Below are positions 1-64,000 of a stretch of DNA of 64,000 nt, piece after piece. The number at the start of each line of letters is the position of its first letter. The stretch's first letter is position 1. The stretch is taken from contig CM021323.1 of NCBI GenBank assembly GCA_010645155.1, forward strand, positions 6,476,580 to 6,540,579, read 5' to 3'. The translations under genes and the position numbers were made by a program. The notes below the pieces were generated by a model, which was not told the origin of the DNA, ran no database searches, and was given only the letters and a program-made list of their open reading frames with translations. The DNA is from Tigriopus japonicus (lineage: Eukaryota; Arthropoda; Copepoda; Harpacticoida; Harpacticidae).

Positions 1-1925
1 AGGGAAAGAAAAAAAAGACTCGAGGCAAAACAGTCAGTCTACTTTCATCTCAATGCCGAGTCAATTGGTAAGAACAAGAGCAAGTAAGTCCAAGGCAAAT
101 TTGCCCCTGGATATTATCGGTCCATGCCACGGACACTGCCGAAATCAATTCCTCATCTATTACTAATCTGATAACCAAAATTGAACCAGAACAGCGTCGT
201 CATCCATTTATATTAAACCTTCACCCAGGATGGCTCAAGACTAAGCCCATGTGATCCTCTGCATTGCTTCTAAACGTTAACTGCCAACTGTTGGAAACTA
301 TGTCATGGACAGTGGGAGTTAGTTGTTACCCCAATTATGATCCAGAAAAATGTTGCCTTCGGACAGATGAGTTGATTTACGTCGTCGTGGTTACTGTAAT
401 GTAATACCGTTAATCATTTCAAAAGCTGCTCTAACTTCTGATGTTCTTTTTTTTCGTTCTTTCTTTGGAATGATGTTGAGACCAATCGAGATTGAATAGA
501 TGGAAAACCAGCCTTGATGCTTCAAGTTGCGAAGAGACTAAAATGCTGGCCAAGTCCTAAAATAAACTGTGAATTGGGTATTTATGGCCTTTCACACACA
601 AAAAAATCAAGCATATTGCACAGGCCTAGTGCCTTTACGCCAACTCAAAGTGTATACAGACACAAAATATATGCTCCAAAAGGTAAGATCGTGGGCCGCC
701 AATTCAATAGTACATGGATGGCATTACGGATCGATCCCAAATCAGATTTCATTATCAAAAGCCGAAAGGATCGAATGTCAAAACTTGGACAGGCTCAATG
801 CGATGATCGCTCCGTCGAAGAATGAATCTGATTGTGCGTAGTACAAATACAAACGCGAGGAGGGATTCAATATTGGCCATTGGCATAATGGTACTCTTTC
901 TTTCCCGCCTCATTCATGTTTATTGGGGCTCAGGGTCAATTCGTGAAACTGGATCTGGCATTAGAATCCCCAACTAGCCATATGTGCCTTGAAAACAGGA
1001 ATGAATACCTTGGTGGGTCGCCGTCATTCGTACCGACCATCAGAGGAACAAACACATGCTTGAATTAATTAATCCGATGTTTGCTCCATCCATCCATCCA
1101 TTCAGCCAGTCAAGCAAGCATATGTATGTATGTACAAGCCAACCCCCGCTTCTTGTAGTTGGACAGCTCTTTTGGAAGTCTTGTTGAGCACCTCGAGATC
1201 CCTTTTGTTTATTAATTCCACAGGCAAAGATCTGAGTTTACACCGTAGGTGCCAGCAGCCAGCTACAGGGAATTTGTTTAAGTACAATGAGTAGTACTCT
1301 TTCCTTGAATAGATCTTGGGCGTTGTCATAGGACTGTCCAAGAAGACAAAAGATGATTTCCGATTGCATCCAACCCACAAAAGCAACTCTGAGATTCCTT
1401 ACTCTCTGTCCATTTCTCTCTTGTCGAGGTGAATTTAGTTGTACTATCTATCTATCCACATACGTATGTGTGGATGGACGAGCAAAGAGGGTTGATCTCC
1501 TCAAACAAAAAAGGTAGACATGTGTCTGAACCAAGTTTCTCGGACTTTGAGACGTTTTCTCTTTGAATTTGCATTCCACCCAGGAAAAAAGAGAAGGAAG
1601 AACGCGAAAGAGGGCGAAGAAGAAGAAGAAAAATTATCTTTCTCGAAAGGTCAAGCGCACAAACCCATAATGACACTTCCCCCGGATTCTTGACTTTTTC
1701 CCCTCGAATTCAACTTCCCCCAACGAGTATGGCACACCAGCCGATAAATTCTAGCTAGCTAGACCTATTACTACGGACAAGTGTATTACTTGGTTGACCT
1801 TCACCACCCTGCAATGGATGGATGGAAAGATGGAAGAAGTTTGGATGCGTTTCCAAATTCAGGAAATGTTTTTCACACAAGTTCAACATGGATAATGAAT
1901 AATGATCCTAGCGAAGGCGACTTAC
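1..1925 (-). other. Intron 1 of GPCR gene (runs off left edge)
   Basis: This stretch lies downstream, on the minus strand, of the GPCR exon that ends at a GTAAG donor at 1925. I found no exon encoding the next receptor helices, so the remaining exons are probably beyond position 1. It contains low-complexity tracts such as CCAT repeats near 1090 and pyrimidine-rich runs. No other gene could be supported. Confidence 0.4.
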
Positions 1926-2103
1926 CCGCGATCCCGACCACGGTGAATATCGAAGCACACACGGCGGCAAAAATGGTGGCCGGTCGAGAAAAGTGGATCA
2001 CGACCGTCTCATTGAGGTGATTATTGGCAGATGTGGTAATCCCTAGAGGGAACGCCCCCTCAGTGGAGGGGGTGGTCCCATCAAACACAATAGGCTCGGC
2101 CAT
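1926..2103 (-). CDS. First coding exon of a class A (rhodopsin-like) GPCR, Tre1/Moody/GPR84-like
   Basis: The exon starts at ATG 2103 and encodes 59 complete residues plus the first base of the next codon. The N-terminus is short and Ser/Thr-rich with one N-glycosylation sequon (NET, residues 31-33). It is followed by a hydrophobic helix (about residues 41-60) ending in VVGIAG, where the strong donor GG|GTAAG interrupts the Gly codon in phase 1. In rhodopsin-family receptors helix 1 typically reads G-x-x-GN, so the next exon should supply the Asn. The residues before the helix (HFSRPATIFAAVCA) resemble the Tre1/Moody/GPR84-like group of insect and crustacean orphan receptors. That family placement is from memory and rests on one helix only. 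The protein would act at the plasma membrane. No downstream exon is visible in the window. Confidence 0.55.
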
Positions 2104-4600
2104 TCTAGATAGCGTTGGAATCTGTTGAAGTGCCAATATTTGTCCTCGACCAAGTCCGCTTGCGTCACTTTGGAAGCAAGGCAGTCAAGTCAATAAATAA
2201 ATCACACAGACACACTGACTGTTTCTTTAGAAATGTGAAACGCGTGAGAGTGTGAATTGCAATTCCCAGGCAAAATTTCGGGTTTCCTTCTAATCTGTGT
2301 TCTCACTTTCAGTTCATGGAGTCTTTGATGGTTTCGTTTGAGAAATGGTTTTGGTTTGGCGATCGATGGCCAACCTAGCCCAAGTTACCAAACGATGGAT
2401 GGATGGCGGCTTTGTCGCTCGAGGATCCGAATTTGACAATGGCGAATCGTGGATGGCGGATTTGGATCTCTTCTTCTCAAGTTGGCCTCATCATGACTAG
2501 CATCTTCATTAGTGGTTTGGTTGTTTTGAGAGCCCCCAAGAGCTGACAGATGAAGATGATGACGATGATTCTCCCCTCTCTCTCTCGCTCGTTCTTTCTT
2601 TCTGTCTTTTTTTCGGGTCTTTTCAGAATTCAAGATGTCTTCGGCTCACCTTGCTCGCTGGATCGACACTCTGATATGGGATTTGATGGATTATGCGACT
2701 ACAATTGATCTCTACTTTTCCCTTTGTGACTGTCGAACAGAATTCTTTCACGCCAAGAAGTTCCATTCCAGGCCCGGCATCACCTTGGATGGATGGACGA
2801 TGGAATCACAAGAATCACTTCCAAAAGTCAACACATCTACACATGCAACGAACTGTATTGTAGTAAACAAACACACCGGCAGTTAGTTTCAAGCGGTAAA
2901 CTTGAAAATGTCAACATGGGACGTTGTCATCCGGAGGAGTCTCGAGGTTGAAACGGATCTGTTTCATTGGTTAGCTCTTAGGGGGAAAAGTCAGCGATGT
3001 CCATAATGAAATCTCAGCACTTGTTCGTGGCCAATTGAGACATATTGTGGCCACTCTGCTCTCTTGGGTTCCAAAGAAGAGCTCAACTCTCGGTAAGGGA
3101 GAGATCAAGCATTTCTTGCTCCTTGTTTGTATCTGTGAATGGAAGGGGAAAAAACTTGAGCTTAATCTTAGCTGAGGTATAATACTAAAGCCAAGGAAGG
3201 TGTTATTCCGAGGCTTATTCTGGCACCCATGAATGTGTTTGAAATTGATCAGGAAATGAGCTCTCTTGAGTGAGCCAACGGCTGAATGGGTTTTAATGGC
3301 CGATAGCGAATGCCTTGCCATCATTTCTTTGTCACCTCAATTTTCATCTATCTTCATTCAAGTCTCATGGTGGCCTTCGATTTTTGATTACGTCCTAGTA
3401 CCTAAGTACATGGGCCTAAATCGTCCCTGAATTCCCAATGGCTAAGTGATTATTACTGAACATCTCCGGCGAGTGAAGTACTATTTGATCAATTTCCTTC
3501 CCTCATTCTAACAAGCTCATTAATTGACAACTCACCCGACACAAGGCAAGTGTTCCTCAGCAGGCCCAATTTGCTATTATCTTGAGACACATCATCTTCT
3601 CAATTCCCACCACCAACACTAGTGAATACTGGCTTATTTGGCTATCCACGGGATACTAACGACGTGCAGGATGTTTTGTTTCGTACACTACGTACTACGC
3701 TTATTCTTGAAAGCGTCCAGTCCACCAAGTCTGGTTCAATGTTCACTGTGGGTCCGAGGATCGGTGCACAACTACCGAAATTCATCTCCAAAACGTAAAG
3801 AACTGAGGCGAAAGACCGCTTTTTTCTCAGCTCTCGTTCTTTTCCCGGCGATCCGAAAGTTAAGCCAACGACGAACGGCGAATGAAGCACCGAAAGACCG
3901 ATGAGCAGACCAGCCTTTCATGTCTGATGATGGGTTTGGAAAAAGAAGGTTGAAAAGAATTGCTTTTTACAAGGGTTGAGGCTTCTGTTTACTGTCTATA
4001 TTTCATATGAGAATGAAAATAAGCAATATAATAATCATCAAATCAGCATGAATTTGCTGATTGCTGAAAAAGACTGATTAATTAAAGTGAATTGAATGGT
4101 TGAGTGTATGGGACTACGGACCAACAATGTAAATTCAATTATAGGCTCGTAATTTCAAATTCAAGCTAAAGAAAATTGATGGAAATAAAGAAAAACAAGA
4201 TACTCTTTTATTTTATCATTTTCTGTTGAGTCTCTCGGTGAGAGCAAAAATTTTGACCAGCATCTTATCTTGCATTTAGATTTTTCAAGGGTTTGATATC
4301 CATAAAGTTTAATGAATGGTTAACGAAAATGAAGAACCGAGGACTAAAACACACCGGAATTCCCTATAAACAAATAAAGTACTTTGCGTTCCTTGGGTTT
4401 GATCATCTTTGCAAAACTAGACTAACAAAGTATTGGCTCAACAACAACAACAACAATATCTTCGCAATAATCGCTCTTAAATGACACAAATGCAATAAAT
4501 AAGAGATATGGAATCGGTACAAATATTTTGTGAGATCCCCAGCATCTGCACAGATCATCGACGTCAATCAGTTGACAATTCTTACCGAGTGTCGACAGAC
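2104..4600. other. Intergenic region between divergent GPCR and alpha-mannosidase genes
   Basis: About 2.5 kb separates the GPCR start (minus) from the mannosidase start (plus). It must hold both promoters and 5' UTRs. Open frames here are short, disagree between strands and show no recognisable domain. There is a pyrimidine-rich run at about 2570-2620 and a CAA repeat at 4441-4455. I see no RNA gene or supportable small gene. Confidence 0.4.
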
Positions 4601-7600
4601 ATGAAAGGCTCTCTCCAAAGCATGTTGGCTTTATTGGCCTTGATCTGTTTAGTTTGTCCTTCAGCGATCCAATCTCGATTTGTTCAACCCGAAAAGCAAG
4701 GTCCAACTTGTGGCTATGAAAGTTGCCCCACTCCCAAAGAAGGTAGGCTTCTTGGATAATATTTATAACGTAGGGCTAAAAATTAGCAAAAAGAAGCCGC
4801 TTTAGGCGGAAGCTGGTAAATTTAGCTGTTAGGTAAAAGAGTTGGTTAGTATAGGCGACTTTTAGTGCTTAAAATCAAAGGGTGCATTTGAAACAAAGCC
4901 ACCATTTACCCAAATACCCAAAATTCAGTAATGAGTTTACTTATTTAAAACTTTGTTAGCTGATTGTGTTATCGCGGCTTTGCTGGTCTACTGATGACAA
5001 CATTCTTGACTCAATCATAAGTTCAAAGTTTATTTAATCGAGAGGAAAAATAGCCTCAAATCCTTCAACTTTTAGTTTTCAAAGGATGGCAAAAACCCTT
5101 GTGGGGAAAGCAACTACATGTACATAATGGGAATGACAATTTTGGATCCTTGTCACGCACACACTGAGTTTTTGGTTTGCCTTTTTTTTGAATGAAGCTT
5201 GCTCGCAAAAAAATAATGCTTGGAAATTTGTATAGTAAAGAGTATCAATACTAATGTGAATTGAGAGCGAGATCAAGTTGAATATAAATGATGGGATGCA
5301 AAAGGATTGCTCTCAAAAATCTTGTTAGCGAGCTTTAACGATTTTGAGATGTCCCTGCTCATCCAACTCAACTCATGAGGTGATGAATATTATTCCCAAA
5401 CTTGGAAGGAACGATTCAAGTCAGACAACTTTCACAAAAAAATGATAAGGCACGTATGGAGAACTTTTAAAGATGAAAAAAGTGTATTGTCATCCTAGAA
5501 TTTTGCTGTATGCATTTCTTGCTCTTTTGTTTGGAAAACGAAATTTCCTTGAAATGAGTAAATTTCCCGCAACTCAATCGTTTCATCATATTGAGATTGG
5601 TAAGGTAATTAATAGGGCTCGAACAAAGTTGTTAAATGCAACTTACACCAATAAATGCAATTTTGGCCATTCTTGTTAAATTTAGCAACTTTTTAAAATT
5701 TTCGCAACAAACAGCAACTTTTGGTATTTTTTGCCTCAATCACTTAAATTTTGTAAAGTTTTGTTCGAATTAAATATTTTACGCGTATTTCTTTGAGGCC
5801 CTTTTTAAATAATTAATATATATTAATTTCTAGAACTATTTGTGCGATGTAAAACTGAGTTCTTCGTGAAGACAAAGGTTAAAGAAAAGAGAAACTTGAA
5901 GACTAAACTTTCGCCCAGATTTTAGACATTAAAATGCCAAACTTCGGATTCTTTTAATGGTGGCACTTTTAGGCCACACACAAAAGCAACTTTCGTCGAA
6001 TTGAGTGCAACTTTTAACAAAAAACAGTGCAACTTTAGGGATAAAAACTGGAACTTTAAGGCAAAAAAACTGCATTTTAGGGCTAAAAACTGCAACTCTG
6101 AGCATAGAAAATAGCAACTTTATCCGAGCCCTAGTAATCAATAAGATATAAAAGCGTTAGTGCTTGAATCTTGGTTTCTCAGTCAGTGATGTTTCTGAAA
6201 CATAAACAAGTAAGCAAATGAAATGAAGATGGGCAGTATTTTGTCTTCCTTTTTTACAAAAATGATGAGTATAGTTTATTAATTTATTTAAACTTTGAAA
6301 TCAGGTTATCTGAAAATAACACCTTAACCGTTGCGACATTGAGATGAAATAATGCCACAGCATCTTTTCCGATTGACATTTTAAGTGCACAAACTGTGCA
6401 TCACAGGAGATTGTATCATAAATTTTGCATGGACCTAACCATGCCTCTCGTCCTACAACGTTATGTTTGTCATTTTGAACCAAAAACATGTTCCAATTCT
6501 GAACATGTTTCTGAGAAATGCTTTTGATACAGTGGTGTTACGTACCTTCATTTTTTTGTCATAAAAATGTACAGGATGCTCGACAAATGAAGAGAATAAT
6601 CTATCTTTAGCAATAGTTCATCTATTGACAGTGCTTTGATTAGGTCTCGTTTCAAAGGGCCTTTGAAAACGCACTTTCGTCCGTGTGAAAGAAAAATCAT
6701 CACTCCGAAGGGCCAATAAGAGATCTGAACCTTACATTTATTTCAGGCATGCTCAATGTGCATTTAGTGGCCCATTCTCACGATGATGTTGGATGGCTGA
6801 AAACTCTAGACGAATACTTCTATGGTGAGAAGAACAACATTCAACTGGCAGACGTGGAGAACATTATCGATACCGTGGTCCAAGCTTTAGCTGTCAATCC
6901 CGAGAGAAGGTGAGGGGGTTCGTGTTCAGTTTGCTCACATGTATCAAGGGTTCCAAATCCGACATGTGCATCTCCAAAGGTTCATTCAAGTGGAAACGGC
7001 GTTTTTCTGGCAATGGTGGAACCTTCAGAACGACACGACCAAGACCTTAGCCCATCAGTTAGTGGAAGAAGGCCGTCTGGAATTCACTGGAGGTGGTTGG
7101 TCCATGAACGACGAGGCTGCCACTCATTACTCGAGCATTATCAGTAATATGGCGGCAGGATTCGACGAGCTCGTCTCCGAATTTGGTAGGCAAAGCTGAC
7201 AAGAACAGCTCATCCTTTCATATCCATTCAGAATCACATTAAGCCTTTTGGAAATCCGTAGGAAGTTGTGGAGTGCCAAAGATTGCTTGGCAAATTGATC
7301 CCTTTGGGCATTCGAAGGAACAAGCCAATCTGTTCGCTCAAATGGGTTTTGATGGCCTCTTCTTTGCTCGAATAGATTATCGGGATCGAGCCGAGCGCAA
7401 GAAAAACAAGGAGCTTCAAGTATGACAAAGAGAGAGAGAGAGTTTTTAATGAATATTTCTAGACATGTAGTGCTTAATTGAAAACCCAGACTCAATTGAG
7501 GAGCTCCTTCTGTCCTTCACGGGTCATTAAAAAACTAAGGAAAAACAACAGGTCTTGAGTCTACAGGACATTGAGGTTCATCAATTGGGTCAGTAAACAT

Positions 7601-10600
7601 TGTGGGATATTACAATAGCAACCGAACAATGGGCTGTCTGGCTTTTGTTATCTCATAAAACCATACACGAGCATTGTTAACCTAAAATTGCCCATTATAG
7701 ACCTCATCCTTATTTAGTCATTCTCTAAGTAATGAAGGCTTGAATTTGCTTAAAAAGAAACCTCAAAGTAGATTGCATCAGGCTATGATAGTTGAAGCAT
7801 TATGTTTTCAATAGATAATAATATATTTAATGAAACTCGTGCCCTTTATGGATTCTGAAGTGGAACCACCGTTCCAGAACAATTTGTGGAGTTTGGCCTT
7901 TTTTGTTTCTCTTTTGAGCATTGTTTGTCTATTTTTGGAACACCTTTCCCAACAATGAAAAGAAAATTCTCCTTTGTATATATAGTGTATTGAAGATGGA
8001 ATTAGCTTTGATTCCCATTATTCGTCTGACGTTTTAGATGGTTTGGGAGGCTTCGCCAAATGGAGAGGCTGATGAGAGTGGTTCCATCTTCACAGGTGTT
8101 TTCCCCATTCATTACAGTGCTCCTCAAGGATTCTGCTTTGGGGTTGTTGGATACTGTAAAGATCCAGGTTTTACTCCAGAGAACTCGAATGAAAAGGTAC
8201 GTCCTTCTACCCCCTCCTCTACCTTCTTTATTAGGTGAAGTATAATTTCTTGCGAACTCTACTCAAAGCGTCTTGGCACCTAATTTCGTCACATAATTTG
8301 GCCCAGTGGGTGTACTTCACAAGAAGCTATAAGTTGGTCCATTTCTTTGTGCTAGGTTGTCAAATTCTTGGAACATGTAGAAGATGCTCGAGCTTTGTTC
8401 AATTCTGAACATATCATGTTCACCATGGGAGATGACTTTACTTATCAAGATGCTGTACCGTTCTTCAACGAATTAGACACTTTAATTTCACTTGTAAACA
8501 AACGTTCAGCAGAGACCGGGGTCCACGTGCTTTATTCCACGCCGTCTTGCTACTTGAAGGCACTGAACGAAGAGCAGAACCTCCTACCCACCAAAACAGA
8601 CGACTTCTTTCCCTACGCGAGTGGTATGAATATTTGAAAAGCATGAATAAGAATTTGACTACATAAATCCCTCCCTACTTTAAGGAGTAAATCAGTATTG
8701 GACTGGATATTTCACCTCAAGACCAACGTTCAAGTTCCATGAGCGTCAAGCTAGTGGATTTCTTCAATCTGCTCAACAAGTTGTCGCTCTGTCCCAAAAT
8801 GACTTTGATCAAGGCGAGATGAGGACCCTGGAAAGAGAGGTGGGCGTGGCTCAGCATCATGACGCCATCACTGGAACTGCCAAACAACTCGTTGATTTGG
8901 ATTATCATAAGAGATTGAGGTAAGAGACATTTTTTTCCAAAAGTTCATTAGAAAAAATTGCAACTTAGCGTAGATACAAAGAGTGAGAGTGGATTCACGC
9001 CACCTAGCGAACAATTAGAGAAAAATTACGAAAATGAAATCCATCTGAACACATCTTGAAAAACACATTTTGTCTTTCAAATTATATGCCTTCATTAAAT
9101 GAAATGAAGTACTACATAACGCCAGCCACTTTTCATTATGTTTTTAGTGCTGCTGAGCATGGTGCTCAAAATATCATGGGTCGTGAGCTCTTTAAGGAAC
9201 TTGGTTTGATATTTGATGAACCAAACCAACAATTCATGTGTCCACAATTGAATGTTTCATCCTGCCTTGTCTTGGATCAAGAAGAGCGCCTGGTGTTTAT
9301 GATTTATAATCCTAAGCCATTTTCTTCTAATGTGAATGTCAAACTTCCTGTCATGGATGTTCAAACAATTGCCATTTATGATGAAGAAGGCAATGAAATT
9401 GAATTTGAGTCCATTAAAATTCCCGAGCAAGTGAAGGAAATTCCTGGACGGATTGGTAATGCAAATTTTGAAGTCTTTTTTGAAGCCCAAGGAATTCCGG
9501 CACTAGGTAAAAAATTATTGCTAAATTGTCCGCCAGAGGTCACCCGTTATTTTGTAATCTTCCTGTCGCCCAAAAGGATATCGCTCGTTCTTTATCGATC
9601 AAAACATAACGCCAAAAACTAAACCGAAAGTTGCGATTGGTCGAACAATTTCCATAAAACAACTGCGAGATGAATTACCCGAAAATTTGGACATTTCCAT
9701 GAAATACTACAACTCCAAGCAGGGAGATGATACTCCAGTGAGAAAAAAACACTATTCAAAGTTTCTTTCTTTTGAACCTATGGTGGTGACAAAAGTTCTA
9801 TCCATCTGTAGGCTTCTGGAGCTTACATTTTCCGACCCGATGACGAATTCCCATTTGACCTGGATTCTGATCAAATTGAGAAGTTCAAATTGGACCAGTT
9901 GACTGAATGGAGAGTCAAGTTAAGCGGAAATTGGGCGTCATACATCATCAGGAAATTTAACAACAGGAACGAGTACGAAGTCGAGTGGTTGGTTGGACCT
10001 ATTCCAAGTTTGTACAATATGACAGCTTCAGTCTGTGAAATTCACTTTTCTTAATATTGGCAATTTTTTTCAGCGGACACTGTGGACAATGGGAAAGAAG
10101 TGATCATGGTATACAAAGATACAGCTTTGCAGAACGACGGTGAATTTTGGACTGATGCAAATGGACGACAATTCATGAGACGGATTAAAAATGAGAGATT
10201 TTCATACGAACTGATTGATGGCGACGAGGAACCCGTGAGCTCCAATTACTATCCAGTCACTACTGGTGAGTTTATTTATCATTTTCATCAGACCATATCA
10301 AGTTCAGAGGAGTCTAGCTTGGGCAAAGATCTTAGTTTTTGACAGAAAGAATTTCATAAAGATGGCAGAAAGGACATTTGAAGAGTGTTGTTCTTGGAAT
10401 TATTTTCGCGGCAAGTATGTCTCCATTAATTTGTGCTAGAAGCACCAATTGAGGCTTCAACACATGTATTGCAACAAAAACGTGAGAAAATGTGTGTTTT
10501 CTTGGCAATGATTCCACTTGTAACGTCAAATATCATTTTCGTCTTTCTACTTTGTGGCAGAAATGAAATTCTCAAGGCAAGCTTCTCTTTTCATCCAAAA

Positions 10601-11391
10601 TAGTGGAACATATCACATTCATATTTTTGACGGATAGCTCTAAACTAAGTTTCTTAAAACACCAAATACTTCTTTATCTTAAAGGTATTTTCATTCAAAA
10701 TGCTACTTCCTCTCTGTCTGTCATCAATGACCGAGCTCAAGGCGGATCTAGTTTAAACCCTGGCCAAATTGAACTTATGGTTCATCGGCGATGCTACAAA
10801 GATGATGGATTCGGAGTCGGTGAGGCCCTAAATGAGACCTTTGAAGGCCAACCATTGGTGGTGAGAGGCAAGCATTTCGTCAGTTTGAGCTCATCTGACC
10901 AAGAGGGTTCTTGGCGACGTCTTCGAATGAGAGAAGAGTTCCTCCGACCCATCTATCTGTTTGCACTTTTTGATGGGAATCTCCAAGATTGGCAAAATTT
11001 TGAGGGCGTCAAAAGTCAAAGTGCCTTGATCGGGGAATTGCCGGAAAATGCCAACATCTTATCGATGGAGAGACATCCTCGAGATCCAAATACGCTGATT
11101 GTTAGACTTGAAAACATTTATGGACCAGGGGAAGTCCCAAATATGGATGAACCTATCTTGGTGGACTTGGAAAACTTGTTTAAAGATATCCAAATCAATA
11201 GTGTGCAGGAACTTTCTTTGGGCGCTAATTTGCCATTGGAGGAGAGATCCAGGCTTCATTGGACCACTGTTTCGTTCAAGGCTGATCATGAGCCAGTTCA
11301 TCCAATGACCCGATCGGATTTGAATGAATACAAAGTGACCTTGAACCCGTTAGAAATCCGGACTTTTAAAATGACATTCAGTCACATCTAA
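4601..11391 (+). CDS. MAN2B1: Lysosomal alpha-mannosidase (glycoside hydrolase family 38), 12 exons
   Basis: Exons: 4601-4742, 6747-6909, 6980-7185, 7262-7419, 8038-8196, 8356-8623, 8685-8919, 9148-9506, 9577-9737, 9812-10007, 10074-10265, 10685-11391. They sum to 2946 nt, 981 residues, close to the roughly 1010 of the human enzyme. The start at 4601 was chosen because it gives a clear signal peptide ([20 protein letters not shown]...); an upstream in-frame ATG at 4508 would bury it. The GH38 zinc site is intact: H59 and D61 in HSHDDVGW, nucleophile D183 in QIDPFGHS, and H424 in [12 protein letters not shown]. The C-terminal beta-rich domains follow and end in [13 protein letters not shown]. 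The enzyme removes alpha-linked mannose from N-glycans in the lysosome. Distinction from Golgi mannosidase II rests on the lysosomal-type context around DDVGWLKT and DPFGHS. All intron phases agree. Confidence 0.95.
5613..6133. mobile_element. hAT-like MITE in mannosidase intron 1
   Basis: The left end reads TAGGGCTCGAACAAAGTTG and the right end, reverse complemented, reads TAGGGCTCGGATAAAGTTG, a 19-base terminal inverted repeat with two mismatches. The element is flanked by GTAATTAA (5605-5612) and GTAATCAA (6134-6141), an 8-bp near-duplication as hAT transposases make. No transposase is encoded. The right half carries degenerate repeats of a GCAACTTT/GGCTAAAAACTG type motif (about 5988-6120). 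Confidence 0.7.
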
Positions 11392-11400
11392 TCATGGTTG

Positions 11401-11406
11401 AATAAA
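11401..11406 (+). terminator. PolyA signal AATAAA of alpha-mannosidase
   Basis: A canonical AATAAA lies ten bases after the mannosidase stop codon. The short 3' UTR resembles other genes in the window. Confidence 0.7.
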
Positions 11407-11573
11407 GATGTTTGCAAATGCATTCCGGCGCTCACTTTTTCCTTGTTGGATATTTTCATTGTTTAAATTCACTTTTCGTAGCATTTGCCTGGTTGTCACG
11501 AATTAGAGTCTCATACAAAATCGAGAATTATTCGTAGCACTGTACGTTTGTGATTAAATTGTAATGGTATTGG

Positions 11574-11694
11574 GAGAGGCTCAAGAAGTTAGGGCTGTAC
11601 AGTACTCAGAGAAGGTATGAAAGGTATCTGATACTGTATGTTTTCAAGAGCATTCATGGGCTCTGTCCTAACCCAGGATTTGAGATCAGTTGTA
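11574..11694 (+). mobile_element. Fragment of non-LTR retrotransposon (LINE) reverse transcriptase, 3' part
   Basis: One open frame reads ERLKKLGLYSTQRRYERY followed by a segment containing VFKSIHGLCPNPGFEIS. Such LK-L-LYSL-RRRERY and K-I-HGL-PNP-F phrases are typical of the C-terminal tail of LINE polymerases in invertebrates. The frame has no start and runs into the assembly gap, so only a fragment is visible. It looks like a truncated copy, and the gap may hide the rest. Confidence 0.6.
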
Positions 11695-12049
11695 NNNNNN
11701 NNNNNNNNNNNNNNNNNNNNNNNNNNNNNNNNNNNNNNNNNNNNNNNNNNNNNNNNNNNNNNNNNNNNNNNNNNNNNNNNNNNNNNNNNNNNNNNNNNNN
11801 NNNNNNNNNNNNNNNNNNNNNNNNNNNNNNNNNNNNNNNNNNNNNNNNNNNNNNNNNNNNNNNNNNNNNNNNNNNNNNNNNNNNNNNNNNNNNNNNNNNN
11901 NNNNNNNNNNNNNNNNNNNNNNNNNNNNNNNNNNNNNNNNNNNNNNNNNNNNNNNNNNNNNNNNNNNNNNNNNNNNNNNNNNNNNNNNNNNNNNNNNNNN
12001 NNNNNNNNNNNNNNNNNNNNNNNNNNNNNNNNNNNNNNNNNNNNNNNNN
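11695..12049. other. Assembly gap (355 N)
   Basis: There is an unbroken run of N. It sits between a LINE fragment and an A-rich (AAAT)n tract, which suggests that a repeat prevented assembly. Confidence 0.99.
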
Positions 12050-12076
12050 AAAAAAAAAATAAATAAATAAATAAAT
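12050..12076. repeat. Poly-A plus (AAAT)n simple repeat
   Basis: The tract is an A run followed by five or so TAAA units at the right edge of the gap. It could be the 3' tail of the LINE copy that begins at 11574. Confidence 0.7.
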
Positions 12077-12441
12077 TGAAGAAAACAGCTCTAGGTATGC
12101 TCAGACAGTGTTTTTAAAATTGATTGACTCGTTACAAAATTATGAATTTGTTTTCAAGAACCATCCTAAGTACGCACGCTCTATTCTCAAAAAACATTCT
12201 TACTTTGAGTGCTAATTAAAAGGACTAATATTGCTGCAATTCATTATACGACGGAAACAAAGTGTTAGATATACACCTGGATTTTTAAGGTTATTTTTAC
12301 CTCAAGTTACCTTCATCGTCTCCTTTAGTCGCAATTTACCATAAAAATTCGGGGGAATCTAATTTGAAACAACCTTGTAAGGCAGGCTTAGTTATTCTTG
12401 AAGGACCGACCAAAGACCTGCCAAAAATCAACTTATTGATA

Positions 12442-13105
12442 TAAAGGGTGTCCAGGAATTGTGTACAATGATGCACATTTTTTTGTGAATTGTGCAGAAT
12501 TGTGCATGATGCACAAAGATGGTGCATCATACTTTTCCTTGCCATTCAGACCAAAAAGATGCTGCTTTAAGATTGAAAAAAATACACAATAAGGAAGTGT
12601 TTTAAAAACGCTTATCCTATTGGAAACCACAGTTTGAAATGCATGCCACAATATTTGAGAGGTTCAGAGCGTTTCAGACAAAGCAGGTCAAAAAGGTGTC
12701 TAAAATTCGTCTTGGAAGGACACTTCAATAATCATTCATCCCAAGGGACATCTAAATCTTCTGATATCAATTCAATATTGTTCAGGAGGTAAGAGGAACA
12801 ATCATAGAAGAGCCTTGATCAGAAATATGTTAAAAACTCAAAGGACTTATGTGAAGTATGAACATATTTTCAACCCTATATCAGAAACGCAAAGTGAAGC
12901 CGTGAAAAAATGAAAAGCACATGCCTTCATGTCCAGTCAAATAAGTTGAAGAGCTTAATACACGAAGTTTTAGAAAGGCATTCAAGATATATGCAACTGA
13001 ACCATAATTATTTCTGCAAAAGTATATTTTTCTCTAACGTGTCTATAAGCTATTGAAAATCTATTTTTTCCGATGCACCATCAATTCTTGGACACCCTGT
13101 ATTTA
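12442..13105. mobile_element. Mariner-like inverted-repeat element (MITE)
   Basis: The left end has AGGGTGTCCAGGAATTG and the right end, reverse complemented, has AGGGTGTCCAAGAATTG. They are about 640 bases apart in inverted orientation, each next to TA. This arrangement fits a non-autonomous Tc1/mariner-type element. No transposase frame is visible inside. The exact borders are uncertain by a few bases. Confidence 0.55.
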
Positions 13106-13166
13106 ATGTAATGAAGATGAATATAGTTCTAGAGAAAACAATCAAGGACTTTGCGTTTAATAACAT

Positions 13167-16100
13167 TTAATTATGTTTAAACAAAAACTCTTTGCAATTG
13201 TAGTCCAAGAGGTAACAGTCGATGCGGTACATTTCAAAAATCCGTTTCCTTTGATCTGAATTCAGTTCCCGAAAATATGTTTTGGCCAACTGATTAGTGG
13301 ATCCACCCGAACTGGAATGAACCACCTCACTTTGGATCACATTTTCAAGTCCAGTCTGGGTTAGCAGAAGCTTCAACTCTTGCTCCAAGTTCTCAACTTT
13401 CCCAATGAAATCATACGAAAACGAACAAAAGCCGCATTGTTTCCAATAAGGACGGATGTGAGTATCTAACTCATCCTCGGAGTCGCTCAAGTTTGTTAAG
13501 ATATGATCAATGAATTCGCCAAAACTTGGAGGTTGTCTACAAACGAGAAAAAAGGGGATCTTTTTAATCAGCCCTTCACTAAAAACATAAGTACAATCAA
13601 CACACGAACACCACGAGTTTCTAGAGTCTTTTCTTGATCAAATTCTCTAGCTTCTTTATCCTCGATTCTTCAGCTCTATTCACCGTTCTCGGTCCAGGTG
13701 AAAGCACGCTCGTCCCAGCATTCTGCGGAACCGTGGTCTTGAAATGGTCCATATATTGCGTTTGATCCACTTTTCGGATCCCTTTCATTTCCAACACTTT
13801 CTGGAATTCGACAATATCCACATCGGGCACCAATTTCACGTACTGTTCCACAAATCCGTCTCTGGGCTCTGAAGGAGACATGACCACCTTCAAGGTCATC
13901 TCGGCTCTTGTCATGCCCTTAATCACGATCTTGGTGTAACTAGCCGGAGCTTTTCGACTAGATACACTAGAGCCCAAAGAGGGCAAATCTAACAGTAAGG
14001 TTTTGACGGAATGGGTATCCAGGAGAAGTTGTTCGGCGCCCAAAGTACTGATTGGTTTGCATCGGAAAAGGTGTTGGATGAATCGAGGAATGAAGGCGTT
14101 CACAAACTTCACGCAGAATTGGGTGAAATACTTCTTCGAGGATGACAGATTATCACGGATAAGAGGAATGGACTGTTTCATGTGATTGGCTAAAGAGGTT
14201 ACGTAGGCTGACTGATCACCCACCCCTTCAATGGAGGCCCAACTCATCTTGGTCATGGTGGTCAGGGCGGGATCACAATGGGCGTCAAGATCTTGGACGA
14301 GCAACTGAATGCAACTGTTGATCACACTATGGTAGACATCCTGTTCCGGACCCATATTGATTTGAGAACTAAGATTGGACGTGATCTTCTCCTTGAGCTT
14401 CCCTTCTAATTGTTGCGTGGTCTCGAGACAATATTCAGAGGTCACCAGGATCGTGCAAGTGAGAACTCGCTCATCGTTGGTTAGTTTGATGGCATCTCCT
14501 TCTTTAAGGAAACTTTGAAAATTTTGGATTAATCCGGTGGTGGAGAAGTCTTTCAAATCCTTGGAAATACTCGCCACCGACGCACTCAATGATGATGGAG
14601 CCGAAGAATTCGACGCTTTCGGCAATGAGGCTAACAGAACTCGAGTGGCATAATCTCGGAGGTACTTCTTAAAAACATTGGCCAAGGCCAACAAAGGCTG
14701 ACGTGTGGACAATTGCGAGCATTGCATCATGCACTTCTTGTAGAACATGAACAAATCACCACAACTATGGAGAACAGCACTGCCTTCAATGGCTGCATTG
14801 GCACAACCTTTGGTTCGCTGATCTTGAGCCGCTCGATCCACGAGATCGGCTAGATTTCGGTCTTGACTCTCGATGTAAATGTCTAGATATGGCTCGAAGC
14901 ATTCGCTAATTAAGCCCGCAAATGGCGAGCTCGCTCCGTTTGGATCTTGATCACCCTCATTTTGGGACTCTTTCTCCGATGTCTCTGTATGCGCAACATC
15001 CACGTAAAATGGATTCGACGGGTCATCGATCTTATTGGCGGCTATGGCTTTAGCTTCCTTGATCTCTTTGAGAACCAGGCCGATGAACCTTCGACCTAAT
15101 AGGGATTCAAAGGCCACTGTTCTTTGAATGGAATGCAGCAGAAGTTTGGTGTCAATCTCATTTCTTCGCTTCATCATGAGTTTGTCCAACTGGAATTTCG
15201 TGTTTTGACAGAACTCAATGGCGATCCGCTCTGACATTTCCCAAGCAGGTGGAAACATGGGTCCTAATCTCTGCTCGAACTCGATTAAATGCTTTTTGAG
15301 CCAGGAATATCGGCTATCGATCTTGTCCAGCCACGAAGTTTCTTCAAAGTCGGTGAAAAGGAGTTGATACTCGACCAATTCTCGGTCGATCAACCACTTG
15401 ATAAGGGTTTTCTTGATGGGTGGTTCCAGGACATCCACCACCAAACACGCTTCAGCGTATTTCTTGCTTGGCACAAAATTGTGTGCATTTTCATCCGATA
15501 GGGCGGATTGGAAATCGCTTACAATCTGTTGACCCAGATCTTCTCGGATGGTTTTGACCTCATCGGAGAGTTCCTTGATCTGTGGAATATCAGTATAAGA
15601 CTTGAAATGATCCATAACCTCCATGAGGCCTTGGAGTAAATTAGCCACTTGTCCATATTCCCGCTTCAAAGAGAGTCCTCTTAATGTGGACACGCCACCC
15701 ACCAACATGTGCAGATGGTTCAAAGTGGTGATAGCCGTGGTCAAATTACGTTTAGCCGTGTCCAGTTGCTTGATATCACGAGTGATGTCTCGAACCATGG
15801 CCTCGGATTCGCCAGCCTTTTGCTTGATTTCTCGGATTTGCGAGAACAGCAATACAATAGCCTCTTGAGCTTCTTCCAAAGCATGTGCCGCATCTTGTCC
15901 CACATGAGTTTGATTGCGAACAATCTTCCGGATATCTTCATCCACACACTGTACCTTAAACCTAGTCAAGATAGAAACAAAATCTGAACATATCTCTCTA
16001 AACTAAAATGTAGTTAATATGGTCTCAAACCTCATCTGTTCAATGACATCATCCAGATTGGTCAAGGATTGCTCCGTTGGGAACAAAGTATTGATATAAT

Positions 16101-17128
16101 CAACCGTGGAGAAATCCGGTTGATCCAGAGGATCTTCCGAGGGTAGAAGAGAGGCCAAAGCACTCTCAACCTCGGGAGGAAAGGCTACAGGTGTGATTTT
16201 CAACCCATCCTCCGGAACCGAGACCGAAACTGGGACGACATTAACGCTCGAATTCTGAGCCTGATCTCGATGGTTTGAAGGCAAAGCTGAGGCTGGCAAG
16301 ACATCCTCCAGAGATAATTCGGCCTCGTGGCCATTCCCTTGGATCGTACCGTTGATTTGCGAGGACATTTTGACTCATCCCGAACACATGTTGAGCAAAT
16401 ATTTAATGATGATGCATCACCTTTCCTTCCATACGTGCGTTTCGTGTGTATGTAGCGTTCGATTCAGACTTCAGCGGACTCTAGCGGAGGAAAACGGCAA
16501 AGAAATCACCCAACTTACCCTGTTTGGGACCCCAGTTGGGACCAACCCTTGTATTGCTTGATATCGGAGGCATCGAGAACTTTATCTTGGTAGGTGGAAG
16601 CCAGTCTAATCATGGGATGTCGAACGAAGGTGAAAGAAAACATCTGGGACAAGATGGTAATTTGGTCTTCACGGGTCAAAATCTTGGGAACTCTTTTGAG
16701 AATGAAGAATCAAAGGTGTTCCAAATGAGAGGTTAGGGTTGGAAAAATTAAGTGCTATACCTATAGATGTGTTTCATGAGGAGATGAAGTTCATCTTGGT
16801 TAAGATGTTCCAAGATGCTTTTGGGAACACCTGAGAAGCGGGCAAAGTTTTGAATCCAGAAGGTGGTCCCAGCTTTAGGGATCTTGCAATAGGTCACGCC
16901 CCAAGTTCGGTCCCAGATGAAATTCCGGTCCAGAGCCTTTTCACTGACTGAAAATGAATGGTTCTTCCCGAGTTCAAGACACCGTTGATTGAGGTGGTCC
17001 AATCTTGTGGAAATGGTGACATGGAGCTTCCTTTTGATATTTAACGTCCAATTTAGGTAGGTCCCATAAAATAGTAATATCACGGATATGAAAAAAGTGG
17101 CATGGAATTGCTTGGCCACAGAAACCAT
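13167..17128 (-). CDS. Carbohydrate sulfotransferase (CHST8-14 / sulfotransferase-2 family), host of nested VPS53
   Basis: Exons on the minus strand: 17128-16761, 16692-16519, 13536-13167, total 912 nt, 303 residues. It is a type II Golgi-type protein with a membrane anchor at about residues 9-25. The 5'-PSB (PAPS sulfate) motif [11 protein letters not shown] is at 81-91 and the 3'-PB motif [15 protein letters not shown] starts at about 146. The C-terminal PYWKQCGFC...[13 protein letters not shown] block is typical of HNK-1/chondroitin sulfotransferases. The likely reaction is transfer of sulfate from PAPS to a glycan in the Golgi; the acceptor cannot be read from sequence. Intron 2 (16518-13537, 2982 bases) contains the entire same-strand VPS53 coding region. 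The phases (GG|A, AG|A) join exactly. The gene starts 118 bases after the dystrotelin-like stop codon. Confidence 0.82.
13621..16368 (-). CDS. VPS53: VPS53, subunit of GARP/EARP tethering complexes
   Basis: Exons on the minus strand: 16368-16031 and 15961-13621, split by a 69-base intron, 2679 nt, 892 residues. The conserved core begins at about residue 77 with SEDPLDQ...[16 protein letters not shown] and continues through the coiled-coil Vps53 N-domain ([53 protein letters not shown]). A long C-terminal helical region ends in a basic [11 protein letters not shown]. The first 75 or so residues are a low-complexity extension rich in Ser, Val and Pro, making the protein longer than its human counterpart. 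VPS53 tethers endosome-derived vesicles at the trans-Golgi network (GARP) and works in endocytic recycling (EARP). Its coding region lies wholly inside a sulfotransferase intron. Its stop is only 84 bases from the next sulfotransferase exon. Confidence 0.95.
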
Positions 17129-17236
17129 ATTTACGAATAAAGTAGCACAGTTGTCCTAATATTCATCAAGTGGTTTGCAAAAATAGCAAGAACAAAAAGA
17201 GATGGATTGCAATTTTTCAATAAGAAGCGAGCAACC

Positions 17237-17242
17237 TTTATT
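17237..17242 (-). terminator. PolyA signal of dystrotelin-like gene
   Basis: TTTATT on the plus strand is AATAAA on the minus strand, four bases past the stop codon at 17247. Cleavage would fall only about 100 bases upstream of the sulfotransferase ATG at 17128. Confidence 0.6.
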
Positions 17243-17246
17243 TGAA

Positions 17247-19341
17247 TCAACTCATTAACAGCTCATGATCTTGTCGAAATGCATACGTGAATGAATGAAC
17301 CATGTCCCCGATTTCTGACACAATATTCTTGATCCCGTGATCTTTGCAATTACGATTCTGTAGATGTGGATCCACGGTGAATGAATGGAACACGTGGTCC
17401 AATTTGAGCATGAGACCTTCCATCTCCTCCATAGTGGTATCACTTCGCAAGGTGTGCTCATCTTGGTCTTGAAGAGCATCGGTTATGTTCAACCGCTCCA
17501 ATTCATTGGGTTCCATGGGAACCTTGCCCGTTTTGACGAGGTATGAACTGAGATCCCCCATGGACACTTCACTGAGACTAGGCATACCACTACTGAGAAC
17601 ATGGGAGCTCTCGTTATATTCACTCGGATTCACATTCAGAGAACGGGCCACTCCCGAGGCATAATTTTCGATACCCGGGAGATGAGTGCCGAGAATGATG
17701 GGACTAAAGTTCCGTTCCACATTGAAAAGGTCACTTCGACGACCGGTTTTCATCACAGGTGTGCTCTCAATCAAACTGGGATCGCCCAAACTTGGTAAAA
17801 TCAAGGAGGGTTTTCCGTAGGTTGAGTGAGTGGGCACGGATCCAAAGATGGAGTCCATGAGAGATTTGAGACGATTCAATTGGACTTGCATGGATACGCA
17901 ATTGTCGAGGGGAGCCTTACTCAAGCTTCTTGGGCTCTGTTGCGAGCCTTTGCACTTTTCCAAGATGGCATTATTGTGTTCCTCCATGTGAAGGACAATG
18001 GAGTTGAACATTTTTTGATGTTGAGAGACGATCTGATCACCCTCTTGACGAACGACCGTGTGATCCAAATCCGGATCCACGGTCACAGACTCTCCACCTT
18101 CACAAGCCTTAGTTCTAGACGCCTTGGCCTTGTTTCGATTTCCGTGATCTGGGACGTCGATATCGGAAGATGAAGACGAATGAAACCCAGAGCTATCGTC
18201 CGAGTTCTTCTCGGACATTTTGTCCTTGGCCTCGCCATGAGGGTTTTTCAAGGGACTGGTATATCTTTGGCGCATATGAGATAGCTTCCGACGTCGCAGA
18301 TTGTTCATAAGTAATTTCATCAAAGCCTTGGTGGCATCTTTCTTCGAGCTCCGATAGCAATATTCTTGCATAGGATGCTCCAACTTGTGATGTCTTGTGG
18401 TGTGCCCATAAAAGAAGCAATGCTGACATAAATCATACCGGATACACCTTAGGCATTGATATCTGAAACATGAAAATCAAGCTCAAGCGCAAGTCTTTTC
18501 AAAGTACTTCAAAACGTACGTACCTCATTCCGATGATATCCTCCATTTTACAACTATTACATCTTCGCCCGTGCCTCACGCCTTTGGCCGAAGTCAGTCT
18601 GTAGTTTGTGGGAAGCCAAACTATGATTTGCGGCTCTCTCATGAGCCAAGATGTGAACTGATCTTCAGTCACACCTTCGGAAATTCGTCCTTGAAAACAT
18701 TGTAACACGGATCCCTCCACGAGATTTGGCCCAAAACTCACGGCCTCGCCGAAAAATTGGGGGAACTCACTAATGGTGTTTAACAGAGATCGAAGATTCT
18801 TTCGGCTAATGAAGTTATTGTGGTCCGAAAATTGACGGAACAGGTACATGAACTTGTCTCGAAGTCGACCTTCGCTCAAGAGAATGAAAAAGACCTTCAG
18901 GGCTTTCACCAGGACCCCACCACAACCGTTAGGATCGTAAATCAACGAGGCAAACTTGAGGGTAGCCTCCGTTAACGCTTCCAGGTCCATGGGCGCGCTA
19001 TAATAGTTTCTCACTTTGCTGGTGGCAAAAAATATGTCTGAAATCACGTCCGATGCCTCGTTGCCATCCAAAACTACATCGTTCTCACTGGGTCCCAATC
19101 CGTGATGGTGGAACACGTTGCAAACCACCCCAAATTTGACATGTTCCAGTCTCAACGAGGATTGGAGCACTTCCAATTTGGAAGCCGTTCGATAGGCGGC
19201 GTATCGAATGGCGTTACATTGTTTTAATTGCGAGAAGATCTTGTTCTGTTCCACAGGGGACAACCTTAAGCCTTGAGGTTGCATACCAAAGGACAGCAAA
19301 GATCCATTCAAAGAAGGAGAAGGCGGTGTGGCCTTCATCAT
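17247..19341 (-). CDS. DYTN: Dystrotelin / Dah-like protein of the dystrophin superfamily (EF-hand-like + ZZ finger)
   Basis: Exons on the minus strand: 19341-18524 and 18462-17247, with a 61-base intron, 2034 nt, 677 residues. An in-frame TGA lies 36 bases upstream of the chosen ATG pair. Residues about 28-235 match the two dystrophin-type EF-hand regions (AIRYAAYRTASKLEVLQ, LIYDPNGCGGVLVKALKVF, FTSWLMREPQIIVWLPTNYRL). A ZZ zinc finger follows (CNSC at about 260, then CLRCIRYDLCQHCFFYGH, closing with HKLEH) and spans the splice junction. The remaining 370 residues are low-complexity, acidic and Ser-rich with no WW or spectrin repeats, which separates it from dystrophin. The ZZ region is closer in feel to dystrotelin or Drosophila Dah than to dystrobrevin. 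The likely role is a cortical or membrane-cytoskeleton adaptor. The orthologue assignment is an inference. Confidence 0.75.
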
Positions 19342-22300
19342 GGATTTGGGGCAACTGAACTCCCAACACAGGTATCAAGTCAAATTTCAAATCGAGAGGT
19401 CGTTGGAAAAGCCACTCATCCGTGTCAATCACATGAGAGAACCGCCATGACCTCCCAATATGGGCATAAATCGAACACGTCCAAGCGCCATAAAGCCTAA
19501 TCTAAGGCCCTCAAAATGGCCACCCAATTCTGAATGTGGAATGATGGCCGTTGGGGGGAAAATCACACCCTTTACTGTCTCCAACGACTTTGTGATGATC
19601 GTTAGAGAAGGGCCAAGAGGAGAGTTTGCGGTCGGTCAGGTCGAGCCATCGCCTACAAACCATTGGTTGGAGTCCGATCTGGTTCGTTGGTGTCGCTACT
19701 GGATGGAACCTATGTCTACAATTCGCTCGCTCGTTTCGTTCATTGGCAGGCCGGTTCAAGTTCCAACCGTTGTTGGACCCAACCATCGGCTTGTCTCTAC
19801 CAAGCCAGCACTCCACCACCTGTAGGTAAATCTCGTGCTCACGTGCCTGCTTGGTTAGATTTACAGATGAAGGAAGAAGCTTGGTGCCATCTATCCATCC
19901 TCAACGGTGCCAAAGAGCGAGAAGCCAAGCCAAGAAAGAGGAACCGGCAAACACCTTGGAAATCATCTGATGCCAGCCCGATTGTCTCTCTGGATGGTCA
20001 TCCACGAACCCACGAAAGAGACTTGCTGATGAGGTCGGACGACTGAGAGAAGACGGATTTCTTCAAGTCCCAGACAGACAGACCGGTTCAAAGACAACCA
20101 CGATGGCAACAACCAAAGGTCCATACCAATCTAGTAGATCTTCTTTAAAGAGCACAGCACAATTATTTCGATTTTAAATGGTTAATGTTGGTATCACTCG
20201 ATCTTTGTTCTGAATTACTGCGTTGCCGACAAATATCGAACTGGTATTTATTAGTTTTGGTTTTTGTCGCAAACATTCGGATTACTTTTTAAAACCTTGG
20301 TGATAGTTTTGCTGCCAAATCAACGATTCTTTGGAGCCAAAATTATAGAGAAAGAGAGCATTGAAATTAAGGTATGAAGTCTTATTTTTTGGAATGGAGT
20401 TATAGTAAAGGAGTGATGCGTTTCCAATACTACCAACTCGAAACAAATCAGTATGATAAAGATACATTTATATTTACTAATCAATATCAAGAAAATTTAA
20501 AACGCACCAAAATATATTATTGTCAAAAGTTAACTGATAAACTGAAACCGATTCAAGGAGTCGAATTTGATTCAATGTTTGGGAAAATTTGTTCATCAAT
20601 CATTCTAAAAGCCCTTCCAGCCTTGAGGGAATCAAAAAATCAAAGTTGTCGAGAAAAGTAGATGGTTCAAATTGAGTTTTTTTTGCTAACTTTGTCTATG
20701 TATGTTGAATAATGAGTTGCAGCGTTACAAAAAAAGAAGACAAGGATATTGATGGCGGTTTATCAAAGATAGTCACACTTTCCAACAACATCTTATATTT
20801 TGTGATTTTAGAGTTTCAGGCCTTTGCGTCATATAGATCTCTTTTTTTAATATCTCTTCTTTGCATGTGGAATGAGGAACTTGATCTTTCCCATGACTTG
20901 TAAATCTGACTGTCAAGCAGGGATTCGTTTCAATGAAAAAAGATCCTTCGAGCTGGGCGAAAGTTGATCCTGTGACAATTCATCGTCTTTTCGTAGTTTG
21001 CTCTCTGCCTCTCCTACTTCGTGCTTGCACTTCTCTCTACCATGGATATCCATGTTCGTACTAACTCTATACACACGTCGAGAGGTACATGCACACACAA
21101 CCACCATTGTCTCTTTCTATGTGGGGAAACTACCGCGTACGAAACTTTTACTCTCTGTACAAGGTTATCTGGATAAATTTGCACAAAGCTCAAGAAAAAA
21201 AGAACACGGTTCTTAACCACCTAAAAAAACATGAACTCAACAGATATTGGCGAATTTTTCTTTTTGCAAGTATTTAACCTTTAATGAAGTATTTTTTGTC
21301 CCAAATATGAATGGAATGCACAAGAAAGACAACTTTTACCAAATCATATTTTGCAGTTACTTCCTCAAGATTGAATTATTTCTTGGTGATGCCTCTTCCA
21401 AAAAATCTCTATTGGGATAAATTTTTGAAAGAGTATAAGAGATAACATTGGAAAAACCCAAAAAGTGGTCGTGGCTCCTGCTTCAAAAGATTTACAATAA
21501 ATCCTTAGAACTATTTCATACACAATGATGTAACGAACTTGAATTCTTCAATTGACAGTGCTAAATGCCAGCTTGAACCAATTGATATCGGCACTAATTC
21601 TCTTTAGATTGAGACATAGTTGCTAGATAGTGATTTTTAACACCACTCTTTGGCTGAATACCATACATTTTTCTCAACAAGATTATTTTTCCAAAAAATG
21701 CAATTTTAAAAACATAATGCTACTGCCAAGAAATATGAACATTCAGAAATATACCTGACGTTTTATTAAAGGGTTGCCTTAAAAATCACTACCTGTCAAC
21801 CATGTCCAAATCTGACAACAAGTGATTTGGATTGATAGATTGAAGCTGGCATTTTGTGTATTGTCTACTAAGTGCAAAAGCATAATTGGGTCAGGCCATT
21901 TGTTTTTATCTCAATTTAAACAGTTACAGAGATGTTGCAAATGGGCATTTTTAGCTGATTTTGATGAGGTCGAAATTTGTGTGGATTTATTTAGACGACC
22001 CTGTATTTCTGAGACCAATCGACGCGGTCGAGTGTGGAACTTCACTTGAGAAACTTAGTTAAAGCGTGGAGAAAGAGCGAGGAGTTGAAATTGAAGTTCA
22101 GGGTGAAGTGGAGAGGGTGCTTGTTGTCCATGAGGTGCATTTTAGTGTTTGCTTTGGGGTTGGAAAGCAAATTCAATATGGAAACTCACATCCTCCGTCA
22201 TTAAGCAATCTTCAGTGGAGTCGTTACACGATCAATCGGTGAGTGGTGCACGTTAATCATGTAACTAATTACGATTCATCACGTAACAACAACAAATTTA

Positions 22301-22978
22301 AGGTGATGTTTGTAAATTCGTGTGACGGTGTGACGTGGACCAATATTTTATTGGATAAAATCACTGTTCTCAAGAATCGACCTTGAAAGATCTTCTTCCA
22401 CTTCAGGCAAGCAAGACATTCATTCAATTGGATAATTTTTTTCTCCCTCCCTCACATCTTCGTTGTGCAAGAGATCAAATAAGATCCCTTTTGTGATCTG
22501 AATTGAGTAAATCGCATGTTACATGAACATTACATCCTCCATGATTTCTTTCCATTGAACGTGTTTGAGAGCAGATGTTTGAAATATAAATACGGGAAAG
22601 GCCACTTTGAGTGCGCCATTTCCACGGTCTTGCTCTCTTTCTCTATCTGCGTCATTGGGAACACCAATTTATAAACCAATAAAACGCTCCTGTGGTGTAA
22701 TGAGGACCCGATCCTCTCTGTCAAAAGAAAACTCAACAACCTCTCTCCATCCACTACCAAACTTCGTTACATTGAGCCTTACTTACATACTCACCTTTTA
22801 CAGAGTCACTCACTCACTCACTGACGACGTTGTGCCACTTCCAGGAAATCGCTTTTGGTATCGTGACGTGTCCGTGTTTGCTAATGCAAAGGGAAGCTCT
22901 CGCAACTTGAGATTTGCGATCGAAACCTTTTTTCACAAAGTGCTCGGGGATTGATTCCACTTCCTGACTCAAGGGACC
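19342..22978. other. Intergenic region, dystrotelin-like (minus) to FABP-like gene 1 (plus)
   Basis: About 3.6 kb lies between two divergent genes. The part at 19350-20100 is more GC-rich than the rest and may contain 5' UTR and promoter of the dystrotelin-like gene. Open frames there overlap on both strands and carry no domain. The part at 20150-22400 is AT-rich with no recognised gene. Confidence 0.4.
22585..22592 (+). promoter_or_regulatory. Possible TATA box upstream of FABP-like gene 1
   Basis: TATAAATA lies 394 bases before the ATG at 22979. A pyrimidine-flanked CA about 30 bases downstream could be the initiator. No experimental support can be seen, and a long 5' UTR or upstream intron would be required. 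Confidence 0.2.
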
Positions 22979-24702
22979 ATGACCCAAAACAATGAGACAG
23001 ACACGTTTCTGGAAAACAGTCAGAATCCCAAAGTGAGGATAGTGGAAAATGGAAGTGGAACCGAGGATGGGGAGTCTCACAATCGGGAGAGGAAGTCTCG
23101 ATTTGCTTGCACTTGGAAGTGTGGATTGATTTCCGGTGGGGTTGTGCTCGTTCTAGTGGTGGCTATCTTGGGCATGGGATATTATCGATATGTCAGCAAA
23201 TTAACCGGTAAAGCAACCTCGGAAAACAGTGCTGAATGGGAGAAGAAACTGAGTGGAAATGCAAATCTCGGAAATAACACCGACATTACCGGAATGTGAG
23301 TGTCAATCCCAAACCTTGGAGGTAGTCCTTCTTAATGATATTTGGAGGTGGCAAAAAATGTTAAATGACGTTTGCAATGTTTCAACATTTTTTGTATCTT
23401 TTAAAGTTTATTGAATTCAAGATAAAGGGGAAACGTTCTTAGTTATCGCCATACTCAAGGTCAGATTGCAATTTTCCTGTTTCCTCTTGTTTCGGCTTAA
23501 CCGACCTGTCAACTTTTTTATCGTTGATTAGCTAGCTTAAATTTTTAAATCATTAAGCACTTGACACCGTCTATAACTTTTGCTGATAAAATTTGCTGCA
23601 AAAATAGTATCTCTGACACTTGCTAAAGTATTTCGTGCTCAAAGCATCAAGGCCACAATCGGTCTCTCAAATCAACCACCCAAAAAGTTTTTCCTTCTAG
23701 TGTCAAAAATTTGTCAATATCTTCTATTTTGCGAACAGTTTAAAAATGTTTTCAGTTGGTAATATTTGTTACTGTACTTCACTCGCTTAACTTTTGGATA
23801 ATTTCAAGTTTAGTGATATTAACACATAATGCAATGTAACAAACAACGTAACATGAGTGAACTTGCTGAAATGTGCAACATGTCAAGAGCACAAACCAAA
23901 ATAATTCCATATCAACTGAAGTTTGAATGAATTTTGACTTTTTATTTTTATGTTGTCGAAATAATGCTTCCCTGTAATGATGCAAAGATGATTTAATGAT
24001 TAAACAAAGAAAACAAATGATCGTTATGAAACTTCATGCAAATCATATTTCAGGTATGAGCTCGTGAGCTTTGACGACACCTATGATAGCTATCTTTTAG
24101 CCATGGGTACGCCCTCATTTGTATTATCGTTCGTGAAAATGTCCTCAGAAGTCTTGACCATCGTTGCGCCATCCAATCTTGAAACTGGAACCTGGAAATA
24201 TCACTTAAAAACGGGTACAAGAGAAAAATGATTGGCCTCTTAAGACGTAGATGGATTTGGTCTAATCATGTCAAGTTGCAGATACAAGACAAGACAGCTG
24301 GGAATTTCGATTAAACGAAGAGTTCTCGGTACCTTGGGGAAGAAACAAGGGTTTCCTGCATCAAATTTGCCACATGAACTCCCCGAGCGAACTTCAATGT
24401 GACAAAGAAGAACGGAAGCGTGGTTGGAAGATCACATCGATCAGCTCGTTTTCGGACCAAGGCTTTATTGAGGCACTTAACTTTACCTCCGCAGATGTGG
24501 CCACCAAGAAATATTACGAGAAGACCTCAAAAGCCAAGCTGAAAGCTAAAAAAGAGTGAGTATTTGTAATAATATCGGAATATGGATGATCTAGAAAAGT
24601 ACTCATGGTTTGTAACATTTCAGAAAAATCGCCAAGGACCCAGATGCGCCATTTTCTAGCAATACTGACCAAGACGAGGATTTCTGGGAAGATTCGTGGT
24701 GA
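22979..24702 (+). CDS. Membrane-anchored FABP-like protein 1 (type II anchor + calycin domain + acidic tail)
   Basis: Exons: 22979-23295, 24054-24214, 24282-24555, 24624-24702, total 831 nt, 276 residues. The N-terminus is hydrophilic and ends in a basic stretch (RERKSR), followed by one hydrophobic helix at about 49-69, so a type II orientation is expected. From residue 105 the pattern GMYELVSF...YLLAMG, GTWKY, FRLNEEF and DVATKKYYEK follows the order of fatty-acid-binding protein strands (GTWKL-S-NF--Y--ALG, TF, F-LGEEF, DV--TR-YEK). The usual Arg-x-Tyr ligand motif would here be Lys-x-Tyr. A Lys-rich linker and an acidic tail (DPDAPFSS...EDFWEDSW) close the protein. FABPs are normally soluble and anchorless. 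The domain assignment is an inference by eye. It is the first of three tandem paralogues. Confidence 0.7.
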
Positions 24703-24728
24703 TGATCGATGACCATGCTTAGGAGTCA

Positions 24729-24734
24729 AATAAA
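24729..24734 (+). terminator. PolyA signal of FABP-like gene 1
   Basis: AATAAA lies 26 bases after the stop codon and well before the start of the next paralogue at 24904. Confidence 0.6.
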
Positions 24735-24903
24735 GCTGTCATAAGATTATGTCAAAATGGAAAGTAACTGTAACACCATTAAAAATCGTAAACATACGTA
24801 GTGATTGCAATCTTTAGCTAATTGGATCCGAGGATTTCCACCTAATTAGGCATATTTGTATCGGGATTGAATGGGAACACCAATACAATCCAGTTGATGC
24901 AAG

Positions 24904-27900
24904 ATGGTTGAAGAGGTCACCGCCAATGGTACCAATTCAAAGTTACGGTCCACGTTTTGGCCTCCTCGTTGGTGGATGTGGTGTGTGATTGTTTTATTCG
25001 TTTTTATTGGGGCTGTTTTCATAGTGTTTAGTCTGCAACCATTTCGATCAACAGCTCCTGGGTAAGCCTTTGCTTAATATATAAGCGTATTACTAATATA
25101 TGCCTAAGGTTATTGTAATAGGTCGGTTGTTGAGGTAGTTTGGAAATATAATAGAAGCACATGACGCGCAGTGGAAATAACTTAGAAATAACCATGCTCG
25201 ATCAAGTTTCGCTACATAAGCTGTGTTTTTCAAAAGCAGTTGCGTTTTTCAATCGCAGTTTATGTAGCGAAACTTGATCGAGCATGGTTATTTCTAAGTT
25301 ATTTCCACTGCGCGTCATGTGCTTCTTTTATGCTTCAAGATGTGCTTCTAGATGTGCTTCTACTGTACGTCCAAACTACCTCAACAACTGACCTAATAAC
25401 GAATATAAAAAGCATCAAACAAGGCCAGGGGCCTGACTATCCCCTTTGACAAAATACGTCAATTAATGGAAAAGCAGGAGTTTTCCGTATTAAATCTAAG
25501 TGATAAGGAGGCACTCATTACCGGCATAAGTTAGTTGGGTTCATAATTCAAAAGGTTTCATTAAAAGTTTTCAAGGCTGTCTATCATACCGGCCTAATGG
25601 GCCCATCTGGCGAGGCAAATATCCATTCAAACTTGGTTTAGGGGCTTCGATTGACAAATTGAAGTGTGAAAAAACTGTTCAGTGCACATTCAAAAGACAA
25701 AAAAATGAAAGTTTCAACGCACTCACAGACAAATTATATCAAATTTTAAAATGAAAGTGTTGAATCAAATACTAAGCAATGCGAAACTTTGCTGTTTCTC
25801 ACTCTCTTGTGCAAACTGCTAATCAAGATAACAAACATATGATGGAGGCCTTTAGACATTTCAGTGTGCTAATCTGTAAACCTCCTGATAAGATTTTACA
25901 CTATTTTATAAAACAAGTATCATCGTTCGTCAGAAACTTTTAAACAAAAATTAGGAAATAATGGTTTGTTTTTCAACATCTAGCATTTTCTTTGCTTGGA
26001 ATTTGGAGGTTTTGATGCGCTTCACGATACTCTCACGCACAATATTTTTTATTTACAAAATCTTGGATTTATCTTTTACAATCTTAATCAATTTGCCATA
26101 AGCATTAACATCATCTGTGAAGATGTAGTCAAATAAGCCCCAAGCCCTAAGCAAGACATTTAATTTTCATCACATCATTCATTCCACATGAAATTGCTCT
26201 CCAATCATAAAACGCTTAAAATGATATTTAACCATTCCAAGTCAACACAACGATAAAAAGTATTATTTTTGCAAAGACGGAGATCTTGCAGTCAAATTAA
26301 TCTCATTTTAAGGCATAAATCATGATAAAATTGATGCTAAAAGCTACAACTTTATCTAATCCATTCGTTATTTATTAATAGGGCCGGGAAATAATTTTTT
26401 TTAAATATAGAATATTTTAAAAATATTTATCCGTTTTTCGTCGATTTTTTAATTTTTTTGGCTTTTTCAAGGAAAAAAATAAATATATTCTCGAAAATTT
26501 GAGTCAGAAAAAATGTTTCAGGCAAAATTGAGCATAATAAACGAACGACCAAAGCTCAATTTCAAAGCCCCCCCCACTCTTTTGTTACTTTCTTACTTAT
26601 TTTCACGAACTTCCTGAGGTAGCCGTGTCATGTACCCTTTTGGGATTTTCGGCTTCCTATGAGGGCTGATTGATGAATGTTTTTAACCCAAGATGTAAAA
26701 AATGTATGAATAGTCCTATCCTGTCCTTATGAAATAAAATACTTATTTACTTACTTAATAGGGCTTACCAAAATGAATCCAAAATACAAAACCCTTTACA
26801 AAAAAGCACCATCTATTGAGGCAAATTGAAAATTGTATATTTGAATCAATTCTAATATGAGTCCAAAAAGGGCCAAATGCATCAAATTCACCAATAACGA
26901 ATTTGGAAAATCGGTGCACACAGACAAAGATATCAAATAATAGCCGTTTCTAAAAAAAAATTCCTAAAAATCCGGCTGTTTTCCAAATATTTTGGCCTTT
27001 TGAAGAAAATATGTATTGGATATTTTGGCCTTTTGAAGAAAATATGTATTGGATATTTTGGCCTTTTGAAGAAAATATGTATTGGATATTTTGGCATTTT
27101 GAAGAAAATATGTATAGGATATTTTGTCACTTTTTTGGAAATATTTTTCCGGGCCCTACTTATTAATAATAGATCATTATTTTGATATCAACCCACGCCT
27201 CAAATGTCTTTGAAAGCTGGAAATAACCTCTCCAGCACCAAATCAACATCGTGACACGACAGGTTTTTCCAAGTATTTCAATGTTATCAATAGATCCTAG
27301 TCTTGAATATATTTAGGCCATATGGGCACTGCCTACCGATTTTGTCAAAGATTTTAAATTTACAATTTCCTTTAAATGACTAATTTATAAACTTCTATCT
27401 CGTCCATTTTTATACGAAGTCAGCAAAGTGATTTTGACATTTTTTTCGAACGTCCATTTTCATGTTAGAACTGTGCTGAGAGTTGCTCATTTACACAAAA
27501 AACACGAATCCGCTTGAACTTGTCTCTAAACATAAGGTTGGATGAAATCTACAATGTATCAAAGTTGTTAATTTGTTGCTAAATTAAAGAGAAATAAGAT
27601 TAAACATCAAGAAAGCGGTCAAAATCTGGACTATTGGTGAATGCAAAAGACCATTTAATTAGGTTCCTCTTAAACGATGTGTAAAATAGCTTGGGCCTTG
27701 AATGAACAAAGATTAAGAAAGTAAGGGCAATGGTATCGGCCAAACATCAGTTAGTGGCAAGCAAGCAACGCTGAGACTTTTTTAGTAAATCCACTATATC
27801 AAAGATATTGATTTCATCGTTTGTTTTACATGTAAAATTTGCATAATAGAGCCCATATAGCAAATTATGCAAACTTCCCTCGTACTGTATGTTTCTAATG

Positions 27901-29512
27901 CAGGAATTACATCAATGAGGATCTATCATTTCTCAACTGATAGCTTTTTAATTATTTGTTATCTTTGTTTATGGCAAAATGTTTAGGAAAGTGATGTAGT
28001 TGCCAAAGTCAAAATATATAAAATAAAGATTTATTAAGACAGCTATTGAGAAATGTATCGAAGTTTGATGTTGATTTACCCTCGACCAAAAATACATTTC
28101 ATTAAGTATGAATCTAAAATTGCAAGTTTGCATATTCGAAATGACCTGGATCATAAAAAAAACGTTCATAAGAAATGTAGAGTGTATGTTGGTAAATACT
28201 TAGCTTGCCGCATGAACTTGTGCAGTAGTAAGTATGCTTACGTGTCAATTTCAAACCGACTTAATCAAACGCTGCTTCATAAACATTCAGGGCGTGATTC
28301 GTTAGATGATGAAAGAACATCTCTTTAGTCGATCTGACGGGTCGTGTTTTTGGAATAAAGACAGTTTACTTATCTAAGAATGTAATTTAAAAGTTCTTAC
28401 TGGACTAGATTCAAACTTTGAAAGATAAGATTGCATTCAAGATATCTGGGTCGGAATACGTTTTTCATTCATTAAAATGATAAACAAGCGTGGCTCAATC
28501 TGAATGCTTTTAAGTCTCTATACTGATAACTCTTTCCTTTGAACATGATTAGCATGATTCTTTTGAAACTTCTGTTGAGCACAATTCTGTTGAGACACTT
28601 TAGTAGGGCTAAATATCTGAAGTTTAAATGAGTCAAAACAAAATTTTAGTCGAAAAACATTACACAAATATCAATGAAAATACAGTGTGTCCCATAAAAA
28701 ATGCGAAAGGTTTCAAGATTTTTTTAGGGCAGCTTTAATCACTTTTTTACTGTTTTAAGCCTGGTGTGTAATCGTTTGACTGTATACTTTGAGATGATGT
28801 AAATAAAATAGGGGTAAAACAGTGTTGTTGAATATTTATTATTTTCCAGGATATTCGTAGAGCAGGACGACCAAAGGAGTTGGAAACAACATGATGCAGA
28901 ACAGAAAGATATTTCCAATTGCTCCAAAGCAACTTGTTTCATTCATGGACGGTAAGAATATTTTAAAAAATCCTACAGGTGTCCATCACCAATTAAGAAA
29001 AATAAATCATTAAGCACGACTTATTTAATTTTTAGATTTCAACTTCAAAGTGTAGATGCTGGCTTTTACGATTTCCTGTCCGATCTGGGCGTACCCTGGT
29101 TTGCCATCAGTATCTTGAAACGAATGTCTGAGACTATGGATCTTCTGCCACCACAAAATTTAACACATGGAACATGGCGATGGACCATTGATAGAGGTAA
29201 GTGACCACTCGTCAACTCATAACTCATGAAGCCCTTCTATCACCTAATCATAATCCAGGTGTGCAGCCAGTCTTGCTAAATTTTCGGATGGGAGAGCCCT
29301 TTCAAGTAGCCTTAGGATCATTTCTGACGTTGACCAGGAACTGTTCCCTTCCTTCAAAGAGCGTGATCGTGTGTGAGGATTCCAATGAATCGGGCGAATT
29401 GCTGGCTACAAGTACCAATCGATTTACGTTGGAAGGACTCACCAATGCAATTTTTATGGAGAGTCGAAATATCACTGCGGTAAAATATTACCAACGTATG
29501 GTAAAGAGTTGA
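24904..29512 (+). CDS. Membrane-anchored FABP-like protein 2
   Basis: Exons: 24904-25061, 28850-28951, 29036-29196, 29259-29512, total 675 nt, 224 residues. A short Trp-rich N-terminus precedes a hydrophobic helix at about 26-43. A stalk (54-87) encoded by its own exon contains two Cys (CSKATC). The FABP-like domain begins at residue 88 (FQLQSVDAGFYDFLSDLGVPWF), continues with GTWRWTI and LNFRMGEPF, and ends in AVKYYQRMVKS. Unlike its neighbours it has no acidic tail. The introns flanking the first domain exon have the same phases (2 then 1) and the exon has the same 161-base length as in gene 1. Several N-glycosylation sequons (NLT, NCS, NES, NIT) lie in the domain, consistent with a lumenal or extracellular position. 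Intron 1 is 3.8 kb and carries several transposon relics. Confidence 0.66.
25115..25400. mobile_element. Fold-back (hairpin) MITE in intron 1 of FABP-like gene 2
   Basis: Bases 25153-25219 and 25260-25326 form an apparently perfect 67-base inverted repeat around a 40-base loop. Outside it, GGTCGGTTGTTGAGGTAGTT (25121-25140) is matched in reverse complement, with one mismatch, by the stretch at about 25374-25395. The whole block can fold into one long hairpin and encodes nothing. Confidence 0.75.
26380..27159. mobile_element. hAT-like MITE with internal minisatellite
   Basis: The ends read AGGGCCGGGAAATA and, reverse complemented at the right, GTAGGGCCCGGAAAAATA. The flanks share TTATTAAT (26372-26379 and 27160-27167), an 8-bp duplication as expected for hAT. 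The interior is strongly AT-rich with no transposase. End sequence and TSD length resemble the element at 5613-6133. Confidence 0.7.
26987..27128. repeat. 33-bp minisatellite, four full copies plus a partial one
   Basis: A 33-base unit beginning ATATTTTGGCCTTTTGAAG repeats at 26987, 27020, 27053 and 27086, with a partial fifth at 27119. The first three copies are nearly identical; the fourth has two substitutions. It lies in the right part of the hAT-like element. Because the unit is 11 codons, it leaves open frames on both strands, which I do not regard as coding. Confidence 0.85.
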
Positions 29513-30305
29513 ATTGATGTGCGGTTTGAATTATAAAATTGATTAATTTAAAAATCACTTTACCGCCTTGTGGTTTCTTTGTTATATATTTTCTTCGAGA
29601 CCACCTCAAATTTATGGTGCCGGTAGAGTCACAATTTTTTCTTTAATTCATAGTCCGGCAAGTTGGTGAACTTAGCCCAAAATCACCCTAAAATAAAACT
29701 ACCGAGTGTTTCAAAAGAAACAGAATATCTAATCCTATCGTTTACAAATCGTGACTGAAACCGTATGTGAACCTCACCTTTCATGGAAATGACTTGGATT
29801 GAGGAGCCAGAAAAAATAATTTTACCCAATTTAAGCGACGACGATTTTTCCCGCTAGGGGTCATTTCTGAAAACTGCTGTGACTCTGACTTTTTCTCCTT
29901 CCCGGAATTTGGCTAAAATCGAAAATAAGGCAACATAATAAAGGAAATAAAACCATTTGTATCTTAAGAATTATTATCCGCCACATCATTTTGAGTTTCA
30001 AACATTTTTGTGAAATTGACCACTTCTGAGTTACGGACATAGTCCATCCTGTTCCATTTCTTATGGATCACCCGATAAAGTTACCCTTTCTAACAAACTT
30101 TTCGCTCTGTCTATCGATGTATGACTGTTCTTGGCTCTCATTTTGCCAACAATCTCGTAACAGTTTAGAAGGAAATATGTTCAAAACTCAAATATTAGTC
30201 AACTCAATTGATAACTTATCAGTTACTGTCGTGGAAGACAAATGTTAAGGTCGACTAGTCTGAATACTTTTTTGCACAATTTACAACTATTTTGAAGTAT
30301 TCATT
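29513..30305 (+). other. Spacer between FABP-like genes 2 and 3
   Basis: About 0.8 kb of AT-rich DNA lies between the stop of gene 2 and the ATG of gene 3. I see no gene and no clear polyA signal. Confidence 0.4.
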
Positions 30306-31532
30306 ATGGCTAATAATAACCGACATAATAACCAATACGATAACCCCCAAGGAAAAAGCAAATCCTGTTGCAATTGGCGGTGCTTTTGTATCACTTGCTG
30401 TCTGTTTGTGCTGATTGTGATTGGTATCGGTGTTGGGATCTATTTTGTTCTCAATGGCATGGGATATTTCAATGAAAACAAGCCCATCGTAGACAATGGT
30501 GAATGGGACCAAAAGCTGACACAAGGCTTCGGAAAGTCAGATACTTCTTTTGGTTTTAAAGACATATCCGGCGAGTGAGTGTGGTTTTGCAATTTCTTGA
30601 GAGTTCATTGTTACGTTTCTTTTCAATTCAACATAGATATCAGCTAGTTAGCTTCAATGAGGAGTTTAAATCTTTCCTAACGGCCATGGGAATCCCTCCT
30701 TTCGTTTTGCCAATTATTTTGAGTGTCACGGAAACCCTAAACATCACAGCCTCTCCGGAAGGCAAATGGTCAATAACAAGAGACATGGGCAAGTAAATTT
30801 TCCTAAATAAATATACGTTTTTGTTCGTCAAGGCATGCTTCAAGCACATTACAAGAACTGGTTTAAAGGATATGTTAACCTGATCTAGGCATTCCTTCAC
30901 TGAATTTTTGTATTTTTTGTAGAATCAAGCTAAACGCTGAAACCAGAAGTTTGCTTGAATAATGCTTCTACGTACACGTAACAGATTGTATTTGAAACGA
31001 ACGCGGACGTTTTCAAGTCATTTGTCATTTTAGGTTTTATGAAGAAAACTAACGATTTCAAACTGGAAGAAGAATTTACAGTGGAGTGGGGCAGAAATGA
31101 TGGCATAATGCACAGTACTTGTAACTTTAAAATAGACGAACACACATTGGTCTGCGATTCGGAAGAAAAGGTCAAAGGTTGGCATTTTGAAGATAAGATG
31201 ATCTTTTCCAAGCTGGGCATGATAAACGAAAAGTATTTCAAAGAGGAGGATATTCGGGCCAAAAAATATTATGAGAAAGTGGGCGTGCCTCACGGAAAAT
31301 TTTCGAGGTATGTTCTGCATGCAGTTACCAAGATTTTCAATGTGATTGTTGTTTCTGATGGCTTGATAAAACATGTTCTAGCTCTGTTGGTGAGGGAATG
31401 CACCAAATCAAGGAACAGCCAGATGAGGATTCACCATTTTCAAGTAATGAGGATTCGCCATTTTCATTGGATGATGATCCACCATTTTTTGATGACGAGG
31501 ATGGACTATTTTCGGATGATGAAGATGATTAA
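30306..31532 (+). CDS. Membrane-anchored FABP-like protein 3
   Basis: Exons: 30306-30574, 30637-30788, 31034-31307, 31382-31532, total 846 nt, 281 residues. An Asn-rich N-terminus leads to a Cys cluster (SCCNWRCFCITCC) immediately before or inside a hydrophobic helix at about 30-50; this could be palmitoylated. The FABP-like domain starts at residue 90 (EYQLVSFNEEFKSFLTAMG) and includes KWSITRD, FKLEEEFTVEWGRND and ADIR-type AKKYYEKV. Exon 3 is 274 bases, exactly as in gene 1. The tail repeats Asp/Glu-rich SPFS units and ends in DDEDD. The second intron appears to use a GC donor (GG|GCAAGT, 30789). The only nearby GT donor would cause an early stop, while the GC site keeps the paralogues' phase 1. 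Confidence 0.7.
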
Positions 31533-32928
31533 TCCTTTCTTAGACAATACTTTGGCAATATTTTTCTTTAGCTTACTCTAAAGAAAGTGGCTCGAGGCTA
31601 GAAATATATGATATTCCTTTTAAAGGTAAAGAAAAGACTTGGGAGTTTATGATCTATTAAAGGACAAAAAACACGAAAACTCTTTTCAAAGCAGTAGTTA
31701 TTTGTGTAGAAACGTCAACAAAGTTCTAAAAGCACTAAACGCACTTTTTGATACATTTGGTTTCGTTTCCTAATGTCCTCTCTTGGTGAAATCAATCAAT
31801 CCCTGAGGCGTTTCTAACCTCGTTGGACAAACCTATCAAATGTTTCCTGTCTCAGCAAAATTTTAACTCTTGAGGTTCCTTCAGACAGGTATCCAACACT
31901 TGCACATTTTCAGACTAGTTCAAATTGTTGGCTCAACCAACTTCATTTTAAGATGTCTTGGTTTTGACGGAGGATCCACTCCCGTTTGAGAACTTCTGTT
32001 CTAGAGGATGGAAAAATGCACACAATTTCTCATTTTCAAATTAAAGGCCATCGGCGGTCCATTAAAGAGGGACACTCTCTTCGGAGTGGAACGAGGATTT
32101 ATGTTCTTAGAGCATCGTAAAAAATGAAAGTTTACTTCCCGTCCTCGAAAACAATAGCGACAGTAAAGGGTTTCATTCAAAGGAGTGGGTGGTCGCGCAA
32201 ATAACACTGGTGGTAAATGAGTTAAATTAATCAATTCACTTGACATTAAACTTATTGTGATTTCAAAACCTTGAAATTGACAAGTAGTTCAGATTTAATC
32301 CCAATGAAGCGTGGTCTTTGATATCAGAAAAGGTCATAGGTTGGTCGATTCCTTTTGACACAACATGCTCTCTTGCACAAGTAAAAATGCCTAACCTTGT
32401 AAGTTAGTAAGAAACTAACCACATAATTTGCCATTTTAAAGATACCTTGCAAACTTAAATGAACAAACATGGTTTCTCATTTCGATCACATGTTTTTGCT
32501 TTTTTTTAAATTAAGGAGTCAGTACGTACAAAACATAACGTACATAATGGGTGTTCCGTATTCCTGTTCATTGAAGAAGTGTTCCCTGGACATCCTAGGT
32601 TTGAGTGCTACTGTAGGCACCTAAAAAATTAAAATGCTTGTTGTTGAGCCTCTTTGGAAAATATGTTGATCAAAGCATTCCATACGAGATGAACATGTTC
32701 ATATTGATGTTCTGAAAAAAGTGATGCTGGAACCTGTTCCCTAGTACCAAGCTGTTTATGTTGCATGACATTTAACGGAGGCTAAAAGTACCTCAAATAG
32801 CACCGGCTTTCCCTTCAGTTCGGAATAAGAACAGGAGAGTCCCAAGATGTTGGAATTTAGCCAAGATGCGAATTGTAAACTCATCCTCGAGGCTGTAAGT
32901 GACACTTCAGCCGATTTTGCAACACAAT
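31533..32928. other. Intergenic region before the Kelch gene
   Basis: About 1.4 kb holds only short open frames with no domain. The Kelch promoter should lie in the right part. Confidence 0.4.
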
Positions 32929-34602
32929 ATGATCGAATCAATATTTCGCGACCAACTAACTTTACGAAGTACCCATTGCTCCAAAGACGTTCTGGCCACG
33001 TTCAACCGTCTCCGAAATGAGAATCTCTTCACTGACACAACTCTCAAAGTTGGAGATCTGGTCCTTCGGGTCCATAGAATCATCTTATGTGCCTGTTCTC
33101 CCTACTTTGACAAGATGCTCACTTCAAACTTCCGAGAACAAAGTTATGAAGTGATTGAATTGCCCCATTTGAGCTCAGAGGCGGTCGACAAGCTCATCAC
33201 CTTTTTTTACACTGGATTCCTTAAAGTGGATCACGAAAGCGTCTACGACGTATTCGCCTGTGCCGATATCCTGCTCTTGGATGAGACCAAGAAGTGTCTG
33301 GTGCGATTTCTGCAGCAAACTCTCAATTTGGAGAACGCTGTGGCTGTTTGCCATATCGGAAAGATCTACTCGATTCTAGAACTTAGTCAAAGCGCAGAGC
33401 GGTTTTTGGCGCGAAATTTCAACGACCTCTTGGCAACGGAAAGTTTCACAGATCTGACGTACGAAGAACTGACGTCAATTTTGAGGGACCACTCGCCATA
33501 TGTGGAATCTGAGGATATGCTCTTAAATGCCTTGATTAATTGGTCCATGATTAACCTGAGAGAGGATCTCATAATGTCCTTGGTGTCTTGCGTGAACATG
33601 GAAGCCGTCAGTGAAGAGTGTCTCAACCATTTAGCTTTAACCGGGCAAACGGAATTGGTGGCAGATCTGAGGAACTCCAATCTGAACCCTGCCATTTCAC
33701 AACCGCTTCTCCGTCGAAAACAGCGGGTCAATTCTTTGATATTGGCAATAGCATTCGATAGTAAGCTTCTGGAATGCCTGGACTTGGAACATTTTGATCA
33801 GGGATGGCATGTCCTCACTGAGGTTCCGAACATGCGGTATGGTTTTAGTGGGGCGGGTATTTCAACTTTCGGTGATAAAGTCCTCATCACGGGCGGGGTG
33901 GGGAAAAAGGGCATACTAAAGGCAGTGAACCGGTTCGTCGTGTATGACTTAAGGTCAAATTCCTGGTCGGATGGGCCCACTCTAAAAGAGCCCAGGAAAT
34001 GTCACCTCCAGGGGGTCACACAAGGGTCGTTGATGATCGCCGGAGGTACCGACGAACAGCAAGCCGTTCTCACCGCGCAGTACTTAGATCTAAAGCAAGA
34101 TCCGGCCCAATGGTCTTGGCTGGAACTCCCTGCCCTACCTTCTTGGCACAATGGCACAAGTCTCATAGAATTTGGACAACATCTTATAGCCATTTCTAAT
34201 TATGGCAGTGACAGCGATCGCATGTTTAATTTACGATCCAAGATCTGGAGCAATCTACCCTTGGAGACGGCCGATTCTTGTCGAATGACCCGTGATCGCC
34301 CAGGATGCACTAAGTTTGGCGATATCCTAATTTTGGCTGGTGGAAGTTCAGGTCGAGATCTGTGCAAAGAGGTGGAAAGTTATAGTTTGGAAACGGCATC
34401 GTGGGAGAAACATTCCAAATTGAACATTGGTCGGGAGTGTCCTGGAATGGCGGTCATTCAAGGGCGAATGTTTGCCATTGGCGGAAAAGGTAGCAATGGA
34501 ACGGTGGAAGAATACAGTCCCGAAGCTGGAACTTGGCACGTTGTGCCCGATATGAAAGTGAAGTTTCAAAACGGAGAATACTTTTGTGCAATCATTTCGT
34601 GA
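32929..34602 (+). CDS. Intronless BTB-BACK-Kelch protein (KLHL-type CUL3 adaptor)
   Basis: A single exon encodes 557 residues. The start at ATG 32929 was chosen because the upstream in-frame codons have no ATG. The BTB domain spans about 24-130 (FTDTTLKVGDLVLRVHRIILCACSPYFDKML, then FYTGFLKVD), the BACK domain about 135-245, and degenerate Kelch blades about 300-557, with recognisable VLITGG, MIAGG, LILAGGSS and MFAIGGKG turns and paired Trp. Such proteins bind CUL3 through BTB and present substrates for ubiquitylation through the propeller. I cannot name the orthologue. Lack of introns in a window where almost every gene has them could mean origin by retroposition. The stop codon is 49 bases from the convergent PRMT3 stop. 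Confidence 0.88.
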   Translation: MIESIFRDQLTLRSTHCSKDVLATFNRLRNENLFTDTTLKVGDLVLRVHRIILCACSPYFDKMLTSNFREQSYEVIELPHLSSEAVDKLITFFYTGFLKVDHESVYDVFACADILLLDETKKCLVRFLQQTLNLENAVAVCHIGKIYSILELSQSAERFLARNFNDLLATESFTDLTYEELTSILRDHSPYVESEDMLLNALINWSMINLREDLIMSLVSCVNMEAVSEECLNHLALTGQTELVADLRNSNLNPAISQPLLRRKQRVNSLILAIAFDSKLLECLDLEHFDQGWHVLTEVPNMRYGFSGAGISTFGDKVLITGGVGKKGILKAVNRFVVYDLRSNSWSDGPTLKEPRKCHLQGVTQGSLMIAGGTDEQQAVLTAQYLDLKQDPAQWSWLELPALPSWHNGTSLIEFGQHLIAISNYGSDSDRMFNLRSKIWSNLPLETADSCRMTRDRPGCTKFGDILILAGGSSGRDLCKEVESYSLETASWEKHSKLNIGRECPGMAVIQGRMFAIGGKGSNGTVEEYSPEAGTWHVVPDMKVKFQNGEYFCAIIS

Positions 34603-34609
34603 TTAGATG

Positions 34610-34615
34610 TTTATT
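34610..34615 (-). terminator. PolyA signal of PRMT3
   Basis: TTTATT on the plus strand, AATAAA on the minus, lies 37 bases beyond the PRMT3 stop and seven bases after the Kelch stop codon. Cleavage 10-30 bases further would place the PRMT3 transcript end inside the Kelch coding sequence. Confidence 0.6.
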
Positions 34616-34651
34616 TAACATAATCCTTTTTTTCTGTCGTCCTTGACAGCA

Positions 34652-37360
34652 TTATTCAACCGTGAACATCTGTTCACGATCTGCAAGTGTGAGCTTGACG
34701 TGCAAACTTCTGATGTCATTGCTTGGACGGGTCACCTTCATACAACCGTTTAAGACCTGGCCCTTTTTAACCACCATTTTTTCCTTTAAATAGAACAAGG
34801 TTTGCTTCCAATGAGTGGGTGTGCCATGGGGACCTGTGGTGAACATGACGGGTTCATCGTCCAAATCGAAAAAGGAATCAAAGTAACCCGCTACTGCGGT
34901 CAATTCACAATCGCGCAAGATCTTCATTTCGAAATTAGATTCAAATTCCGTATCCACCACTTCACAGGTTGCTAGATCAAGTTCGTGAATAAGGGCTGGT
35001 TCGGAGGCGACGAATTCGTTCTTCACCACTTCAACCGACCCTTCCACGACCACTGGGTCTTTCATGCAACTCATCTTAAATCCATACACATCTCGCCAAT
35101 ATTCCACGGTCTCACTATATCGCTGAGAATCGGATACTCCCACTAAATGCATTGTACATCGATTGGGCATCACTTTGCCGCCTTTCCGAAGATACTTGTT
35201 CCGAGCCATGATTACGGAATCGAGCATCCCTTCAAAGAGTAAAAAGTATCCCATCCATTCCGATACTATGACGTCGAATTGAGCGTCACCCAACGAAGCT
35301 TCTTCCAGTTTGCCCTTGATCAATCGGATCTGTTGGTCCAAGCCATTCTCGTGGACAATCTCCATGGCTTGATGTACGATATCCGACATATCTACTCCGA
35401 TAACACTTTTGGCTCCGGCTCGAGCGCAAAACATGGACAAGATTCCGGTGCCACACCCCAAATCGAGCACATCCTTGTCTTGAATATTAGAGCGAGCATT
35501 TTTCTCAATGGCATCGCGATAAGCTTCAGTGCGAATTCGATCGGATAACATTTCGTGATGGATGCCAAAATGAGCGTAGCTTCCGGCATAAGAATCGTCG
35601 TGGGTTCGTTGGTCCGAATGGGCGTGATCGGGGGCGGGAAGGTCCCCTTGAACCAAAGTCTGGGCCATGACTTTCATCTTGTCCATGGCTTGGAGCATTT
35701 CTTGCACGCGTTCTTCTTTTTCTCGCAAGGCCAAGGCCAGGGTTTCGTGGGCCTTGAGAAATTGGCACCAATCCTGCGGTTTAAACGAGACAACATCTGA
35801 GGTGCATTGGACGGGTTGAGGCACGGAGGATTCGAGTCGAGTTTGAGCTTGAAAATCACCGACTAATCCGGGCATAGACTCATCTTCATCTTCTACGTCT
35901 TCGAAGTCCATCATGAGCAACGGATCATCCTTGAGGACCTAGACGAGGACGCGTTTGCATTAAATTATGGATAAATAGAGAACCAATCTTCGTATTTAAG
36001 GGGAGAATTTCGGTGAAAGGCACCTAACCAAATAAGGGATACCCTAACCCGACTTGAAAATTCAATTGAATACGAGTAATAAATCATTTTTATTCCTCTG
36101 TGAAGTCGGATTACAACGATGCTTCCAAATCAAGACTCGTGAATAGAATGAATTCGTGAGCGGAATAAAAACTGTTGGATAATCCGTTTAAAGAGATATC
36201 ATTAAAATTAATGCAAATCAAACTGATTTCACGGACATCAAAAAAACCGGTTGGGCTAGCAATCAATAAGAATATAAACTACTTAAAAGTTGACTTAAAT
36301 GTTTCAGATACAAAAAAGCTTTGCTTGAGCCAAGAAGCACTGGAATCATGGAGTGAGAGGCTAGCAATGAGAATAATGATTTCCAGTAGGAACAATTCAA
36401 TTACGTTCTTCTGCAAATGAGACCTTCCATATGTTCACAAAAATACGTATTTCAATTTTCAGCTCAATCGAACGTCGGAGTCAAAAGTTATGCTCACTCA
36501 AAGTTCAGTGCAAATTCTGCCGAGAAAGAATGAACTAGCCCTTTTGTGGTAATCGTTTTACTACAAAAGGGCGAGTTCATTCATTCTATGCTCAATTCAG
36601 TACATAAGTTTGAGAAGGCATAACTTTTCACTCGGACATTCGATTGGGCTGAAATTTGAAATACGTGTTATTCTCAATGCAAGCCAGGTCTCACTTGCAG
36701 AAGAACGCAAATGGTTCGTTTCTGCTGGAAATCATAATTCTCATTGCTAGCCTCCCACTCCATGATTTCCGTGCTTCTTGCTTGAGCCTTTAAGAATGAT
36801 GGCGCTACAGTACATGTTATGAAGAGCAAAATCACATCTGTCTGTGTATCTGTTACAACGAAAACTTTTAAATATCGGTCAAAATGAAGTCCTTTTACAA
36901 ACAGTCAAGATCATCTCTAAGCCAGGTCCGTACGTCTTACACGCTGATGTAATGATTTTGAACCTAAATGTCTTACGGGCTTCATGAAGCGTTCTTGCCG
37001 CCAAGGTCGATCGGAAATGCGGTTCCGCAATTCCAAAACCGAAGGACGCTCGGCACGAATGAAATTGAGGCATTGAATCACTTCCAAAGGCGAATCCGTC
37101 AATTTCAATTCACGAACCCAGTCCTAAAAAGAGATAACTTTTTTTAACCAACGATAAGCCATCCAGGATTAAGTAGGAATCGATAGAACTGGACCGACCT
37201 TGAGATCGAATTGATGGTTCTCTTTCATGTAATTCAAACAAGCTTCAGTTGAAGGCGACACATGATCGGAAAACAAATCGACACAAGGTTGACGACCGAA
37301 TGTCTCGTCCAGACCTTCCAATTCATCCCATTGATCGCTGTCACCGCCCGAATCGCTCAT
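34652..37360 (-). CDS. PRMT3: Protein arginine N-methyltransferase 3
   Basis: Exons on the minus strand: 37360-37199, 37123-36977, 35938-34652, total 1596 nt, 531 residues, the same length as I recall for human PRMT3. The start is ATG 37360 (MSDSGGDSDQWDELEG), matching the acidic N-terminus of the family. After the finger-like region (PCVDLF...CLNYMKENHQFDLK) the second exon gives the family-specific LNFIR...RFMKPVLKDDPLLM segment. The SAM-binding motif VLDLGCGTG is at 260-268, the double-E loop SEWMGYFLLFEGML at about 329-342, and the THW loop at 478-480, so the catalytic core looks intact. PRMT3 makes asymmetric dimethylarginine, classically on ribosomal protein RPS2, in the cytosol. The zinc finger lacks its second Cys. 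Intron 2 (1038 bases) contains a palindromic repeat. Confidence 0.95.
36328..36785. mobile_element. Palindromic repeat element in PRMT3 intron 2
   Basis: Two arms of about 220 bases are imperfect reverse complements, meeting at about 36545-36567 (AGCCCTTTTGTGGTA versus TACAAAAGGGCGAGTT). Examples of matching arm segments are ATCATGGAGTGAGAGGCTAG at the left and, reverse complemented, ATCATGGAGTGGGAGGCTAG at the right. A related half-copy lies at 51614-51818. No protein is encoded. Confidence 0.7.
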
Positions 37361-38246
37361 TTCGACCGAGATTTCCAAGGATTATTTGGATGGATCACTC
37401 TTTTTTCCCACGTGTTTGGACGAACTTTCGAGATGTTGCGTGCGTTCAAGTTTTGTTGACATATTCCGATGTGACGAGAAAAGCTCGTTTTTGGGGGACG
37501 TGGCAGATCTTGTAATTCAAATTGTCATTTAGGATGATGTAAAACCAATTGAAACACGTTTGTAAATGTACAAAATTGTTTTAAAATATGTTGGCTCTTC
37601 AAAATGATTGGCCTTTGCTTTTCAGTTGGGCTCAATTTTCATATTGCGAAATTCGGTGCCTGAAAAATAATCTCTGGATATGCTGCTTTGAATTACCGTT
37701 CAAAAACACTATTTGAAATATGCACCGTGTTCCTTCTGTGAAAAAGTCTAGATTTTAGAGACTTAAGCGTGGTTTGCGGTCTTTTTTTCGAAAGCCATCA
37801 CGAATCGAAATCGTTCATCGCGTCACCCTGCCATTGACCTCTGCTGAAGAATTTCTGAATGGAACTTGATGGGTCAATGTGACGAGTGAGTCAATTAGCG
37901 ATCAATTTCAATTTTTCGAGTTTGCCATTTAATCTCTCAAAAATGTACACAACCCGTAAATCGTATTCACAATAGATCAATTTTGTATTTTGTTGTCCAT
38001 CACATGAAAATCGCAAAATCTAGCATGAAAGTATCTTAAAAGCCTTCTTGTCACATTCGATCTTCGCTTAAGCGGCCGTCACGCTGTTCTTCCTTTGTTT
38101 ACTTTTCCCACATGGATTGAAAACACGAAGAAAAAGCATTGCTCGTTGAATGATTGCACAACACACTTTGGGAGTTCCGACTAGTTTTCCAACTTTGAGA
38201 TTGGATTGACATTCCTTCATAGCGGCGGTTGTCAAGGTAGTGAATC
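37361..38246. promoter_or_regulatory. Divergent promoter region of PRMT3 and DCAF1
   Basis: The two start codons are 886 bases apart, head to head, so this segment must carry both promoters and 5' UTRs unless they extend into the genes. I see no TATA box that I would defend. Nothing else was recognised. Confidence 0.4.
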
Positions 38247-41200
38247 ATGGCCTCGTCGGGCTCGTCGTCGGATTCCTCCTCGGATTCCTCGCAAATGGAC
38301 GATCCTTCGTTGGATCCCCGACTTTTGGCTCGGACTCAACGCGATCCCGAGACTGAGGCCCACTTGGAGGCCTTTCAGGCCGCCATCAAGGCCTGGGAAG
38401 AGGCTAAAAGTCAACCGCCCTTTGATCCCACCAATCATATATTGAAAATGGTGACGCTTTTTGAGAAGGTGAGGCGATCCAAACTCGCGAAATGGGAATG
38501 AATGCCAGATGGCCTTGATGTTTGCTTGTATTCTAGGCTAGTGCCAGTTATTTTGCCCGAGATCCGGACCCGTTTGAAGTGCGACATCCATCGCGAGTCA
38601 TTCCGGAATGCGCTTTGGGCCAATTGCTCAAGATCTATTTCAAGAAAGAGAGCTTGGTTCAGGATTTGCTCAACAGTTACATGCGCGACAACTATTGGAC
38701 ACGAACTGGACAGGTAAGTTCAGTTCCCTAATCAAGAATAAAAAAGGAATAACACCCATGTAGTAATCAATCAAAGTGAGCTGAGATTGAAATTGGGAGA
38801 CATATGAATGAGCTAGGTTGAAGTATCATGTCGAGTCAGCGGTAGTATTTTTCTAAGATTCAGTTGTGGTTACTATTATGAAAGGAGGCATTATTGTGTT
38901 GCATGTTGTGATTGACGGCAATAAGTATTTCACATCTACCAATGCCCTTAAATGGAATACATTCAGCTTTGACTGCGCTAACTTCTGTAGGTAAATACCG
39001 CACGGTCAAAATCGGATGTAAAAAAGTCGATAAAAGATAAACCCTCGGAAATAAGAACACTGCAGATGCTGACATTTGCATGACATAACATAGTAGTCTC
39101 AATATCCAACATGGCCCGTTCTCATTCTTAGAGTACCGTATTTTGCACGTGTTACAGACTAAGGACGCGTTCGAGTTAAATGTCGCCGCTTGTCGTCTTA
39201 TCATTGCCATCACGCCCGGTTTGGAATTGAGCGTTTTGTCCAATACCGACGGTCTCATGAGTCAATTGTTCCGCTGGGTGGACAAAGCCGCCGAACCCTT
39301 GCTTTCGTATGCTACAGTGGTGTTGGCCAGTGCCATGGAAATCACCGCCGTAGCCACCGAACCCGACAATCGCGAGAAGAGCTTCAAACTCGTACCTACT
39401 TTGGTCAAGCGATTACGAACGCTTATTCAGGAGTCTCAGAGCGCTCAAGAATCCTTTAAGCGGCCTTTCGTTCACTTGGGTAATCATTTAGGAGCCCAAC
39501 CTCTCGGTCGTGGAGTCAAGCGTAAAAGTACGGATACGGTGGAATGCGAGACTGAGAAATCACTACCAGGATTGGCCAGTCCGTCCTCGCATCAAAACGG
39601 AGATTGGTCCAACAGTTCTTGGACGGAGGTCGAATCCCAGATTTTGGGTCAGTTCTCGTTCCATCCCTTGGACTCGACGGGAAAAATGGTGGCTATTTTG
39701 AGGTTTTTGACGCCTTTGGCCGAGTATCAGGAGTTTTTGGCTCATATCCATGAGCTCAATGGTGTACAGGATATCTTCAATTGGTGTCTCAATATGAGGG
39801 ACACGAAGAATGCGCGATTGGCCTTTGAGGCCTTGAAGTTCCTCACTGCCCTTTTTTGCCATAAGAAATTCGTGACCGAATGGGTGAACAAGGATCATAT
39901 TCAACAACTCTTGAGCATTCCGCGTCCTTCTATCGCATCCACAGCCGTTAGCCAGTGTCTGTTCTATCTCTCTTGTGATGACGACTCCATGGAGAAAGTC
40001 TGTCTCATGCCCGAGCATCTCCAAATTCGATTGGTCAAGTAAGATGTGTCTTTTTGACCTCGTCAACCAAATCCTTGTCTTAAACCTTATAGTTTATGTT
40101 TCTAGGTATGTTTTGTGGTTGATGGAGTGCTCACACGACACGGGTCGTCAGTTTGGAGTCATGTTCTTTGGAATGTCGGCGGCCTTTCGGAAGCTTTTGG
40201 AACTTTATGACAAGGAAGGCGGTCAACGGAAAGTATTTAACACCATCAGTACCTTACGTGTTCTCAATCCTGACGATCACGACATGTTGATGCTGACGGA
40301 TGATGAAGAGTACACACAAAGACAAAAGCTTCGACACGCCATGGTGGCCTTGAAAAAATATTTCGAGGCCCATCTCGCCCTAAAATGGGAACAATTAAAG
40401 AGGTAAGCACAATTCTTTATTTTAGTCGCGGCATCTTTTCAACATTTGAGTGGTCTCTTGGTGCAGATCTATGGGTTACGATCCCGCACAATCACCCCAA
40501 CCTGCCATTGTATCATACAAACCGATTCGTTTGACCTCTGATCAGGTCTTTGAGCGCGTCAGTAGTCTCATGAAGCACATGCCCTTTCGATCTCGTTGGG
40601 GTCCCGTGGATGAGTTCATTAATCTGGATGGCGTTTCTACGTGTTTGCAAGTGAGTAAAATATAAAAAAGCTAGTCCATGTTTGAATATAATTGACGGTT
40701 TGTTCTGTTAGATCATCGCCATGGCTTATGATTGGACATTCACGGGTCGGTCTGAGATGGTGAGATGTGCCTTGGATGTCTTGTCTATATGTTGTGTGGT
40801 TCCGAAAGTTCAGCTCCAATTATGCGAAAGGATCGAGCTTTACGATGAAACCAAGACCGTGGGGATCAACATCATTTTAGGAGCTGCTGAGGGTGATATT
40901 GTTCAGGCAAGTTCTTGATGGTTCACTTTCATTGATTTAACCTAATGTGGCGAGGACTCAGGACCAACGTCAAAGGAGATTTCGACTGGTTGGTAGTATA
41001 ATTCTCGCAGAGCAAAGCCCATCAAATGGTCTCATCACTTTTGTGCTCATCCGTCCTCTTGAATGAATTTCTTGAATCGTAGCGGATGATCTAACTGACG
41101 ACGGCCAAACAATTCCAACTTTGTTTTTGCATCATGAGCCAGATATAAACAATTGACTATATTCTAATGCCTTTTCATGTGTAGGATTCGGCGGATGTAA

Positions 41201-44200
41201 GGAAATCCGCTTTAACGCTGATCATCAATTGCGTTTGTGCTCCAATCAATCGTCCTGGAGTTCAAAGCCGACATGCTGCAATCAACAACTCTTCCGTGAC
41301 CACAACCCCAGGCTCAACCCGGAGAAAAACGACCGGAAAAAGCTCCGAGGACTTGATCAATAAGGTCTGGGATTGCTGTCGTTCCAACAATGGAATCATG
41401 GCTCTCTTGGAGTTGCTTAGTATCAAGACTCCGATCACAGACGCCGATGCCATTCGTGCTTTAGCTTGTAAGGCTCTCGTAGGTTTAGCCAGATCCGATG
41501 CCGCTAAACAGATCATGTCCAAATTGCCCATCTTCACTAACGGCCAACTCCAACAATTGGTCAGAGAACCGATTCTGCAAGATAAACGAACAGAGCACTA
41601 CAAATTCCAACAATACGCTCACGAACTCATGGAAATCGTGAGCACAGGCGAAGGTAAAACGATAATCACTTGAATATACGCTCTTTTTTAACTGACCAGA
41701 GCATTCCGCGTTTCAGGTCAAGTGCATCGATTAGCTCAGGGAAATGATTTCTCAGTGGAAATGCTCCACAGAGCCTCGGTGGTGGCTCAAACCAAGATCC
41801 GATTCTCCAAGAAACAATTGCTCCAACTCATCCAGGAGTATCTCGCTTCCGAGGGATTGTCAGATTCGGCCTCCGTTCTTCAACGCGAAGCCAATATCGC
41901 CGTATTAAATGCGCCTAGCAACCGATCTCTCATGCATCGATCTGTCAACAACACGCCCAACCCGATGATCACGCCTAGTACTCCTCATCGACCCATAACA
42001 AGCACTTCCAGTTTAAATCGAGGCATGACTTCTCCCACTGCCTCAACCTCTGTCGTGAATCGTTCATTATCCGATTGTCCAGGAACGCCCTCTAGTCCAC
42101 CCACGTCAAGTTTGAAGGCATTAGAATCGAGTGCTATGAGCACGCCCAACATTCCTATCCGGATAAATCGCAATCGTGGGGGACGTCATGATACGCCCAT
42201 GGGGACGCCTGCTTCATCTTCGAAAAACATTCAGAGAGCTTGTGAACCTTTTTCGTTGCCCAATGCCAGTGAGTTCAACCAGGTACGTGGCCCATTTCAA
42301 ACGAAGATGAAATACCCACGCTTGATTACTTTACTTTTATTATAGGGCACATCGGATAAGAAAGTGACCTTAGTTTCCATCGTTAGTGATTATCTGTTCA
42401 GTCAGCATTCGTTATGTAAAAACCCCATGACCACGTGTCCCGAGTTTGATCTGCTAATCCCGCACAAATGTCCAGATCCGAGACCCAAAAATGCCGCGCC
42501 CATGAATTTCTCTCTGCGAAATTCGCGAAGAGAGGTGTGGCCTCCATGTGGCGGTCCCGAAGGCGCTAAATTGGATCGTCAGCTCATTTATAGTCGTTTT
42601 AAGCCGAGCAAGAGCTTCAAATTAGAGCCACGAGATGAGAATACCTCGACCACGTTTTCAAGCTGTGCATTTTTGCCTGACGATAGCTTTCTTTTGGCTG
42701 GAACATCAACTGGAGATGTGAAGATGTTCAATATGGCAACGGGAAGCGAAGAAGGATCATTTTCTTGCCATCAAACCATTCTCTTTCACCTTCAAGTGAG
42801 TATGATTAAGCCTAAGGCACACTTAGGCCGATAATGTTTTAAAATATTGGTGAAATTTATTTTGCCCTCCAATTTTCAATAGCTCCTTCGAACATAATTC
42901 TCGAGGGACACAATCAGACATTTGTTAATTTAAACGAGAATATTGGCTCAATAGATTTCGTCAATATTTTAGGCACTGACAATCATGAAACCACCATAGG
43001 AATGGTTGAAAAGAAAAATTCAGAAATTATTTTTAAGCATGATTCACCGGACATTATACGTGGGTCATTCAGACAAGAGGGAGACTGGGCCTGTAACTCG
43101 TCAATAAATGCACTTTTTAGCTATTTGAATAAAAGTTGAAATCAAGATTTATCTCTTTTGAGCAGATGTTATTATATGTGTTATGTTGTTAGGCAACTCT
43201 GTTCAAGTTTATGATTTAATTAGACAAGGTATGTTGGGCGACCCCTGTATACATAGAAAATAAGCGTCAAAAGCGAGCAACAAGTCAAAAATCAATTACA
43301 CTGCATAACCAAAACGTTTCAAATAAAAAGCTTCCACATTTTTGCCCCAATTGTTCATCAAATATCGTCATGGGTGGTTGAACAACGACTTAACTTTACA
43401 ACAACATGGATTTTGACGTGTTTCTTTCTCTTGAAGTCGATTTTGAAAAACGTGAAGGGGTCGCCCAACATACCTTGTCTAATTAAATCATAAACTTGAA
43501 CAGAGTTGCCTAACAACATAACACATATAATAACATCTGCTCACAAGAGATAAATCTTGATTTCAACTTTTATTCAAATAGCTAAAAAGTGCACTGATTG
43601 GCGAGTTACAGGCCCAGTCTCCCTCTTGTCTGAATGACCCACGTATCAATTTTTAGCCCGTGACCTAATTAAGAGAACTCGATTATATTTGCGGCATTGT
43701 CTTTTCACCTCCAAACTGGTTTCAAATGTCTTTGGAACTTAAAAATGGCTTATCTTGCTCAATTGAGCGCCGTGTAAAATTTACTTTTTGAATGACTTTT
43801 TAACTCATGTTGTTTCTTTTTAGCCTAATCGTGAAGGCAAACTGCTGCTGACTTCTTCTGCATGGCGGATTCCATATTCGGGACTTTGGTCATTGGGAGA
43901 GTTCTTTGAGAATAAAATGCACTTCAACCACGACGAATATGTTGAGTTCTCTAATGTTCATCAAGATAAGGTAAGATATTGCTAATTTTCTTAATTTGCA
44001 TATTGCATATTTTTTGCTAAAATCTTTGTTTAGCCGGATTAGGAGTTATTTTTTTTATCTATCAGGTTATTGGTACCAAAGGTGAAAAGGCCAAAATCTA
44101 CGATATCAACACTCAAAAAGTCATCCTAGAATTGAATCCTGCCATATCAAACAACTATTCCATGAATCGTGCCACTTTTGATCCTTTTGACGATCTTATT

Positions 44201-46127
44201 CTCAATGATGGAGTTCTGTTTGATTCCCGGTAAGATCTGCAGCCTCAATTTGGCTACCTACCCAAAACTACTCTCACTATTTCTTACCGACAGGAGTGGA
44301 AAAGAGATTAGGAAATTGGACAAGCTCAACCAGACTCTTTCCGGAGTTTTCCATCCCAATGGATTAGAGATCATATCCAACACTGAAGTTTGGGATTTGA
44401 GAACCTTTCACCTTCTCAAGACTGTGCCAGGTCTGGATCAGTGCACGGTGAAGTTCTCCAATTCCGGAAACATCATCTATGCCGTAACCATGCAAGAGGA
44501 AGAGCCCGACGGCGAAGAGAAGTTCGAATCCGCATTCCGGACATTTGACGCCTCCGATTATTCCAGCATTGGTAAACTGATTGTCTATGTGAGCTTGCTG
44601 CGTGATTGAACGAGAGATTCTAAATTCCATCTTGGTTCCAGCTACGATTGAAACTCGTAGGGCCGTGGTTGATTTGGCCACATCCCATTTTGACCTTCAA
44701 TTGGCCGTGGTGGAGAACTCGAATATTCCCACCCATGAGGAATCCGTGGTGAGATTGTATGATGTGGGCCAAATCAGATCCGAGGAGGACGAAGCCGAGG
44801 ATGATGATAACGACGGGGATGAAGGCGAGGAGGATGACAGCGACGATGGCGAGGGTAAGCGAGCGCCACTTCTTTCGGAATGGCATGGAGTTGAAATGTG
44901 AATTGATATTGAATTACAGGGTTGGGTATAATTGCTGCTCGTGCAAGATTTCGATCATAAATTGACATTCTTATAAAAGTACTAATACTCATCAGCGGGA
45001 TGTGCTTTCAAATGAAATCCAACTGATCATTCAAGTTTATAATAGAACTGGGAATCTTCGCAAGTCAACTCCAAAGTTCACATTATTTTTCGAAGGAGAC
45101 CCAGTTGATTCAGTGGGAATTGACCAACATTTTTATTTTCAAGGCCACATCTGACTAATAAAATTAGAGCCAGTTACTGGAACCCACATATATGCTTGAG
45201 CCCAAAAACAGTTCATTAATCTTATTATAAAATTTGTTGGTTAGTAATCATTTTACCACCGAAAGTACCCAGACAAAAATTATTGTCTACCCTGTTTAAT
45301 GTGCAATAAGGTCAAGAGAAGCAATCTTTCTCCGTTACATCTCACCTCTTGGGGAGGTGTTCAAATTCAAGTTTCAATAATATAATCAATCTCAAAAATT
45401 TCAACAACGCTTTTCCTTACACGGCAAAAGCTGGATGTATAAGCGCAACTTATTCAGTTGACTTTGTCAGGTATAACTTTGCAATGCAAGAAAATTTTGT
45501 TTGCCTAGATTTAGGCACTTTGACAAGGCTTTTAGATTTAAGTTATTGCTGATGGCCAGTATTCTTATATCCAGCTTTGGCTGTATTTGTCGTTGTCCCT
45601 GTATCTATACAGAGATCGATCTTTGCGTCTAAAAACTAGCCTCTGTATTCTATCTTTTCCCGTTTTCTTTTTGCATGTTAGTTTACGAGTGTAGATTCTA
45701 ATTTTGATTTCCTCTTTTTCTCTGTCTCTCTCCTCCCTCCGTGCTTTTTTTCGTCCCCTGTTCGACTGACTTTGTGGCCATGAAGGAGGATTCAACTTCT
45801 TTACAGACGACGACGAGGATGATTACGACGATGACGAGGATGACGACGAGGATGACGATGATGAAGAAATGATCATGCTGGATGAAGATGATGACGGCGA
45901 CGGAGATGAGGATAATGCAGGCTCTGAGGCTGGACCTCAAGAACCGCCTATAGAAGAGCAGGAAGTTGCCAACGGAGAAGGAGGTTGACAATCTGGATAG
46001 TCAAATCTTTCCGATGATTTAACTGAAATGATCTTTTTCTTTAGGAGATTTGGAGAATAACGAGGAGGTTGGGTCGGATGATGATGGATCTTGGGAGGAT
46101 GTGGATGAGGAAGTAAGCATAGGTTGA
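38247..46127 (+). CDS. DCAF1: DCAF1 (VprBP / Mahjong), CRL4 substrate receptor, 15 exons
   Basis: Exons: 38247-38468, 38537-38713, 39158-40038, 40106-40402, 40467-40650, 40712-40906, 41185-41653, 41717-42282, 42346-42795, 43824-43970, 44066-44229, 44294-44571, 44642-44854, 45807-45983, 46045-46127, total 4503 nt, 1500 residues (human about 1507). An armadillo-like N-terminal region is followed by a LisH motif at about 837-868 ([17 protein letters not shown]) and a WD40 propeller at about 1010-1400 ([26 protein letters not shown]), then a very acidic tail. Of the two DDB1-contact WDxR motifs the second is WDLR; the first reads FDSR. DCAF1 recruits substrates to CUL4-DDB1 in the nucleus. The last two junctions are the least certain: exon 14 could read through to a TGA at 45988, and GAA|GTAAGC at 46112 could be a further donor. 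Confidence 0.93.
43057..43645. mobile_element. Large fold-back element in DCAF1 intron 9
   Basis: Arms of 190 bases (43057-43246 and 43456-43645) are near-perfect reverse complements around a 209-base spacer. The outer ends read TACGTGGGTCATTCAGACAA and begin with TA, consistent with a TA target and a Tc1/mariner-type MITE. The spacer has no coding frame. Confidence 0.8.
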
Positions 46128-46338
46128 TCCACCCAGGAATGTTATCGCATTAACTTAATGGACAAACACATGAAGGCTTTCCCCGAAATTGAAATATGAA
46201 CACTATTCTATACATACCAAATCCAAAGATATTAAATCTAGTGTTTTTGAGCCGAATGAAGAAAATTTATTGAAATGACTGAGCTTGAAGAAGAGCACTT
46301 TTGAAAAGTTGGCAGTGACGATGGGAGAAAGTCGCGAT

Positions 46339-46723
46339 TTATCCTTGGCGGGGAGGAAGCTCCAAGCGGGATCCAACTGGGGGAACATCGCCAATGTATC
46401 CAGTAGCAGGAGGAGCGGGCGGAAGTGGAGCGTTGTACAGCGTATCCGGAGTTACTGGAGGACGAGTAGTTGTGGTTGTTGTGGTTGTTGTGGTTGTTGT
46501 TGTGGTGGTGGTAGTAGTAGTTGTTGTAGTAGAAGTGGTCGGACTTGGTGTGGTGGTAATAGCAGGTCCAGTTGTGGTTGTTGTAGTTGTGGTAGTGGTG
46601 GTAGTGGTAGTAGTTGTTGTAGTAGTGGTAGTGGTGGTGGTGGTTGTTGTTGTTGTGGTAGTTTGGGCATCGGATAAGGAACTCTGGTCTGTTTCGGGAG
46701 TTGGAGGTCTAGGAGGTGGTAAT
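46339..46723 (-). CDS. Orphan terminal exon encoding a poly-threonine (mucin-like) tail
   Basis: On the minus strand a good acceptor (CGTCCCAG|A) at 46724 opens a frame of 128 codons to a TAA at 46339. It begins LPPPRPPTPETDQSSLSDAQ. About 70 residues follow that are almost all Thr, interrupted by GPAITTTPSPTTS, and then RPPVTPDTLYNAPLPPAPPATG and a short unique end. Pro/Thr-rich segments like this are common in secreted mucins and arthropod cuticle or peritrophic proteins. No ATG opens this frame, so it must be joined to an upstream exon ending in phase 2. It may be an alternative last exon of the Cys-rich gene upstream or the end of a gene I cannot find. The opposite strand reads as poly-Val or Gly/Cys/Ser and looks artefactual. 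Confidence 0.45.
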
Positions 46724-47652
46724 CTGGGACGGAAAGTCGAATTTAAATGAGGAACAATCGTACTTGACTCATTACTTACTAAATTGTTTCAAATGTTCAG
46801 CAGATAGGTTTACCTTGTTTTGTGGTAAATGAGGAGACTTAAAACTGACTGGTTAGTGTATGTTTGTTTAACGAGTTCATGCTCATGCTTTGACAAATTA
46901 AAGTACTTGACAAGTCTAAGGACCTTTGACAACTAGATGAAGAGTTTGGTTTCACACTTTTGGCTTTAATCTAATCCTCAAATCATCCTGCAAGTAGGTT
47001 ATGGTTATTTGAATGAAGAAAATAAAATGTCTTGGTGTCCATGGAGTCGAATACCTTTGTTTCATTTGTATCAAAAGTTATTATTGGTGGAATAATGCGT
47101 AGTTTTAAATGTCTGATTCATCACACCTTGTTTTATAAAGTTGTGCGATAAATTAATGCAATGTAACAGTAATGATGCCTCGTTTGGTTTAATGCCCTCA
47201 AACGGGATAACAAGATGAAGTGGGAGCAAAAAAGTGGTGTTGTACGTTACGATTATTTACAAGTTTTTACAGAGCCGTTTCTTGAGTCTTCCTTGAATTG
47301 ATTGAGAAAATGAAATGAGGATAAAACTTGAAACGGCTGGATCAAAAGTAACTTAACATGACCATAATCGATCCATGGGTAACTTCGTAGTCTTTTGTGA
47401 AGTTGGGTAAAAACCAGTCTGTCGGTCTGTATGCAAGAAATGATGGTCACAAGAAAGTGTCAACGGGTTTCTGAACTTATCAGACAGAATGAGAAAGTCG
47501 GAAGAACGTCCAAGAAAAAAAGCATTTTAGGTCGTTGGGGGTCAATTCCGAGGTATGTGGAGAAAAGAGGTCATAAATCACCGGGGTCAATGATCCTGGA
47601 AGTCGTTGTCTTAGCTTCTATAAGAATAGAGATGTGATTGAGTACAGTGTGT

Positions 47653-50600
47653 TTAAGAGTTGTCAGAGGGCGCCTCTGCTGTCGTTTGTTCCTCGCCAGA
47701 GGGTGGCAAGTCCGTAGAGGTTTCATCTGGGTCTCCATTTGAGTCGTTGTCGTCAGTGTTACTGGGTGTTGAGGAAGGATTAAAATTGCCTAACCCGGAT
47801 TCCTCAGTGGGTGTGTAGCACCACTTCTTGATCACTGGCTTGTTGATCTTCCTGGGATTGCGTCGAGCACGAGCGCACACCTCCTTGGGAATGTCCACAC
47901 AATTCTCCTTAGGTTTCAATCTACACAAAAGTTGCAATAGGTACAAACATTAGGACATTCAAACAAATAAAGCCGAGTTGCATTTGCGCTAAACTTACAC
48001 TGGGATCAACTTGGTGACATGTTTGCAAACCTTTTGAGGGGTGAGATCGCAATTCTCCTTGGGAATTTCTTGAACAATCTGCAAGAAAAGATTTTTGTCT
48101 TCAATCCTTTCTATTAACTTGTTTTCTTCAAACCGAACGCACAGTTTTCATCTCCTCGCGACACTCTTCAGGTCCTGCCTCAATAGGGCAAGGTCCCGGT
48201 CCACAAACCTCTCGCGGAATTTTACGACACTAGACGGAAGACGGAGTTATTGCGTCAAATGAGTGATTCAAGTGTCGAACATATAAATGGTGATACCTGA
48301 GTTTCCGGCGTGTACTTCTTGACGCTCTTATTCTCCAATTCGCACACTTGCTTAGGCCATTTGTCGCATTGTTGTTCTGTTGTGTATCCCACGGTCACAT
48401 CCCGACATTTTTCCACTTGCATGATTCGACAGGCGGGAACATCCTCCTCGATTTCGTGCTCGTGATAAGAGGTTTCGCACTCCGATTCGTACACGGTTTC
48501 ACACACGTCAGGACCTAAACGCAATCATTTTTTTCTTTCATAGTTGATTATTTTATGATCATGTCGAACGAAAACCAGGATTTGGGTTCTGATAGATGAA
48601 TTTCTGGCGTGAAAGCAAAGCAAAGTAAACTCTTCTTTCTTTTACGCTTCCTCTTGTTAAAAGCAAGAATATCAATCAAACGGGTCTTTATAATAATATA
48701 TATTTATATATATTATTTATATATTTTTTGCATATTTATACGCCCTGACATGACCATGAGTCGCAATAAAACTTATTATTATTAATAATAGCGCGGATCA
48801 AAAGAGAGTGTGTATTAAATAGAGCCAATCAAAATAGCACCACTTCAAAATAGTGCCAAATCAAAATAGAGTCAAATAATAAGAGAGCTTGACATTTTAG
48901 AGCCAATCATAATAGTGTGAATTTATAAACCTTCTTTCAACTATGTAATTCTTGAGGCTAGGATGAATAATGAAGCTTTTAAATGTTCGAAAGGCTATTT
49001 TTGGGAAAATTGTTCCATAAATCTTAAAGAACTTTTCCTTCATAAAGGATGTATATCATATCAGGCATTGTGCCAACTGACTCAATCATCTCATCAATGC
49101 CTAGGCTCATCTGTGCCCAGGGGCACCAACAGGAAAATGTGAAAATTTTCAATTTCTGTTCACTAATACTTTGTGATTTTAAACTGTAAATTCAAAACCG
49201 AAAATTGTAGTGTTCATGATAGTTTTACAGGGTCTACCTACATGTTGGCTGCCGACCCTGTTGTCGGGATTTTTCACCACAAAAGGAGCTTTGTGAAAAA
49301 GACCTTTTCCTTGCCCTTTGGGTTTTTGTGAACTCATTGTTATGGAAGTGTGTTGATACGTCATGTATAAATAAATTTCTCCTCAGTTAAAATCATTGAC
49401 TTCCATTAATACTAGACGGTGTGTAAGCCTAAAAATGTGTCTCCGGTCGCCAACTGTTGAGCGGACAAAAGTGCGGGAACATTTGAAATGAGTGACCAGG
49501 CAAATGACAACTATGAATTTGATGAATCAAAGGTGGAATTGAGTAATGGTTTTGGGTCATTTTTTGTCATTGCTAGTGGTCACTTTCTCGGAAGAACCAA
49601 AGACGTCACTAGGTGACCATACTTTTGATTTGAATACTTCAACTTGGCACTTTTTTGCCAATATATTGAATAAGTCATTGGTAGGAAGAACATAAATTTA
49701 AGCTTTTGCATTATGTAGGGTTAATCCAATGCATATATGGACAAAAACTAACTTGTGGCTTCAAGAACGATTTACAAAAAGTTGGTCTTGATGCACACGT
49801 TTGGTCACACTAACTGTCCGCTCAACAGTTGTGATGGCGACATTTTCCTCATAAATTCAACGCGTTCCGCCCCACTTGCCAAAACAGCCCGACTAAAGGT
49901 TGCACGCTATCTAGTGATTATAATTGATCTAAGGTTAAAATTGAGGAATTGAACGAACCCTATTTTCGCTCTAATTCAATACACTCTCTTTTGACCTGGC
50001 TCTAATTTGATTCGCTCTCTTATGAAGCGGCTCTATTTTGAGCCGGCGCTATTTTGTACACGCTCTCTTTTGATCCCCTCTAATTTCAGAGGATCCCCAA
50101 TCAAGCTGCCTTTTGTTAATCTAAGTATCTGGTATTTGATTACCAAGAAGTTCACGTAAAGCAAAATAAATATTGGCCATCCGATCGTAAAAATTCAATT
50201 GAATACAGGAAGGTTGATCAATGTTCTTGCTCTATCGAACGTAAATGAAACAAAGTCACCTTTGAATTACTTTAGCGACAGAATTTCACCTTAGATTTGT
50301 ATGTTTTATTGGAGCAGTTGTCGAAAAGAAATTGATAAAGCAGCTTTTGCCATAGTAACCTTGTTTGAAATCCTTTCAGTTTAGCACTCTACTTGATAAA
50401 TTGAATGAACGAAAGGAAATCTCTCTCCATACCTGGCTTGTCACAATTTCGGACAAGTTTCTCGTTGCAAATCCTAACGGGCTCATCGAAAGCCACGTTC
50501 TTGTATTCAATGTAGCAGTTCTTGATGAAGTTCTCGTCACATTCCTCCTCTTGTTGGGGTTCATAATCGGTTGTGTAGGTGGTATGACATCTCTGATCAT

Positions 50601-53600
50601 AGCTATGGTGACATTCGATCTCTTCATCGTAAACCAACTCCTCAACCATCATGACCTAAAAGAGTCAGAGCCTCACTTGATGAATAAGAAGATCTTTCTC
50701 TAAATGGGAAATGGTTGAAAACGCATGTGTCTTCAGGTTGTGAGAACTTCAAACCATCAGTCCCAAACTTTTTTTGTGGCCGAGTGACCCTCAATGTCAA
50801 AGAAAAATAAGCATCCATCACGTATTTTGGAGGGGCAAAAAACTAACTTCAATTACCCTTGAATTGCCCTCTGAATCTTCGTCCTCAAGCCTCGTTAAAC
50901 CAATCAACACAAAGGCAATCAAGAGTTAATGAGTTAATTCGAGGAATGCGAATTAGCTCCAAACTGGATATCTAGATCAACTAAAGCACTTGATTTTTTT
51001 CTTCTTCTTCTTTGTTTATGGTTGATTTTATAATGGCGAATAGCGAACAACAGATCGTGAATTGAATTTAATTGCCGAAAGATCCATTGTAAAATGTTTC
51101 GGTGCAACAAAAAGTCAGTCGTTGAACGCCTTCCATCAAAGTACATTGGTAAGAAACCCCATTACGGGCAATTTTTGTTCATGCAAAACATGACATGGTA
51201 AGGACATTGTCGCATCAATAAAAGAGTTTGTTGGATGCCCACATTCACCTCAGAACAAATCATTTGCACGCTCAACAAATCATGGTTGTAAACGAGAAAA
51301 ATGGGCCCTCTTAACAACTCATGTTCACCCTTGAAAGCACGTATCAAGAATATTGATCGAGACTTTGGTGAACCTGTCTTAAATTCTTTCAAGCCCCTCT
51401 AATGACTACGATTAGGAGGTCAATAGAGTCTAAAATATCATTGCTAATGTGGGAGACCACAAACGTAGAATTGTTCATGTCCATCTATAATGGGAGTATA
51501 ATTCAACATTTTAAATATTTGTAACCTACGATGTTTCAAAATTAAGGCGGCATGCGTTGCACTTTATTTTGATAACTACATACAAGCATTATTTGAGGCA
51601 GTAAATCCGTTGTACCACAAAAGGGCGAGTTCGTTCACTCTATGCTCTCTTCAGTACATAAGTTTAAGAAGGCATAACTAAACACTCTGGCATTCGATTG
51701 AGCTAAAAATTGAAAAAATATGGAGTCTACTTAATCCAGCATTGTCTCACTTGCAGAAGAAATTAATTGATTCGTTCACACTCGAAATTATAATCTCATT
51801 GCTAGCCATCTACTCCAGAGAATTCACTACCTCTTAATTCAGGACATTCAAGTACAATGAGAATTTAAGCTAGATATATTTTCATTACCTTTTCGATGCA
51901 TCTTTCGCCGGCAGCAGCAATCTCGCCAATTTCCAACGAGTTCTCTTGACTCGGTTGATTAGCCACTCCTTGTCTCGACACTTGGGCATCATTTTCATGC
52001 GCATGCTCCTCGTGCTCTGCAAGTAATAGAACACACATAAAATAAGACCCGCTTTCTTTGGAAACAACTCCTCTAGTCTTACTCTGATGGGACTCGTCAT
52101 GCTCGTGGTGATGGGCGTGCTCGTGATGGGCGTGAAGGTCAACATCGTCTCTCAAATTGGCTTTGAAAGGGAAGGTATTGACCAAGGTCCGACCCTCTCT
52201 GGGAAGGGCGGGCACAAAAGGAAACCCTAAAATCGAGAGGGGCGGGGCACCGTTGGGAATGGCCTCAAGTGACGTCACCGATAGACAAACCTATTTGAGG
52301 AGAAGAAATATTTAATAGTAAATAGGATGAGAATGAAAAGAGGAAGTACAGGCAGGTCATCCGTTTTGACGGGAATGATCAATCACATTTTCCCAATGCG
52401 TGAAGTTGAGTTAGCGTTTTGACAAAAGACTTACATCGCCCTTGAGATCTTGAAAGATATTGATTGCTCATGACCACCCAGATGATGAGGGCCTCCTTCA
52501 ACTTGTTGGGGAATAAGTGCTTTCAACTTAGATACGGTTTTGCTGCCCTATGAATGAGTTTTTTTTAAATACGGCAAAAAATCCTTGTATAGATAGAGAG
52601 GGTAACAGGTGAGGATGAGCCAGGTTTTCTGAAGCTTTTGTTGGACGCCCCCTAAATAACCAGAAGTGGCTATGATAATCATCCTTTGACTCGTACGACG
52701 CGCTTGCTTCATCACATTACTGCCTATAAATTCAGGTAGGGTCTGTAAAATCGTACGTAGGTGGTTTGGTGTAGTTCAACGTAGGCTCATCTTCTTTCGT
52801 TCGTACGTATGTTGACTAGGTTCGTTCATTTGTCGTCGAGCCTCCCTCCAAAAACTTGACGACCATCTTTGAAAGATGTTCATGGTCAAGGTGAACAAAC
52901 AGGGCTTGAGGCTCTTGAAATGATCAAGAACGCTCACTCATCTAGCTTGACCTAGGATGAGATCGCTATGATGAGATCCGAACAAATTGTCCTGAGGATT
53001 GACGACTTCAAAGCAATGGGATCGATTGGATGAGCCCAAGAACAGTCTGGAGATGTCAATCTACTTGTCAAATGACTTGTCTAAAACAAACGATTTTTTT
53101 CCGAAAAAGTGATAACACCAGAATCTTTTTCAGGACTCTTTCGTTTTAGTTGTTCACTTCCGATAGTTGAAGTTGAGATTCATATCTAGGTTTTCTTTGT
53201 TGCTTAATCGAGTCTGGCGAAATCCTGTGTATTTTTGTTTAAATATAGTCCATTCAAAATAAGCTATAGTTCTGCTGCAGCAGGAAAATTTGGCCGTCAG
53301 CAAAATATTTAGGGCTGGAAGTTATTGCACTGTATAGTACATGCTTGAGTAATGGATTACAAATTAATTTCCGATCTATGATTTGTATCCATAAAACTCA
53401 TATTCATCTAGAAAACAATGGATAAGTTTGAATCCTTTTACGTTATTTATAAGAAATTCTCCCTTTGGCAATCTGAAACACTAAGGAATATTTTTAGAAG
53501 TAGATTTGAAATTTCTCCAATCAAGTTTTGTTCAATATGTGCGATTTCATTTAAACCACCTCTTTGTTTGTCTTTAAATAAAATTTCAAGAAGAAAAATG

Positions 53601-56016
53601 ATCTCAAACTATATAATTTGAAATATAAATATTGCCGAAGGAATCACGAGTAAATTGTTTTCTCTGTTTCGAAAGTACAAAAGAGCAGGGATGGCTTCTT
53701 TCAAATTGCTGTCCAATTTTGGACAACAGCAAAACCTTCAAAAAAGAGACCCCTTAGGCGGCACCAACAGCAACCCACAACATGAATTATTAGAAAGATT
53801 GTCAATGAGAACCCTTGGTAATAAAAACATAAAAAATGATCACAAACCTCCATCTAGTCAGCTATAAATCAGTGCGTGCGTCCAATCATCAACGAGAGAC
53901 TTCGGAGAGCTCCAACCCTCTTGTGTACGTATTCCCGACATTCCTATCTTCAAGTGGCTATCAAGCTCTTTCTTTCTTTTTGGCTTTTTCCATCCAACTT
54001 GCCCGAGTTTCAAGGTTCTAAGTTGGTTGACGCCACAACCATCTTGGCAATGACGGTGAAGTCCCCTTCGACCTCTTGAAACTCCAACAACCATCATGGT
54101 TTGAACAGCCGACAGAGCGGATACAACAGGCAATAATTACGTGTATCATGGACGTAGGTATATAATCTGGTCATTGACTCTTCTATTCGGAGCTTGAGAA
54201 ATTCTCCAGACTGAGTCATGTCCCATATCCGAAATTTGTATTGGTGGGGCGTGTGAAGACTCGGAATCGGCCTAGTTCTGAGAATGAGCCTCGTGAAGAA
54301 TCGTGTTCAAGTCTCGACATGGAATCATTTATTTATGGTGTTATTATTCGATCAATTTGCGGCGGAGTTAGGGAGTTCTTAATAATGCATAGGATGACGT
54401 CCAATTTTAGATGACCGAGAAGCGGTCTTTGATAATTCAGAGGCTTTGCAGAGATGGATGGCATTTCATCAAATATCAAGACTTCCCTTGATACGTGACA
54501 GTGTGACAGCAGTCAAATTTAGAGGACAATCACTGTCAAATTAGGTCGAAACACGACAGAACTCAATCTGCGTAGGGATTCGCTCAACTTCAGTTGATGA
54601 GTCAGTCGTCTTGATGTGAAAAAGAGTACAATTGTCATTACAAATGTTTGTTAATGCCCGGGATGTTGCTTTTTAGAAGGGAGGGGGATGAAACGTGAGG
54701 TTGAAAAAGAGGAGAAAATTGACGAAACTCACATTGAGACGCCCGAAATTGGAAGTCCCGTTGCCAAGACTCTGCTTTATAGCCGGATAATTTCCGACTT
54801 CCTGACCGCAATTCGATGTAAAATGGTTTGGCTACACCCGAATTGCATACATTTTCTCTCCTATCGTATTTGTTAGATTTTCGTGTCGTATAAATTGGCC
54901 ATTTTCAGTCGTTTTTACCCTATCGTTATAGCTTCTGAAGGTATTAGCAAAATTTCAATGGTAATGAAAGCTCTAATCTTAACTTATTGTTGGGGCAATC
55001 TGCATAAGTAAAACAGAAGAGAATCCAAATCCGATCGATCTTAGTTTTACGTTTTATGTGGACGATAAGATTTAAGTTCCCGTCACCTGCAGAACAAAGG
55101 AAAATGACGAAGAGTTCCCCTTGAGATTTTCGGTTATTCAGGGACAATATCGTTAGAAAAGGAATATGGTCGTCAAAAAGTGTCGAATAACTTTGAACAA
55201 CCTTGGCCCAAAATTGGGTGAATGCCAAAATATTCAGCCATCTTATGGGATGCAACTGTTTAATGATATAATCTGAGCTCTTATTAGGACAGCAAGTCGG
55301 AATAAATCCTTCCTGCTTCTTTAGTATTATGCATACAATTCTTAAAAATGGTTTAAAACCATTTTTGACTTTATAAATCTATGGGATAATAAACTTATCC
55401 CATTCTACGGAATGCTTTTCTTTTTATAAAGCAGGAAAACAATCTTATTCCAATTACTTATTTTTATTTGAAACCAAGGCCGAATAGTTCAGACTAAATG
55501 CGAGGCAAAGTGTTGCAGGTTTTACTTTTGGCAACCACTCCAAGGCACAAGATAGATCCTTCTTAAAGGCAAATGAAATATACTCTCAAGAATATTTTTG
55601 ATGCTTTTATTATAGTTGATCTACCAAAGATTCAAAAAGTTGGTGTGGCAGATAGGGACAACTCTTGAATGAAGAAGTGTTGATCAGGAATGATTTATCA
55701 AAAAATGATCAGCTTAGTCTGAAAAACCATTAGGGGCTCAGCTCTTGTATATTCATTAAAATCTGTTTATGGCATTAAGTTAAACAGTACTCTATAGATT
55801 TAAGTTTGAAATTAAATAGCTGCTGTAGACTTGGGAGAAAAACATTGCAGTAATTTGGCCTTTTGCTAAAAAAAGCAAGCACCACAAAATTTACAAGACT
55901 TTAAAAAAAATCTTCTTAGCACTATTGAACAAACTGAGTTCAACACTGTGGACAGATTCCTCCCAAATATCTGTGTCGAACAAACTTACCATCAGAATTC
56001 CTGCGATGGCCTTCAT
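47653..56016 (-). CDS. Secreted Cys-rich protein with His-rich segment, 8 exons, function unknown
   Basis: Exons on the minus strand: 56016-55990, 52290-52083, 52016-51889, 50655-50433, 48514-48297, 48229-48143, 48078-47999, 47920-47653, total 1239 nt, 412 residues. Exons 1-2 give a signal peptide (MKAIAGILMVCLSVTSLEA). Residues about 60-86 are His-rich (DLHAHHEHAHHHEHDESH and on), a plausible metal-binding segment. The rest is an array of short Cys modules of the form C-x(5-6)-C with aromatic/acidic filler (CHHSYDQRC, CYIEYKN, CETVYESEC, CRKIPREVC, CVDIPKEVC), ending KPVIKKWCYTPTEESGLG and an acidic Ser/Thr tail. I associate such modules with arthropod extracellular or cuticular proteins of unknown function. 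The phases agree at all junctions. Introns 1, 3 and 4 are long; 3 and 4 contain repeats. Confidence 0.78.
48795..50076. mobile_element. 1.3-kb non-autonomous DNA transposon-like element in intron 4 of the Cys-rich gene
   Basis: Both ends carry GGATCAAAAGAGAG in inverted orientation (48795-48808 and 50063-50076). Each is followed inward by about 120 bases of short phased units such as TCAAAATAGAGCC and TCATAAGAGAGC. A second internal inverted pair (CGCCAACTGTTGAGCGGACA near 49448 and its counterpart near 49813-49835) lies inside. No transposase frame is seen. The superfamily is unknown. Confidence 0.65.
51614..51818. mobile_element. Half-copy of the palindromic repeat at 36328-36785
   Basis: The block starts ACAAAAGGGCGAGTTC and continues through CAGTACATAAGTTTAAGAAGG, CATTCGATTGAGCT, CTCACTTGCAGAAGAA and TCTCATTGCTAGCC. 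This is the same order as the right arm of the PRMT3 intron element (36567-36760), diverged by substitutions. It lies in intron 3 of the Cys-rich gene. Confidence 0.7.
52291..55989 (-). other. Intron 1 of the Cys-rich gene
   Basis: This 3.7-kb intron separates the nine-codon signal-peptide exon from exon 2. Scattered short open frames on both strands show no domain, and I found no RNA gene or inverted-repeat element. A long first intron often holds regulatory DNA, but nothing specific can be read here. Confidence 0.4.
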
Positions 56017-59000
56017 GGTGAGAGGCCGCTTTTGACTTCCTGGTTGGGTTTAAATGGCACTTGAACAAAAGACTCTCCTCTTTGGCTCAATTGTCTTTTT
56101 ACTAATTATTGATCTGGAATTTCAAAAAGTCGCCTAGCCCCCAATAAACTGCTTTCTTCTTCTGTTCGAAAGTAGAGAGAAAGAAAGAGTAGTAATTGTG
56201 GCCACTGCGACAACTCAAACACGACTGAAACTCTCAGAGATCCATTGGGACCACGTTAAGTCAGGTTCGGTCACAAGAACCATGACACACACACACACGC
56301 ATGCAATCACCTTGGAGTGTTTACTAGCTAGCATTTGCAAGAAGTGGTACCACCACATGCTGCTGTTGCCCATGATGTTCGTTCAAATCACCGCAAGGTA
56401 AAGAGGATCCATCCTCAACAGGGTGATCCATCGGTCACCTCAACTCGCTACCCTCGAAAGACGAGCTCAACCATAGACGAAGAAAGAAGCTTCCTGTAGC
56501 GCTGTTTGTGCATACATACATACATGGATGCCCGAGGAAAGTAGGTTCTTACGTCCATGAAGATTCATTCCCCAATCCGTCCGTCCGTCCGTCCGTCGGT
56601 TCGTCCATTTCTGGGTAGGTGGGTTGGGGGCTTCTCCTGTCATTCTCGGTTGAGCTCTTGGCTTTTGACGTCCAAATGGAGGCACATCCTCACGTACATA
56701 CGTACAGAGATTTAAGCAACGCAATAGCAACACAACCACCGGTGTTTGACGCCAGGTTTTCGAACCTTCGGGGCAAACCATGGGTACGAGATGGGCACTG
56801 ACCCGCTCGTTCTTGGGCAAATTAACGGTAAATTATGATATTAAGAGAGATTAATGAGTTGCGGCCGGGGGAGCATGCATATCCAAAAGCTTTTTTAGAT
56901 GAGTTTCTCCACCGAGAAAGCCACCGATCCATCTAATGAGGGGAGTGAGAGATACCGGGAGATTGAGACAAACACCCTAAGGGGTCGATGGGAATGTTGG
57001 CTGCATATCGCTCAGTGACATTGAGATGTGCAAGACTTGACAGTCAAAGAGAAACCAAGAGTAATCATCTCGCAAAACAATGGTAAGATGAATGTGCTCT
57101 CCACCGAATTACAGTTAGATTCCTTTCTCCATGCATCCCGAATCGACTGGAAAGCCACAGAGACAGATAGGGCGGAACACCGGCCAATTACATGCTAAAA
57201 CAGATTCCACTTATGGCATCCAAAAAAAGGTTGGGTGAGGAGCCGCATATTTGATGTCAGTCATCTTTGGTGACAGTTGACAAGTCAACCAGAACTCGTA
57301 ATTGACGATCAAAGGTTCGTCTCTGAGAAATTGATAGCCCACGGAGAGAAGTTGTTATTGGCTTTCGGTAATGGATTGGGCGGAGAACGATGCCGTTGGA
57401 GTTTGATGGTTGCAACAGTGCAAACACACCCACATTCTATCTCTATCTGGAGTATGGGATGGTGGAAAGAAAACCATAAACCTGCCTCTTAGGGCCTCAT
57501 CCATCGGTTGGCTCGCGGCTTTCTCGGCTATCTCAATTACTCTTGGGCCTGATGTGAATCGTAAATTACGGGGAAGACGAAGGAAGATGAGAGGCGGGAT
57601 CGGGTTTTTTTCTTTTTCAATGAACTCTCAGATCACAAGCGAAAGAGACGAAAAGAAAACGAGAGAGACAAGGGGTCGTTGTTTGATACGATATCAGAGA
57701 CAGTTTTAGACGAGACATGCCTTGTAATCTTCGTCACTTGATTACTCGCGTTTAGTATATGGCCGAGGACAAATTTGTTGGAAGATGATTTATTGCGCGT
57801 GCGAAAAGTAGTTACAAAATAATAAAGCCGAGGTAGTATGTTTTACTTTACTTTAAATCTTGATGTTTAACTACAAACAGCCGAAGGATTTTGCTAACTT
57901 TTGGTCATACGATTGGATCAAGGAAAAATTGCAGCCATTTCTCAAATTTAAAAATACTTTTATCTATATTCATGACCGAACAATGGAATACATAAATGTA
58001 TACTAGGGAAGAAATAAATGTTTAACTTAATCTTTGGTTTTGAATTCTGTTTGAAATGACTCACTAATTTTCCAAATTCAAGGGATTGGCAACAAAGTCA
58101 TCTGTGCTATTGCTGGCAAAGAAAACTGCTGCTTTTAGTTTTCACACTTTGCATGTATAAAGTAATGGAAAGCGTGATAAACAAATACATTACAAAACAT
58201 AACACATTCAAATTTTGCAGTACCTACTGCAAAATTCCTACTCAGTGAGAAACGGAATGAAGGATTAGGGGAACGTTTTACTGCTGCCCAAAAAAGCTCC
58301 CTAAACCATATTCTGTTGCATTTTTTCTAATATGAGACTGGTTGAAATAAAATGTAGGTATAAAAGACGACAGGCTTCTCTAGCCATCTCTTTGACTTTG
58401 ATGAACCAGAATAATGCGTTGTTGCGTGAGATAAGTTCTACTCCAGATGGGGACTCAATGTGGCATCCAACTTACTTTTAATGGCCCCTCAGTAGTGAAT
58501 CCACTTTTTAGCTGCCTTTTTACTGACCACGAAATTTTGATAAAAGCCCTACTTAAAAAGATCCAGCTCTTTAGAATCGATCAACGATTCATTACTACAT
58601 AAAGCCAGGCGAAATGCTTCAAATTGAGTCGCACATTACTTCAAATGCATTTCATGGGCTTGACTGATAACAAATGAGAGTTATGCTTTCTAGGCTTTGT
58701 GCATTGAAAGAAAATTCGAGGCGAGAATAGGCATTCTTTCAAACAGAACGAGTTCTTTTCGCATTCGATCCGAAAGAAAAAGCCTCATCATGCAACTCCT
58801 TGGCTCTCTCATCTTGGTGTTTCTAGGCCTATGTTTTGCTCCGTAGGATGTCATGTTATACCCCATGTATCGAATGGGTCAAAGACCTGGTTAACTTACA
58901 GTGTTATCGGCGTTTGCATAGTACAGGGATTTGAAAAGTGTTCAAGATCTTCGGAAACGATGCGCCTTGCCGAATTTATTCTTTACATTAAGGAACTCAC

Positions 59001-60579
59001 ATTTCCCCGTTGGATGGAGTTTGAATCCCTGCCAACAAAATCCATTGAAACTTGGCCATATTTGGTCACATGCTACTATGGCTGGATTAATTAGGCAGAA
59101 GTCATCGTCGTACCAATCAACCAATAATCGTTTTGACTTCCTCCTACCTAAAATGACAAACTATCTTGTTTGAAGTTTGAGTCGTGGATTCTCCAGAGCT
59201 ATAAAACGAGAAGTCTGGACGATTTCCATATCACTTTTTGCTCAAGATCAAGAATTTGCTAAGATGTGGATAAACAAGATGACCTTCAGGATTAGACTTT
59301 TAATATTTATGATCCACAACTTGCGTGGGTACAAAGCAACTAGTGGTTACAAGACGAAGAATGAAGAAGAAACACATAATCGTTATTTACCAAATCCATT
59401 TTGAGCTTGGGGAAATATAAAAAGAGTTCATATTGAAAGGCCTTTATAAATCAATAGACTCGTTTTTACGGAGCTCTTTTTCATGAGGTCGTTCTTTGAG
59501 TGTGACGCGGAAAAAAGGCGGAAAATATTGAAGTAATTAATCATTCAAGTGGTATTCATGCACAAAAAAGTGTCCACAATCTCAAGAATGTTGTACTTTG
59601 AATTGTTGGTCATTTACTGTCGAGTTTGATCATGGTGAATGAACATCTTTAAGTGTTATCTCAAAGGTTACAAGCAATAAAAAGTTTCTCCGAGTTCTTT
59701 CGAAGGCTTCCAGGTCATTTTTTCTTATCAATGAACTTCATGGTTAAGATGGTAATCTTCCCATTTCCAAGTAGACTTTAATTAATTAACCAATATTTCA
59801 ATGTTTTTACCTTCACTTGAAGAAAAAAAGTCATAAATCAACATGTCGGTTTCTTTATTACGATTATGGAGCACCTAACTCATTGTTTATGGGCAATCGG
59901 ACAGGAAACTACTCTTTCCATGAGGCCCTTTCAATGAACCTCTTCAACACAATAAAAAGGTATTGTCTTCCCAGGAAGAAACGGTCTCTGTCAGACTTTC
60001 CTTTAGGTCAGCCCAAATTTCACAGATCAATGAACTTGATTCATGGCCAGCAAGCAACGCCATAACGACAATCATCTATCTCTCAGTTGTTGTACCTATG
60101 TAGTATGTGCCGAATGTAGCTAGTGGTCTTTTAACCCAATGGTGGTTGTGATATGCAGGTCCATCTAAAACAACACCGCAATGCTACATACTACCTACAT
60201 ACGTACTAGATCGTCTTTAAAGCAGACCCTTTGGTGAGTTTGGAAGACAGATTTTGCTGTACATATGGTACAAAGTCGTGCTCGTGGATGACCAACCATT
60301 TATGGTTGTGGAATTTTGTTTCCTCCTCTTATTGTGAGTCCGTGTTGCATTGGAAAAAGCTCATGTAGTCAAGTCTGAATAAATTATTTTCCAAATGGTT
60401 CACTCTGAAGAAATCGTGCCCTCTGTTTTTCATAAAAGAGTGTTTGAACATGTTTTTCCCGGTTTTGAGAGATTGAAGGGATGCTTTGGTTTCAAAACAA
60501 GATGAATCTTTGATGGCTCAAACCAAGTGGAAACCATTGTTTTCGTTCTTTTGACTCAGTTTTAGCCATCGGTTCCAAT
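56017..60579. other. Intergenic region between the Cys-rich gene (minus) and the Rh gene (plus)
   Basis: About 4.6 kb contains no gene I can support. It includes a CA/ACAC run near 56284-56300 and a (CCGT)n tract near 56577-56600. The promoter of the Cys-rich gene should be near 56020-56200 and that of Rh near 60300-60580. Open frames here are short, overlap between strands and lack homology signals. Confidence 0.4.
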
Positions 60580-63500
60580 ATGACGGTCCAACATGACTCT
60601 CGAAAGAGGTTTCCCTGCCTCCTGGCCTTGTTCCAGATCATAATCGTTTTAGGCTTTGCTTTTCTGGCCGAATATGACCCGGAATCTGCCCAACCAGGAA
60701 CATCTGACAATGCCAAACTCAGTGAACTTGATCAACAATACCCAAGTAAACCAGTTGTTTAATTCTGTTCTTCTTCATGGCTGCTGTTTTTGTTGTTATT
60801 TCGGTCATCGATCTCGGTCAGGATGTCAATTTTGTCCACTGTGCTCTTTCAGTGGCCGTGGATATTCAAATGATGCTTTTCGTGGGATTCGGATTCCTCA
60901 TGACATTCCTGAAGCATTCCGGCTATTCTGCGTTGGTTCTAACCATGACCATAATTGTGACATCGGTGGAATGGTTCATTCTTCTTTTAGGCCTGACCAG
61001 ACTCAACCAACAACAAACCACTTTTGGGATTGCGTGGTCAGAGTAAGAAGTTTCAGACACTCGGGAACGAGAAACAAAAACACGTGGAATCCTTTCTCAC
61101 CTCTTAATTAGTTAGTTGTAGCGAAGGTAGAAACACATCCCTACAATCCGATTGAGATCATCCCAATCCAGTTTAATTGTGAAGGCCAATGGAAAGTTAA
61201 GAGTTTCTTAGTATTTGATCACATTTTTGACCATGTTCTGTGTAATACCAGAAATGGTTCGTTTGAATTCTTACATATTTCAGTGTGGTTGACGGATCGT
61301 TGGCTTCAGCCACCATTTTGATTTCCTTTGGAGCAGTCATTGGTAAAATATCTCCTCTTCAATGTTTGGTGATGGTAATTCTTGAAACCCCACTCTATTT
61401 GGCCAATCTTCACATTGGTTATTCAATGTTTCATGCCCTTGATGCAGGTAACAGAACCCGTCAATGTCAATAAGAAGAGTAAGGTAAATAAATTGACCGT
61501 CTCTGAAACTGTTCGCAGGTGGAACCATTTTTATTCACGCCTTTGGTGCCTATTTTGGTTTGGGAATAAGTTTTGCGCTTCGAGCTCAAGATGTGAAGGC
61601 CTCGTTGCAACGACAGACGAGTTCAATCATGTCTGACCACTTTTCATTTCTTGGAACGATGATTCTATGGGTTTACTGGCCCAGTTTCAACGCTTACGTT
61701 CTCCATGGAGATGAGAAACAAAGGGCATACATTAACACATATCTTTCCATGTGCTCTTCGACGATCACCACGCTTATTGCTTCATCTGTTTGCGGAGAGT
61801 AAGGGGTGTTTGAATGAGTGAATCAAGGGCATCTAGAATTTGCTGGACTGCTCACACCCGACCAACATCGAGTAGATTGACAACACAGAAAATCAGGAAA
61901 AGCCCCGTTTTTCCCTTTTTCCTGCGTACTAAATCAACTAGATCTTGGTCGCCGTGTTCAATCCAGTAAACTCTAGACATCCTTGATTTAAAAAATGAAT
62001 GGAGATGCCCATTATTAGCAAAATTAGATGATTTTCATTTAAGCTTGGTTGAGTTTGCACAGGTTCATCTTCATGGGACAGCCACTAGGAATCAACGCGA
62101 ATCATGTTCAGGATGCGTTCACAGTTTAAATCTAAACTCAAAGTTTTTAACAAGTTGCCAAATTTTATTCAAATTGAAAATGGCTGTAAAACTGTTTTTC
62201 CGTTGGCATCGTCGGTTCATATCCAAGTTCGAGCTACCCAAACATACTCTTTATATTCATGTTAAAATTCATGCCCAAAATTTTAAAAAACATCAAGTTT
62301 TATAGAGCCTGAAGTAATGCTCATTATCTTCTTCGGTCAAACTTTTCTGCTGAAGTCTAAGGTCAATTTTAATGGCCACCCCGTTTGATCCATTTTCTTT
62401 AAACGCTGGGAAAACCACACTAAAATCTAGCGTGCCAAAATGCAACAGCTTACTAGTTATCTCAAAACTAAGATCGAAAAAAATGAATCAAAAGTGAATG
62501 AAATTTGAACCTATGATTATTTTTGAGCCATATATTTAAGACTAGTGACTTCAGGAACTTATCACGGAGTAGTCGGAAAAATCAGTTTTCGGTTTTTTTT
62601 CCAATTAAGAGAGAAGAGATTTACTCCGAGTGACGTGCAAAATGCTTCTTTGGCTGGAGGTGTGATTGTGGGAGCTGTGGCCAATATGATGTTAACTCCA
62701 TTTGGAGCCCTCATTGCAGGAGGTCTGGCTGGGCTTTTATCTACCTTTGGCTACCAAGTTCTGCAAGTTCGTAGTATTATCAAAGCTAAGATGTTTCATC
62801 CATTGAGTTTTAGATTGGTTTTTGTTTCAGGATAAAGTGTCGAACATGGGCATTCACGATACTTGTGGAGTGCATAATCTTCATGGGCTACCTGGTCTAT
62901 TTGGCGGGCTTTTGTCGGTTCTTTTAGCGGGAATCGCAACCAAAACCAAGTATAATGAAGGGTGAGAGGTCTTATTACTTAATATCGAAAACCTGCTCGT
63001 AAAATGAAAGGTTCGTTGCCTTCTTTTATTAGCCTTTATGACGTGTTCCCACCATTGGCGCCATCAAATATGTCTTCAGAAATGTTCTTGGAGCTACAAA
63101 TCCATGACGACTCATTGAAAGAAGGATTGGGTCGGACTTCTTGGGAGCAAGGGCTTTTTCAGGGTATTTCGCTTATGGTCACACTGATTATCGCGGGTTT
63201 TGGGGGTATTTTAACCGGATATGCCATGCCTTTTTTAATGGGAATATTTCGGACGAGGATTTGTTCGACGATGAAATCTTCTTTGATATGCCCGACAAGG
63301 ATGAATACGTTCAAGCCTTTATGAAACGGTCCAATTCGGTAAGGTGACACTTTTTCAAAGGCTTGCCTTTAATGAAATCCATCAATTTATTCCAGACTGG
63401 AGTGATCTCGCCCCAAATTTTGGTGAATGGGAAAAACCCACCACCTCAAACCGATCTTAGAATCATTGGGCCTCAAACTGATCACCATGACACCCCAATG

Positions 63501-63707
63501 TTTACTGACTTGGATGAGCCACGAAACCGATTAAATCGCTCAAATCGCTCATCCTCTGAATCAACGGTGGTGACTTTTGTTCCCTTAGAGAGAGGAATAT
63601 CTAACTTCAATTCAAGGCCTAATTCAAGTTTAGGGTTGAAAACGCAAGAAGAAGAAAACGTCAATGAATGGACTAGAGATGGTCGACGAAATACCACGCC
63701 TTGTTAA
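60580..63707 (+). pseudogene. Rh50: Rh-type ammonium channel (Rh50/RhCG-like) with a one-base frameshift
   Basis: Exons: 60580-60745, 60853-61042, 61284-61447, 61519-61798, 62610-62766, 62831-62961, 63033-63338, 63396-63707. They total 1706 nt, one short of a whole number of codons. The protein (about 568 residues if continuous) has the Rh helices in order: VGFGFLMTFLKHSGYSA, DAGGTIFIHAFGAYFG with the first pore His, [17 protein letters not shown], and [13 protein letters not shown] with the second pore His. It would conduct ammonia across a plasma membrane. In exon 7 the frame is lost at the T6 run 63231-63236: upstream reads GYAMPF, downstream SDEDLFDDEIFFDMPDKDEY in the next frame, aligning with RhCG's LPFWGQPSDENCFED. 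All other phases agree. I label it pseudogene only because of this break; a sequencing error is at least as likely. Exon 5 ends in a weak donor (GTTCGT). Confidence 0.85.
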
Positions 63708-64000
63708 ATGAGAATTCAATCCAATCTACTTTTCCATTTGCTCTCCCAAATTTATCACCTCGTCAAACACACGACCAAATCAAGAACTTGTTAGCACTTT
63801 CAGTCAGGCGAGCAAATAAGTGCCAACTTATCAATCCGGTTTAGTAGCACCCTGGTCCAATGCATCTTTTTGCCAATCTATGCAAAGCCTCACGCAAAAT
63901 GACAGGAAGTCATAATATTATGAGATTGGATTCAATTTCGATTCGAAAGAAATCAGAATCATATCAGTTAGCTACTCTCCAATCCACCTTCATAAGTACC
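63708..64000 (+). other. 3' flank of the Rh gene
   Basis: The flank is AT-rich with no further gene visible and no canonical AATAAA. An AATAAG at about 63815 is the nearest candidate polyA signal. Confidence 0.3.

Follow-up and report, generated by a model that had tools for sequence, protein, structure and literature searches.

The canonical iLBPs (FABP/CRABP/CRBP) are described in the accessible part of PMC6646235 as leaderless cytosolic proteins of about 15 kDa, and the same part gives the nematode nemFABPs and the tardigrade SAHS proteins as the exceptions to the rule that FABPs have no secretory signal peptide. A sequence-only reading of the locus described here had taken FABPs to be soluble and cytosolic, which holds for the canonical members but not for these two secreted groups (PMC6646235, in part). 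The nemFABPs (As-p18) and Caenorhabditis elegans LBP-3 are examples of an FABP fold exported from the cytosol, the nemFABPs being secreted with a cleavable leader (PMC6646235, in part). The SAHS proteins also have a secreted FABP fold, are linked to desiccation, and carry an Arg or Lys followed two residues on by a Tyr (PMC11127935, in part); the word 'transmembrane' is absent from the full text of that paper. Locust muscle FABP (1ftp) and squid ReP1-NCXSQ (3ppt) have a ten-strand barrel with a helix pair after strand 1, the arrangement also predicted here. Lipocalins are a separate calycin family with eight strands, and one of them, apolipoprotein M, retains its signal peptide. Together with Lazarillo it is an analogue in manner of working, with a lipid-binding calycin barrel at the outer membrane face, and the attachment differs, as Lazarillo uses GPI and apolipoprotein M its retained signal peptide in place of the internal signal-anchor predicted here. 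Lazarillo is described as a GPI-anchored lipocalin in the titles of works cited by PMC8065144. No description of a membrane-anchored FABP was found among the titles and abstract openings listed in searches of open-access papers.

The window, a stretch of 64,000 nucleotides from Tigriopus japonicus, contains a tandem family that we consider will probably prove to be membrane-held lipid carriers, each an FABP barrel carried on an N-terminal signal-anchor of type II. The proteins depart from the canonical iLBPs in their N-terminal anchor and linker, in the C-terminal tail that most of them carry, and in having a neutral residue at the 106 place and Lys at the 126 place. By homology and predicted fold the family belongs to the FABPs, yet its predicted anchor puts it outside their definition (soluble, cytosolic, with no leader or anchor), as there is one strong hydrophobic segment in each protein.

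Gene models were built by placing splice sites by exact patterns and joining the frames independently from the sequence; the genome searched comprises 194.85 Mb in 158 contigs, with the window on contig C9. The rebuilt models agree with the three consecutive plus-strand genes proposed in the sequence-only reading, namely gene 1 (22979-24702, 276 aa), gene 2 (24904-29512, 224 aa) and gene 3 (30306-31532, 281 aa), each with four exons and a joined frame that is open from ATG to stop and a multiple of three in length. Eight of the nine introns are GT-AG and one (gene 3, intron 2) is GC-AG. The exon anatomy reported earlier was likewise recovered: the first domain exon is 161, 161 and 152 bases in genes 1, 2 and 3, it is flanked by phase 2 and phase 1 introns in all three, and genes 1 and 3 continue with an exon of 274 bases. 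The corresponding gene 2 exon is 254 bases and extends to the stop codon. A single N-terminal hydrophobic anchor per protein had also been proposed, and the best 19-residue mean Kyte-Doolittle values (2.58, 2.92 and 2.86 for genes 1, 2 and 3) bear this out. The domain motifs given in the same reading do not extend to gene 2, which has FQLQS...SDLG and not LVSF...AMG, FRMGEPF and not F-x-L-x-EEF, and ends in KYYQR.

Gene 1 exon 1 (22979-23295, with donor GTGAGT in phase 2) encodes an N-terminal segment, the predicted transmembrane anchor (aa 48-69, 23120-23185, limits by eye) and a linker. By the rebuilt model and alignment, exon 2 (24054-24214) encodes the first part of the FABP-like barrel and exon 3 (24282-24555) the remaining barrel to KKYYEK and the start of the tail; exon 4 (24624-24702) encodes an acidic/aromatic tail that aligns with those of two environmental relatives, P0002 and P0003. 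The short N-terminus and anchor of gene 2 (aa 23-44, 24970-25035) are encoded by exon 1 (24904-25061), which is separated by a first intron of 3,788 bases from an additional 102-base linker exon (exon 2, 28850-28951) that lies between anchor and barrel and encodes the Cys pair NCSKATC. The gene 2 barrel follows in exons 3 (29036-29196) and 4 (29259-29512), the latter without an acidic tail, and this exon chain is shared by the rebuilt model and the relative P0007. In the rebuilt model of gene 3, exon 1 (30306-30574) contains a Cys-rich segment, the anchor (aa 28-49, 30387-30452) and a linker, exon 2 (30637-30788, with the GC donor) the first part of the barrel, exon 3 (31034-31307) the remaining barrel to KKYYEK and the tail start, and exon 4 (31382-31532) an acidic tail with DSPF and DDPPFFDD motifs, also seen in the alignment. 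All of these exons and anchors are on the plus strand. A 24-base repeat of 2.8 copies (31423-31488) in the last exon of gene 3 gives rise to a repeated EDSPF motif in the tail.

The joining of anchor and barrel was examined in relatives, which were gathered stepwise (P0001-P0003 by one search, P0005 and P0006 by profile search, and P0007-P0009 by domain-profile search). P0007, a sequence of 197 residues whose contig has 2,244 bases and the source label lgn, continues unbroken from within the gene 2 anchor across exons 2, 3 and 4, joining exon 1 to the others, and apart from its start it differs from gene 2 at three residues. Its continuity despite a genomic first intron of 3.8 kb points to spliced RNA or a processed copy as its source. 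P0002 and P0003, on contigs of 1,270 and 1,240 bases (source label jgi), each encode the whole series in a single frame, from a Cys-rich segment on the N-side through anchor, linker and barrel to an acidic tail, and P0005, an annotated Tigriopus californicus protein, has anchor and barrel together, so that the fusion, which the earlier reading had suggested looking for in other copepod genomes, is present in a second species. A further gene of the same genome, on contig C5, encodes the anchor and the first part of the barrel in a single exon. P0001 reads into an intron, and P0006 and P0009 are incomplete and unspliced; all three were excluded as support for splicing. The transcript check thus favours the joining for gene 2 through P0007 and for the family through P0002, P0003 and P0005, with no transcript found for genes 1 and 3; this last point, and a window itself without transcript data, are what could be said for a gene-model artefact in which anchor exons and barrel exons come from separate genes. 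The occurrence of both parts within one protein in P0007, P0002, P0003 and P0005, together with clean splice sites and frames, makes such an artefact very improbable. These comparisons show that the predicted fusion is conserved across this genome, T. californicus and environmental sequences.

The relationship to FABPs emerges from profiles. A profile (A2) of seven barrel domains (P0002, P0003, genes 1-3, the C5 gene and P0005) matches squid ReP1-NCXSQ in the PDB at 2.4e-8, and the best 60 of its 174 matches are FABP-family chains. With the three window domains alone, 63 PDB sequences were found at E <= 10, the best at 0.0028, and the best 60 of the 63 are all FABP-family chains; the profile search proposed in the sequence-only reading therefore agrees with FABP homology at both levels. 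LBP-3 (9dxi) and an SAHS structure (5z4g) are among the matches listed. The seven-domain profile also recognises two soluble FABPs of this genome, at 34.4 and 30.6 bits, where none of 10,000 shuffles of them exceeds 11.2 bits, and P0002 alone finds a soluble FABP on C16 at 7.5e-4. The AlphaFold models of two relatives are ten-strand barrels with a helix-turn-helix between strands 1 and 2, match solved FABPs, and in both the hydrophobic segment is modelled as a helix. The profile searches and these models of two relatives lend support to the FABP fold suggested earlier and to the assignment of the window genes' domains as FABP-type barrels.

Against this explanation, single-sequence Pfam scans of the three window proteins and their three domains gave no match to the lipocalin/FABP family (PF00061). 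When the seven domains were scanned singly, PF00061 was reached by one of the seven, at an E value of only 0.0096, and an unrelated ApeI-like family by one at 0.0082. This failure of single sequences reflects a limit in the reach of the Pfam model and is not a structural trait of the family. Several other weak matches were rejected. In phmmer searches of the PDB the gene 1 domain matched nothing but MIC2-associated protein, at E 0.44 and 0.59, and the gene 3 domain nothing but arginine hydroxylases, at E 1.7 or worse, all judged to be chance; the weak Pfam matches of gene 2 (Wzz at 0.0045 and five others) fall under the families' own cut-offs and lie over the hydrophobic segment.

Searches of the genome gave four anchored genes, the three in tandem in the window and the one on C5, the latter being 84% identical over 250 residues to T. 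californicus TCAL_07839; its public counterpart is annotated just as 'hypothetical protein'. With this label and the lack of Pfam recognition the family is hard to spot by standard annotation. Its known membership is four or more genes in this genome, an annotated protein of T. californicus and two further full-length relatives. The barrel domains are 21 to 64% identical to P0002 in the alignment, and genes 1-3, as judged from their sequences, are diverged tandem copies of one family. Apparently soluble FABP-like genes lie on C16, C6, C7, C9, C10, C4 and C5 (at 8.67 Mb), several of them seen in part; for C4, C7 and C9 'soluble' means that no anchor was seen, their N-terminal ends being unresolved. 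Two of five PF00061 loci (L004 and L005) look like lipocalins, not FABPs, and were left out. A tree of eight anchored and six soluble rows, from which C7 (one exon seen) was excluded and in which C9 is partial and C10 has a long branch, splits the anchored from the soluble set with support of 100/100. A grouping of gene 3 with P0002, P0003 and P0008 has support of 82/88, below the starred level, and suggests that the duplications in the tandem are older than the divergence from the species of those three relatives. All four anchored genes of the genome have the mid-barrel phase 1 intron in the identical alignment column; the phase 2 intron preceding the barrel is present in genes 1-3 and missing from the C5 gene. 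In those soluble FABP genes that were inspected by eye, introns are seemingly elsewhere or absent.

Six proteins were examined for membrane topology. The first residue of the hydrophobic segment is 48, 23, 28, 48, 66 and 76, far in for a cleaved leader, and with 22-75 residues ahead of it the segment would probably remain as an anchor, unlike the nemFABP leader. With the limits of the anchor set by eye and 15 residues counted on either side, all six show a negative charge difference across it (-2 to -5), which predicts an N-inside, C-outside orientation, as in the type II layout proposed earlier. In the opposite topology, with an external N-terminus, the proteins would be FABPs tethered on the cytosolic side of a membrane, where the acidic tail would recruit coat adaptors; we regard this as unlikely, with the flanking charges of all six proteins pointing the other way. 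It would account for the acidic DSPF/DPFF-like tail motifs of P0002, P0003 and gene 3, which we take to resemble cytosolic adaptor-binding motifs. It would also leave the barrel in the cytosol, the home of canonical FABPs (PMC6646235, in part). The N-side Cys clusters of P0002, P0003 and gene 3 (6, 7 and 3 Cys respectively, compared with 1 in gene 1 and 0 in gene 2 and the C5 gene) are compatible with cytosolic palmitoylation and so with the N-inside orientation.

Sequon enrichment was tried as a proof of topology and is weak: on the C-side there are 16 N-glycosylation sequons where 10.8 are expected (limits by eye; p 0.057, not significant overall), which leaves some room for the opposite topology, and on the N-side 4 where 3.7 are expected. 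The excess comes mostly from gene 2 (5 seen, 1.3 expected), and the C-sides of gene 1, gene 3 and the C5 gene have none. The C-side of gene 2, with its five sequons and its four Cys, nonetheless speaks against a cytosolic barrel. The number of C-side Cys is even in all six proteins. A Cys pair in the F-G hairpin of genes 1, 2 and 3 and the C5 gene (C-x9-C, with C-x10-C in gene 3) raised the idea of a disulfide, and was set aside as a proof of topology. P0002 and P0003 lack the second hairpin Cys; they have a Cys in the last strand instead, as do the soluble C6 and C4 domains. Charges and sequons together lean to type II, without proof.

The pocket was compared in an alignment of eight anchored and six soluble domains. 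We take the FABP carboxylate-binding residues to be Arg106, Arg126 and Tyr128 in the usual numbering. The Arg126 place is Lys in all eight anchored domains and Q, Q, R, A, G and S in the six soluble FABPs of the genome, and the 128 place in the anchored domains is Tyr in six and Phe in two. At the Arg106 place the anchored domains have L, L, L, S, M, N, M and M, having lost the Arg in every case, whereas the soluble domains have Arg at 106 in all six and have lost it at 126 in five of six. The two sets thus tend to retain opposite halves of the cation pair. Engineered CRABPII entries carrying R132K:R111L are among the matches listed, and one of these entries, 2g7b, was aligned. From this alignment and general knowledge we take the CRABP Arg132 and Arg111 places to be positions 126 and 106 here, and the predicted pocket accordingly has Lys where CRABP has Arg132 and a neutral residue where it has Arg111, as altered in R132K:R111L. 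In the SAHS proteins the Arg or Lys at the 126 place is reported to contact the fatty-acid carboxyl group (PMC11127935, in part). Most of the anchored domains resemble the SAHS proteins in having Tyr two positions after this residue. A carboxylate ligand is the default, and a fatty-acid carboxylate appears likelier than an aldehyde or retinal-type ligand. Since the same two positions are altered in R132K:R111L, a retinal-type ligand is kept as an option; by this analogy a natural aldehyde- or retinal-type ligand would be a bold proposal.

The barrel might instead have lost lipid binding and serve to bind proteins or as a stable scaffold, the tail being the active part. The absence of the usual Arg from the 106 place in all eight domains, which also counts against the carrier that we prefer, and the diversity of the domains (down to 21% and at most 64% identity to P0002) would suit such a role, and the inward-facing residues of the SAHS barrel are reported to lack strong conservation, hinting at no particular ligand (PMC11127935, in part). 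We think it doubtful, given that Lys occupies the 126 place in all eight anchored domains where the matching Arg is lost from five of six soluble FABPs, and that gene 2 has no tail at all. The acidic tail is present in genes 1 and 3, P0002 and P0003; it is probably not needed for the basic function and may act to recruit partners.

In the membrane-held carrier that we prefer, the signal-anchor would insert in type II orientation and place the barrel and any acidic tail in the lumen or outside. The barrel would hold a long-chain acyl-type ligand, with the invariant last-strand Lys as the cation, aided by Tyr in most members. Tethered in this way it could act as a lipid acceptor or donor for short-range uptake or release, with the carrier kept at one leaflet. 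The broader proposal, of an integral-membrane FABP family, known so far from Tigriopus and environmental sequences, whose barrel lies outside the cytosol and whose natural ligand might be of aldehyde or retinal type, a fatty-acid carboxylate being likelier, is one that we favour by a small degree. It would differ from SAHS proteins in being anchored. If the barrel is outside the cytosol, this would be a further export of the FABP fold and, as far as our searches show, the first transmembrane-held one; such an anchored, outward-facing branch would represent another route from intracellular carrier to surface or lumenal lipid handler. Copepods are important to marine lipid transfer, and Tigriopus is maintained in laboratories, so that tests of localisation and ligand are practical.

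The cluster is adjoined by two long open frames which by eye resemble a BTB-Kelch protein (32899-34602, plus strand) and a PRMT3-like methyltransferase (34652-35938, minus strand). The first intron of gene 2 contains a 33-base tandem unit in 4.5 copies (26987-27134) and a near-perfect palindrome (25116-25398) with 96-nt arms that are 90% complementary and spaced by 2 nt. The best 40 of 886 candidate places for the palindromic element, in the genome or the window, all gave matches, 107 in total, and near full-length copies are about 79-87% identical; the element is a hairpin-type repeat family.
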